Assembly: GCA_903835255.1 (NCBI GenBank)
Contig: CAILMI010000034.1
Span: 1-46,568, forward strand
Source: an uncultured Verrucomicrobia subdivision 3 bacterium
GTDB lineage: Bacteria > Verrucomicrobiota > Verrucomicrobiia > Limisphaerales > UBA11358
Reading direction: 5' to 3'
DNA: 46,568 bases
Positions within the stretch are counted from its first letter, which is position 1; every line of letters begins with the position of its first letter. A model generated the notes under the pieces. The model had not been told where the DNA came from, searched no databases, and worked only from the letters and a program-made list of their open reading frames with translations. A program made the position numbers and the translations under genes. This document shows positions 1-46,568 of the stretch, piece after piece.

Positions 1-60
1 ACAGGCGTTCTGGTTCGATGTGCGGAACTTGTAGTTCCGACAACATCTGTGATTCGAATA

Positions 61-90
61 CCGCCCTGATGCCTTGTCGGGCGGTTTTTT
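61..90 (+). terminator. Rho-independent terminator
   Basis: A 6-bp GC stem (CCGCCC at 61-66, GGGCGG at 79-84) with a 12-nt loop is followed directly by six T residues. It would end a plus-strand transcript entering from left of the window. The gene it serves is not in view. Confidence 0.6.
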
Positions 91-129
91 GTTTGCAGAT
101 CTTCTGATGCGTTGAAAGCAAAACAACGC

Positions 130-357
130 ATGAACATAATAACGGCTATCCGGGTGGACTCGAGTAACCCGGATCATCATCTCTGGAACAATCACGGCAC
201 CTGGTGGTGCCATTTCACGCTGCACCTGCCGGACTTCACCAAACAGCGCATCCGGACCTCGCTGGACACAGCCTCGCCCAAGGAGGCACGCCAGCTGCGC
301 GACGGCTTGCTGGCTTTATTCGGCACGAGAGTGGAAGCAGGGAGAAACGTCGGGTGA
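130..357 (+). CDS. Small hypothetical protein, integrase arm-domain-like
   Basis: This 75-residue protein starts at ATG 130; a TTG at 112 in the same frame would add six residues. It contains the segment GTWWCHFTLHLPDF followed by K-R-I-R-T-S-L-D-T-x-x-x-K-E-A-R. That pattern resembles the beta-sheet plus helix of the arm-type DNA-binding domain at the N-terminus of tyrosine integrases (R-x-x-x-S-L-x-T-x-x-x-x-E-A). No catalytic domain follows, so it is either a free-standing small DNA-binding protein or a remnant. The functional idea is inference; the ORF itself is reasonably convincing. It lies upstream of another small plus-strand gene. Confidence 0.5.
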   Translation: MNIITAIRVDSSNPDHHLWNNHGTWWCHFTLHLPDFTKQRIRTSLDTASPKEARQLRDGLLALFGTRVEAGRNVG

Positions 358-434
358 GTAAAACCTAGGTGAAACGCTTGTGTAAACGGCGGTGGATTTC
401 ACTTGTACGGCTCAACCAGTAAACAAACAAAATT

Positions 435-683
435 ATGACCAACAAAATTAAAAACAAAAAAGTAATGAAAAAGAAACGCACACCACCATCCACAACTCAG
501 AATACGACACTTGGTCCAAACATCGAGTTTTTGAAGGCGATGTCAGAGCGCAATTGGGGAGGCGCAAACAAGCCCTCGACGCTGCAGAACGGCTTCGCCG
601 GGACGTTCAATCAAGAGCAAATTACTAGGGCGGATCTGGAGCTGCTGCGCGAGATGTTTCAGGGTCGTCAGCGCCTTCCCTAA
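435..683 (+). CDS. Small hypothetical protein
   Basis: This is an 82-residue ORF with a very basic N-terminus (many Lys in the first 16 residues), a Ser/Thr/Pro/Gln linker and a C-terminal half with a predicted helix (T-R-A-D-L-E-L-L-R-E-M-F). No family is recognised. There is no clear Shine-Dalgarno before the ATG, and an in-frame ATG at 465 could be the real start. It is downstream of and parallel to the small gene at 130-357, and convergent with the HNH nuclease gene across a short AT-rich gap. Confidence 0.4.
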   Translation: MTNKIKNKKVMKKKRTPPSTTQNTTLGPNIEFLKAMSERNWGGANKPSTLQNGFAGTFNQEQITRADLELLREMFQGRQRLP

Positions 684-787
684 ATAATGCCGAAACCAAA
701 ACGAAACGGGCCCGTGAAAAGAATTGGCCCTGAAAAATTAATGAAATTGGGTAAATAAATGCAAAAGTAATAAATAAATTTAGTTTT

Positions 788-1171
788 TTATTTGATTACG
801 TCATTTAGTTTTTTTCTATCGTCTGGTGAATTTAATGCGTGCATTCGCCGATGACAATTCGGGCATAATGCAACCGTATTGGCTATCGTGTCATCCCCGC
901 CGCTGGCTAGCCAGATAATGTGATGAGTCTCAAGATAAGGCTCACCCTTGGCGTTAATAAAAGGAGCAGGGGCCTTACAAAGTTCACATATTCCTTTTGC
1001 TCTTCGTTTTGCGTGTTGAACTACGTAAGGACTGCGTTCGAACTGTCTTGTAACCACATCCCGTTCGCCTGCCTTGTGTGGGGCAGATTTAGCTCTTTTT
1101 TCAAGTTCAGAATCGCTGAGTTTACTGGCTTTTTTCTCACGTATTATCCCCCCGCCTACAAATCCACCCAT
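788..1171 (-). CDS. HNH endonuclease
   Basis: This is a 127-residue protein whose C-terminal half is a clear HNH nuclease domain. It has a zinc-binding pair C62/C65, the E-T-H-H-I strand with H83/H84, N98, a second pair C103/C106 in A-L-C-P-N-C-H, and H107/H111. The N-terminal 55 residues (L-S-D-S-E-L-E-K-R-A) match the region that precedes HNH domains in McrA-like restriction nucleases. These are usually longer, so the protein may be a shortened member. An in-frame stop lies directly before the ATG. It could be a DNA-cleaving defence enzyme or an element-maintenance nuclease; the target is unknown. Confidence 0.85.
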   Translation of the reverse strand: MGGFVGGGIIREKKASKLSDSELEKRAKSAPHKAGERDVVTRQFERSPYVVQHAKRRAKGICELCKAPAPFINAKGEPYLETHHIIWLASGGDDTIANTVALCPNCHRRMHALNSPDDRKKLNDVIK

Positions 1172-1911
1172 TCACGTCATATTCAAAAATTCGTGTCCAT
1201 TCTTGATAAAAAAGTCCAACCGCGAATTAATCGCTAAAATCGACTAGCAGGTAAATGAGCAGCCTGACAAGCTGGCAGCCCTGCACCGGGAGCTGGACAG
1301 CTTTTGCTAGGCAGGCGAGAATTTTAGAGAGATAGGATCCTTATCGAGCATGCCCCCGACTGCCTCCAAGCGATTTCTTAATTCTAATTTAAAACAGCTT
1401 GCTTTTGGATGAGGGGAAAGAACTAACCCGTTATTATAGGAATAACTGCGCCAAAATGGCACAGCTCGCAATCTCTTTCAGTTTCCAATACTAGTTCCAT
1501 TTGGATGGGAATATGTGGATCAAAATGATGCCATTTTATGTGTTGCAATGATAGGCCAGGTTCCGACTACTTTGGCATAGTTTTTACCTCACTTTATTTT
1601 TCACAACCACGAAAACTCTCCAGGATTTGTTTTAAGCGGTTTTTAAACATAGTCCGCCACATATATATTAATAATTGAAAAAAGCTGAACCTGACGCATT
1701 TTAGAGCGCTTGGTGGCCATCCTGAAGTTAATTATAGGTTCGAAATAAGACAGTTAAAAGAGTCGAGGTCAACTTTTTTTGGGGTGGAAGGTACCCCCTC
1801 GCCCATAAGCGAGAGGGGTGGATCCCTTCCATCCCTCCTCTCCTTTAGGGAGGACAGGGGGAGTTTATAGGGGGTATATGGGAGTAGTTTGGTCATACAA
1901 TTGTCATGGGC
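1172..1911. other. Gene-free stretch, 740 bp
   Basis: There is no convincing gene between the HNH nuclease and the coiled-coil gene. It is AT-rich and holds a short peptide-coding remnant at 1251-1310 (frame ending ALHRELDSFC-stop) and a large hairpin at 1781-1835. On the element this is the only long non-coding segment, so a replication origin or transfer/packaging site is a reasonable guess. No iterons were seen. Confidence 0.4.
1781..1861. repeat. Large nested hairpin
   Basis: The outer arms GGGGTGGAAGG (1781-1791) and CCTTCCATCCC (1825-1835) pair over 11 bp with one G-T. Inside them CCCCTC (1795-1800) pairs with GAGGGG (1813-1818). A weaker stem follows at 1840-1852 around a TTTA loop. 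Seven T residues precede the hairpin on the plus strand but none follow it on either strand, so it does not look like a terminator. Confidence 0.55.
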
Positions 1912-2283
1912 TTATTTGTTGGGTTTTTCGCATATTTTTTTCTCAAGTGAATGACATTTCTCGATGAGATTCTCAAGGCATATGGCATTATTCAGGATGA
2001 TTTTCTCCATTCTGATGTTGTCTTTTTTTAATTTTTCAATTGCGATTGTGGCGTACGTGATCTCGCCTCCGACTGGTGCTGGAGAGGTGTTGCATCCGCG
2101 CCATTTGCGGTTCATTGAATCGAACAGCATTACACCGCTTTTTCTGCCGGTCATAAAAATGCTGGCGGCTTTGCTGTAGTCGCAGTTCATTTTTTCTCGA
2201 ATGTAGGCGATTACTTGAGACTTAGACTGGTCTCGGTCATTCGACAGTTGCGGCATGTCTTTGAATATTTCTCTATATGTCAT
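1912..2283 (-). CDS. Small coiled-coil hypothetical protein
   Basis: This is a 123-residue protein. The ATG at 2281-2283 overlaps the primase-helicase stop as ATGA, which decides the start over a longer upstream in-frame option and indicates translational coupling. The C-terminal ~45 residues have spaced Leu/Ile with charged residues (I-E-K-L-K-K-D-N, L-E-N-L-I-E-K, L-E-K-K-I), consistent with a coiled coil. The middle has a basic, Trp-containing stretch (M-N-R-K-W-R-G). No family is recognised. As the third gene of the HTH-primase operon it may be an accessory replication protein, but that is inference from position only. Confidence 0.6.
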   Translation of the reverse strand: MTYREIFKDMPQLSNDRDQSKSQVIAYIREKMNCDYSKAASIFMTGRKSGVMLFDSMNRKWRGCNTSPAPVGGEITYATIAIEKLKKDNIRMEKIILNNAICLENLIEKCHSLEKKICEKPNK

Positions 2284-4118
2284 GGCTTTAGTATTTTTGG
2301 TTGTTTTTTGTTTGTTTGCTCCCGATTTGCTACGAACATTTTCTTGGCGGCATACTCCCATACGATCCCAGAGTCGCCGTGCGATAGCCTGATCGACTTG
2401 GAAGGTTCGCCATCGTTATTCACCATTCCTGCACGTTTTCCTCTTTTGGTCAGAGTGAACGTGAAAGTTGGCGTACCGTCCCCCTCTTCGCGCTTGAGTA
2501 CGGCAACTTCTCGGCTCCAGTTGGTGAGGTCTGCAGAACCGGCGCCGGCGTACGCCAGATCGCTGATGGTGCCGGTGGACTGGTCGCCCCTCGGTGGCTT
2601 CGGCATATGATGAAGCCAGACCCAGATCGCGCCGGTGTCGGACAAGACCGGATTGATCTGATTACGGAGAAAGGAGGACATGAAGGACTGCTCGGAGATG
2701 TCGTTGCCGGCATACGCCAGCAGCGGATCCACGATCACCAGTTGCGCCTTGTGTTGGACAATGATCTTGCGCGCCAGTGCCACGAACTCCTCACCGGTCT
2801 TGGTCTGCTCGTCATAGAACCGGACGTTCTTCTCAAGCGTTTCCATGTCATGCTGCCCGAATTTCATGCCGGCAATGACGCCTTGAAACGCCTCCGCCAT
2901 GTCGCCCATGTCGTTTTCAGCCTGAATGAACGCCACCCTGAGCGGATCCTTGACGCTGATGCCAAAGAATGCGCGTCCGGTTGCCGCCATGAGACCGAAT
3001 TGCATCGCGAATGCCGATTTACCGACTCCTGACTGACCGACAATGGTCATCGACCCGCCCCTGCATAGCCAGCGGTTGCCAAACATGCTGTTTGGATCGT
3101 TCTCAGTGTCGTAGTCCATCAGTTGTGACGGCTTTTTCGGCTCGATCAGATCCTTGGTGGCAAGGTGTTCCTCGAATGCCTCCCAATTGAGCGATCCAAT
3201 GTTGAGCGCGATCAACTTTTGCTCGACGTCACCGCGCATAATGCCGGCAAGACGCGAAAACCGGCTGGCATTTTTGTTGGCAGCACACGGTGAGTAGTCC
3301 GACATGTACTGGTACACGGCATCTCTGCGAGATGACCACTGCTCCTTGTTGGCGGCGTCCACTTTGACCCATGCATGGACCGATCTGCCGCCAGAATCAA
3401 TCACCGCCGCGATCGGCAGCTTGCTCCTGTTAATGATATCGAGCTGCTCCTCCTTGGGCTTGTCATCGAACTCGATCAGCACATGGCGCCATGCGGCTAC
3501 GGATGACTCGTTGCCGTCATACCGGTCTGGCAGCATGGGATTAATCCGGATCCAAGCACCCTGTGGCTTGCCTTCCCAAATGCTCCACGGAAAATATTTT
3601 CCATTGAGCCATTTTGAGACCGGCATGAATGTGCCGGCACAATTCGGTTGCCACTTGTCATGCACTTCGTCATGCGTTGCCGAATTAGTGATGCAGATCC
3701 ACTCATCCGGTTTAAACAGGGTCTGGATTAGTTTGATGGTCGAGTCGTAGCCGGCGCTTTCCGTTTTTTTGATCGGCTGAGCTAGTCCGCGATTGGCAAT
3801 GAACTTGCCGGTCGGAGAAATGCACGAGCGCCACTGATCGTTTATGTCTTCGAGCAGATGTCCGCGGGGTTTGTTGTGCGGAGTCTTGATCGCCGAGTTT
3901 ATCTTGTGCTGCAGATCGCGCTCAGACCAAGGCGGCTGGCATGTTGCGTTGTACTCTCTGAGAAGTGACAGTGCCTGTTCCTGATCGAATGCGAATCCGT
4001 TGACCAGTGCCACTGCCACCGTGAATGTTGTCGAATGACCGCCCTGTCCACTGATAGCCGGTGGGCATTTCGACATGTATGCCCTAGCTCGATCAAGATG
4101 ATTGCTAGAGCTAATCAT
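2280..4118 (-). CDS. Primase-helicase fusion (AEP-like + RepA/AAA_25)
   Basis: This 612-residue protein probably drives replication of the element. Residues ~8-78 resemble the helical domain found in phage and plasmid primases. Residues ~135-320 look like an archaeo-eukaryotic-type primase: acidic motif I-E-F-D-D at 215-219, S-G-G-R-S-V-H-A-W at 242-250 (the s-x-H motif), then S-R-F-S-R-L-A-G. Residues ~345-570 form a RecA-fold hexameric helicase of the RepA/DnaB type, with Walker A G-Q-S-G-V-G-K-S at 361-368 and Walker B L-V-I-V-D-P-L-L. The start ATG overlaps the HTH gene's stop as ATGA. The helicase assignment is strong; the primase assignment rests on motifs and is moderately sure. Confidence 0.85.
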   Translation of the reverse strand: MISSSNHLDRARAYMSKCPPAISGQGGHSTTFTVAVALVNGFAFDQEQALSLLREYNATCQPPWSERDLQHKINSAIKTPHNKPRGHLLEDINDQWRSCISPTGKFIANRGLAQPIKKTESAGYDSTIKLIQTLFKPDEWICITNSATHDEVHDKWQPNCAGTFMPVSKWLNGKYFPWSIWEGKPQGAWIRINPMLPDRYDGNESSVAAWRHVLIEFDDKPKEEQLDIINRSKLPIAAVIDSGGRSVHAWVKVDAANKEQWSSRRDAVYQYMSDYSPCAANKNASRFSRLAGIMRGDVEQKLIALNIGSLNWEAFEEHLATKDLIEPKKPSQLMDYDTENDPNSMFGNRWLCRGGSMTIVGQSGVGKSAFAMQFGLMAATGRAFFGISVKDPLRVAFIQAENDMGDMAEAFQGVIAGMKFGQHDMETLEKNVRFYDEQTKTGEEFVALARKIIVQHKAQLVIVDPLLAYAGNDISEQSFMSSFLRNQINPVLSDTGAIWVWLHHMPKPPRGDQSTGTISDLAYAGAGSADLTNWSREVAVLKREEGDGTPTFTFTLTKRGKRAGMVNNDGEPSKSIRLSHGDSGIVWEYAAKKMFVANREQTNKKQPKILKP

Positions 4119-4363
4119 ACGTTCCCCCCTTCCAGTCCGTGAGCGTGGGTAGTCAGGTTTTCGAAAATATGCCGGAGCATTTCACGGCGTGGAAACCGTA
4201 CTATTTTTGACGTGAGTTTAACGTAGCTGATACGCTTTTGGCGCATCATGTTGTCAATCGATCGAGTTGATACCCCTAGCAGGCAAGCAGCTTCGGGTTT
4301 AGTTAGCAGTTCAGGCTCTATTTGGACCGCCGAGTCTGGGGCGGGATTTTTGTTATCTTTCAT
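4115..4363 (-). CDS. Excisionase-like HTH protein
   Basis: This 82-residue protein has a MerR/Xis-type helix-turn-helix: L-L-T-K-P-E-A-A-C-L-L-G-V-S-T-R-S-I-D, then R-Q-K-R-I-S-Y-V-K-L, K-I-V-R-F-P-R-R-E-M. This is the usual layout of HTH_17 excisionase/AlpA-like proteins, which bend DNA at attachment sites or regulate integrase. I chose ATG 4363 (MKDNKNP); an ATG at 4396 would add eleven residues. The stop overlaps the primase-helicase start by ATGA. An inverted repeat lies just upstream and may be its binding site. Confidence 0.75.
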   Translation of the reverse strand: MKDNKNPAPDSAVQIEPELLTKPEAACLLGVSTRSIDNMMRQKRISYVKLTSKIVRFPRREMLRHIFENLTTHAHGLEGGNV

Positions 4364-4403
4364 GCATATGACGACGGCTGGCCAGAGGGACGTCATCAGA
4401 TGC

Positions 4404-4480
4404 GTTTATTCGCCAAACCGGGCCTGCCGGCGCTCTGATGCGTCTCCTGGAGACAGCATTCGCGTCAGCTGCGAATAAAC
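4404..4480. promoter_or_regulatory. Inverted repeat upstream of HTH gene
   Basis: GTTTATTCGC (4404-4413) and its exact reverse complement GCGAATAAAC (4471-4480) flank a 57-bp GC-rich centre in the gap between the unknown 402-aa gene and the HTH gene. Such spaced arms could be operator sites for the HTH protein. Function is inferred. Confidence 0.45.
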
Positions 4481-4515
4481 CACGAAGGGACGGAAGGAAC
4501 TACGTGCGGAAGGAA

Positions 4516-5724
4516 TTATTCGTTCCGCATTTTTCGCACATATTTTTTCCCGCGTTTTCTATGCGAAGTTTTCTTAAGAAGTTTCGCCAAATCAAATTGT
4601 GGAAAAACAAGCGAGACGAGCGATTTCATGTACTCGCACCGGCGATAAAAATAAGTGCTTTTATAAATTTTATTGGATTGCTTCTCCTCAGAGGCAAGCC
4701 AGTCTTTCCATTCGGTTTCCAAGCCCAAGAGCTCGCTTTCGTCAAGGAGTTCGCCATCTAGTAGATTTCCGTAGAGGTTGCTACCCCGTTTCAATTCACT
4801 TGATAACCACCCGCCCATAGCCTTCGCGCTGGCTTTGGTGAGTATCGTTTTGGGGATGGCAAAGATACGGTAATCGCTGGCGAGGTTTTTGAATTGAATT
4901 ATTTGATTCAAATCGCGCTGGGTTAGCGTTCCTGATACGCGAAAGTTAGCCAGGCTTCTGTTGTGGAAAAAGTTTACTTCATGTGGTGCGGGCGAATCTC
5001 CACGGTTTTGAGTGAGCGGATTGTTGGGACGGCTATCGAATAAATTACACCAAATGTATTGAAACTCGCGCTTGAAACCTTCCGGCGCTTTTGACCAAGG
5101 ATGTTCTACTGTGAACGGCCACGGATAGCGACGCCATTCTTCTATTGGATTCACCTTGCTCCAAAGCTTTTTAAATTTGCTTTTGGTCCAAAATACTTCA
5201 GGGCCGCGGCGCATCAAATGTCCGCCAACTTCCGACTTTTGTGGGTTTCGCCAGACCCATCCTTTATCCTCGATATTAGCTATTATTCCTTCACCCTGCC
5301 GTATTAAAATAGGAATAAAAATTTCTCTTTTTTCCCATTTTTTGCCGGGCGGCCGCGTTAAAATATGGCAATGAAAAAGTGGTTCTGGCACTAGCCATTG
5401 GAGCGCAATACCCGCGAAGGGATTTGTACGGCTTGCATTCTCGATTATGCGTTTAGCAGATAACCAAGTTTTGCTTCTTAAGGAGTAATTGGCATTTAAA
5501 TCTCGGGATTCTGCGCCACTTTGTCCTAGTCGAGTGCCTCGGTCTTGGAAATTTTTGATTTTTAAATCAATCGACTGAACCCGTAAGTCGTGCTTTTTTA
5601 AAAGTTCGACCGCGTTCTTGAAGGCTTCATTTCGCCTCAGTAGTTCCCAGATTTTAGCGGGTAGTATCTGCTCGCTCTCCTTTAGGGAACAAGGATTGTA
5701 AGATGGTTGTAAATTATGATCCAT
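4516..5724 (-). CDS. Unknown 402-aa element protein
   Basis: This is a long intact ORF of 402 residues, rich in Lys, Arg and Trp, with no signal peptide or membrane segment. The N-terminus carries W-E-L-L-R-R-N-E-A-F, which weakly resembles the W-E-F-L-R-R-N-P signature of small element-encoded regulator-like proteins (DUF6499 type); this similarity is only suggestive. The middle is rich in aromatic and Pro residues (R-R-Y-P-W-P-F-T-V-E-H-P-W). The C-terminus is strongly basic (S-H-R-K-R-G-K-K-Y-V-R-K), suggesting nucleic-acid contact. It lies between the integrase and the replication operon on the same strand, the usual place for regulator or cargo genes. No function is assigned. Confidence 0.7.
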   Translation of the reverse strand: MDHNLQPSYNPCSLKESEQILPAKIWELLRRNEAFKNAVELLKKHDLRVQSIDLKIKNFQDRGTRLGQSGAESRDLNANYSLRSKTWLSAKRIIENASRTNPFAGIALQWLVPEPLFHCHILTRPPGKKWEKREIFIPILIRQGEGIIANIEDKGWVWRNPQKSEVGGHLMRRGPEVFWTKSKFKKLWSKVNPIEEWRRYPWPFTVEHPWSKAPEGFKREFQYIWCNLFDSRPNNPLTQNRGDSPAPHEVNFFHNRSLANFRVSGTLTQRDLNQIIQFKNLASDYRIFAIPKTILTKASAKAMGGWLSSELKRGSNLYGNLLDGELLDESELLGLETEWKDWLASEEKQSNKIYKSTYFYRRCEYMKSLVSLVFPQFDLAKLLKKTSHRKRGKKYVRKMRNE

Positions 5725-5793
5725 ATAGTTTTAACATGAACGTAGATTTACCGCGCATTTACAGTGCTGTTGCAAAAATTACCGAACCTATTG

Positions 5794-7293
5794 TTAAAAT
5801 TGCAACTTTGATCCTGTGCTGGCAACCTCAATTTTTGTATTAGCTGCAGCCTTGAAACTGGTAGTTGCAGTGAAAGTGGCTCCCTTTTCGCGCTTGGGTG
5901 GCACAATGGAAAACCACGCTTGTGCTTCACTCTCGCGAACGAGTTGGCGGTAATGTTTAAACACCATCCCGGGTGAATTGCCCGCTTCGAGGCTGACCTG
6001 GCCCACATCCTTGATCAGGGCCAGCCGGTAGCTAATGAATGAATGTCTCAATCCATTGTGTTTCCATGGCACGCCGGACTTTTCTGCCAGATAAAGAAAC
6101 AGTTGCTTATCGGCACGGGACAGATTGATGACGGGCCCGGAAGTTAGCGAATACTTTTCAAGCCACGCGGCACAATTGTCGGTGATTGGCACGGTGCGAC
6201 GCGAGGCGGTCTTGGCATTGCCCGCTTTGATTTCAACGAACCGCTCATTGCCTGTAAGATGAATCTCTGACCAGTCGAGCCGCATGATTTCCGCAGCCCT
6301 CAAACCGCAGAATGCAGCAATAGCCAAATAAGGAATCATTTCTTCTCGGGTTCGCCATTTTCCACGCTCTTTAACGGGTTTTAAGCAGGCATCGAACAAC
6401 TTTTTAAGTTCGTCAGGACTAAACACCTCAATTTCGCTGCTGTCCACCGTGGCTTTCTCAACTCCCTCAATTTCATCGTGATCTTTCGGGAGATAACCGC
6501 GTTTGATGGCAAATTTAAAAAGGGTGCCGATCAGGCGGCGAATGTTGTTTTGTGTCCGACCGGCCAAGCTTCGCCGTTGGCTTTCATCGGATCCTATTGT
6601 TTTCAATGCCCGAATGTATTCCTCGATTTGCTTACCGGAAACTGTCGAAATGGGGATGTTGAAACTGTTGGCAAAGGCGCCAAGTCTTAGGGTTAAGTCT
6701 TTAATATAAACGTCGCTCTTGCCGGCATTGGATTTGGAAGCAATTAATTCATCCACGACTTCACGGATGGTTTTTTTAGGAAGGCCGATGGGGTGACGCT
6801 TCAGATAATATTCGAGCACATCGCTCAGGCTGACATATTCTGGCAGACGGCGAACAGCGGTGACGTAATCAGTGACGGCCAAATTGAGATCCACGCCGGT
6901 CTTCCAAGCGCGAAGTTTTTGAATGGCGCGGATATAATCGGCGCGGTCAGCGCCGGTGAGCTTAAGGGCTTCAGATTCACCGTTGGCGAGTTTAATGGCA
7001 ATTAATCCAGCTTCGCGGCGGGCTTTTTGGATATCGGAGAATTTCTGTCGGATGCGCTTAGTCCCCTGGTAATAGGCCACTGTGTAGATGACACTTGCGT
7101 ATTTGACCAAGGCCTTCGGCTTTGATGTAGCGCCCGACGGCTGGGTTTCGTAAAGGATAGTGCCCGTCTGGGGATTGCGCTGGGGAATGACGTTGGTGTG
7201 GGCGTAAATTGGGATCGAAATACTACCCTGCTTTACAACTTCAAACGGTTTAGTGTTTTTGCGTTTTTTAGCTTTTTCCGGGTCAATTTTCAC
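5794..7293 (-). CDS. Tyrosine recombinase / site-specific integrase
   Basis: This 499-residue integrase has a long N-terminal region containing an arm-type part (~residues 60-110), a core-binding domain (~180-260) and a catalytic domain with R332 (G-L-R-A-A-E-I), K361, H412 and R416 (W-K-H-N-G-L-R-H-S-F) and nucleophile Y448 (F-K-H-Y-R). The usual second His/Trp position reads G-N-S-P, so Asn replaces His. The open frame continues upstream through ssrA, but that part is tmRNA sequence. The likely start is GTG 7293, 62 bp from the ssrA end. The position predicts integration into the ssrA 3' end. On the minus strand a TTGACA, 17-bp spacer, GACAAT promoter-like pair sits just before the start. 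Confidence 0.93.
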   Translation of the reverse strand: MKIDPEKAKKRKNTKPFEVVKQGSISIPIYAHTNVIPQRNPQTGTILYETQPSGATSKPKALVKYASVIYTVAYYQGTKRIRQKFSDIQKARREAGLIAIKLANGESEALKLTGADRADYIRAIQKLRAWKTGVDLNLAVTDYVTAVRRLPEYVSLSDVLEYYLKRHPIGLPKKTIREVVDELIASKSNAGKSDVYIKDLTLRLGAFANSFNIPISTVSGKQIEEYIRALKTIGSDESQRRSLAGRTQNNIRRLIGTLFKFAIKRGYLPKDHDEIEGVEKATVDSSEIEVFSPDELKKLFDACLKPVKERGKWRTREEMIPYLAIAAFCGLRAAEIMRLDWSEIHLTGNERFVEIKAGNAKTASRRTVPITDNCAAWLEKYSLTSGPVINLSRADKQLFLYLAEKSGVPWKHNGLRHSFISYRLALIKDVGQVSLEAGNSPGMVFKHYRQLVRESEAQAWFSIVPPKREKGATFTATTSFKAAANTKIEVASTGSKLQF

Positions 7294-7300
7294 GAAAACA

Positions 7301-7322
7301 TTGTCCCGTCCTTGTCCCGTCC
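7301..7322. repeat. Tandem 11-bp repeats between int and ssrA
   Basis: TTGTCCCGTCC occurs twice head-to-tail without a gap (7301-7311 and 7312-7322). It is followed by CTGTCAA, five bases, CTGTCAA. Short direct repeats beside an attachment site are typical of integrase or excisionase arm-binding sites, and here they also overlap the presumed integrase promoter. Binding is inferred. Confidence 0.6.
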
Positions 7323-7355
7323 TGTCAAGCAATCTGTCAAAACACCAATAAAAAG

Positions 7356-7709
7356 TGGTGGAGGCGGCGGGAATTGAACCCGCGTCCCAGGTCAGCCTGC
7401 CAGCCGCGACTACATGCTTATTCCGGATAAAATTTTCTGCTGTGCGATACTGTCCGGACTCAAGTCGCACTGCCTAGTCCGCATGATAAGATCTCGGTCA
7501 GCATCGCGCGGTCTCCGGCGCCGACCATGCCTGCTGTTGCGTTCCTCCACCGTAGCAGGTGTCCAGTGGCGAACGTCGTGGCACTTAGGCCGCGAGAGCT
7601 AGTTCTTGATTAGCTGTTTTGTTTTGATGCGAATGATTAACGAGGCCAACGCATCTTCCTCGGCATGCCGCCTCTGGCGTGTTCACCTGGTCGAAACCAG
7701 TACGCCCCC
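7356..7709 (-). ncRNA. ssrA: tmRNA
   Basis: This is a one-piece tmRNA of about 354 nt that rescues stalled ribosomes. The 5' end GGGGGCG (7709-7703) pairs with CGCCTCC near the 3' end, including the G3-U pair read by alanyl-tRNA synthetase. An encoded CCA ends at 7356. The 5' part has the conserved T-G-G-T-T-T-C-G-A-C block, and the T-arm has G-G-G-T-T-C-A-A-T-T-C. The reading frame ends ...ANQELALAA then TAA at 7587-7585. The most likely tag is ANQELALAA (codons 7614-7588), matching the family's A-N-x-x-x-A-L-A-A form. The 3' end is the integration target of the adjacent element. Confidence 0.96.
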
Positions 7710-7862
7710 ACAGAGTTGACAGCGCCAGTATCACGTGTTTCATCCCCACCGTCAAGGGGCGGATGGATTGGCGGATGGGCCGTGGGTGAAGGGTCTGCAC
7801 TCTCGCCAGAGCCCCGACCCCACAGGGAAAAATCCTGGCCGCCCTTCCTGTTTTTCAGGGGT

Positions 7863-9245
7863 TTAATCGCCGTAGTTGAAGGGGTCGGACCATTTTGTGT
7901 CGGTCGCGAGAGCGGGGTCGGTGAGGGTCTTCAGGAATGCGACCAGGGCGGCTTTTTGGTCCGAGGTCAGGTTCAGGCGCAAGGGGGTGCCGTTGCGACC
8001 CAGCAGGGGCGGCGAGAGGTTGGGGTTGGCGACCACGCCGGAATCATAGAAGTCCACCACCTGCTCCAGGGTCGCGAGCCGGCCATCGTGCATGTAGGGG
8101 GCGGTGAGTTCGATATTGCGGAGCGACGGCGCCTTGAACATCCCATTTTGATTTGTCGCGCCGGTGACGCCGCCCACGCCCAGATCCGTGTACGGGAATT
8201 CCAGCCCGTTGTTGTTGAGGCCGGTGGTGGGTACAAAGTTGTCGGTACCGTGGCAGGCGGCGCAGGTGGCGCGCGGAGCCCCCGGCAACCCGAAAAAAAT
8301 CTGGCGCCCGAGATTCTCCGACGCGGTGAAGTTCGCAAAATTATTCGTTACTCCCATATCATACTTGGATGCGGTGGAAACGATGGAGCGAACAAACTGA
8401 GCGAGCGCCGCTGAAATGCGGTTGGTGGTTATCGCGGTGGAGCCGAATGCTTTCGCAAACAGGTTGGTGTAGAACGGTTCGGAGGCGAGCCGATTGGTGA
8501 GCGCGGCGAGCGTCATACCCATCTCAATTGGATCCTGCACCGGCTGCAGCGTCTGATCTTCAAGCGTGGCGGCGCGTTCGTCCCAGAAAAAACTCTTTCG
8601 CTGATACCAGCGGGCATTGCTCAGGCCCATCGCATTCCGCGAGCCCAGCCTGCCATTAAAACCCACACTCACCGGACGCGGATCGGCGAAGCCGTGCGCC
8701 TGCTGATGGCAGGAGGCGCAGGAGACGGTCTGGTTGGTTGAAAGCCGCTTGTCATAAAACAGCGCGCGCCCCAGCGTCGCTCCCGCATCCGTCGTCAGGT
8801 TATTGGCCGGCATGTTGTCCTCCGCGAGGATGGGGTTGGCGGAGAAGCTAGCGGGCAAGACGGGGGCCGCGTAGTTGTAGGAGGTCGCCGGCAGCACCAA
8901 GGCATTGGCGGTGGTGCGGGCGTTGGTCTGGCGCGCGGCGTCATAATAGGCCCGGTAAAATAAATTGCCTGCCGCCCCGTTGGTGTAGCGCCGCTGGAAG
9001 CTGCCGTTGTAAACCTGCAGGCTTTCCACTTCCGTCCAGGTTGAAAAGTTACTGGAGCTTTGGAGAATCCAAGCCTGATCTCCAGCATTGCTGATACTTA
9101 AACTAAACCCGCCGGCCGTCGCTTTAACGAGGCTCAAAGCGGATTGAGGCTGAGGTGTTGAGAGGGTGGAAGCCGATGCGAAGGCTAACGTCATGACCCA
9201 TGCCGCAACGGTTACCGCTGTGGAGTGAATGAGTTTGATCTTCAT
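7863..9245 (-). CDS. Di-heme cytochrome c peroxidase-like (MauG/CcpA family)
   Basis: This 460-residue secreted protein starts with a signal peptide (A-W-V-M-T-L-A-F-A-S-A). After ~85 residues of a beta-rich segment (S-S-N-F-S-T-W-T-E-V-E-S, ending F-Y-R-A-Y-Y), a type often appended to secreted verrucomicrobial proteins, comes a bacterial di-heme peroxidase domain. It has two c-type heme sites, C-A-S-C-H and C-A-A-C-H, and the family motifs L-F-Y-D-K-R-L-S, F-F-W-D-E-R-A and P-Y-M-H-D-G-R. Family members reduce peroxide or oxidise protein or organic substrates in the periplasm; which applies here cannot be told. It is divergent from the lactonase-like gene, with 79 bp between the starts. Confidence 0.92.
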   Translation of the reverse strand: MKIKLIHSTAVTVAAWVMTLAFASASTLSTPQPQSALSLVKATAGGFSLSISNAGDQAWILQSSSNFSTWTEVESLQVYNGSFQRRYTNGAAGNLFYRAYYDAARQTNARTTANALVLPATSYNYAAPVLPASFSANPILAEDNMPANNLTTDAGATLGRALFYDKRLSTNQTVSCASCHQQAHGFADPRPVSVGFNGRLGSRNAMGLSNARWYQRKSFFWDERAATLEDQTLQPVQDPIEMGMTLAALTNRLASEPFYTNLFAKAFGSTAITTNRISAALAQFVRSIVSTASKYDMGVTNNFANFTASENLGRQIFFGLPGAPRATCAACHGTDNFVPTTGLNNNGLEFPYTDLGVGGVTGATNQNGMFKAPSLRNIELTAPYMHDGRLATLEQVVDFYDSGVVANPNLSPPLLGRNGTPLRLNLTSDQKAALVAFLKTLTDPALATDTKWSDPFNYGD

Positions 9246-9324
9246 GGCTACATCTTGCCCCTTCGAACCTTAAGGGAATATGAAGCGGATTGCCGAGCAT
9301 GGCAGCAGCACTTACTCTCTCCCT

Positions 9325-10467
9325 ATGAACCTTGAAATCCGGCTGGTGCTTTTAATCCTGATGGGGGTCGCAACGACCGGCAGTCTTGCCGGCGAATCGC
9401 TTGTTTATTTCGGCACCGCCACTAGCGGCCATAGCCGGGGAATTTATGTTTCCCGGTTTGATGATTCCAGCGGCATCCTTTCCGCGCCGGAACTTGCCGC
9501 CGAGGTCCGTAACCCCATGTTCCTCGCCGTCGCACCCGGCAATCGTTTTCTCTATGCCACCGGGGAAATGGAGGGGGCCGATGGAAAACGGGCGGGAGCG
9601 GTGAACGCCTTCGCGCGGGACGCCCAAACCGGCAGGCTCACTTGGATCAACCGTCAATCTTCCGGCGGCTCCGGCCCCTGCCATCTGGCTGTGGACGCCA
9701 CCGGCCAATGTCTGCTGGTGGCTAACTACGGCTCCGGCAGCATCGCCGCCCTTCCGGTCCGGGCCGATGGCAGCCTGGGGGAGGCAGCCACCCTGTTTTC
9801 GCGCAGCGGCTCCGGACCCAATCCCAAGCGACAGGCCGGGCCTCACGCGCATTTTATTCTGCCGTCGCCGGACAACCGTTTCACGCTTGATTGCGATCTC
9901 GGACTGGACAAGGTTTTCATCAGCCATCTCGATCCGGCAGCCGCCCGGCTCACGGCGGCAGATCCGCCGTTCGCCCCGCTGGCGCCCGGTTCCGGGCCGC
10001 GGCACTTAACCTTTTCCCGTGATGGGCGATTTATTTATGTCATCAATGAAATGGGCGGCACGATCAGCGTTTTTAGCTATGCCGCAACGAATGCGTCTCT
10101 GACCGCAGTACAGACTATTTCGACGCTCCCGAAGGATTTCGCCACGAACAACACCGCTGCGGAAATCGTGCTGCATCCCAACGGCCGGTTTCTGTACGGG
10201 TCGAATCGGGGGCACGACAGCATCGCAGTTTTTGCCGTGGACACGGCCACCGGCCGGCTTGCGTTGGTGGAGCACGCCTCCACCCTGGGCCGCACCCCGC
10301 GCCACTTCGCCCTGGACCCGTCCGGCCGGTGGCTGCTGGCGGAAAACCAGGGATCCGATTCCGTCGTCGTGTTCGCGGTTGATGGGGACACCGGCAAACT
10401 GAAGCCCACCGGGCAGGTTCAACCCCTGGTTTCACCGACCTGCGCCGTGTTTGTGAACGAAAAATAG
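9325..10467 (+). CDS. 6-phosphogluconolactonase-fold (YbhE/Pgl) protein
   Basis: This 380-residue protein starts at ATG 9325, giving a signal peptide (L-V-L-L-I-L-M-G-V-A-T-T-G-S-L-A); an earlier in-frame ATG at 9280 would bury it. The rest is a seven-bladed beta-propeller of the lactonase family, shown by repeated blades such as N-P-M-F-L-A-V-A-P, G-P-R-H-L-T-F-S-R-D-G-R-F-I-Y, L-H-P-N-G-R-F-L-Y and T-P-R-H-F-A-L-D-P-S-G-R-W-L. Cytosolic members hydrolyse 6-phosphogluconolactone. A secreted member more likely acts on other lactones or sugars, so the specific reaction is uncertain. Confidence 0.88.
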   Translation: MNLEIRLVLLILMGVATTGSLAGESLVYFGTATSGHSRGIYVSRFDDSSGILSAPELAAEVRNPMFLAVAPGNRFLYATGEMEGADGKRAGAVNAFARDAQTGRLTWINRQSSGGSGPCHLAVDATGQCLLVANYGSGSIAALPVRADGSLGEAATLFSRSGSGPNPKRQAGPHAHFILPSPDNRFTLDCDLGLDKVFISHLDPAAARLTAADPPFAPLAPGSGPRHLTFSRDGRFIYVINEMGGTISVFSYAATNASLTAVQTISTLPKDFATNNTAAEIVLHPNGRFLYGSNRGHDSIAVFAVDTATGRLALVEHASTLGRTPRHFALDPSGRWLLAENQGSDSVVVFAVDGDTGKLKPTGQVQPLVSPTCAVFVNEK

Positions 10468-10486
10468 GGCTGAAAGCCGGGCGTTG

Positions 10487-10550
10487 GCGTGCCGGATGCC
10501 GGCTTCCCGCCCCGCCCCCCAATGAAACACCCTGTGGGTGTCCGGCACGC
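10487..10550. repeat. REP-like imperfect palindrome before accA
   Basis: GCGTGCCGGA (10487-10496) is the exact reverse complement of TCCGGCACGC (10541-10550), and a smaller hairpin ACACCC/GGGTG (10527-10540) sits inside. No T-tract follows, so it is not a standard terminator. It may be a dispersed REP-like element or an RNA leader. Confidence 0.5.
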
Positions 10551-10602
10551 GCCGACATTCGCATTGATTGAGGGGTTAAAAACATCTAATCTTTCGAACG
10601 TT

Positions 10603-11607
10603 ATGAAACATCAGCTCGATTTCGAGAAGCCGGTGGTCGAACTGCAAAACAAGTTGAACGACCTTCGGCAGCATCCGGAAAAACACTCGCTGGGCATCAG
10701 TTTTGAGGAGGAGATCCGGATGATTGAGGAGAAGCTGGAGGAGACCCGCCGCCAGATTTTCCAAAACCTGACCGCCTGGCAGCGCGTGCAACTCGCCCGC
10801 CACCCCAAACGCCCCTACACGCTCGATTACATCCGGCACGCGTTCACCGATTTCCACGAACTCCACGGCGACCGGCTGTTTGCCGAAGACCGAGCCATGG
10901 TCGGCGGCTTTGCTAGGCTGGGGGGGCATCGGGTGGTCGTTATCGGCACTCAAAAGGGACGCGACACCAAAGAAAACATCCTGCGTAATTTTGGATCCGC
11001 CCATCCGGAGGGCTACCGCAAAGCCCTGCGCCTGATGCGGCTCGCGGATAAATTTGATTTGCCCATTGTCACCCTGATTGATACCGCGGGCGCGTATCCG
11101 GGCGTGGCGGCAGAGGAACGGCACATCGCCGAAGCCATCGCCGTGAACCTCCGCGAGATGACGCTGCTCAAAGTGCCCATCATCGCCGCCGTCATTGGGG
11201 AAGGCGGCTCCGGCGGCGCGCTGGGCATCGGCGTCGCCGACCGCGTGCTGATTCTGGAGAACGCCTATTATTCCGTCATCAGCCCGGAAGGCTGCGCCGC
11301 GATCCTGTGGAAAGACCGGGCCAACGCGGCCAAGGCCGCCGCTGCCCTGAAAATTACCGCCCTGGATCTGCTCAAATTCAAGCTGGTGGACGAGGTCGTG
11401 CCCGAACCGCTCGGCGGCGCGCACACGGACCCCGCTGCCGCTGCGGCCAACCTGAAACAGCACCTGCTCCAAAACCTCGAGCAAGTCCTCGCCCAATCCG
11501 TCGCCGAACGCCTGCAGACCCGCTACGCAAAATTCCGGGCGCATGGACATTTTGTGGAGCAAACCGAATCCACCGCCAACGGCGTCGTCCCGCAGGCCGC
11601 CACCTGA
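10603..11607 (+). CDS. accA: Acetyl-CoA carboxylase carboxyltransferase alpha
   Basis: This 334-residue subunit transfers the carboxyl group from biotin (on AccB) to acetyl-CoA, giving malonyl-CoA for fatty-acid synthesis; it works with AccD. The start ATG 10603 gives the canonical N-terminus (L-D-F-E-K-P-V-V-E-L). Family motifs are all present: H-P-K-R-P-Y-T-L-D-Y-I, F-x-E-L-H-G-D-R, D-T-x-G-A-Y-P-G, I-G-E-G-G-S-G-G-A-L-G-I and S-V-I-S-P-E-G-C-A-A-I-L. The length is normal. A long hairpin region lies in the 135-bp gap upstream. manA follows immediately. Confidence 0.97.
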   Translation: MKHQLDFEKPVVELQNKLNDLRQHPEKHSLGISFEEEIRMIEEKLEETRRQIFQNLTAWQRVQLARHPKRPYTLDYIRHAFTDFHELHGDRLFAEDRAMVGGFARLGGHRVVVIGTQKGRDTKENILRNFGSAHPEGYRKALRLMRLADKFDLPIVTLIDTAGAYPGVAAEERHIAEAIAVNLREMTLLKVPIIAAVIGEGGSGGALGIGVADRVLILENAYYSVISPEGCAAILWKDRANAAKAAAALKITALDLLKFKLVDEVVPEPLGGAHTDPAAAAANLKQHLLQNLEQVLAQSVAERLQTRYAKFRAHGHFVEQTESTANGVVPQAAT

Positions 11608-12588
11608 TTGCCTGTGCTTTACCCGCTCACCTTCCAACCCGCCTTCAAGGAACGCGTCTGGGGCGGACGCGAATTGGAACGCCTCTACGGCAAGAAACTT
11701 CCTCTAGGTGCCCGCATCGGGGAATCCTGGGAAATCAGCGACCGGCCCGGTGACGCCAGCGTCATCGCCAACGGACCGCTGGCCGGCCAGACTCTGCGCT
11801 GGCTGATGGAGCAGCACCCGGCTGAACTGCTCGGCGGCGCCCGCCCGGCAGCGGCAGGAGGCTTCCCTCTGCTCTGCAAAATCCTGGATGCGCGGGACAA
11901 ACTTTCCTTGCAAGTTCATCCGCCCGCAAATCAGGCCTCCGCCCTGCAAGGCGAACCCAAGACGGAAATGTGGTTCATCGCCGACGCCGCCCCCGGCGCC
12001 TGCTTGTATGCCGGCCTCAAAGCAGGGGTGACCCGGCCGGAGTTCGAGAGAAAAATCTCGGACGGCACCGTGGCCGATTGTTTCCACCGCATTCCAGTCA
12101 AGGCGGGCGACACGATGTTTCTGCCGAGCGGCCGCGTCCATGCCATTGGGGACGGCCTGGTGATTTTCGAGATCCAGCAGAACTCAGACACCACCTACCG
12201 CGTGTTTGACTGGAACCGGGTCGGCTTGGACGGCAAGCCGCGGGACCTTCATATTGCCCCCTCGCTCGCGAGCATTGATTTCAATGACTTCGAGCCGGCG
12301 CTGGTTGACAGTACCCCCGAAGCAGACGGAAAAATCCGGCGCAGAGCGCTGGTGAAGGACCTATTATTTGAGACCGACTTGCTCGAAATGCCAGCCGGGA
12401 CGGCTTATCGGTTGCCGCCCCGCAAACTACAGATCCTCGCGGTGACAAGTGGCGCTGCGCACATCCAAAGCGGAGCGGCGTCTGTCTCCCTGTCCGCCGG
12501 CCAGTTTAGCCTCATTCCAGCGAGCCTAGAACGGACAGAAATCCTCGCGTCCTCGGAAGCCGTTTTGCTCTGCGTGAGAGCGGGTTAA
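11608..12588 (+). CDS. manA: Mannose-6-phosphate isomerase, class I
   Basis: This 326-residue zinc enzyme interconverts mannose-6-P and fructose-6-P, linking glycolysis to GDP-mannose. It shows the N-terminal W-G-G-R-E-L, the metal-site motif L-S-L-Q-V-H-P, K-T-E-M-W and the G-R-V-H-A-I-G histidine strand, then I-Q-Q-N-S-D-T-T-Y-R-V-F-D-W. The TTG start at 11608 directly follows the accA stop; a GTG two codons later is an alternative. The close spacing implies co-transcription with accA. It is the short form of the family (Bacillus/Thermotoga-like length). Confidence 0.95.
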   Translation: MPVLYPLTFQPAFKERVWGGRELERLYGKKLPLGARIGESWEISDRPGDASVIANGPLAGQTLRWLMEQHPAELLGGARPAAAGGFPLLCKILDARDKLSLQVHPPANQASALQGEPKTEMWFIADAAPGACLYAGLKAGVTRPEFERKISDGTVADCFHRIPVKAGDTMFLPSGRVHAIGDGLVIFEIQQNSDTTYRVFDWNRVGLDGKPRDLHIAPSLASIDFNDFEPALVDSTPEADGKIRRRALVKDLLFETDLLEMPAGTAYRLPPRKLQILAVTSGAAHIQSGAASVSLSAGQFSLIPASLERTEILASSEAVLLCVRAG

Positions 12589-12788
12589 TGTCCCCGCAGC
12601 CCGATTCAGGTCATCTCGCCCTTTGCACAAAGGGGGGTCCGGGCGTCCTGGGTTTTCCGTTGGCTTGCTTCTCCAGTTCGGAAAGCCCAAAGTATTGAGG
12701 AAATGCGTCCGGCGCAGACTCGCAAAATAAAACTCCGGGCGTTGATCCGAATAGGTCCGTGTTCCTCCGCGCTTAAAATCTTAAGAAC

Positions 12789-13586
12789 ATGATTCATCCC
12801 ACCGCCGTTATCCATCCGCAGGCAATTCTGGACGCCACCGTCCAGGTCGGTCCCTATGCTGTCATCGATGCAGGCGTTGAGCTCGGCCCTCACTGCATGG
12901 TCGGGCCGCATGTTTATCTGACGGGGCATACCAAGATAGGCGCCCATAACCGTTTTCATGCCGGCAGTGTCATTGGGGATGCGCCGCAGGACTTGAAATA
13001 CCGGGATGCGCCGACGGGCGTGCGCATCGGCGACCACAATGTTTTCCGCGAACATGTCACGGTGCATCGCGCGACCACCCCGGAGGGCGAGACCCGGCTC
13101 GGCTCGAATAATTTCCTGATGGCCCACTGCCATGTCGGCCATGATTGCCGGCTGGGCGATCAGGTCATTCTTGCCAACGGCGCGTTGCTGGGCGGCCATG
13201 TGACAGTGCAGGATCGCGCATTCCTATCGGGCAACTGCCTGGTGCATCAGTTCGTGCGCGTCGGCACGCTGGCGATCATGCAGGGCGGCTCCGCCATCAG
13301 TAAGGATCTGCCGCCGTTCACGGTGGCGCGCGGCGACAACGGCCTGTGCGGATTGAACGTGGTGGGACTGCGGCGGGCGGGTTTCACGGCGGCGCAGCGG
13401 CTGGAATTGAAGCAGCTCTACCACGCCCTGTTCCGGAGCGGCAGGTCATGGCAGGCAGCCCTGGCCGAGGCGCAGGAAAAATTCAGCAGCCCGGCGGCCC
13501 GGATTTTTCTGGAATTCGTCGCGGCGGCAAAGCGGGGCGTGTGTGCTGACACCGGCCGCCGGGGGCGGGAAGACGCCGACGCATGA
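12789..13586 (+). CDS. lpxA: Acyl-ACP--UDP-GlcNAc O-acyltransferase
   Basis: This 265-residue enzyme performs the first step of lipid A synthesis. The N-terminal two-thirds is a left-handed beta-helix of hexapeptide repeats, starting I-H-P-T-A-V-I-H-P. The family block G-D-A-P-Q-D-L-K-Y is present, and H118 in C-H-V-G-H-D-C aligns with the catalytic His of the E. coli enzyme. R-G-D-N-G-L-C-G-L-N-V-V-G-L-R-R marks the C-terminal helical domain. The preceding 200 bp hold no gene. The stop overlaps the next gene's start (ATGA). It is not adjacent to other lpx genes. Confidence 0.97.
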   Translation: MIHPTAVIHPQAILDATVQVGPYAVIDAGVELGPHCMVGPHVYLTGHTKIGAHNRFHAGSVIGDAPQDLKYRDAPTGVRIGDHNVFREHVTVHRATTPEGETRLGSNNFLMAHCHVGHDCRLGDQVILANGALLGGHVTVQDRAFLSGNCLVHQFVRVGTLAIMQGGSAISKDLPPFTVARGDNGLCGLNVVGLRRAGFTAAQRLELKQLYHALFRSGRSWQAALAEAQEKFSSPAARIFLEFVAAAKRGVCADTGRRGREDADA

Positions 13587-14059
13587 AAGCGACTTACAAA
13601 ATCATCGGACAAGACGGGCGGGAGTATGGCCCGGCGACCCCGGAACAGGTCCGCCAATGGATTGCCGAAGGCCGGGTGGACAGCCAGACGCCCCTGTTTG
13701 CGGAGGGCGCGACGGAATGGACGCGAGTGGGGCTTTGGCCAGAATTTGCGGGAAGTTTCGCCGCTGGGAAAGAACTCCCGCGCGGGTCAAAAACCAATGG
13801 AAACGCGCTTGCTGGGATCATTTTTGGAGCTTTATCGATAACCTGCTGTTGTTGTTTCCCCTTTGGCATTGTGGGCCTGATCTTCTCGCTTATCGGGTTG
13901 TCGCAGATTCGCACGAACCCGGAGGGGCAGTCCGGACGCGGCCTGGCGCTGGCCGGGGGGGTGCTCTCGGCCTTGAGTCTGGCGCTGGGTGCGGGGGCTC
14001 TACTTTTCAACCTGGCCACGGGCCATCTGTTTTTTCTGTGGAATGCCGTCGGATTTTAA
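13583..14059 (+). CDS. GYF_2 (DUF4339) membrane protein
   Basis: This is a 158-residue protein. Residues 1-55 form a GYF_2/DUF4339 domain: Y-G-P-A-T-P-E-Q-V-R-Q-W-I-A-E-G-R-V then T-P-L-F-A-E-G-A-T-E-W. After a linker come two membrane segments (L-A-G-I-I-F-G-A-L-S-I with a C-C-C-C run, and V-L-S-A-L-S-L-A-L-G-A-G-A-L) in DUF4190 style, with the I-R-T-N-P-E-x-x-x-G-R-G-L-A motif between them. The start overlaps lpxA by ATGA. The role is unknown; GYF-like domains generally bind proline-rich peptides. Confidence 0.88.
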   Translation: MKATYKIIGQDGREYGPATPEQVRQWIAEGRVDSQTPLFAEGATEWTRVGLWPEFAGSFAAGKELPRGSKTNGNALAGIIFGALSITCCCCFPFGIVGLIFSLIGLSQIRTNPEGQSGRGLALAGGVLSALSLALGAGALLFNLATGHLFFLWNAVGF

Positions 14060-14065
14060 CCCCCC

Positions 14066-14488
14066 ATGCGCATTGCACCAACATCCGTGCCGCCCAGGAT
14101 TTCCGCACCGCGATGGCGCCGTTTTTTGCCAGCGGGCGCTGCGGGGCTGGCTCTGGGAGCGCTGGTGTTTTTCTTCAACCCCGCCACGCACGGTTTTTAT
14201 CCAGCCTGCGTTTTCCATTCGCTGACGGGATGGAATTGTCCCGGCTGCGGGGCGACGCGGGCGCTGCATGCGCTGCTGCATGGGAATGTGCGGCTGGCAT
14301 GGAGGGACAACGCTCTGTTTGTGGCCCTGCTCGCCGGTCTGGTGCTTTACGGTTTTCGGTTTGCGGGGCGGCGGCAAAAGTCCTCCGCTGGCCGCCGCTG
14401 GGCGCACTGTCTGTGGGCGCTAGTGGGCGCTTCGATTCTGTTCGCGGTGTTGCGGAATCTGCCGGGATACGAATGGCTTTCGCCGTAA
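14066..14488 (+). CDS. DUF2752 membrane protein
   Basis: This 140-residue protein has the DUF2752 signature F-H-S-L-T-G-W-N-C-P-G-C-G-A-T-R-A-L-H-A-L-L-H-G-N. It is flanked by hydrophobic segments (residues ~20-40, 82-98 and 112-130). Function is unknown for the family; the C-P-G-C-G-x-T-R block suggests a metal- or thiol-based role at the membrane, which is inference. It lies 6 bp after the GYF_2 gene on the same strand. Confidence 0.9.
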   Translation: MRIAPTSVPPRISAPRWRRFLPAGAAGLALGALVFFFNPATHGFYPACVFHSLTGWNCPGCGATRALHALLHGNVRLAWRDNALFVALLAGLVLYGFRFAGRRQKSSAGRRWAHCLWALVGASILFAVLRNLPGYEWLSP

Positions 14489-14608
14489 CGACCTTCAGTC
14501 ACTGCCCCGGAAATACCGTTTTTTTCGGCTCCGGGACTTCTGCGGAAAGTTTTGCCCCGGGAAGTTTTGGCTTTTGCCGGCGCGTCCGGTCGTGTTCAAT
14601 TCTCTTTC

Positions 14609-14950
14609 ATGAGTCTGACCCATCCACTGACCACCACGACGTTTGAGCTGAAGGGCTACCGCGTGGTGAAATCGTTCGGCGTGGTGCGCGGCATCGTGGT
14701 GCGGTCCCGTTCCATTGTGGGCAACTTCGGCGCCAGCATTCAGGCGCTCTTTGGCGGGAACATTTCGCTCTACACTGAGCTGTGCGAGCAGACGCGGGAA
14801 GAGGCTTTCAATAAAATGCTCACGCACGCCGGGCAGCTCGGGGCGAACGCCGTCATCGGCGTGCGCTATGACGCGACGGAAATCGCCCCCGGCATCACCG
14901 AGGTGCTGTGCTATGGCACGGGGGTTTCGGTGGAAGCGGTGCCGGCCTGA
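14609..14950 (+). CDS. YbjQ/UPF0145 family protein
   Basis: This 113-residue protein has the UPF0145 pattern: [45 protein letters not shown]. Members form pentamers and are sometimes called heavy-metal-binding domain proteins; the cell role is unsettled. The ATG at 14609 is chosen because the family begins close to this point; an upstream ATG at 14552 adds 19 unlike residues. Confidence 0.9.
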
Positions 14951-14966
14951 GCGGCGCGGTTGACGC

Positions 14967-17720
14967 ATGAAGGCACTTAGCTCCCACTCGATCCTGGCCC
15001 GGCTCCTGACCCGGCTGGCGGCGACGGTCTGCCGTTATCCCCGCTGGTTTTTGTACCCGCAAATCGTTTTGTTTGCCGGGTGCGTGCTGTACACGGTTGC
15101 CTTTCTCCAGTTCAACACGAACCGGGACGACCTGGTGGATGCGAACAAGAGCAACCACCGGAATTATCTCCGCCTCAGACAGGAATTTCCCCAGCAGAGC
15201 GATCTGGTGATCGTCATTGAGAGCGAAAACATCGAGAAAAACCGGCAGTTTGCCGAGCGGATCGGGGCGAAGCTGGAGGCGGAAACGAACCTGTTCACGG
15301 ACGTTTTCTACAAGGGCGACCTGCCGATGATGGGGGCGAAGGCGCTGCTGTTTGTGCCGGACCGGGACTTGGCCCAGCTGCGGGAGACGCTGCACAACGA
15401 CCTGCCGTTCATCGAAAAGTTCACCCAGACCACGAATCTGGTATCCTTTTTTGAGCAGATCAACACCGCGTTCCGGACGGCGTCCCGCGAGACCAATGCG
15501 CAGACGGCATCCCTGATTCAATCGCTGCCGGCGCTGACGCGCATTGTGACTCAGGCGGATGACACGCTAGGGCGGTCTGGCACGCCGCCCTCGCCCGGGG
15601 TCACGGCGCTGTTTGATGCGGGAGACCAGGCGGTGCGGCAGACGTACATCACGTTCGCCGGGGGGCGGATTTTTCTGGTGACGGCGCATGCCCCGACCCA
15701 GGAGTTGAGCGTGCGGGCGGTGGAGCGGATCCGGGAATTGATCCGGGAAACGCAGGACGAGGTGCCCGGGCTGAATGTGGGTTTCACGGGCGAGCCGGTG
15801 CTGGAGCAGGATGAGATGGCGCAATCGCAGAAGGACACCACTCTGGCCAGCCTGGTGGCGCTGGTGCTGTGCGCATTGATTTTCATTTATGGCTACAACG
15901 AAACCGGGCGGCCGGTAAAGGCCACCCTCTGCCTAGTCGTCGGCTTGGGATACACGATGGCGTTTGCGACCGCGACCATCGGGCATCTGAACATATTGAC
16001 GATCACCTTCGCGCCGATTCTGATCGGGCTGGCGATTGATTACGGCGTGCATCTGGTGACGCGCTATGAGGAAGAGTTGCGCCACGGCAAATCGGAGCAG
16101 GAGGCGCTGACCAAGGCGATGGTGTACACGGGCCAGGGCATTTTCATTGGGGCGCTAACGACGGCGGGAGCGTTTCTGGTGATGGGTCTGACGCATTTCA
16201 AGGGAGTCCAAGAGATGGGCATCATCTGCGGGGGCGGTTTGCTGGTGTGCCTCATCCCCATGATGACATTGCTGCCGGTGCTGTTGCTGCGCGGGCGGCA
16301 GAACGTGATCGATCATCAGATTGGGGATCTGGAGCGGCGCGCGCGCATTGAAAACCTCTGGCTCAAGAGACCGGTGCTGGTGACGGGCCTCGTGCTGGGG
16401 TTGTGCGCGCTGGCGCTGACGCAGGTGCACAAGGTTTATTTTGATTATAACCTGCTGAACATGCAAAGCGCGGGGATGCCGGCGGTGGTATTTGAGCAGA
16501 AGCTGATTGATTCCGCGGACAAATCCGTGATCTACGGCGCGGTGGTTGCTGATTCGCTGGAGGAAGCGGTGCGGCTGGAGGAAACCCTCAAAACGCTGCC
16601 GACCGTGGCCTCCAACGGCGTCCAGTCCATCGCTTTTTTTCTCAACCAGAACCAGACCGAAAAGCTCCAGGTCATCGGCCAGATCAAGCGGGATGTGGAG
16701 CCGCTTCAATTCGGGGAAGCAGACGGACGGGCGGTTAACCTGCCGGCCTTGAGCCGCACGCTGTATTCGCTCCACGGCTATCTGGGCGCGGCTCTGGATG
16801 AGATCAAGAACAGCGACACCAATCTATCGGCGCAGATGGTTTTGCTGCAGACCGCCATCACTGACCTGCGCAAGGCCATGCTGGGCGGGGACGCCACGGC
16901 ACTGGCCCGCCATGCGGACAAGCTGGGGGCTTTTCAGCGGTCCCTGTTTGCTGACGTGCGGGAGACCTTTCAGACCCTGCAGAAACAGGATGACCGCGCC
17001 CCGCTGCGGGTGGAGGATTTGCCGCTGGCGCTGCGCCACCGGTTTGTGGGCGTCACCGGCAAATTTCTTTTGCAGGTCTATCCCAAATACGATGTGTGGC
17101 AGCGGGACCGCCAGGAACAGTTCATCCGGGAATTGCGGACGGTGGACCCCCAAGTCACCGGCACGCCCGTCCAGCTGTACGAATACACCACCCTGCTGAA
17201 AGACAGCTACATCACCGCCGCCTGGTATTCGCTCGCCGCCATCACCGTCCTGGTGCTGCTCCATTTCCGCAGCGTGGGCGCCGTGCTGTTGTCGCTGTTG
17301 CCGGTGGGCATCGGCACGCTCTGGTTGGTGGGACTGATGGGCTGGCTGAAAATTCCCTTCAACCCGGCGAACATCATGACCTTGCCCCTGGTCATTGGCA
17401 TCGGCGTCACCAACGGTATCCATATCCTGAACCGGTTTGCCGAGGAAGGCACTCCGGGCATTTTATCCCGCAGCACTGGCAAGGCCGTGCTGGTATCCGG
17501 ATTGACGGCCATCGCCGGCTTTGGCAGCCTCATGCTGGCCCAGCACCGGGGTATCCACAGCTTGGGATGCGTGATGGCCACCGGCATCGCCACCTGCATG
17601 ATTGCCGGCCTGGCGTTTCTGCCGGCCCTGTTGGAATTGCTGGGACGCCGCAAGCCATTGATAGAAAAACCCGGTGTCAGCAAAACATCGCCAACACCGG
17701 GTCAGGAGGAACCGAGGTGA
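14967..17720 (+). CDS. RND/MMPL-family lipid exporter (HpnN-like)
   Basis: This 917-residue polytopic protein has the RND layout: one N-terminal membrane helix, a periplasmic domain (~55-280), a block of helices (~290-480), a second periplasmic domain and a second helix block (~750-890). The first block has G-L-A-I-D-Y-G-V-H-L-V-T-R-Y-E-E-E, as in MMPL and hopanoid-exporter proteins. The equivalent in the second block, G-I-G-V-T-N-G-I-H-I-L-N-R-F, lacks the Asp. This family moves hopanoids, mycolates or other lipids using the proton gradient. The location just before a repeat protein and mlaEFD supports a lipid-trafficking role. The substrate is unknown. Confidence 0.9.
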   Translation: MKALSSHSILARLLTRLAATVCRYPRWFLYPQIVLFAGCVLYTVAFLQFNTNRDDLVDANKSNHRNYLRLRQEFPQQSDLVIVIESENIEKNRQFAERIGAKLEAETNLFTDVFYKGDLPMMGAKALLFVPDRDLAQLRETLHNDLPFIEKFTQTTNLVSFFEQINTAFRTASRETNAQTASLIQSLPALTRIVTQADDTLGRSGTPPSPGVTALFDAGDQAVRQTYITFAGGRIFLVTAHAPTQELSVRAVERIRELIRETQDEVPGLNVGFTGEPVLEQDEMAQSQKDTTLASLVALVLCALIFIYGYNETGRPVKATLCLVVGLGYTMAFATATIGHLNILTITFAPILIGLAIDYGVHLVTRYEEELRHGKSEQEALTKAMVYTGQGIFIGALTTAGAFLVMGLTHFKGVQEMGIICGGGLLVCLIPMMTLLPVLLLRGRQNVIDHQIGDLERRARIENLWLKRPVLVTGLVLGLCALALTQVHKVYFDYNLLNMQSAGMPAVVFEQKLIDSADKSVIYGAVVADSLEEAVRLEETLKTLPTVASNGVQSIAFFLNQNQTEKLQVIGQIKRDVEPLQFGEADGRAVNLPALSRTLYSLHGYLGAALDEIKNSDTNLSAQMVLLQTAITDLRKAMLGGDATALARHADKLGAFQRSLFADVRETFQTLQKQDDRAPLRVEDLPLALRHRFVGVTGKFLLQVYPKYDVWQRDRQEQFIRELRTVDPQVTGTPVQLYEYTTLLKDSYITAAWYSLAAITVLVLLHFRSVGAVLLSLLPVGIGTLWLVGLMGWLKIPFNPANIMTLPLVIGIGVTNGIHILNRFAEEGTPGILSRSTGKAVLVSGLTAIAGFGSLMLAQHRGIHSLGCVMATGIATCMIAGLAFLPALLELLGRRKPLIEKPGVSKTSPTPGQEEPR

Positions 17721-17731
17721 AAACCTCAATT
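17669..17731 (+). other. Paired hairpins at end of RND gene
   Basis: ACCCGGTGT (17669-17677) and ACACCGGGT (17694-17702) form a 9-bp stem. Just after it GAGGT-GAAA-ACCTC forms a stem with a GNRA-type loop spanning the stop codon, and GGAGG/CCTCC could close around this. No T-tract follows, but an AT-rich, promoter-like stretch (to 17845) does. It may stabilise the upstream mRNA or act as a leader element. Confidence 0.4.
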
Positions 17732-17845
17732 GCCTCCATTGTAATATTAATTAACAAAATGTCAACGCAATCTTGCCGAATGTTAAAAACCGCTTTCGTA
17801 CCCCTTAAAAAACGTTCAAAAGAATAAAGTTAACGTTAATTTAAA

Positions 17846-19336
17846 TTGAATTCATTGATTACATTGTTTGGGGGGCGGAGGGAGGGGCTTGAATGGGCTC
17901 GATTGGGTTGGGCTGTATTTTTGTGGGTTTGGGTGTGTGGGATTGCGAGCCCGGGATTCGCTCAAGACGGGTTCCGGGCGGGACCGTTCTACGATCAGTT
18001 CCCGTTGACGCTCGACGCGGGGCGGCGCACGGAAGCTTTGGGGCCGTTTTTTTATGAGGAGCAGCGGGACGAGGAAAGCACCTGGGCGCTGCCGCCCTTT
18101 TTTTCCCGTCACAGCCAGCCGGGGATTGAGGCGCGGGAATATCAGTTTCTCTATCCTCTGAGCACCTATGAACATTACGGCCAGGAATCCCGCTGGCATT
18201 TTTTCGAGCTGCTGAGCCGGGCAGGCGGGCAGAATACGGCGACCAACTCGTTGGAGAAACGGTTCACCCTCTTTCCGTTCTATTTCCAGCAGCGCTCGCC
18301 GAATCCCCCCGACAATTACACCGCGCTGGTGCCTTTCTACGGCCATATTCACGACCGCATCCTGCGCGACCGGATTTTCTTTGTCCTGTTCCCGATTTAT
18401 GGGCAGTCGCAGAGGAAGGATGTGGTCACGGACAACTATCTCTTCCCGTTCTTTCATCTGCGGCACGGGGACGGGCTGGCGGGCTGGCAATTCTGGCCGT
18501 TGGTGGGCCAGGAGCACAAGTCATTGACCACCAAAACGAACGGATTTGGGGATAGGGTGACCGTGGCTGGGCACGAAAAGTTTTTTGTGCTCTGGCCATT
18601 TTATTTTCACGACACCCTGGGGATCGGCACAGCGAACCTGGAGAAATCCTGGGGGGTGCTGCCTCTGTATGTGCAAGTGCGGTCGCCCCAGAGGGACGTC
18701 ACCACGGTGATCTGGCCTTTTTTCAGCTGGAGCGACGAGCGCGCGAAGCGCTATCACGAGTGGCAGGCGCCCTGGCCATTTGTGATTTTTGCCCGCGGCG
18801 AGGGCAAAACCACCTCGCGCGTCTGGCCGTTGTTCAGCCAGTCCCAGAACACCAACACCACCAGCATTTCCTACCTGTGGCCCCTGTACCAGTACAAGCA
18901 CGTCCGCTCCGATCCGCTGGACCTGCAGCGCACACATCTCCTCGTGTATTTGTATAGCGACACGCAGACAAAAAATACCACCACCGGCGGGGACAAGCGG
19001 CGGGTGGAGTCCCTGCCTTTCTTCACCTATCACCGGGATTACACCGGCAACCGGCGCCTGCAGATCCTCGCGCTTCTGGAGCCGGCCGTGCCTAACAATC
19101 GGGGCATCGAACGTAACTGGTCCCCCCTCTGGTCGCTCTGGGTTTCCGAAAGCAATCCGCGAGCCTGTAAGAATAGCCAATCGCTGCTCTGGAATTTATA
19201 TCGCCATGAATCTGCGCCGGGCGTCAAAAAAGTCTCGCTCCTGTTCGGTCTTTTCCAGTATCACTCTGATTCTGAAATGAAACGCATTCGCCTCGGCTAC
19301 ATCCCGGTGTTCACCGCCCGCCCGACGCCCCCCTGA
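17846..19336 (+). CDS. Secreted repeat protein, putative beta-barrel, Mla-linked
   Basis: This 496-residue protein from a TTG start has an N-terminal hydrophobic signal (W-A-V-F-L-W-V-W-V-C-G-I-A-S-P-G-F-A-Q). From residue ~70 on, a motif of the form [L/I/V/W]-[F/W]-P-[F/L/I]-[F/Y] recurs about 14 times every 20-35 residues (L-F-P-F-Y-F, L-V-P-F-Y-G, L-F-P-I-Y-G, L-W-P-F-Y-F, I-W-P-F-F-S-W, V-W-P-L-F-S, L-W-P-L-Y-Q). Polar, charged turns separate the copies. This looks like a chain of amphipathic beta-hairpins, most simply an outer-membrane barrel or a long beta-sheet conduit. I do not recognise a named family. It ends 3 bp before mlaE, so an outer-membrane or periplasmic partner for the MCE system is plausible but unproven. 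Confidence 0.8.
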   Translation: MNSLITLFGGRREGLEWARLGWAVFLWVWVCGIASPGFAQDGFRAGPFYDQFPLTLDAGRRTEALGPFFYEEQRDEESTWALPPFFSRHSQPGIEAREYQFLYPLSTYEHYGQESRWHFFELLSRAGGQNTATNSLEKRFTLFPFYFQQRSPNPPDNYTALVPFYGHIHDRILRDRIFFVLFPIYGQSQRKDVVTDNYLFPFFHLRHGDGLAGWQFWPLVGQEHKSLTTKTNGFGDRVTVAGHEKFFVLWPFYFHDTLGIGTANLEKSWGVLPLYVQVRSPQRDVTTVIWPFFSWSDERAKRYHEWQAPWPFVIFARGEGKTTSRVWPLFSQSQNTNTTSISYLWPLYQYKHVRSDPLDLQRTHLLVYLYSDTQTKNTTTGGDKRRVESLPFFTYHRDYTGNRRLQILALLEPAVPNNRGIERNWSPLWSLWVSESNPRACKNSQSLLWNLYRHESAPGVKKVSLLFGLFQYHSDSEMKRIRLGYIPVFTARPTPP

Positions 19337-19339
19337 GCC

Positions 19340-20077
19340 ATGTTCCAAAACATCGGTGAAATCGCTCTTTTGTTCTGGCGCACGCTGTGCGCCCTGCCTT
19401 TCGCTTGGCGCCAGCGACAGAAGGTCTACGACCAGTTTTTTGAAATTGGCAACGCTAGCCTGTTAATGGTCTGCGTGCTCTCTTTTTTCATCGGGGCGGT
19501 CATCGCCCTGCAGACCGGCCCGGTGCTGGTGGAACGCAGCCTCTCCAGCGCCGTCGGCGGCATCGTCGGCATCTCCATCGCCAAGGAGCTTGCCCCCGTG
19601 ATGATGGCAATCCTGATCGCCGGGCGCATCGGCTCGGCCATGGCGGCGGAGATCGGCTCCATGCGGGTCTACCAGGAAATCGACGCCCTGCGCACCATGA
19701 ACATCGACCCGATCCATTATCTGGTCCTGCCGCGGATGCTGGCGATCGCCATTGCGCTCCCGCTGCTGGTGGTGTTTGCCATCCTGGTCGGCTGGTTCGG
19801 CGGCGCGGTCATCGCCGAGGCGAACAGCCGGATTGGCGTGCCGTTCCAGGCGTTTTTCTCCGGGCTGCGGGACATCGTCGAGGTCAAGGACGTGGCCAAC
19901 GGCCTCTTCAAAAGCTTCTGTTTCGCCCTGATCATCGGGTCGGTGTCCTGTCATCAGGGCCTGGCCACCCTCGGCGGGCCGCGCGGCATCGGCCGCTCGG
20001 TCACCAAGGCCGTGGTCAATTCCATCGTCCTCATCGTGATTTTCGATTACATCCTTACGCGGTTCCTGCTCAAATGA
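19340..20077 (+). CDS. mlaE: MlaE-type ABC permease
   Basis: This 245-residue inner-membrane permease belongs to the MCE/Mla phospholipid transporter. It has the family hallmarks F-F-I-G-A-V-I-A-L-Q-T-G, A-K-E-L-A-P-V-M-M-A-I-L-I-A-G-R-I-G-S-A-M-A-A-E-I-G-S-M-R-V and E-I-D-A-L-R-T-M-N-I-D-P, with about five hydrophobic segments. The ATG lies 3 bp after the repeat-protein stop, and its stop overlaps mlaF by ATGA. This indicates one operon with tight coupling. Confidence 0.96.
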   Translation: MFQNIGEIALLFWRTLCALPFAWRQRQKVYDQFFEIGNASLLMVCVLSFFIGAVIALQTGPVLVERSLSSAVGGIVGISIAKELAPVMMAILIAGRIGSAMAAEIGSMRVYQEIDALRTMNIDPIHYLVLPRMLAIAIALPLLVVFAILVGWFGGAVIAEANSRIGVPFQAFFSGLRDIVEVKDVANGLFKSFCFALIIGSVSCHQGLATLGGPRGIGRSVTKAVVNSIVLIVIFDYILTRFLLK

Positions 20078-20835
20078 CCCCTCCTCTGGACACAACCAGT
20101 TCCGGCGTGGGCTTGCAGGTGCGCGGCCTCCGCAAAAGCTTTGGCGGACAAGCCGTGCTCCAGGGCGTGGACCTGGAGGTGCGGCCCGGGGAAATTTTTG
20201 TGATCATGGGCCCCAGCGGCAGCGGCAAGAGCGTCCTGCTCAAGCACCTCATCGGCCTGGAAAGCCCCGATGCCGGGGAGATTCTGATCAATGGCGAACC
20301 CGTGCACGCCGCCGCCCTCGCCGCCAAATACCGCATGGCGCTCGTGTTCCAATCCGGCGCGCTCCTCAATTCGCTTACGGTGGGCGAAAACGTGGGGCTT
20401 TACCTCACCGAACACCGCCTGAAATCCCCGGAGGCCATCCGCCAGATCGTCGCCGAAAAACTTGAGGCCGTCGGCCTCGCGGAAGCCGCGGACAAAATGC
20501 CCGGCGAACTTTCCGGCGGCATGAAAAAACGCGCCGCCCTCGCCCGCGCCCTGGTCATCGAACCCCAGCTCATCCTCTACGACGAACCCACCAGCGAACT
20601 CGACCCGCTCTCCTCCATTGTCATCGCCGAGGAGATCCTGGAATTGAAGCACCGCATCCGCGTGACCTCGCTGATCGTCTCGCATGACCGCGACCTGGCC
20701 TTTGGCGTGGCCGACCGCATCGCCTTCATCCATGAGGGCCGCATCCTGATCGTCGGCACTCCGGACGAGGTTAAGCGCTTCCAGAATCCCCTGGTCCAGC
20801 GGTTCCTGCATGCTGACTTTCGCCGTGCCCCCTGA
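20074..20835 (+). CDS. mlaF: MlaF-type ABC ATPase
   Basis: This 253-residue ATPase energises the MlaE permease. Walker A is G-P-S-G-S-G-K-S (46-53), the ABC signature L-S-G-G-M-K-K-R is near 146, Walker B is L-I-L-Y-D-E-P-T-S-E-L-D-P, and the switch His is in S-L-I-V-S-H-D-R. The M-K-K-R after the signature is typical of Mla/TTG2 ATPases. It overlaps mlaE by 4 bp and is followed by mlaD after 30 bp. No mlaB or mlaC is seen in the window. Confidence 0.96.
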   Translation: MTPPLDTTSSGVGLQVRGLRKSFGGQAVLQGVDLEVRPGEIFVIMGPSGSGKSVLLKHLIGLESPDAGEILINGEPVHAAALAAKYRMALVFQSGALLNSLTVGENVGLYLTEHRLKSPEAIRQIVAEKLEAVGLAEAADKMPGELSGGMKKRAALARALVIEPQLILYDEPTSELDPLSSIVIAEEILELKHRIRVTSLIVSHDRDLAFGVADRIAFIHEGRILIVGTPDEVKRFQNPLVQRFLHADFRRAP

Positions 20836-20865
20836 TCCTGATCCGATTTCAAACCCCAAGATTTT

Positions 20866-21816
20866 ATGAAAAATTCGCTCGAAACCCGGCTTGGTATTTT
20901 TGTCGTGCTCGCCGTCTTTGCCGCCATCCTCGTCATCGAAATGCTCGGCGGCCTGGAATCCCTGCGCACCGGCCTCCACGTCAGCGCCCTGTTCGACACC
21001 GTGCAGGAACTGAAGGTGGGCGACACCGTGAAAATGGCCGGCGTGGAAATCGGCCGGGTCGATGGAATCGCTTTTGCCGACAACAAGGTCCGGGTGACGA
21101 TGAAGCTGCGGCCCGGGGTCGGAGTCAAGACCGACAGCCAGGCGGTGATCAAGTTCGCCGGGCTGATGGGCCAGAATTTCGTCTCCATCAACTTTGGATC
21201 CCCGGGCGGGCCCGTGGCCGTGGACGGCTCCGTGATTGCCAGCGAGGAACAGCCCGACCTGAGCGCCATTATGGCCAAGCTGGACAAGGCGGCCTCCGGT
21301 ATCCAGAAATTCGGCGACAGTTTCTCGGGCGACAAGATCGACAACATCCTCGGACCGCTGACGGACTTCTTCAAACAGAACAGCAGCCACATGAGCGGGA
21401 TCATCTCCAATGTGGACAATGTCACCGGCCAGATCGCCGGCGGCCAGGGGACGGTCGGCCGGCTGATTTATCAGGATGCTCTCTATAATTCGGCTCTGAA
21501 CACGGTGACGAATTTGCAGGACGCCATCGTTCAGGTGCGCGGGGTGGTGGATGGAATCAGCAGCGGCAAGGGCACCATCGGCAAGCTCGTCAACGATGAG
21601 TCGCTCTTCAATTCCACCGCGGCCTCGATGACCAACCTGAATCAGATTCTATTCAAGATCAACCAAGGGGACGGCACCATCGGCAAGCTCGTCAACAATC
21701 AGGAGTTCTACCAGAATGCCAAGGTCTCCCTCCAAAAGCTGGATAAAGCCGCCGACAGCATTGAGGACACCGGCCCGCTGAGCGTCATCGGCATCATCGC
21801 CGGCCGCCTGTTCTAG
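20866..21816 (+). CDS. mlaD: MCE-domain protein, MlaD-like
   Basis: This 316-residue protein has one N-terminal membrane anchor (F-V-V-L-A-V-F-A-A-I-L-V-I-E) and then an MCE domain (~residues 35-130: V-G-D-T-V-K-M-A-G-V-E-I-G-R-V, G-L-M-G-Q-N-F-V-S-I-N-F-G). The C-terminal ~180 residues are helical, with repeats such as G-G-Q-G-T-V-G-R-L-I, G-K-G-T-I-G-K-L-V-N-D and G-D-G-T-I-G-K-L-V-N-N, the usual tail of longer MCE proteins. MlaD hexamers form the periplasmic lipid channel on MlaEF. The tail is longer than in E. coli MlaD, suggesting a needle or spacer toward the outer membrane. Confidence 0.95.
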   Translation: MKNSLETRLGIFVVLAVFAAILVIEMLGGLESLRTGLHVSALFDTVQELKVGDTVKMAGVEIGRVDGIAFADNKVRVTMKLRPGVGVKTDSQAVIKFAGLMGQNFVSINFGSPGGPVAVDGSVIASEEQPDLSAIMAKLDKAASGIQKFGDSFSGDKIDNILGPLTDFFKQNSSHMSGIISNVDNVTGQIAGGQGTVGRLIYQDALYNSALNTVTNLQDAIVQVRGVVDGISSGKGTIGKLVNDESLFNSTAASMTNLNQILFKINQGDGTIGKLVNNQEFYQNAKVSLQKLDKAADSIEDTGPLSVIGIIAGRLF

Positions 21817-21827
21817 GATCTCTAGCC

Positions 21828-22047
21828 GTTCTTGGAAACTGTGGGGCCGGCTGAATGACCCTTCGCAAATACCGCCCAAAGCCAGCGGGGCCAGCGCAAC
21901 GTGCCGCCTTCTATGGCAGTTAAACTTAACCTTGAGACATCGGCGTTCAGTCCCTTGCCCGCTGCGATTGCCAACCCGCGTCACCTGATGCCCCGGGACG
22001 GCGCGCACGGAGTGACGCGCCCTACCTGTCCCAAAGTTGCCAAGAAC
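21828..22047. repeat. MITE-like element with ~20-bp terminal inverted repeats
   Basis: The left end GTTCTTGGAAACTGTGGG and the right end, read on the other strand, GTTCTTGGCAACTTTGGG are near-perfect terminal inverted repeats about 220 bp apart. The interior has no gene. The right end also continues into a GGCGCG/CGCGCC hairpin and the block AGGTAGGGCGCGTCAC. A third copy of the end is at 26415-26450. No clear target-site duplication is visible. Confidence 0.55.
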
Positions 22048-22083
22048 GACTCTACCCTGATGAGCGGGACTCTGTTCCGGAGC

Positions 22084-22971
22084 TTAGGCGAGCCCGAGGT
22101 TTTTGAGGACCCGGAGCGTGGAGTGGGGCTTGTTTAGGGTATAAAAATGCAGTCCCGGCACACCGGCACGCAGGAGGGCCTCGCACTGGCGCGTGGCGTA
22201 TTCGATGCCGAACTCGCTGGCGGCGGCCTCATCCGTGCCCAGCGCCTCCAGCGTGGCGCGAAGGGCGGGCTTGATTTGGGCTCCGCAGAGCTGGGTGAAC
22301 TTGAGAATCTGCGCCGCATTCAGAATTGAGATGACCCCGGGCACCACCGGGACCCGCACGCCCAGCGGGCCGGTGAGATGATCGCGGAACTCAAAAAAAT
22401 CGTCGTTGTCGAAGAACAACTGGGTCAGCACGAAATCCGCCCCGGCCTCCACCTTGGCCTTCAGATGGGCCCAGTCGGCATGCTTGCCTCCGGGGCACGC
22501 GGTGTGCCCCTCTGGAAAGCCCGCCACGCCGGTGGAAAAATCGCCCGCCGCGCGGATGAATTGGACGAGCTGGGAGGAAAACTCAAATCCGCCGGGCGTG
22601 GGCTTGAATTCGCCGCCCCCGGGCGGGTCCCCGCGCAGGGCGAGGATGTTCTGGCAGCCGAGCGCGCGGATTTGGGCCAGCAGGGCGGCCACCTCATCCC
22701 GGGTATGATTCACGCAGGTGAGATGAGCCAGACCGGTAAGGCCATGCTCGCGCTGGAGGCGTTCCACCAGCGTCAGCGTCTTCTCGCGGGTGCTGCCGCC
22801 CGCGCCATAGGTCACGGAGCAGTAATCCGGTCGGGCGGCGGCCAGAGCCGGCAGGGTCCGCTCGAAGAGGGCGCGGTCGCCCTCTTCGGTTTTCGGCGGG
22901 AAGAATTCAAAGGAGATGACTGGGCGCCCGGCGGCCCGTTTCGCGGCGTAAATGTCCCGAATGAATGGCAT
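22084..22971 (-). CDS. metF: Methylenetetrahydrofolate reductase
   Basis: This 295-residue FAD enzyme reduces 5,10-methylene-THF to 5-methyl-THF for methionine synthesis. It has the family's S-F-E-F-F-P-P-K (catalytic Glu), S-V-T-Y-G-A-G-G-S-T-R, H-L-T-C-V, I-L-A-L-R-G-D-P-P, G-A-D-F-V-L-T-Q-L-F-F-D and P-V-V-P-G-V-I-S-I-L-N motifs. ATG 22971 (M-P-F-I-R-D) is preferred over an in-frame ATG 42 bp upstream that lacks family-like sequence. It lies downstream of the porin on the same strand but is separated by a strong terminator, so it is probably independently expressed. Confidence 0.96.
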   Translation of the reverse strand: MPFIRDIYAAKRAAGRPVISFEFFPPKTEEGDRALFERTLPALAAARPDYCSVTYGAGGSTREKTLTLVERLQREHGLTGLAHLTCVNHTRDEVAALLAQIRALGCQNILALRGDPPGGGEFKPTPGGFEFSSQLVQFIRAAGDFSTGVAGFPEGHTACPGGKHADWAHLKAKVEAGADFVLTQLFFDNDDFFEFRDHLTGPLGVRVPVVPGVISILNAAQILKFTQLCGAQIKPALRATLEALGTDEAAASEFGIEYATRQCEALLRAGVPGLHFYTLNKPHSTLRVLKNLGLA

Positions 22972-23011
22972 CGGCCAGGGAGTATGCAGGAAAGGGCGGG
23001 GATGGGAAAAC

Positions 23012-23044
23012 AAAAAGCCCCTCCCGGTTTTGCCGGAAGGGGCT
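23012..23044 (-). terminator. Terminator of porin gene
   Basis: On the minus strand AGCCCCTTCCGG and CCGGGAGGGGCT pair over 12 bp (one G-U) around a CAAAA loop and are followed by TTTTTG. It sits 17 bp after the porin stop. Confidence 0.88.
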
Positions 23045-23061
23045 CTGAGTCCTAAATCAGA

Positions 23062-24309
23062 TTAGAACGTGTAGATTAACTGGGCGGCGAGCAACCAGGC
23101 TTCGCTCTGGTTGAGTTCTCCGCTGCTGATGCTGCTGTAGCCGTTGCCATGTTCCACATGGTCCCAGCGCGCTTCCACACGGCTGATCACGTTCGCCCAC
23201 AGGTTGTACTGAACCGTGGCGGTGATTTCGTCCGCAGCGTTGTTTTCGCCACCGTTCCCGTAGTAATCTGAGTAGGTGGTGTAGGCTCCGGCATTAAGAG
23301 CCGAAGAGCCCGACAGATGTTCATAACGCAGGTTGAGGCTCAACTTGTCGTTGAACGCGTAGGTGCTGTACCCGGCGAGGTTCCAGGTGTTGCCACCGGA
23401 ATGCACGTTCAGGTAGTCAAACGAGCCGCCGAACTTGAGCTTGGCGATCGGCGTGGGAACCGTGGCGCCCACATAATAGCTGGTCGCGCCCGTGGGGTCG
23501 CCGTCAACGTTTGTGCCTTCCGAGGTGTTGATGACCACACCGGACAGAACCGCGCCCTTGGCCCAGCCGAAGCTGTCAGGAGCCGTGAGGGAGACGCCGC
23601 CGATGAGGGTCGGGTTGCTCAGGCCGCCATTGTTGCCGTTGGCGCCGGAGTTATTGATGTTCGCGGTGTAAGCCGAGCCATCAAACGAGGTGTTGGCAAT
23701 GCCGCCCTGGAGGGTGACGATGTCATTGACCTTGTAGGAAGCCAGCGCGCCCGTGTGGGTGGTCGGCTCGATGTTGAATCCGAAGGAGCGGCTGTAGTTC
23801 GGGTTGTTGCCCGAGGTCAGGCTTTCGTAGCCGATAATCGTGTCAAACACGCCGATTTTCCAGTCGATGCCGTTGCCCACCGGGGTGCGCAGGGCGATGT
23901 AGGCCGAGCGGATGGCGGCCTGGCTGTCCGAGGACGAGGTGCCCAAGGTTGTGCCATCCGGTCCGAGCCAGAGCTCGACATGATAGCCAGCTGCCCAGGG
24001 GGATTCATCCAGCGGCTTGTCCAGCGCGAGATCCACCACATTGAGGCTGATCTGGTTGGCTTTGTTGCCGAGGTTGTAGTTCGGGCCGGAGCTGACGGAG
24101 GAGTACCCTTCGCCATCGACATAAGCACCCGGGTGGGTGCCGCCGCCGCCGGGGTTGAACTGAGCTGACACGTCAACGTAGCCGCTGAGAGTCGTGTTCG
24201 AGAGCGCGGTTTGCACCTGGCTCATCTTTGTTTCGTCTGCACGCGCCGCCGAGGCCAAACTGACCACGCCGACTGCTGCCAGACCCAATGTCCATTGATT
24301 AAACTTCAT
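23062..24309 (-). CDS. BBP2 (OmpL-like) outer-membrane porin
   Basis: This 415-residue protein starts at ATG 24309 with a strong Shine-Dalgarno (GGAGGAACC) 7-8 nt upstream. The signal peptide ends A-S-A-A-R-A. The mature part is a beta-barrel with alternating aromatic strands, N-P-N-Y-S-R-S-F-G-F-N-I-E-P-T-T-H-T-G (a beta-barrel-porin-2 hallmark) and a terminal Phe after L-I-Y-T. The likely role is diffusion of small solutes across the outer membrane. The strong ribosome site, codon-rich Gly/Asn/Ser loops and strong terminator suggest high expression. Confidence 0.92.
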   Translation of the reverse strand: MKFNQWTLGLAAVGVVSLASAARADETKMSQVQTALSNTTLSGYVDVSAQFNPGGGGTHPGAYVDGEGYSSVSSGPNYNLGNKANQISLNVVDLALDKPLDESPWAAGYHVELWLGPDGTTLGTSSSDSQAAIRSAYIALRTPVGNGIDWKIGVFDTIIGYESLTSGNNPNYSRSFGFNIEPTTHTGALASYKVNDIVTLQGGIANTSFDGSAYTANINNSGANGNNGGLSNPTLIGGVSLTAPDSFGWAKGAVLSGVVINTSEGTNVDGDPTGATSYYVGATVPTPIAKLKFGGSFDYLNVHSGGNTWNLAGYSTYAFNDKLSLNLRYEHLSGSSALNAGAYTTYSDYYGNGGENNAADEITATVQYNLWANVISRVEARWDHVEHGNGYSSISSGELNQSEAWLLAAQLIYTF

Positions 24310-24356
24310 CTGGTTCCTCCGATGTTGTTTGTTGTTTGTTGACTGCCTGCATTTTA

Positions 24357-24375
24357 GGGCAAAACCGGTTTGCCC
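24357..24375. promoter_or_regulatory. Palindromic operator candidate upstream of porin
   Basis: GGGCAAA (24357-24363) and TTTGCCC (24369-24375) are 7-bp inverted half-sites with a 5-bp centre. They lie 48-66 bp before the porin ATG, next to a minus-strand CTAAAAT -10-like box. A regulator dimer site is plausible. Confidence 0.4.
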
Positions 24376-25078
24376 CGTTCGCACCATTTCTGATGCAATT
24401 GAGGCTGAAACTAGTGAAAACCCAAGGGAATGACAACAATTTTTTTCAGCCCTAGCGTTGCCCTCCCCCGTCGGGCAGGGTGGAAAGGCTGGATTTGGCC
24501 ATTTTTGGGGCTTTTTAGGCCTAATTCCGAAATAGAGGCTCGCCAATCCTAGCAGGGACAGCGCCGAAAAAACCGGTCCCCTCTTGTATCTGAATTTCCG
24601 TCTAACTTTGTCTATGAGGAAGATGGGACTAACCGCTCACGCTTTCGCGGGGCGAGGGGGAGGACTTGCGCGAGAGTCGGGCCCGCTTCATTCGGCGGGT
24701 GAACGTTTTAATTTGAATCTCCATTCTGAATTTAAGATGGGGATCCAACGGCGAGGCGTCGCTGCCTTCACTCCCTCTCTTCCATGAAAATGGAGGAGAG
24801 GGCTGGGGGAGGCGCTGGGAGACGGTCGAAGGGCTCCGAGAGCATGGCCTGCTTCGGAATTCGGGTTTAGCCTGATTTCAGGCCGGGGACGGCTTAAAAA
24901 CGGGACACTCCGGCGGGGTTCTTTTCCCAGTTCAAGGTGCGCCCGCCTTGAAATACTGGTTTCAGCCGTGTGGAACAATTGATGCTTTCACGGGTGCAAG
25001 AGCGAACTGCAGGCTTGCAATTGCCGTGGGTTGTTTTATCACGGGCGCAGTCGATTTTGCCAATTTTATCAACTCACT
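24376..25078. other. Long intergenic region with hairpins
   Basis: I see no convincing gene in this region between the divergent porin and gspF genes. It holds a 13-bp perfect-type hairpin at 24773-24802 with a GAAA loop (arms CCCTCTCTTCCAT / ATGGAGGAGAGGG, one G-T). Close to gspF there is a two-part stem at 24989-25028 (CACGG/CCGTG outside, TGCAAG/CTTGCA inside) that could form in the gspF leader. Confidence 0.5.
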
Positions 25079-26290
25079 ATGCCATCCTTTGCGTACACCG
25101 CCCGAGAAACCACCACCGGCCGCGAAATCCGGAGCATGGTGGAGGCAAAGAATGAGCAGAGCGCCATCGCGGCATTGCTGAACCGCAATCTGCTGGTCGT
25201 CAGCATCCAGGAAAAAATCCCCAAAAAGGGGAAAACCCAGGGCGGTCGGGTGCTTTTGGCGGATCTGGTGGTGTTCACCCGCCAGCTGGCCACGATGATT
25301 GACGCTGGGATTTCCCTCGTGCAGGCGCTGCAGGCGCTGGCCGAACAGACGCCCAACAAGATCATGCGCGATGTGATCCGGGATGTGTGCACACGGGTGG
25401 AGGGCGGTGAAAGCTTTTCTGAGGCGCTGCAAAAGCATCCCCGGACGTTCAACCGGCTCTATTACTCCATGATTTCGGCGGGGGAAAAAGGCGGATTGCT
25501 CGCAGAAATCATGGCTCGGCTGGCCACCTACCTCGAAAACACCGAGCGGCTCCGCAAGAAAGTGAAGACGGCCCTGATGTATCCCACGGCGGTGACCGTG
25601 GTCGCCATTGTCATCACCACCTTCCTGCTGGTGAAAGTCATTCCCACTTTCAAGGACGTCTATTCCGGCTTCGACGCGGCCCTGCCCGGCCCCACCCAGA
25701 TCCTGATGAACATCAGCGATGCGGTGAGGGACTACCTGATTTTATTCATTTTCGCAGGCGGAGCGGGCATTTGGGGCTGGCTTTATTTCATCAAGACCAA
25801 GGCCGGGCTGGAGTTCTGGGATGCCCGGCGCATCAAGCTGCCCATCTTCGGGCCCATCGCGCACAAAATCTGCCTGGCCCGCTTCACCCGCACGCTCGCC
25901 TCGCTCGTCCGCAGCGGCGTGCCGATTCTGGAAGTCCTGCAAATCGTCTCCCAGACGGTCGACAACGTGGTCATGGAAAAAGCCATCAAGAAGGCCGCCA
26001 CCGATATCGAGCGGGGAGAAGGCATTTCCGCCGCACTTAGTAAAAACCCCATCTTCCCCAGCATGATCATCCGCATGCTGAGCGCCGGCGAACAGACCGG
26101 CAACATCGACAACATGCTCGAACGCGTCTCCAACTTTCTGGACGAGGAGATCGACACCTCCCTCTCCGGCCTCATGTCGCTGATCGAACCCCTGCTCATT
26201 GTTTTCCTCGGGGTGGTCATCGGCGGCATGGTCATCTGTATGTTCCTGCCGATTTTCAACCTGGCCAACATCGTCAACGGCGGACACTAA
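25079..26290 (+). CDS. gspF: Type II secretion / type IV pilus inner-membrane protein (GspF/PilC)
   Basis: This 403-residue platform protein contains two GspF domains (~residues 65-190 and ~270-390). Motifs include F-T-R-Q-L-A-T-M-I-D-A-G-I-S-L-V-Q-A-L, S-A-G-E-K-G-G-L-L, F-T-R-T-L-A-S-L-V-R-S-G-V-P-I-L and S-A-G-E-Q-T-G-N-I-D, plus three membrane segments. ATG 25079 (M-P-S-F-A-Y-T-A-R-E) matches the family N-terminus; an ATG 48 bp upstream does not. It anchors the assembly ATPase at the inner membrane. No pilin or secretin gene is adjacent; the ATPase gene lies about 9 kb away. Confidence 0.95.
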   Translation: MPSFAYTARETTTGREIRSMVEAKNEQSAIAALLNRNLLVVSIQEKIPKKGKTQGGRVLLADLVVFTRQLATMIDAGISLVQALQALAEQTPNKIMRDVIRDVCTRVEGGESFSEALQKHPRTFNRLYYSMISAGEKGGLLAEIMARLATYLENTERLRKKVKTALMYPTAVTVVAIVITTFLLVKVIPTFKDVYSGFDAALPGPTQILMNISDAVRDYLILFIFAGGAGIWGWLYFIKTKAGLEFWDARRIKLPIFGPIAHKICLARFTRTLASLVRSGVPILEVLQIVSQTVDNVVMEKAIKKAATDIERGEGISAALSKNPIFPSMIIRMLSAGEQTGNIDNMLERVSNFLDEEIDTSLSGLMSLIEPLLIVFLGVVIGGMVICMFLPIFNLANIVNGGH

Positions 26291-26376
26291 GCCGGAACCC
26301 TGCAGTCCGAATCAACCGCCCAGGCGCCACGGGAGCCAAGGAACAAGACCTGAGCCGGATTCATGCCGATGGAAGG

Positions 26377-26407
26377 TAGCCCGCTCACAAGGCGTGCCGG
26401 GCTATTT
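26377..26407 (+). terminator. Possible terminator after gspF
   Basis: TAGCCCG (26377-26383) pairs with CGGGCTA (26398-26404), followed by a short TTT. The T-tract is weak, so its efficiency is doubtful. Confidence 0.4.
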
Positions 26408-26414
26408 GATAGAA

Positions 26415-26450
26415 GTTCTTGGAAACTGTGGGGTAGGTGGGGCGCGTCAC
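26415..26450. repeat. Single-ended copy of the 21.8-kb repeat
   Basis: The first 19 bases repeat the sequence at 21828-21846 exactly. The following AGGTGGGGCGCGTCAC matches the inner flank of the right end at 22047 with one change. The stop codon of the peptide-binding lipoprotein lies inside this copy. Confidence 0.6.
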
Positions 26451-28228
26451 TTCTTGAAGTAAAGCTCCTCCGCGTTCCAAGTGACGCGGTAGGAGCTTAG
26501 CGGCGTCGGCCGCAGGTTGCCGATGTCCGAACGCGCGGCGGCATAGAAATAGGGCGTGACCGTGAAAATCATCGGCATCTGTTCGCCGAGAATCTGTTGC
26601 ACCTCATCGTAATATTTTTTCCGGACGCCGAAATCGAGCGTCTTCATCTGGGCGTTCATCAGGAAATCCACCCGCGCCTCCCATGCCGTCGAAGGCGTCT
26701 TCTGACGGGGAAACCACTGGTGCGTGAAGCCGTCCGACTTCAGGACGTTCAGGCTGGAGGAGGGGTCGGTGCCGCCGCCGCCGATGCCCATCAGGACGCA
26801 GTCGTAATCGCAGGTGTCGTTGATCTTACTCACGAGCGTGTTGAATTCAATCGGCTGAAGGATAACGCGAAAGCCGAGCTGCTTCAGGTCCGACTGAATC
26901 AGCAGGGCGGTCTTTTCCCGCGCGCCATTGCCGGTGTTGGTGTTCATCACAAACTCAATCTTGCGCCCCTCGGCGTCCTCAGCGTCGCCGTCGCCGTCGC
27001 GGTCTTCGATCCCGATCTCCTTGAGCAGGGCCCGCGCCTTCGCCACGTCGTGCGGATACTGCGGGGTGCCGGGGTTGCACCATTTTTTGTTGCCGGGCGT
27101 CACAAAGCCATAGTTGGGGATCGCGCGGCCGGAATAGATGGATTGGATGAGGCTTTCCCGGTTGATGGCATACGAGCAGGCCTGTCGGAATTTTTGGTCG
27201 CGGAACCATTTTAACTTGGCCGCCTCCACCCTGGGCCGCCCGGTCTTGGCGTTGAGGTTCGTGTTCTGATTGAACCAGAAAAAGCCGGCCTCCAGCCCGA
27301 CGCCGGGCTCGACCAGGCGGAAGCGACCCGACGCCGCCCCGGCCTTGAACCGGTCGTATTCGTCGGGGTAGATGAAGTCGTCCACGTCGCTCTCGCCGCT
27401 CAGGAAGCGCAGCGTGAGGGCGTTCAGATTGGGCACGACCGTAAAAATGATGTTGTCGAAATACGGCAGCCGCTGCCCCTGCTTGTCCACCTCGTAAAAA
27501 TAAGGATTGCGCTCCAGCAATACCGATTGCGCCTGCTTGTAGTCGCGGAGGCGGAACGGCCCGCTGCCGACGATATCCGCCGGCTTCCAGTTCACACCGT
27601 AGGCCGAAGTGAAGGTTTTCTCCGCAACGGATCGGGCCAGAATATGTTTGGGCAGAATCGGCACTCCGCCGAAATTTTCCAGAAACGGCGCGTAGATGCC
27701 CGGCGTCACCACCTGCACAGTCAGGTCGTCCACCCGGGTCACGGCGAATTTCTTCCCGTCAATGATGAAGGCGTCCCTCATGACGTTGTCGATCTCGGGA
27801 TTGTAGATGGTTTCCCAAGTGAAGATCACATCCTCCGCCGTGAGCGGCGCGCCGTCGCTCCAGCGCAGGTTTTTTCGCAGCGTGAACCTCCATGTCCGTC
27901 CGTCCGGCATGTTCGTCCAGGTTGCCGCCAGGCCGGGAGTGACCTGCTGGGTCGTCCAATCAAAGCCCAGCATGCCCGCAAACAGGTGCCGGAAAACCTG
28001 CTCGGAAGAGGATTCGTTGGCTGTGACAGGATTGAAGGTTTTAGGGTCGCCAAAAGTCGCCACCACCAGCCGTCCGCCCGGAATGCCCGGCGCGCAGTCG
28101 GCGATCAAAGGGGGCTCGGGCAGCGGGACCGGGCCGGCAGAGCGCGTTTCGGTTTTCTGACCGCAGCCGCAGAAGAGCCCGGCACCGACCAAAAAAAGGG
28201 AAAGGGTTTTTGGAGGAAGAAAATTCAT
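26447..28228 (-). CDS. Oligopeptide ABC transporter substrate-binding lipoprotein
   Basis: This 593-residue protein has a lipoprotein signal ending L-F-C-G-C-G. The mature part is an SBP_bac_5 (OppA/DppA) domain: F-G-D-P-K-T-F-N-P-V, G-L-A-A-T-W, T-W-R-F-T-L-R-K-N-L-R-W-S-D-G-A-P-L-T-A-E-D-V, N-P-Y-F-Y-E-V-D and F-R-Q-A-C-S-Y-A-I-N-R. It binds peptides or similar ligands for an ABC importer. No permease or ATPase gene is next to it, so it either serves a system elsewhere or acts alone. Its stop lies in a dispersed repeat. Confidence 0.94.
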   Translation of the reverse strand: MNFLPPKTLSLFLVGAGLFCGCGQKTETRSAGPVPLPEPPLIADCAPGIPGGRLVVATFGDPKTFNPVTANESSSEQVFRHLFAGMLGFDWTTQQVTPGLAATWTNMPDGRTWRFTLRKNLRWSDGAPLTAEDVIFTWETIYNPEIDNVMRDAFIIDGKKFAVTRVDDLTVQVVTPGIYAPFLENFGGVPILPKHILARSVAEKTFTSAYGVNWKPADIVGSGPFRLRDYKQAQSVLLERNPYFYEVDKQGQRLPYFDNIIFTVVPNLNALTLRFLSGESDVDDFIYPDEYDRFKAGAASGRFRLVEPGVGLEAGFFWFNQNTNLNAKTGRPRVEAAKLKWFRDQKFRQACSYAINRESLIQSIYSGRAIPNYGFVTPGNKKWCNPGTPQYPHDVAKARALLKEIGIEDRDGDGDAEDAEGRKIEFVMNTNTGNGAREKTALLIQSDLKQLGFRVILQPIEFNTLVSKINDTCDYDCVLMGIGGGGTDPSSSLNVLKSDGFTHQWFPRQKTPSTAWEARVDFLMNAQMKTLDFGVRKKYYDEVQQILGEQMPMIFTVTPYFYAAARSDIGNLRPTPLSSYRVTWNAEELYFKK

Positions 28229-28297
28229 AAGCGGGGTTCTCGCGCTTGGATCGGCGGAGGACTGCCTCCGCCCGGGCCGTCCGGCGTCGGGCCCAGC

Positions 28298-28327
28298 AAA
28301 AAACCGCGCGGGAAGCTCCCCGCGCGG
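28298..28327 (-). terminator. Terminator of glutaredoxin gene
   Basis: On the minus strand CCGCGCGGG/CCCGCGCGG form a near-perfect GC stem with a short loop, followed by six T residues. It lies 19 bp past the stop of the gene at 28346. Confidence 0.88.
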
Positions 28328-28345
28328 CCTGCTCGACCCGGTTGA

Positions 28346-28687
28346 TTAGCGGGGTGCAAAATGGAGCGGCTTGCTCTGCGGCATTTCATGGGCGCAAGGC
28401 TGATTGATGGGCGCGTCCGGCGTGCGGTCATTGGGCGTCACGATGTGATTCGCGAGCATCCAGGATTCCACTTCCTCGCCGCTGATGTCGGGCAGCATCT
28501 GGCCGTTGATCTCAACGCAGGGGCTCATCATCTGGCCGCTTTTCTCGATCATTTCCTGGCGTTGCAGCGGGTCGTTGATGATGTCGCGATCCTCGAACGG
28601 CAGGTCGTATTTGCGCAACACGGCGCGAACTCCCTGGCTCCAGCCACAGCTCGGTTTCAAATAGGCAACAATTTTTGGTTTGCTCAT
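28346..28687 (-). CDS. Glutaredoxin-like protein, CGWS active site
   Basis: This 113-residue thioredoxin-fold protein has the glutaredoxin N-terminus K-I-V-A-Y-L-K-P-S-C-G-W-S-Q-G, with C14 and Ser17 in place of the second Cys. This gives a monothiol-type site. Later features are Y-D-L-P-F-E-D-R-D-I and M-M-S-P-C-V-E-I-N-G (the cis-Pro loop, usually T-V-P, here S-P). It could reduce glutathione mixed disulfides or take part in Fe-S handling. The C-terminal ~35 residues, ending after A-H-E-M-P-Q-S, are extra. ATG 28687 is chosen as it places the fold at residue 5. Confidence 0.88.
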   Translation of the reverse strand: MSKPKIVAYLKPSCGWSQGVRAVLRKYDLPFEDRDIINDPLQRQEMIEKSGQMMSPCVEINGQMLPDISGEEVESWMLANHIVTPNDRTPDAPINQPCAHEMPQSKPLHFAPR

Positions 28688-28762
28688 GGCAACAGAGTGC
28701 CACATCCAAAAGCGCAGGGCAAATGCTTTAGCCGAGGCCTCCGCGGCGGGGCGGGGAATCCC

Positions 28763-29908
28763 TCACCGCTCGTCGCCGGCCGCTTTCCGCGCGGCCAGGA
28801 TTTTTTGCGATGGCTTGTAGTGGGCGATGAAGTGGCGGTGATACTCTGCAAACGTCCCCGCCGCGATGGCCGCACGGACTTCGGCCATGACCTTCAAATA
28901 GAGGTGCGAATTGTGGACGCTGACCATGCGCAGGCCGAGGATTTCATTTGCCCGCAGCAGGTGGCGCAGGTAGGCGCGGGTGAAGGTGCGGCAGGCGTAA
29001 CATTCGCAGCCCTCCTCAATGGGTCCAAAATCGGTCTTATAGGAAGCCCCCTTGAGCCCGAACGCGCCGGTGTGCGTGACCGCCGTGCCGGTGCGGGCGA
29101 TGCGCGTGGGCAGCACGCAGTCAAACATATCCACCCCGCGCGCGATCAGTTCGATCATCTGGGCGGGCGTGCCAAGGCCCATGGCATAGCGGGCCTTGTG
29201 CGCGGGCAGATGCGGCTCGGCCAGCTCGATGGCGCGCATCATTTCCGGCTCTGGCTCCCCAACGCTGACGCCGCCGATGGCGTAGCCGTCAAAATCCATT
29301 TCCACGAGCGCCTTGGCGCACTGCTCGCGCAATGCCGCGTCGCTGCCGCCCTGGACAATCCCGAAAACCTTTTGACCGGCGGCGCGCGGCTGGGTGCGGC
29401 ACTCGAGCGCCCAGCGGATCGTGCGCTCCACGGCGAGGCGCTGCTCACTGGCGGGGGCGTCGTGCGGCGGGCATTCGTCAAAAACCATTGCGATGTCCGA
29501 GCCGAGCACGCGCTGGATTTCCATGGATTCTTTCGGGCCAATGAACAGCAGCGAGCCATCCAGATGCGAACGGAATTCAACTCCGTGCTCCTTCACCTTC
29601 CGGATTTTTGCGAGGCTGAAAACCTGGAAGCCGCCGCTATCCGTGAGGATGGGCCGATCCCAATTCATGAAGGAGTGCAGACCGCCGGCGGCGCGGATGA
29701 CCTCCAAGCCGGGGCGCAGATTAAGATGGTAAGTGTTGCCGAGAAGGATCTGCGTGCCCATCTCGTGAAGTTCGCGCGGGTCGAGAGCCTTGACGCTGGC
29801 CTGGGTGCCGACGGGCATGAAGACGGGAGTTTCGATGACGCCGTGCGCCGTGGTCAGTCGGCCGAGGCGCGCCTTGGTGTGCGTGTCGGTTTTAAGAAGT
29901 TCAAACAT
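28763..29908 (-). CDS. tgt: tRNA-guanine transglycosylase
   Basis: This 381-residue enzyme exchanges G34 of Asp/Asn/His/Tyr tRNAs for the queuosine precursor. The catalytic base Asp90 is in L-T-D-S-G-G-F-Q-V-F-S. The nucleophile D263 is in D-M-F-D-C-V-L-P-T-R. The zinc ligands are in C301-E-C-Y-A-C306 plus the His of S-V-H-N-S-H-L. The length and N-terminus are normal for bacterial Tgt. No queA, queC or yajC is next to it here. It is on the same strand as the glutaredoxin gene, 75 bp upstream. Confidence 0.97.
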   Translation of the reverse strand: MFELLKTDTHTKARLGRLTTAHGVIETPVFMPVGTQASVKALDPRELHEMGTQILLGNTYHLNLRPGLEVIRAAGGLHSFMNWDRPILTDSGGFQVFSLAKIRKVKEHGVEFRSHLDGSLLFIGPKESMEIQRVLGSDIAMVFDECPPHDAPASEQRLAVERTIRWALECRTQPRAAGQKVFGIVQGGSDAALREQCAKALVEMDFDGYAIGGVSVGEPEPEMMRAIELAEPHLPAHKARYAMGLGTPAQMIELIARGVDMFDCVLPTRIARTGTAVTHTGAFGLKGASYKTDFGPIEEGCECYACRTFTRAYLRHLLRANEILGLRMVSVHNSHLYLKVMAEVRAAIAAGTFAEYHRHFIAHYKPSQKILAARKAAGDER

Positions 29909-30004
29909 CGCGCGCAGGATAGATTAAAACCGGCGCGATTGAAGGTGAAAATGCACTGGCCGACCCAGTCCGGTCCGGGATGGGAGCAGAAGGGGTCCAG
30001 AGAG

Positions 30005-33000
30005 TTATTCCTTTTTATGACCCGGTTTGGACCGCTCCAGCAGTTTCCAGACACGCAGGGCCTCTGTCACGCCCCAGGCCTGCGCATCGCAACCCCGCTG
30101 GGTGTGCGGCGCATCTCCGTCAACGATTTCGGGGAGCTGCCCGAGGCAGCCCTGATTGAGGAGGGATACCGAACTGCCCAGATACGCCTTCGCTGCGGCC
30201 ACGGCGGCGGGTGAAAAATCCCAGGCGCGGGCGAGCGCTTCGCAAAAGGCGGGGAAGGTCCAGGTCCAGGCCGTGCCATTGTGGTAGGCGGGTTTGCGCC
30301 GTGAATCCTCGTCGCCTTCGTATCGCGGCCAATAGGGTGCGGGCGGGTTGTTGATCAGTCCGCCTTGGGCGTTGTAAATCGGCAGGGGAACGGAGACCGG
30401 CAAGGGCGCCAGCGAACGCAGCGCCCCCGGCACGACCAAATGTTTCAGGGCGGCGGCCACGCAGCGTTTCGCCGGCACGCCGGAGACGAGGCCGAGGCTG
30501 ACGGCCAGGAGGCAGTTGCTCCGCAATGCGTCGCTGGGGGTGGCCTTGCCTGCCGCCATCCCCGGCGGGGCGAGCAGCACGTCCGCGAACCAGCCGGGAC
30601 CTTCCAGCCAGAACAGTTTTTGGAACGAAGCCGCCGCCTGTTCCGCCCGCTCGCGCCATTGTTTCCGTCCCGGTTCCGCTCCGGTTTTTCCCAGCCACCG
30701 CAGCAGGCGGATCCAGAGCGCCTGAATCTCGACGGGATACCCTTCCCGCGGAGTGCCGGCGGGATAATTCGTGTCCATCCAGGTGAAATGGCTCGGGCTC
30801 CAAATTAACCCCGAGCTGGCATCCATGCGGATGCCGTTCGGCGTGCCCCGGCAATAATTTTCCGCGATGCTCGTCAGCACGTCCCGAAGGGTTCGGCCGC
30901 CTTTCCCCTTCTGGTTAAAAAACGCGTCCTCTCCCAGGTCCTCGCAGGCGACGGCGAACCAGAGGGGGGCATCGGAGGTGTCCCGGTTGGAGACGTCGTT
31001 TCCGTGGATTGTATTGGGCAGCGTGCCGTCCTGCTCGAATCGGGCAAAGGTGAGCAGCAGCTGTTTCACTTCCTCGGCCCGTCCTGCAGCCAGCAGTCCG
31101 CGCGCGCAAATCAATGAATCGCGGCCCCAATCTAAAAACCAGGGATAGCCGGCGATGATAGTCTTGCCCTCATCCCGTCGGACGACAAATTGGCCTGCAG
31201 CGCGGGCGAGCCGCTCAGCAAAATCAGGAGCCAGCGCCGTTTCTGGATGCGAGGATTTTTTATCAAGCCGGGCTAAAGATTTCTCCTCCGCTTTCTCTTC
31301 CAAAATGCCGCCCGATTCGGCGGTGAGCACGAGGGTGGCATGGGAGCCCTTGGCCAGTGGCACCTCAAACCAGCCCGGGCTGTAGGCATCGCCGGCAGGG
31401 GTCTGGCCGCGGCCTTGTTCAACCGGGTGAGGGATGTTCTCGCACCATTCCGGCTGGGGATGGAATTCGCCGCGGTCAGTAAAAACCCGGAGGTGCCGGT
31501 CGCTGGCGGGCGTGAAGGCGAAACCCCTCAATGGTCCGGTCGCCAGCGGGGTGGGGCCGCTCATCGGGTGGCAGTGCGAGGCGAAGTGGGAGTCTGCGCC
31601 GCCGTTGCGCCGGGTCTCGCTGTGGAAATTGCGGTCTTCGATGTCCGGTCGCAGGGTCAGGCGCACATCGGTCCCGGCAGGGAGCTGGCTGCCATGCGCC
31701 CGGTCTTTCGTGGGACGGCTGAATTGCAGCACCGTGGTGTTTTCCCCTTCAACCATTGCGGCACGCAATTCGATTTCAACCGTGCGGCCGGTGCCGGCAT
31801 TGGCCACAAAATTCCAAACCGCCGGCGGGCCGGCCTCGAAGGAGGTGAGGTTCCTGCAATCCAGCGTCGAGAGGAACCCATCGGCATTCACCCAGGCGCG
31901 GAGGCGTTTCACAAAAACATGGCGGTCCACCGGCACGGCGGGATTCAGGTTTGCGGCGAGGACACAGTCATATTTGGAATGCACATTTCCCAGATCCGCG
32001 ACCATCCGGGCCATGCCGCCCCGGCCATTGGTCAACAGCGCCAGATCTGAAGATGAAAACGAGGGAGTGGACGAAGGTTCGGGGGGGAGAAAACGCAGGG
32101 TTGCTTCCACTTTTTGGAAGACGGGGGCATAGCGCTCCAGGCTTAGCGTCGCTTCCCCGGCCGCCTGATTCGGGTCCAGGCAGGCGACGAAGCCGTCGTC
32201 GACTGCAATGGATTGAATCTGCACCGGCGCATTCGACTTTCCCGATTTGTCCGCGTTCACTTTCAGAGAGGCGCGAAAGGGGGTGCGATCGGTGATCAGC
32301 AGCCAGTGGCCGGGCGGCACGAGGGTGATGCGGCGGGCGTCTTCCATCGACCATTCGACCACGCGCGGGAAGAGGGTTCCTGATCCGGCTTCGGCCAGCA
32401 CCTCGGCCAGCGGGGTGCGGGCGGCCCGCGCGCCGAACTCGCTTGCGACGGCGAGGAAAAGAGCGGGGGCGCGGCGGACCTGTTCCGCGAGCCAGCGCCA
32501 GTCGAGCCCGCTCAGGGTTTCGAGCGGCGCGATTTGACTCAAGGCCTGTATTGCCCAGGCGGCCTGGGCCCGGGCCCGCCTGTAATCGTCGCCGCTCAAG
32601 CCCGCCGGCTCAGGGGTGGGCGCGAGGCAGTAAGCCCCGCCGGGGAGAATCGTAAAGGTGGTGTTCAGTCCGGCGACGGTGCTGTGCGGGAGGGGCTGTC
32701 CAAGCAGTTCGAAGGCGGCGGGCAGTTCGCGGTCGGCGGGCCGGGCCAGGGTGATGACGCCTGTCTTTTCTGGGTCGGTATTGACCAGAACCAAAACCGC
32801 ATCGGTGCCTTCGGCGGATTCGCGGAGCAGGGCGTAAACCGGAGAGTCCAGCCCGCTGAGGCGGGTGAGCGTTGCGCCGTCGAAAAAAGCAGGATGATCC
32901 GAGATGACCTGGTTCAATCGGGCGAGTTCAGGGAGGAGGTTGTCGGGGCTGTCCCAGTTCAAGCCGGTATTGCCGTGGACGCGGATTTTTTCTGTTGCGA

Positions 33001-34480
33001 GCCATTCCACGCCGCAGGTGAAGCCGGATCCGCCGCTGGGGCTGGTGAGGGCACAGAGGCGGTTTCGGAGGAGCGACCAGGCCCGCCCGCCCGCCGTGGC
33101 TGGGGCGGCGGGGAGGCTGACGGAAGAAGCTGGATCGTCGGCTGTTTGTCCCGCGCCCGGTTTTTTGGCGGCGAGGCGGCTATTGTCGTGTGTTTCGCTG
33201 TAGTGAACATAGCTGCCGATGCGGCGGCTCTGGCGGATGGAGTAATCCAGATAGCGGGCGACCTCGGGCCCGGAATAATTCTGGAACAGCTCGGAGTAGG
33301 CCCATTGCATGCCGCCTTCTGTCAGCAGCTGTTCGGTGGCGTCCCAGGAGCCGCCCAGTCCTTCAAGGAGGAAAATGGTTTCGGGGAATTCCCCCTGCAC
33401 GCGGGCAACGATGTATTGCCAGACCGCCGCCGGGATTTTATAGCCGGCGTCACATCGGAAACCATCCACGCCGCGCCGGCACCAGGTGAGGAGCGATTCG
33501 GCGATAAGGTCCCACAGGGCGACCTCCTCCAGCTTGAGTTCCACCAGATCCTCCCAGACGGTTCCCCAGGCGCCTGGGCTGGCGAAGTCGCCGTTCGGTT
33601 TTTTAAGGAAAAACTCCGGGTGATTTTCCTGGAGGCGGGAGCCCCAGCCGGTGTGGTTGATGACGATGTCGATGAAGACCCGTGCGTCGAGCGAGTGCGC
33701 GGCATGGGTGAGTTCGCAGAACTGTTCGACCCCGGTGGTCCGCTGGTCGAACTCCACCAGCGCGGGATCCACGGCCGTCAGATCCAGGGCGGCATAGGGG
33801 CTGCCGAAGCGGCCAAAGCGTGCGTAGGTCGTGGGCGAGGGATTCACCGGCAGCAGGTGGAGGATGCGGCAGCCGAGCCGGCGGACGATGTGCGGGAGGT
33901 GTTTGGCCAGATCGCGGAATTTACCCGACGGGGGCAGCGTGGCGTAGCCGAGGGATTCGAGGGATTGGAGGCGGGCCTCTAGCCCGGGGTCGGCGGTGGT
34001 GATGAGGTTATGGGTGGGCCCAAAGAGCCGGGTAAAAGCGCAGTAGAGGGTGTTTGCTGTCCGGACCCCATTCGGGTGGACGGCAATCCCCACATCCGGT
34101 CCGTCCGGCCAGTGCTGATGGTTTTTTTCGTCGAGCCAATACGCCTTGGCCTTGAAATAGCCGGTTTCAGCGAGCGGCAATTGGATTTCCCATCCGTCGC
34201 TGGTTTTGTGCATCGGCAAATCGCGCCAGGAAGAATTGGCTGCGACCGGCTGCCCGGCGTGGGCGGCAATGATTTCGCGGCGCCGGGCGGCGGCGGAGCC
34301 CAGGTTGGTGCGCAGGCGGGCCGTCCCGTGGCGGGCGGCGCCGGCCTGAGAGGGATTGCCGCGCGGCCCGGGGGCCTGCAGCGTAAAACGGAGGGAGTCA
34401 CCCACGAAGCGCAGAAGTTGTTCGCCGGTTGCGGGAGACTGGATTGGCTTGGGATGATCCACCTGGAAAAGTTTTACCAA
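30005..34480 (-). CDS. Bifunctional glycogen debranching-type enzyme (GH13 + amylo-1,6-glucosidase)
   Basis: This is a 1491-residue protein. Residues ~140-450 are a GH13 alpha-amylase-type barrel with an intact triad: D344 (G-F-R-C-D-A-G), E373 (F-L-L-E-G-L-G) and D432 (S-E-T-H-D-N-S). A beta-rich middle follows. Residues ~1110-1470 are an amylo-1,6-glucosidase (GDE_C, (alpha/alpha)6) domain: G-Y-P-W-F-L-D-W-G-R-D-S-L, G-N-D-V-S-N-R-D-T-S-D-A-P-L-W-F, Y-H-N-G-T-A-W-T-W. Together these fit an indirect debrancher with glucanotransferase and glucosidase halves, as in eukaryotic enzymes. The start is TTG 34480; a GTG six codons in is possible. Divergent from the TPR gene. Confidence 0.9.
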   Translation of the reverse strand: MVKLFQVDHPKPIQSPATGEQLLRFVGDSLRFTLQAPGPRGNPSQAGAARHGTARLRTNLGSAAARRREIIAAHAGQPVAANSSWRDLPMHKTSDGWEIQLPLAETGYFKAKAYWLDEKNHQHWPDGPDVGIAVHPNGVRTANTLYCAFTRLFGPTHNLITTADPGLEARLQSLESLGYATLPPSGKFRDLAKHLPHIVRRLGCRILHLLPVNPSPTTYARFGRFGSPYAALDLTAVDPALVEFDQRTTGVEQFCELTHAAHSLDARVFIDIVINHTGWGSRLQENHPEFFLKKPNGDFASPGAWGTVWEDLVELKLEEVALWDLIAESLLTWCRRGVDGFRCDAGYKIPAAVWQYIVARVQGEFPETIFLLEGLGGSWDATEQLLTEGGMQWAYSELFQNYSGPEVARYLDYSIRQSRRIGSYVHYSETHDNSRLAAKKPGAGQTADDPASSVSLPAAPATAGGRAWSLLRNRLCALTSPSGGSGFTCGVEWLATEKIRVHGNTGLNWDSPDNLLPELARLNQVISDHPAFFDGATLTRLSGLDSPVYALLRESAEGTDAVLVLVNTDPEKTGVITLARPADRELPAAFELLGQPLPHSTVAGLNTTFTILPGGAYCLAPTPEPAGLSGDDYRRARAQAAWAIQALSQIAPLETLSGLDWRWLAEQVRRAPALFLAVASEFGARAARTPLAEVLAEAGSGTLFPRVVEWSMEDARRITLVPPGHWLLITDRTPFRASLKVNADKSGKSNAPVQIQSIAVDDGFVACLDPNQAAGEATLSLERYAPVFQKVEATLRFLPPEPSSTPSFSSSDLALLTNGRGGMARMVADLGNVHSKYDCVLAANLNPAVPVDRHVFVKRLRAWVNADGFLSTLDCRNLTSFEAGPPAVWNFVANAGTGRTVEIELRAAMVEGENTTVLQFSRPTKDRAHGSQLPAGTDVRLTLRPDIEDRNFHSETRRNGGADSHFASHCHPMSGPTPLATGPLRGFAFTPASDRHLRVFTDRGEFHPQPEWCENIPHPVEQGRGQTPAGDAYSPGWFEVPLAKGSHATLVLTAESGGILEEKAEEKSLARLDKKSSHPETALAPDFAERLARAAGQFVVRRDEGKTIIAGYPWFLDWGRDSLICARGLLAAGRAEEVKQLLLTFARFEQDGTLPNTIHGNDVSNRDTSDAPLWFAVACEDLGEDAFFNQKGKGGRTLRDVLTSIAENYCRGTPNGIRMDASSGLIWSPSHFTWMDTNYPAGTPREGYPVEIQALWIRLLRWLGKTGAEPGRKQWRERAEQAAASFQKLFWLEGPGWFADVLLAPPGMAAGKATPSDALRSNCLLAVSLGLVSGVPAKRCVAAALKHLVVPGALRSLAPLPVSVPLPIYNAQGGLINNPPAPYWPRYEGDEDSRRKPAYHNGTAWTWTFPAFCEALARAWDFSPAAVAAAKAYLGSSVSLLNQGCLGQLPEIVDGDAPHTQRGCDAQAWGVTEALRVWKLLERSKPGHKKE

Positions 34481-34592
34481 GAAGCAACGTCGCGAAAAGG
34501 GTAAAAGTGTTTTTCTTTGGATTGCTTTGGGCCGGGGAAGGTTTTAGTTTGACGTCCCACCTGCTGTCTTAAGCGGGCGGGAAGAATCATTT

Positions 34593-35435
34593 ATGGCGGT
34601 GGCAGCATTAAGTCCGGGTGAAGTGTCTCAATTGCAGCAGACGATTGAGATGTTCGAAGTCATTGTCCAATCGCAGCCGAATGATTGCCAGTCCCTGGAG
34701 ATTCTCAAGGAAGCCTATTCCAAGCTGGGTCGCGAGCCGGACGTGGTGGCGACGTCCAAGCGCATCGCCAAGGCCTACATGCAGACGGGGCAGCTGTCCT
34801 CGGCAATTCTGGAGTTTGAGACCGTCCTGCAACGGTGTCCGGACGACGCGGAAGTGCAGGCGGCGCTGCTGGAGATTGAAAGCCGGGCGAACCACGCCGG
34901 CATGCAGGCAGCGGGCGGGGACCTGTCGGCGTTGGGGCTGGACGGGAAGCCGGCGCCCCTGAAAAGAATGAGGCTGGCGCAGGAGATCGACGACGGGCGC
35001 AAGTCGTTCTTTAAAATCTTTGTGGAGAGCAAGCTGATCAGTGCGACCGATTTTGACAAGTGCTGGCCTGGGAGGGATCTGTCCGAATCCGTGGCGGACG
35101 TGGTGGAGCCGTTTATCCATGTCCTGCAAGAAAAAAAGATCCTGCCGGTGGATGAGTCGTTGAAACTGTTGTCAGAAAAGTCGCGCATGGCTTATCTGCC
35201 CCTGGAAAACTACGATGTGGATATCGATCTGACCCGGGGCTTTCCCGCGCAGGTGTGCCGCCGCTGGTGTGTGCAGCCGTTTGACCGGATGAGCAAGGCC
35301 ATTCTGGTGGCGACCTCGAATCCTTTTAATCAGCAGGCCATCAAGGAGCTGTCCGAAGCCACCTCCCACCGTCTGGTGTGGTATTTGGTGCCGCCGGCTG
35401 ACCTGTTGGCCAACCTCCGCAAGGCGTTCCGATAA
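34593..35435 (+). CDS. TPR protein with MshEN/GspE-N-like domain
   Basis: This is a 280-residue protein. Residues ~15-105 form about two tetratricopeptide-type repeats (A-Y-S-K-L-G-R-E-P-D-V-V, A-I-L-E-F-E-T-V-L-Q-R-C-P-D-D-A-E-V). Residues ~140-280 resemble the N-terminal domain of secretion/pilus ATPases: L-L-S-E-K-S-R-M-A-Y-L-P-L, F-P-A-Q-V-C-R-R-W, A-I-L-V-A-T-S-N-P-F-N-Q-Q-A-I. That domain in some ATPases binds c-di-GMP, but the R-L-x-x-G-x-L motif is not evident. It ends 2 bp before the gspE-like gene. A regulatory or adaptor role for that ATPase is likely. Confidence 0.85.
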   Translation: MAVAALSPGEVSQLQQTIEMFEVIVQSQPNDCQSLEILKEAYSKLGREPDVVATSKRIAKAYMQTGQLSSAILEFETVLQRCPDDAEVQAALLEIESRANHAGMQAAGGDLSALGLDGKPAPLKRMRLAQEIDDGRKSFFKIFVESKLISATDFDKCWPGRDLSESVADVVEPFIHVLQEKKILPVDESLKLLSEKSRMAYLPLENYDVDIDLTRGFPAQVCRRWCVQPFDRMSKAILVATSNPFNQQAIKELSEATSHRLVWYLVPPADLLANLRKAFR

Positions 35436-35437
35436 AC

Positions 35438-37177
35438 ATGGCCAAAATCAAATCATTTGGGGAGCGGATTGTCGACGCCCTGGTCGAGGATGGGTTGCTG
35501 GATGCGGGGCAGGTGGCGGAACTGTTGGAGCAGCAAAAAAAAGAGGGCGCCCGCCTGGTCAAGCTCATCGTCGAAAAAGCCTATGTGAGCGAACAGGATC
35601 TCGCGGTCTGCATGGGGCGTGTGCTGAACGTCACCCCGATCAACATCGCCCGCGCCACCATGTTCCCTGAGTTGCTGGACTTGATCCCCCGCGAGATGAT
35701 GCAGAGCCACCGGATCCTCCCTGTTTCCAAGCTGGATCGCCGGCTGTTTCTGGCGATGGCTGACCCGCTCAATGTCCTGGCCATCGACGACGTGCGGCGG
35801 ATCACCCGGCTGGAGATCACCCCGCTGATCGCCTCCGAAAAAGCCATTGCGGACAAGCTCAATTTGCTGGACGCGGCCCAGAATGGTTCCATGGAGGACA
35901 TCATTCAGTCCGCCCAAAAACAGCAGGAGGCTGAGGAAGAGGCCGCATCGGTGGAGAACATCAAAGCGGTGGACGAGGACGTCAGTCTCGACAAGCTGGC
36001 CGCCTCCAGCGAGGAGGCGCCGGTCATCAAGCTGGCCAACTTGGTGATCATGCAGGCCATCAAAGACCGCGCCAGCGATATCCATCTGGAGCCGTTTGAA
36101 AAAACAATGCGCTTGCGCTATCGCGTGGACGGGGTTTTGCTGGACGCCACCCCCCCGCCCAAGCAGATGCAGCTCGCACTGTCTTCGCGCTTCAAGATCA
36201 TGAGCAACCTGGACATCGCCGAGCGCCGCCTGCCGCAGGACGGACGCCTGCGCGTCAAGGTCAGCGGCAAGGATTATGATCTTCGGGTTTCGGTTCTGCC
36301 CACGGTTCACGGGGAGAAAATCGTGCTTCGCGTGCTGGACAAGACCAATCTGTCGGCCAGCATCGACAAGCTGGGGCTGGACGCCGAAACGTTTAAGAAT
36401 TTCAAGGCGGCCATTGATGCCCCCCACGGCCTGATTTTGGTCACCGGCCCGACCGGTTCCGGCAAGACCACCACGCTTTACTCCGCGCTCAATGAGCTGA
36501 ACAATCCGGCTTATAATATCATCACGGTGGAAGACCCGGTGGAGTTTCAGATTCCTGGCATCAATCAGGTGCCCACCAAGAAAGACATCGGACTCACCTT
36601 CGCCAACGCGCTCCGGTCCATTTTGCGCCAGGATCCGGACATTATCATGATCGGGGAAATCCGGGACACGGAGACGGCGGAGATTGCCATTGAAGCGGCG
36701 CTGACCGGGCATCAGGTGTTAAGCACCATGCATTGCAATGATGCGCCTGGGGCCATTGCGCGCCTCGACGACATGGGCATTGCCCCGTTCTTGATTTCCT
36801 CCTCGGTGATTCTGTCCTGCGCGCAGCGGCTCATGCGCCGCATCTGTTCGCATTGCAAGGAGTCGGTGGTCTACCCTGATAAAATGTTCGTTGATTTGGG
36901 CATTGAATCCGGGATGTTCAGCGGCGTGCAGCTTTACCGCGGGCGCGGCTGTGACCGCTGTAAAAATTCCGGTTATGCCGGCCGCATGGCCATCATCGAA
37001 GCGATGACCATCACCGATCAGATCCGCAAGCTGATCATCGCGCGTGCGAACACCCGTGAAATGGGGAAGGTGGCGATCAGTCAGGGGATGAAAACGCTCC
37101 GGATGGTCGGCCTGGACCGCGCCCGGGAAGGGGTCTCAACCTTGGAGCAAGTCCTGGTCATGACCTCCGCGCAGTGA
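35438..37177 (+). CDS. gspE: GspE/PilB secretion or pilus assembly ATPase
   Basis: This 579-residue ATPase powers pseudopilus or pilus extension. The N-terminal MshEN domain (L-V-E-D-G-L-L-D-A-G-Q-V) is followed by a second N-domain and the catalytic core. The core has Walker A G-P-T-G-S-G-K-T-T-T, an Asp box, Walker B I-M-I-G-E-I-R-D-T-E-T-A, the His box L-S-T-M-H-C-N-D-A and a tetracysteine zinc site (C-S-H-C ... C-D-R-C). It is coupled to the TPR gene 2 bp upstream. The partner inner-membrane protein is at 25079. Confidence 0.96.
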   Translation: MAKIKSFGERIVDALVEDGLLDAGQVAELLEQQKKEGARLVKLIVEKAYVSEQDLAVCMGRVLNVTPINIARATMFPELLDLIPREMMQSHRILPVSKLDRRLFLAMADPLNVLAIDDVRRITRLEITPLIASEKAIADKLNLLDAAQNGSMEDIIQSAQKQQEAEEEAASVENIKAVDEDVSLDKLAASSEEAPVIKLANLVIMQAIKDRASDIHLEPFEKTMRLRYRVDGVLLDATPPPKQMQLALSSRFKIMSNLDIAERRLPQDGRLRVKVSGKDYDLRVSVLPTVHGEKIVLRVLDKTNLSASIDKLGLDAETFKNFKAAIDAPHGLILVTGPTGSGKTTTLYSALNELNNPAYNIITVEDPVEFQIPGINQVPTKKDIGLTFANALRSILRQDPDIIMIGEIRDTETAEIAIEAALTGHQVLSTMHCNDAPGAIARLDDMGIAPFLISSSVILSCAQRLMRRICSHCKESVVYPDKMFVDLGIESGMFSGVQLYRGRGCDRCKNSGYAGRMAIIEAMTITDQIRKLIIARANTREMGKVAISQGMKTLRMVGLDRAREGVSTLEQVLVMTSAQ

Positions 37178-37183
37178 CGGCCC

Positions 37184-38197
37184 TCAATATCTCAGTTTGG
37201 GAAAAGCCGTGGTGGGAGGGGTCTGGGATGCCCAGGGAGGCGGTTGCGGTTTCCAGCTTGGAATCACCACCGGTTGAATACGGGGCGTGACGACTCCTGG
37301 CAGCGGTGTCAATCCGATGGGCCGGCCAAGGTTGCTGGTAAGGGGCTTGAAGGACGCGCCGGCGGGATTGGGCGTGAATTCCAGGTGGGTCAGGTTGGGG
37401 TCCCGGGCCGGTTTGGGCACGGGGAAAAACCGGTTGTTCGGTGCCGGCTCGGCGCTGGGTGCCAGCATCTCCCGAAACCGCTGCATGGACGCCTGCTGCT
37501 CGAGCTTCTCCTGAGTCGCCTTTTTTTGCGCAAAGGGATCAAACGCATTCCGGCTGGCAGTGGCATCGGAAAGGCCAAATAGGTTGGCGGCCGGGGGTTT
37601 ATTCTGCAGGCTGTCCAGAAACGGGCTTGAATTTTTGGGTGGACCTTCCATGCCATCGCGGCGGCGGGCGAAGGAGTCCGTGACGCCGGCAGCATCTGAA
37701 AGCCCCCACGGCATACGGTTCTGGCGGTTGCTCCAGTCATTGGTCGCACCCATCCGCGCCTCGTTTTCCCGGTTGATATAGCGCTCCTGTTGCGTTGTCC
37801 TCTTTTTCCGGCCAAAGGCATCCCGCTCCGACGGTGGAAGCAGAATGTCCGGGGTCGTCACCCCGAAAATCTCCGCCGGCGTCATCAGCGTCCAGTTCCG
37901 GCGCTCCTCTTGCCATTGTTTGAGCCTCTGTTGCCCGGCGGAATTCCCGGACAGCGGCAGCGGCCTCGGCGTTGACGGAGGGGAAAAAATGGGCATCGGT
38001 GCCAGCAGGGTGTCTGGCAGGGTTGAGGGCGTTGAATTTTTCGGGGTCAGGGAGGGCGTGTCCCCCGGCGCCTCATCGGTTTTGGGCGATGAAAAAATAA
38101 TCATCTGACCCGACTCTTGCGCGGTAGCAGCCAGCGTCATCAACCCCGTTGCAAGGATCAACCACTGCCGCTTCAGTCTGGGCCACGAAAAATTCAT
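37184..38197 (-). CDS. Secreted Pro/Gln-rich hypothetical protein
   Basis: This 337-residue protein has a signal peptide (W-L-I-L-A-T-G-L-M-T-L-A-A-T-A-Q). The rest is low-complexity: Pro-rich stretches, R-x-x-x-x-Q runs, and repeats of the form [F/L]-G-L-S-D-A-[A/T]. P-W-G-L-S-D-A-A-G-V-T-D-S-F-A-R-R and L-F-G-L-S-D-A-T-A-S-R-N-A-F-D-P-F-A recur about 50 residues apart. No catalytic motif is seen. The stop is 6 bp from the end of the gspE-like gene (convergent). ATG 38197 is preferred for the signal peptide. Likely structural or periplasmic; function unknown. Confidence 0.75.
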   Translation of the reverse strand: MNFSWPRLKRQWLILATGLMTLAATAQESGQMIIFSSPKTDEAPGDTPSLTPKNSTPSTLPDTLLAPMPIFSPPSTPRPLPLSGNSAGQQRLKQWQEERRNWTLMTPAEIFGVTTPDILLPPSERDAFGRKKRTTQQERYINRENEARMGATNDWSNRQNRMPWGLSDAAGVTDSFARRRDGMEGPPKNSSPFLDSLQNKPPAANLFGLSDATASRNAFDPFAQKKATQEKLEQQASMQRFREMLAPSAEPAPNNRFFPVPKPARDPNLTHLEFTPNPAGASFKPLTSNLGRPIGLTPLPGVVTPRIQPVVIPSWKPQPPPWASQTPPTTAFPKLRY

Positions 38198-38349
38198 GAA
38201 CAGAGTGAAACCGTAGTGCATTGGATTCTGCCCGTCAAAATCGATTTCACAATGAATGCCGGTTCAAAAAACGGCGACGTCCTCCCGTTGCCCCCTTTCG
38301 GACCGATGTGAGGGGGCATCCGTTTTCGTGCCCTAGGGGGGAGGAGCCC

Positions 38350-38478
38350 GGATTCCGGAAGGGATCGCGGGGATGGAGTGCGCAATGTCTTCTTGCTGGA
38401 GCGCCCCGGCACCTGGGACTCTTGCCCAGGTCGGAATCCATGTATCGAAAACGGGCGGCGGGCGCCGCCTATTTTTTT
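38350..38478 (+). ncRNA. Candidate structured small RNA with terminator
   Basis: The pairing suggests a three-way junction. Stem P1 is GGATTCCG (38350-38357) / CGGAATCC (38432-38439), P2 is CGGGG (38368-38372) / CCCCG (38404-38408), and P3 is ACCTGGG (38411-38417) / CCCAGGT (38425-38431), directly stacked on P1. A GGCGGC/GCCGCC hairpin (38454-38469) and seven T residues follow. There is no plus-strand gene nearby. The fold was made by eye and the 5' end is unknown. The same arms could also fold on the minus strand. Confidence 0.35.
38454..38478. terminator. GC hairpin terminator downstream of hldD
   Basis: GGCGGC/GCCGCC with a 4-nt loop. On the plus strand it is followed by TATTTTTTT. On the minus strand it lies 22 bp past the hldD stop and is followed by CGTTTT. 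It could act in both directions, with the plus-strand version the stronger. Confidence 0.7.
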
Positions 38479-38490
38479 AACAGAGCGGGT

Positions 38491-39498
38491 TTATGATACC
38501 CCGGGATCGAGGCGCTGGCCGGTCACCAGATAGTTGCGGACGTAATCTGCCACCGCATTTTCGAGCGTGGTGATGGGTGCGGCGTAGCCGGTGCCGCGCA
38601 ACCGCAACAGGTTCGCCTGGGTGAAATACTGGTATTTGTCGCGGATCGACTCCGGCATGGCAATAAACTTGATGGCGGGCTTTTTTTTGAGCGCGGTGAA
38701 AACGCTGTTCGATAGATCAATCCACGTCCGCGCCTGTCCGCTGCCGACGTTGAAAAGCCCGCTGGCCTTGGGCGTTGCCGCCAGATGCAGGGTCATCGCC
38801 ACGCAATCCTTCACGTAGAGGAAATCGCGCTTCTGCTCTCCGTCCTTGTAGTCCTTGCGATAGGACTTGAACAGCTGGATCAGCCCCTTGCTTTGAACCT
38901 GGTCGAAGCTTTTATGGACGAGGGAACGCATGTCGCCCTTATGATCCTCGTTCGGGCCGAAGACGTTGAAGTATTTCAAGCCGACTATTTTGTTGAGGAA
39001 CCCGGCGCGCTTGGCGTGCAGATCAAACAGATGCTTGGAGTAGCCATACATGTTCAGAGGGCGCAGCCGGTCGAGATTCCGGTCGTCGTCCTCCATGCCG
39101 GACGAACCGTCGCCATAAGTGGCGGCGGACGAGGCGTACACAAAGCGCGCCTGATTGGCCAGGGACCACGCGGCGAGATCCCGGGTGAATTCGTAATTGT
39201 TCTTGATCAGATAGCTCGCGTTCTTCTCGGTCGTGGCCGAGCAGGCGCCCAGGTGCAGCACGAGATCGAATTTCCCCAGCGCCTTGTTCTGCAGCCGCGG
39301 GAGGAGCGCCTCGGCTTCGACGTAGTCGGCAAACCGCAGGGGAGCGAGGTTGCGCCATTTTTCGTCGCTGCCCAGAACGTCGCAGACCACGATATTATCG
39401 CAGCCGCGCCGGTTAAGCGCCCAGATCAGCGCGCTGCCAATGAAGCCGGCGCCGCCCGTCACGAGGACGCGCGCATTGGAGAAGTCATCGGGCTTCAT
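38491..39498 (-). CDS. hldD: ADP-L-glycero-D-manno-heptose-6-epimerase
   Basis: This 335-residue extended SDR epimerase makes the heptose precursor of the LPS core. The NAD(P) motif is G-G-A-G-F-I-G (15-21), the catalytic region is A-S-S-A-A-T-Y-G and N-M-Y-G-Y-S-K (Y-x-x-x-K). Family-specific stretches are D-Y-V-E-A, H-L-G-A-C-S-A-T-T-E, Y-F-N-V-F-G-P-N-E and R-D-F-L-Y-V-K-D. The start is 6 bp after the stop of the deoxyhypusine-synthase-like gene, so the two are probably co-transcribed. Together with lpxA it shows the host makes LPS. Confidence 0.95.
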   Translation of the reverse strand: MKPDDFSNARVLVTGGAGFIGSALIWALNRRGCDNIVVCDVLGSDEKWRNLAPLRFADYVEAEALLPRLQNKALGKFDLVLHLGACSATTEKNASYLIKNNYEFTRDLAAWSLANQARFVYASSAATYGDGSSGMEDDDRNLDRLRPLNMYGYSKHLFDLHAKRAGFLNKIVGLKYFNVFGPNEDHKGDMRSLVHKSFDQVQSKGLIQLFKSYRKDYKDGEQKRDFLYVKDCVAMTLHLAATPKASGLFNVGSGQARTWIDLSNSVFTALKKKPAIKFIAMPESIRDKYQYFTQANLLRLRGTGYAAPITTLENAVADYVRNYLVTGQRLDPGVS

Positions 39499-39504
39499 GC
39501 GGTC

Positions 39505-40509
39505 TCACCAGCCGAGGACGTGGGCGAAGATCAGCGGCGCCACGATGGTGGCGTCCGATTCAATGATGAACTTGGGCGTCTTGACCCCGAGTTTGCCCCA
39601 GGTGATTTTTTCATTCGGCACCGCGCCGGAATAGCTGCCGTAGCTGGTGGTGGAATCGCTGATCTGGCAGAAGTAGCCCCAGAGCGGCACGCGGGTGCGC
39701 AGCAGATCCTGATGCAGCATCGGCACAACGCAGATGGGGAAGTCGCCGGAAATGCCCCCGCCGATCTGGAACATCCCGATCGGGCTCTTCTTCGTTGCCG
39801 TGCGCGTGTAAAACTCGGCGAGCCAGGTCATGTATTCGATGCCGGTGCGGACGGTGTGGACGTTTTTGATATCGCCGCGGATGACGGCGGCGGCGTACAT
39901 GTTGCCCAGGGTCGCATCCTCCCAGCCCGGCACGACGATGGGCAGATTCTTTTTGGCGGCGGCGAGCATCCAGGAATTTTTCGGGTCGATCTGGTAGTAC
40001 TTCTCGTATTTGCCGCTCAGCAGCACCTTGTAGAAAAATTCGTGCGGGAAATAACGTTCCCCCTTCCGGTCTGCGTCAGTCCAGACTTCGAGCATGGCTT
40101 TTTCCATGCGGCGCATCGCTTCGCCTTCAGGAATGCACGTATCGGTCACGCGGTTCATATGCCGTTCGAGCAGCTTCTGTTCATCTTCCGCCGTCAGCGA
40201 GCGATAGCCGGGCACCCGCTCGTAATAATCGTGGGCGACGAGGTTGAAAACATCCTCCTCCAGATTCGCGCCGGTGCAGGTGATGAGCTGCACCTTGTCC
40301 TGCCGGATCATTTCGGCGAGCGAAAGACCGAGCTCCGCGGTGCTCATCGCGCCCCCGAGCGTGATCATCATCTTGCCGCCCTTGTCGAGATGAGCGACGT
40401 AGCCCTTTGCGGCGTCCACCAGCGCCGCAGCGTTGAAGTGGCGGTAATGATGTTGGATGAAGCGGGAGACGGGGCCGCCGGTGATTTTGGGTGATTGTTT
40501 TTTAGCCAT
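39505..40509 (-). CDS. Deoxyhypusine synthase homologue
   Basis: This 334-residue protein matches the deoxyhypusine synthase fold: M-M-I-T-L-G-G-A-M-S-T-A, T-G-A-N-L-E-E-D, P-I-V-V-P-G-W-E-D-A-T-L-G, I-G-M-F-Q-I-G-G-G-I-S-G-D-F, and the lysine-bearing S-G-A-V-P-N-E-K-I-T-W-G-K-L-G. That Trp-Gly-Lys aligns with the reactive Lys of the eukaryotic enzyme. Bacteria lack eIF5A, so family members here are thought to make or modify polyamines (homospermidine-type chemistry). The exact substrate is inferred, not shown. hldD follows after 6 bp. Confidence 0.93.
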   Translation of the reverse strand: MAKKQSPKITGGPVSRFIQHHYRHFNAAALVDAAKGYVAHLDKGGKMMITLGGAMSTAELGLSLAEMIRQDKVQLITCTGANLEEDVFNLVAHDYYERVPGYRSLTAEDEQKLLERHMNRVTDTCIPEGEAMRRMEKAMLEVWTDADRKGERYFPHEFFYKVLLSGKYEKYYQIDPKNSWMLAAAKKNLPIVVPGWEDATLGNMYAAAVIRGDIKNVHTVRTGIEYMTWLAEFYTRTATKKSPIGMFQIGGGISGDFPICVVPMLHQDLLRTRVPLWGYFCQISDSTTSYGSYSGAVPNEKITWGKLGVKTPKFIIESDATIVAPLIFAHVLGW

Positions 40510-40625
40510 GATTGTTTATAGAAAAAAGTATTCCATTACGATACGGATGCGGGCGCGATTGCCAATCTCAAATTAAGGTTTTGGAGGGCGCAAGGGGGGA
40601 TTTCCGCGGAAGGCCGCGGGATAAT

Positions 40626-41660
40626 CTATTGCAACATCACTAAATCCTGCTGTGCCAGCGATAGTCCGCCGCCGGGATTTTGATCAAACAGGGCGCGAAT
40701 GAGAACGTTGTTGGTGCAGGTGACGTCATTGATTCTAAACGCGGGTCCGCCGCAATCCACCGCTACGAGGTTGGTGAATGAATTGTGGGTGCACGCGGTC
40801 TTCGGCGCCGGGCCCCAGCCCAGGGCGGTCGGCGTCTCGGCGTGGGCCATGAAAATGCCGAAGTGATGGCTGCCGTGGATGGCAATGTTGAAGAATTGGT
40901 TGTTGCGGCTCGAACGCATGAACACGCCCAGATCGTTCGCGGTTAGGACGGCGTTGCTGATGACATTGTGGTTGAAGGCGAGATCCAGCGAAATCCCGGC
41001 GCCGGGATTGTCGTGCAGGTTCAAGTCCGTGAAAAGGCTGTCCTCGGTCTGGTAGCAGGCGAGGCCGTCGAATTCATTATCAAAGGCCTCCAGATGACTC
41101 ACCACCAGCCGACGCACGCCGCGCGTGGTGACCAGTCCCCCGGAACGGCACCGGGCAGCGGTGACGTTCGTGATCAGCGAATCGCTGACGCCCTGCACCG
41201 TGATCCCGTTGTTGCGGATTTCCGAGCCTTCGCCCCGTTGTTTCCAGAGCTCGCGGGTCTGCTGGGAACGGTTGCCGTCAATCCCCAGATCCCGGACGCA
41301 GAGATTTTTTACGATGCGCTGCGGCGTGTTGACCGGCTCGCCCAGAAGGAGCACCGGGCAGTCGGCCTTATCTGCCAGCCGCAGCACGGTCCTGGTTCCG
41401 GCCCCGCGCAGGGTTTGGGAATCCCGATGCATCCGGAGAGGCTGGCGGATCACGATGACCTCCGGCGGCAGAATCACTTCGCCCCCGGCGGCCGGCAGGG
41501 CTTCCAGCGCCTGTTGGATTTCCTCCCCGGTCACGCCGGAAGGCAGCCTGAGAAACGGTGCCGGGAAATCGCCCGCACCGGACAGCCCCACCCAGAAAAG
41601 CAAGAGGGCGCCTGTTATCATCGCCCCTGGGTGACCGATGCGATTGAAGTTTGTTGTCAT
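40626..41660 (-). CDS. Secreted right-handed beta-helix protein
   Basis: This 344-residue protein has an N-terminal signal (I-T-G-A-L-L-L-F-W-V-G-L-S-G-A-G) and then rungs of a parallel beta-helix: N-L-C-V-R-D-L-G-I-D-G-N, N-G-I-T-V-Q-G-V-S-D-S-L-I-T-N-V, G-L-V-T-T-R-G-V, G-L-A-C-Y-Q-T-E-D-S-L-F-T-D, H-N-V-I-S-N-A-V-L-T-A-N. The first part (A-L-E-A-L-P-A-A-G-G-E-V-I-L-P-P) resembles the entry region of pectate-lyase-3-like proteins. It may bind or cleave a polysaccharide; no catalytic residues could be assigned. Confidence 0.85.
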   Translation of the reverse strand: MTTNFNRIGHPGAMITGALLLFWVGLSGAGDFPAPFLRLPSGVTGEEIQQALEALPAAGGEVILPPEVIVIRQPLRMHRDSQTLRGAGTRTVLRLADKADCPVLLLGEPVNTPQRIVKNLCVRDLGIDGNRSQQTRELWKQRGEGSEIRNNGITVQGVSDSLITNVTAARCRSGGLVTTRGVRRLVVSHLEAFDNEFDGLACYQTEDSLFTDLNLHDNPGAGISLDLAFNHNVISNAVLTANDLGVFMRSSRNNQFFNIAIHGSHHFGIFMAHAETPTALGWGPAPKTACTHNSFTNLVAVDCGGPAFRINDVTCTNNVLIRALFDQNPGGGLSLAQQDLVMLQ

Positions 41661-41737
41661 GAGGACGAAACTTTTGAGCCGATCGGGATTGACGACTCAA
41701 CCTCGTCCATTTTTTGGAATTTGCCATAACTTATTTC

Positions 41738-41771
41738 AAAAAAAACCCATCCCCGGTTGTCCGGAGATGGG
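41738..41771 (-). terminator. Terminator of msrB operon
   Basis: On the minus strand CCCATCTCCGG and CCGGGGATGGG pair around ACAA and are followed by eight T residues. It lies 58 bp past the msrB stop. Confidence 0.9.
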
Positions 41772-41828
41772 GGGGTGACAGGGCCGCGGTTTGATCCGGG
41801 GCCGCCGTGCCGGAAAGCCGGCCGGCTA

Positions 41829-42449
41829 TTATTTTTTGGGCGCTTCGGCAGGTTTGCTCGGGACGGCTTTGGCTAAGCCCGCCTTGATAAAAGGCTCGAG
41901 GTAACGGCCGTAGCCGGCCTTTTCCATTTCTTCGACCGGGATGAATTTCAGCGATGCGGAATTGATGCAATAACGCAGGTGGGTCGGCCCGGGTCCGTCT
42001 TCGAAAACGTGTCCGAGATGGGAGTCCGCATCCTGGGAGCGGACCTCCGTCCGGATCATGCCGTGCGACTTATCCGAGTGTTCCACCACTGCGGTTCCGG
42101 CCAGCGGCTTGCTGAAGCTGGGCCAGCCGCAGCCGGAATCAAACTTATCCAGGGAGCTGAACAGCGCCTGGCCTGAGACCACATCCACATAAATGCCAGC
42201 TTGGTGAGTGTCCCAATACTCGTTGTGAAAAGCCGGTTCCGTGGCGTTTTGTTGGGTGACCGCAAATTGACTGGCGGTCAGTGATTTTTTGAGTTCGTCG
42301 GCGGTGGGTTTCTTATAATCGCTCATGGGGGTTGTTGGTGGATGGGTTGAAGGGGTCGTCGGTTCGGCGCGGCTGGCGCTATGAATCAGCGCAAGGACGC
42401 CGCCGGCCAGCAATACCCCTGCGATTCCTGCTATTTTTTTCGATGGCAT
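41829..42449 (-). CDS. msrB: Peptide-methionine (R)-S-oxide reductase
   Basis: This 206-residue enzyme reduces Met-R-sulfoxide in proteins. The core (~residues 45-180) has S-G-C-G-W-P-S-F (resolving Cys), [10 protein letters not shown] and the catalytic R-Y-C-I-N-S-A-S-L. The two zinc-binding C-x-x-C pairs of many MsrBs are absent. An N-terminal hydrophobic segment ([16 protein letters not shown]) and a Pro/Thr linker indicate export or anchoring, so it probably repairs envelope proteins. ATG 42449 is chosen; an ATG eight codons earlier exists. It is last in a minus-strand run. Confidence 0.95.
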
Positions 42450-42515
42450 AACTGTTCGATATTCATCACGCAATTTGCGTTCAATCTTGGAGGGGCGGCC
42501 GCCGGGCGGCAGGCA

Positions 42516-43745
42516 TCAAATCCCCGCCATGGCGCGGCCTGCCAGCCAGCCGGTTGTCCAGGCGGCCTGAAAATTGAACCCCCCGGTGATGCCATCCAGA
42601 TTCAGCAATTCGCCGGCAAAAAATAATCCCGGACAGGTTCGGCTCTCCATGGTTTTGAAATGGATTTCGTTGAGGCGCACGCCGCCGCACGTCACGAATT
42701 CGTCCTTGTTCAAACTCTTTCCGGTCACGGGGAATTCCGAGCGCAGCAGGTGCTGGACCAGCTGGTGCTGGCCGGACCCCGAAAGCGCCGCCCAGCGCGT
42801 TTCGCGGGCGAGGCCGGACGCCAGGACGAGCTGTTCCCACAATCGCGAGGGCAGTTTTGCCAGGGGGGTGTTGGCGATGAATTTTGCCGGCTGCAATCGG
42901 CGGCAGGTTTGAAATGCGGCGGCGAGCTGCTCGGCGTTCAAATGCGGCAGCCAGTTGATCTGCAATGGAAAGTTGTAATTTCGATCGTGCAGTTCGCGCG
43001 CGCCCCAGGCGGACAGCCTCAAAACCGCCGGGCCGCTCAAGCCCCAGTGCGTGAGCAGCAGGGCGCCGCGCTCCCGGAGTTGGGTGCCGGGAACGGACGC
43101 CTCAGCCGTTTCCAGGGAAACTCCCGCCAGCGCGCGCACCCACGGGGTTTCAATGTGGAATGTGAAAAGCGACGGCACGGGCGGCTCCAGCGCATGGCCG
43201 AGCGAAAGCGCCAGCCGCCCCAGCGCCGGCGTGCGGCAGCCGCCTGTGGCGAGCAATAATTTATCGCAGGGGAGCTTTTTGCCATTGGCCAGCGTGAGTT
43301 CAAACCCGCCGCCCGCGGCTTTGACGGCACTTTCGACGTCGCAATTTGTTTTCAGCTTAACGCCGGCTTCGTTCGCCGCGCTGATGAAGCAATCAACGAT
43401 GGTCTGCGAGGAATCGGTTGTGGGAAACATCCGGCCGTCGCTTTCGGTTTTCAGTTTCACGCCGCGCTGCTCGAACCAGGCGACGGTGTCGCTGGGCTGA
43501 AACTGTTGAAACGGTGCGATCAGGGCGCGCTCGCCGCGGGGGTAGCGCGCGGTGAGCGCGCGCGCATCAAAGCAGGCGTGGGTGACGTTGCAGCGCCCGC
43601 CGCCGGAGATCCGGACCTTGGCCAGAAAGTGGGCGGTCTTTTCAAGGATGACGATTTCCGTGCCCGGCAGGGCTTCGGCACAGGCGAGCGCGGCGAAAAA
43701 GCCCGCCGCCCCGCCGCCCACAATCACGATGCGTTCCGGATTCAT
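42516..43745 (-). CDS. HI0933/YhiN-family FAD oxidoreductase
   Basis: This 409-residue flavoprotein has the N-terminal dinucleotide motif G-G-G-A-A-G-F-F-A-A (9-18), the family block K-V-R-I-S-G-G-G-R-C-N-V-T-H, L-L-L-A-T-G-G, L-T-H-W-G-L-S-G-P-A-V-L-R-L-S and the C-terminal F-F-A-G-E-L-L-N-L-D-G-I-T-G-G-F-N-F-Q-A-A-W. Its substrate in cells is not established for the family. It sits between a membrane protein gene and msrB on the same strand with short gaps. Confidence 0.95.
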   Translation of the reverse strand: MNPERIVIVGGGAAGFFAALACAEALPGTEIVILEKTAHFLAKVRISGGGRCNVTHACFDARALTARYPRGERALIAPFQQFQPSDTVAWFEQRGVKLKTESDGRMFPTTDSSQTIVDCFISAANEAGVKLKTNCDVESAVKAAGGGFELTLANGKKLPCDKLLLATGGCRTPALGRLALSLGHALEPPVPSLFTFHIETPWVRALAGVSLETAEASVPGTQLRERGALLLTHWGLSGPAVLRLSAWGARELHDRNYNFPLQINWLPHLNAEQLAAAFQTCRRLQPAKFIANTPLAKLPSRLWEQLVLASGLARETRWAALSGSGQHQLVQHLLRSEFPVTGKSLNKDEFVTCGGVRLNEIHFKTMESRTCPGLFFAGELLNLDGITGGFNFQAAWTTGWLAGRAMAGI

Positions 43746-43776
43746 CCGCGTTAAAATAGCAGGTGCGCCGCCGGCA

Positions 43777-45300
43777 TTACAGATGAAACCAGTTGTAGGG
43801 ATTTGGGAAAATTTGCCAGTCGGTGGCGATTTCCGTCGCCAGCATCAGCCCCAGCAGCGCAGCCAGCACCGCGAACTTTGTCGGGGCACTCCATTTTTTT
43901 AGGATCCAATCCAGTCCGAACGTGAACAGCAGCAGGAACGGAATCAGGGTGCCCAGCATCATCCGCCCGGAGGTGAAATAGGGAAAGTCGCGTGACGGCC
44001 GGAAACAGTCGTGGAAGTCGTAGGTGGTCGAGAGCAGGCCGAGGAATGCGACCGCGGCTGTGAAACACGCGAAACCGAACCAGAGCGCCGCGCGCGGGGG
44101 CTTTGCCGGGGCCGGGGATTTTGATAACAGCCCCGCCAGGGCGCAGGCGAGAAAGGCGATGGAGAGAAAGACGTAGGCGTGATTTGCCGCTGGCAGGGCC
44201 AGCGGCTGGCGGTCCCAAAGCAGTTCGCCCTGCCAGAAAGTCGCGAGCAGGTCGGAAAAAAATGACCAAAAACCGTGCGGCGTGAAAATCGGATGGTGCC
44301 ACCATTCGGCGACCGATTTGTGTGTCCAGCCGAGAAGCTGAATTTTGGCTTCCGATCCGGTGAAGTCGCCGAAGTGGTGTTTGCACCATGCCAGCCAGAG
44401 CGCCATGGGCAATCCAGCGCAAGCGGCGAGCGAAAAAAGGGCCGGCGCCGCCGCCCGGAGTTTTCCGGCTCTGCCTAGCTTGTAAGCTTTGAGGAAAACG
44501 AAGGCCGCTGAAATGGCGAGCAGCGGGGCATTGCTGATTTTCGCCAGAAAGGTCGCGGCGAGGGCGAGGCCCGCTAGAATACCCCGTCGGACGCCGGGGA
44601 TTTCTGCGTCCCAAAATTTCACCAGGAAAATGAACGCCGCGCCGAACCCCAGCGGCGACAGGACGTCATTTTGAAGGGCGTAAAAGGCGGTCTGCGGGAT
44701 GCAGGCCAGCAGGGCCGGGGTGGCCAGCCGTAAAAAAAGGTTGTTCGGAAAAACAAGACGGGCGGCCCTGTGGCCGGTCCACACCAGCGCCACCATGAAA
44801 AAGGCGTTCAAGAAACGCATCCAGTAGAGGAGGTGGCCGCCGTCCATCCCGACCCCTTTCCCCAGCTGATACCACAGCGCTGCGAGGGTGTAATAGAGGG
44901 GCGGTTGCGAGGCCTCCTGATTTTTTGCCCGGGCCTTCCAGAGCGCCTTGGTGTCCAGCAGGATTTGGGTGGTCTCTTCGACCGGCCGCGTCCAGGGCGG
45001 CGGCGGGATTTTTCCGTCAGGGAACGTGGACGGTGGCCAGAGGTATTCCGGCGTGTGATAGACGGCGACAAAGTTCATCGCCTCATCGCACAGCGGCTCG
45101 ATGGCGCGGGGAATGTCGGCATGGGAATAGCGCACGATGACGTCGAAATGCATCTGCTCATCCACGACGTTAAAGAACGGGAACACGGCTGAAAAAAGCA
45201 GGACGTGGGCTGCGGCGAACAGGCACAGGAGCCCCACCGTCCGGCGCTCGCGGGCCGGGGAAATGCGGGTCGGCAGATTGTCCGCGGCGCTGTTCGTCAT
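43777..45300 (-). CDS. Polytopic membrane protein, DUF2142/GT-C-like
   Basis: This 507-residue protein has about ten hydrophobic segments. After the first helix comes F-N-V-V-D-E-Q-M-H-F-D, an acidic loop typical of DUF2142 and GT-C glycosyltransferase-like proteins, and later Q-P-P-L-Y-Y-T-L-A-A-L-W-Y, another hallmark. It probably transfers a lipid-linked sugar on the outer face of the inner membrane, but donor and acceptor are unknown. ATG 45300 is preferred over the frame's first ATG. The gene upstream (45353) is also a membrane protein of similar type. Confidence 0.82.
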   Translation of the reverse strand: MTNSAADNLPTRISPARERRTVGLLCLFAAAHVLLFSAVFPFFNVVDEQMHFDVIVRYSHADIPRAIEPLCDEAMNFVAVYHTPEYLWPPSTFPDGKIPPPPWTRPVEETTQILLDTKALWKARAKNQEASQPPLYYTLAALWYQLGKGVGMDGGHLLYWMRFLNAFFMVALVWTGHRAARLVFPNNLFLRLATPALLACIPQTAFYALQNDVLSPLGFGAAFIFLVKFWDAEIPGVRRGILAGLALAATFLAKISNAPLLAISAAFVFLKAYKLGRAGKLRAAAPALFSLAACAGLPMALWLAWCKHHFGDFTGSEAKIQLLGWTHKSVAEWWHHPIFTPHGFWSFFSDLLATFWQGELLWDRQPLALPAANHAYVFLSIAFLACALAGLLSKSPAPAKPPRAALWFGFACFTAAVAFLGLLSTTYDFHDCFRPSRDFPYFTSGRMMLGTLIPFLLLFTFGLDWILKKWSAPTKFAVLAALLGLMLATEIATDWQIFPNPYNWFHL

Positions 45301-45352
45301 GGCAGGCCAGAATAAAGGTCGCAGTGCAAAGCTCAAAGAAATTCCCCGTCGA

Positions 45353-46568
45353 TCAGTTCAGCCTCACCAGATACAGCGTGTAGGGCGTAAAGGTGCGGTT
45401 GGAAGGCCTGGGGAAGGCGTGTTGCCCCATCAGGGTGCCGTGGTACTTCGCGAGCCAGTGTTCGAGGGATCCGACGGTTCGCCGGACGGCGGTCTCGCTG
45501 ACCACCACATAACGAATGTTCAACGACCGTAGCCGTTCCGGGGGATCCTCGGGCAGCAGGTATTCAATGCGGCGTTGTCCGTAGTAGGGCAGCAAGACGC
45601 CGGCTTCGTCCACTTCGCAGACGGAGGTGAAGTATCCGATGACGGTTTCGCCGGGCGGCAGCCGTTGTTGCAGGTAACGGCTGCGCGCCTCCATCATCTG
45701 ATAGGGAGACTCGAGATAATGGGAGCACAGCGCTGAAATCAGCTTGCTGTCAGGAAATTGTTCGCGCAGCTGCGGCAGCAGGGTTTTGGCCGGGAAAAGC
45801 GGGCGGTCGCCAAGTGTCGCCATTAAAACCACCGTAAATGCCATGACCAGCAGGCCGCACCGCTGCCAGGCGCGCGGGCGCACCAGCGCCCGATGCTCGG
45901 TTCTGACCAGCCAGGCTGGCAGCAGGAATGCGTAATAGGGTGTCAATAGCCGCGCGATTTCAATGCTCCCCACCTTGGCCATGAAAATAAACAGCAGCCC
46001 CCAGGGAGCCAGTCGCAGCCCTCGCAAAAAAGGGTCTGACGGGGGGCGGGGGTGCTTGAACCCAGTGGATTGTCGCCGCTGATGGAGAGCGAGGAAGGAG
46101 ATGAAGATCAACAGACAAATGCCCGCGCCGAGGCCGACGTTTCCCTCAGATGTCCCGGGATAATAAACGCTGCTCATGAACCCGAAATTCTGGAATGAGG
46201 CGAAGGGCGCGCCCCAGGACGTCGCCAGAAACTGACGCATCATCTCGTTCCAACTGATGGCCCAATAAGTGTAAAAAGGCGGAATCAAATCATAGAGCGG
46301 CGGCAGCAGGTTTTGGGCGGGAATATAAAACGCATTGCCGAGGATTCCCCAAAACGGATCGAGGCGCAGTTGTCCGATGCCATTGATATCCAGGGGCAGC
46401 CAGGTGCCAGTGTGGGCGTGGTTTAAAAGGCTGATGGGCGCGAGGGAAGCGAGCAGGCCTGCCAAAAGGACCAGAACGCTTCTGAGAGGCCGGGTTCGGA
46501 AGAGTGGAAAGCTGGGCCAGGCGGCGATGATCCAGAGGAGTGCCAGAGGCAGGTTGGTCTGCTTGGTG
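45353..46568 (-). CDS. Polytopic membrane protein, GT-C-like (5' end cut off)
   Basis: The frame is open from the right edge of the window (reading T-K-Q-T-N-L-P-L-A-L-L-W) to the stop at 45353, so the N-terminus is missing; about 404 residues are visible. There are several hydrophobic segments up to ~residue 250. A soluble C-terminal domain follows (P-G-E-T-V-I-G-Y-F, L-L-P-Y-Y-G-Q-R-R-I-E-Y-L, I-R-Y-V-V-V-S-E-T-A-V) like those after glycosyltransferase membrane cores. The K-Q-T-N motif near the visible start is common in such proteins. Likely partner of the following membrane protein. Confidence 0.75.
   Translation of the reverse strand, partial: TKQTNLPLALLWIIAAWPSFPLFRTRPLRSVLVLLAGLLASLAPISLLNHAHTGTWLPLDINGIGQLRLDPFWGILGNAFYIPAQNLLPPLYDLIPPFYTYWAISWNEMMRQFLATSWGAPFASFQNFGFMSSVYYPGTSEGNVGLGAGICLLIFISFLALHQRRQSTGFKHPRPPSDPFLRGLRLAPWGLLFIFMAKVGSIEIARLLTPYYAFLLPAWLVRTEHRALVRPRAWQRCGLLVMAFTVVLMATLGDRPLFPAKTLLPQLREQFPDSKLISALCSHYLESPYQMMEARSRYLQQRLPPGETVIGYFTSVCEVDEAGVLLPYYGQRRIEYLLPEDPPERLRSLNIRYVVVSETAVRRTVGSLEHWLAKYHGTLMGQHAFPRPSNRTFTPYTLYLVRLN

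What the first reader, a model, noticed from the sequence alone, without database searches (positions are those of the whole stretch)
17846..19336. Undescribed repeat protein as candidate outer-membrane partner of the MCE system
About fourteen copies of a hydrophobic-aromatic-Pro-aromatic motif at 20-35-residue spacing, after a signal peptide, predict regular beta-hairpins. The gene sits 3 bp before mlaE. A barrel partner is known for the plant chloroplast MCE system (TGD4), so a bacterial analogue would be notable.
Basis: inference. Interest (0 to 1): 0.68.

Follow-up and report, generated by a model that had tools for sequence, protein, structure and literature searches.

The report
Exported beta-ribbon partner of MCE transporter
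This gene makes an exported protein built as one long ribbon of short beta-hairpins, and across the Verrucomicrobiota it sits in front of one particular lipid-transport (MCE) operon, so it is a good candidate for the missing outer-membrane-side part of that lipid transporter.

Summary
In detail: a 496-aa exported protein of unknown family lies 3 bp before mlaE and carries about 15 hydrophobic-Pro-hydrophobic motifs (4.3 expected after shuffling). I call it RepP. RepP-mlaE-mlaF-mlaD is the only gene block conserved across the phylum, down to about 23% identity. RepP tracks one MCE subtype: paralogous mla operons, including one in this genome, lack it. In RepP-linked operons MlaD ends in a hydrophobic tail with a last residue F or L (30/30), never in unlinked ones (0/19). 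RepP-positive genomes mostly lack MlaA. The published survey reports no MlaD beta-barrel in PVC bacteria, so an outer-membrane-side partner was missing. The barrel is not supported. AlphaFold and residue co-variation in 251 homologs both give an unbroken antiparallel beta-meander of about 43 strands of only about 6 residues. Polar turns alternate with near-invariant aromatic-Pro turns, so one edge of the ribbon is hydrophobic. The nearest folds are freestanding meanders (CPAP TCP10, OspA, MORN), not membrane barrels, propellers or enzymes. Best reading: a new MCE component that docks the MlaD tip to the outer membrane. Partnership is well supported; location and mechanism are inferred.

The parts
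17846..19336 (+). RepP (working name): exported beta-meander protein, 496 aa, TTG start (uncertain)
   Evidence: ORF; no family match; homologs
17846..17962 (+). probable Sec (signal peptidase I type) signal peptide, residues 1-39; mature numbering starts at 17963
   Evidence: hydrophobic h-region followed by a PGFA|Q-like site; same feature in 167/176 homologs, lipobox rare
18044..19018 (+). 15 near-invariant prolines of the aromatic-Pro turns (mature residues 28, 45, 65, 105, 124, 144, 162, 179, 212, 234, 252, 272, 289, 307, 352)
   Evidence: each 97-100% conserved in 251 homologs
18527..18565 (+). inserted hairpin (strands 20-21); strand 19 pairs with strand 22 across it
   Evidence: co-variation z 9.6 for strands 19-22
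19070..19138 (+). conserved helical insert (mature residues about 370-392, EPxxPxNxGIERNWSPLWSL), possibly touching strand 5
   Evidence: AlphaFold helix 380-390, conservation, weak long-range couplings 48-385 and 46-386
19340..20077 (+). mlaE permease
   Evidence: PF02405 1.8e-72, TIGR00056 above cut-off
20074..20835 (+). mlaF ATPase
   Evidence: PF00005 6e-33; MlaF model NF008809 matched below its cut-off
20866..21816 (+). mlaD, elongated MCE protein, 316 aa
   Evidence: PF02470 6.9e-17
21763..21813 (+). hydrophobic C-terminal tail of MlaD (EDTGPLSVIGIIAGRLF), proposed contact with RepP or the outer membrane
   Evidence: tail ending in F/L in 30/30 RepP-linked MlaDs and 0/19 unlinked ones (list)
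17831..17838 (.). TAACGTTA, candidate regulatory site upstream of the operon (genus level)
   Evidence: TAACG[AT]TA upstream of RepP in 28/30 genus loci, 0.39 expected; only site in the window

Best explanation
RepP is a dedicated fourth component of one MCE (Mla-type) lipid transporter of the Verrucomicrobiota. It is exported through a Sec signal peptide and folds into one continuous antiparallel beta-meander of about 43 short strands, with one polar edge and one hydrophobic edge of aromatic-Pro turns (shown by prediction and co-variation). MlaE and MlaF sit in the inner membrane and MlaD forms the needle that reaches across the periplasm. RepP receives the distal end of MlaD, most likely through MlaD's conserved hydrophobic C-terminal tail, and uses its hydrophobic edge to hold that end at the inner leaflet of the outer membrane so that lipid can pass. 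In this lineage it would do the job done elsewhere by MlaA/MlaC or by the MlaD C-terminal barrel. The partnership and the fold class are supported; the contact with the MlaD tail, the outer-membrane docking and lipid passage are inferred.
For: Synteny: RepP then mlaE and mlaF in 20/20 distant loci at 23-29% RepP identity (mlaD also found in 19 of these), mlaE just downstream in 79 of 85 nearer loci, and no other conserved neighbour. Distribution: 265/320 genomes of the order, 143/154 of the good-quality ones, and 113/288 of the phylum; none of 20 listed mlaE-less genomes has RepP. Subtype: RepP-linked and unlinked MlaEs need only 2 label changes on a tree, against 18.4 shuffled; the own genome's second mlaE is in an unlinked clade. 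MlaD tail: ends F/L in 30/30 linked, 0/19 unlinked. MlaA occurs in only 10 of 113 RepP-positive genomes but in 103 of 175 RepP-negative ones; the own genome has neither MlaA nor MlaC. [quoted passage not shown] Fold: AlphaFold pLDDT 81.5 and 80.4 on a sub-region with the same strands; 39 of 44 neighbouring strand pairs have co-variation z of 2 or more. Prolines 97-100% conserved. Hydrophobic only at -4 to +2 of the Pro, polar elsewhere.
Against: No experiment on location, binding or phenotype. The AlphaFold models rest on 18 sequences, pTM is 0.61 and the overall shape is not fixed. The hydrophobic edge could be a buried core. Four near-identical loci (L042-L045) carry RepP without mlaE nearby. 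The MlaA and MlaD-tail correlations rest on few evolutionary events. Ten genomes have both RepP and MlaA.
Confidence: 0.5

Rival explanations
1. RepP is a true outer-membrane beta-barrel that translocates or accepts lipid at the MlaD tip, a bacterial analogue of TGD4.
For: Signal peptide, all-beta, tight polar turns, aromatic-rich; partial structural overlap with porins, LptD and Tom40/VDAC walls (OmpT Z 8.3, 5.9 A over 152 residues).
Against: Strands are 5-8 residues; hairpins close at both the polar and the Pro turns, so the strands do not join into longer membrane-spanning ones; residues 5 or more away from the Pro are polar on both faces; no C-terminal aromatic signal, and some C-termini are long low-complexity extensions.
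Confidence: 0.12
2. RepP is a soluble periplasmic scaffold of the inner-membrane MlaEFD/MlaD complex (assembly factor or collar round the MlaD needle), with no outer-membrane role; its aromatic-Pro edge grips MlaD.
For: Same operon and subtype evidence as the main model; polar strands as in soluble MORN/TCP10 meanders; the TCP10 meander binds its partner along one edge (PMC3776556).
Against: The trait co-occurring with RepP is at the far end of MlaD, not near its membrane anchor; RepP is anticorrelated with the outer-membrane part MlaA.
Confidence: 0.25
3. RepP is a substrate-side lipid carrier or sensor: lipid lies along the hydrophobic edge of the ribbon, which ferries or bridges lipid between MlaD and the outer membrane, replacing MlaC.
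For: Continuous hydrophobic edge; partial structural similarity to the ApoB beta-belt (Z 9.8 and 11.9); MlaC is rare in the phylum, 11/115, and absent from the own genome.
Against: The hydrophobic band is narrow (about 5-7 residues) and no groove is predicted; the ApoB match is coarse (rmsd 6-11 A).
Confidence: 0.13

Closest known systems
Mla system (E. coli MlaA-MlaBDEF-MlaC)
   Same: MlaE, MlaF and MlaD homologs in one operon
   Different: No MlaA or MlaC in this genome; RepP in their place; MlaD elongated
Minimal MlaEFD of Veillonella parvula (MlaD with its own C-terminal beta-barrel, PMC10665443)
   Same: Long MlaD, no MlaA/MlaC, proposed transenvelope bridge
   Different: No barrel on MlaD expected; instead a short hydrophobic tail plus the separate protein RepP
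TGD4 of the chloroplast TGD/MCE system (own knowledge)
   Same: Extra all-beta protein serving an MCE transporter on the outer-membrane side (role by analogy only)
   Different: TGD4 is taken to be a barrel; RepP is not predicted as one; no sequence relation was tested
CPAP/SAS-4 TCP10 (G-box) domain
   Same: Freestanding single-layer antiparallel meander of short strands; TCP10 has about 20 strands (PMC3776556); Z 11.3
   Different: No sequence match; RepP has twice the strands, an aromatic-Pro hydrophobic edge and a signal peptide
MORN-repeat proteins (MORN1, junctophilin)
   Same: About 20-residue beta-hairpin repeats forming an extended meander (Z 8-9.6)
   Different: No MORN profile match; Pro turns instead of Gly-rich repeats; fixed repeat number

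Membership tests
MCE/Mla transport system (operon level) | MlaE permease, ATPase and MCE-domain protein together | tested here: met
   PF02405, PF00005, PF02470 at 19340-21816
Classical Mla pathway | MlaA and MlaC present in the genome | tested here: not met
   PF04333 and PF05494 absent from the own genome
Veillonella-type MlaD bridge | C-terminal beta-barrel on MlaD | tested here: inconclusive
   MlaD is elongated with a short hydrophobic tail; its fold was not predicted here; PMC10665443 reports no barrel in PVC MlaDs
Outer-membrane beta-barrel | Membrane-spanning strands of about 9 or more residues with hydrophobic outer face | tested here: not met
   Strands 5-8 residues in two models; hairpins at both ends
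Outer-membrane beta-barrel | C-terminal aromatic beta-signal | tested here: not met
   C-termini end in polar or Pro-rich extensions
Outer-membrane beta-barrel | Outer-membrane location | not testable with these tools
   needs fractionation
Beta-propeller | Blades of four strands, with pairing broken every fourth strand | tested here: not met
   39/44 neighbour pairs supported, weak ones not periodic
MORN repeat (Pfam) | Profile match | tested here: not met
   No MORN match at E 1 in 18 members
MORN repeat (fold) | Extended hairpin meander | tested here: inconclusive
   Z 8-9.6 with rmsd 7-10 A
TCP10/CPAP G-box | Profile match | tested here: not met
   No Pfam or PDB-sequence match
TCP10/CPAP G-box | Freestanding single-layer meander | tested here: inconclusive
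   Z 11.3, rmsd 8-13 A, 175-177 residues
TGD4-like | Sequence homology to TGD4 | not tested
   TGD4 was not compared

The most novel reading that the evidence does not exclude
RepP closes into a ring or crown of about 43 short strands whose roughly 20 aromatic-Pro turns dip into one membrane leaflet round the tip of the MlaD needle: a barrel-less outer-membrane lipid port of a kind not seen before. The constant repeat number and near-invariant prolines fit a closed object, and the two strongest long-range couplings (48-385, 46-386) join the two ends, but these couplings are unstable under subsampling.
Probability: 0.18. Interest if true: 0.9.

Novelty: new variant of a known kind. Interest (0 to 1): 0.7.

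Why it matters
MCE transporters need something at the outer membrane. Proteobacteria use MlaA-porin and MlaC, Veillonella uses a barrel on MlaD, and for the PVC group nothing was known (PMC10665443). RepP is a specific, phylum-wide candidate with a clear handle, since its partner MlaD carries a matching tail. That turns an open question into one deletion, one tail truncation and one structure. The fold, a freestanding meander of about 43 strands, would also be unusually large for its kind.

Tried and rejected
Family scans (Pfam, NCBIfam, PHROGs) and PDB sequence searches, with single protein and profile: nothing. Long-strand model (the aromatic-Pro segment as the middle of a 16-residue transmembrane strand): rejected, because co-variation shows hairpins at the Pro turns themselves (LFPI z 10, IWPF z 7.8, LWPF z 6.3). 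Propeller: rejected (no period-4 breaks; Foldseek WD40 rows have TM below 0.2). Lipoprotein: unlikely (lipobox in 14/176). General MlaE partner: rejected, 20 other mla contexts have no RepP. HpnN-like upstream gene as part of the system: found next to RepP only among close relatives. Foldseek against viral models: only weak, mixed matches. Literature searches for a Verrucomicrobia MCE partner: only the Veillonella paper was relevant. Homologs outside the phylum could not be searched: the one genome-contig scan with a single sequence returned only metagenome bins titled Verrucomicrobia or a relative, or unclassified bacterium.

Full report
1. Observation. The reported ORF is real: 17846-19336, plus strand, 496 aa from a TTG, ending 3 bp before the mlaE ATG at 19340. 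It contains 15 [hydrophobic]-P-[hydrophobic] motifs against 4.3 expected in shuffled copies, and 12 of the stricter form against 1.5. Spacing is mostly 17-22 residues. It matches no family in Pfam, NCBIfam or PHROGs and no sequence in the PDB, alone or as a profile. I call it RepP. The N-terminus looks like a signal-peptidase-I signal: 167 of 176 homologs with readable upstream sequence have a hydrophobic stretch there, and only 14 have a lipobox-like motif. The exact start codon is uncertain.

2. Who has it. All 49 searched genomes of the same genus have it. With a profile it is found in 265 of 320 genomes of the order (143 of 154 of the good-quality ones), and in 113 of 288 genomes spread over the phylum. 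The genome-contig scan returned records titled Verrucomicrobia, plus two titled only 'bacterium' and one titled Akkermansia, all as metagenome bins. Other phyla could not be searched.

3. Where it sits. In 20 of 20 loci from distant families, at 23-29% RepP identity, RepP is followed in the same direction by mlaE and mlaF, and mlaD was found in 19 of them. In 79 of 85 nearer loci mlaE lies just downstream within the 1.5 kb held; some of the six others have limited flank. All-against-all comparison of ORFs around 25 loci shows that these four genes are the only conserved block; the remaining recurrent clusters look like antisense frames of the same genes or are shared only by small groups of relatives. 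The exception is a group of four near-identical loci (L042-L045) with no mlaE hit in the stretch held. No listed mlaE-less genome has RepP.

4. It tracks one MCE subtype. The genome has three mlaE genes. The one at C20 that was inspected has no RepP, nor have 19 other mla contexts from RepP-negative genomes or paralogous operons. These 20 contexts were chosen, not drawn at random. On an MlaE tree the RepP label changes only twice, against 18.4 in shuffles, and the own genome's C20 mlaE falls in an unlinked clade. So RepP goes with a particular MCE operon and is not a general companion of mlaE.

5. A matching trait in MlaD. In RepP-linked operons MlaD is elongated and ends in a short hydrophobic tail whose last residue is F (25) or L (5), 30 of 30; among unlinked MlaDs the count is 0 of 19, and they end in polar or charged residues. 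In the window the tail is EDTGPLSVIGIIAGRLF (21763-21813). This is a correlation over few evolutionary events, but it points to the far end of MlaD as the contact.

6. What is missing otherwise. MlaA occurs in 113 of 288 genomes but in only 10 of the 113 RepP-positive ones, against 103 of 175 RepP-negative (Fisher p about 5e-19, not corrected for relatedness). MlaC is found in 11 of 115. The own genome has neither. The Veillonella study states that the MlaD C-terminal barrel is completely absent in PVC and FCB bacteria (PMC10665443). So this operon has none of the outer-membrane parts known from other Mla systems.

7. Fold. AlphaFold on 18 sequences gives about 45 short strands in one meander, pLDDT 81.5, pTM 0.61. 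A separate run on residues 126-372 gives the same strands. I then collected 251 homologs (effective number 214) and computed direct couplings. Neighbouring strands couple in antiparallel register (39 of 44 pairs with z of 2 or more), both at the polar turns (GQ z 9.0, KD z 9.5) and at the aromatic-Pro turns (LFPI z 10.0, IWPF z 7.8). Strands 20-21 are an insertion, since strand 19 pairs with 22 (z 9.6). The strand limits come from the AlphaFold model, but the couplings do not. The pattern is a continuous meander without the period-4 breaks of a propeller and without the long strands of a membrane barrel.

8. Chemistry. Relative to the Pro, positions -4 to +2 are hydrophobic (FILMVWY about 0.5-0.97 apart from the Pro itself) and positions beyond about 5 are polar on both faces (0.07-0.3). 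Fifteen prolines are 97-100% conserved in 251 sequences, although identity to distant members falls below 30%. The number of hairpins is therefore fixed. The ribbon has one hydrophobic and one polar edge.

9. Structural relatives. The best partial matches are freestanding or single-layer meanders: the CPAP TCP10 domain (Z 11.3), engineered OspA (Z 9.0 and 10.0) and MORN proteins (Z up to 9.6), together with the ApoB beta-belt (Z 9.8 and 11.9); porins, LptD and Tom40 follow at Z 6-9. All have large rmsd, and Foldseek TM-scores are low, so these show a kind of architecture, not kinship. TCP10 is described as a single-layer sheet of about 20 consecutive strands that binds its partner along one edge (PMC3776556). 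RepP would be about twice as long.

10. Interpretation. Shown: the gene, its export signal (by sequence), its phylum-wide link to one mlaEFD subtype, the co-occurring MlaD tail, the low overlap with MlaA, and the meander (prediction plus co-variation). Inferred: that RepP touches MlaD, that the contact is the tail, that the hydrophobic edge lies in the outer membrane, and that lipid passes there. I judge the functional partnership about 0.85 likely, an outer-membrane-side docking role about 0.5, and a true barrel about 0.12. Whether the ribbon is open, coiled or closed is not settled; the two strongest long-range couplings (48-385, 46-386) hint at closure but are unstable on subsampling.

11. 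Verdict. The barrel part is not supported. RepP is best described as a new component of a known kind of transporter with an unusual fold.

Noticed in passing
17831-17838 and upstream regions of L001-L030: TAACG[AT]TA occurs upstream of RepP in 28 of 30 genus loci (0.39 expected), at variable distance; it is the only such site in the window (a palindrome). Candidate operator or promoter element of the operon.
   Followed up: partly
14967-17720: MMPL/RND protein resembling the hopanoid transporter HpnN (580 bits, below the 752-bit cut-off) directly upstream; the neighbourhood is kept only among close relatives.
   Followed up: partly
G000:C20:26000-36500 (L123): A second, RepP-less mlaEFD operon in the same genome, of another MlaE clade; a third mlaE exists.
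   Followed up: partly
L042, L043, L044, L045: Four near-identical RepP loci without mlaE in the stretch held: the operon seems to have been split in that clade.
   Followed up: no
MlaA matches of family f60 and relatives, e.g. G330:C1:2910888: In many Verrucomicrobiota the MlaA domain lies in open frames of about 620-880 codons, much longer than typical MlaA (about 250-300), so it may be fused to another domain.
   Followed up: no
23062-24546 and L034:14914-17401: Porin-like gene downstream of the operon, in two tandem copies in the relative L034.
   Followed up: no
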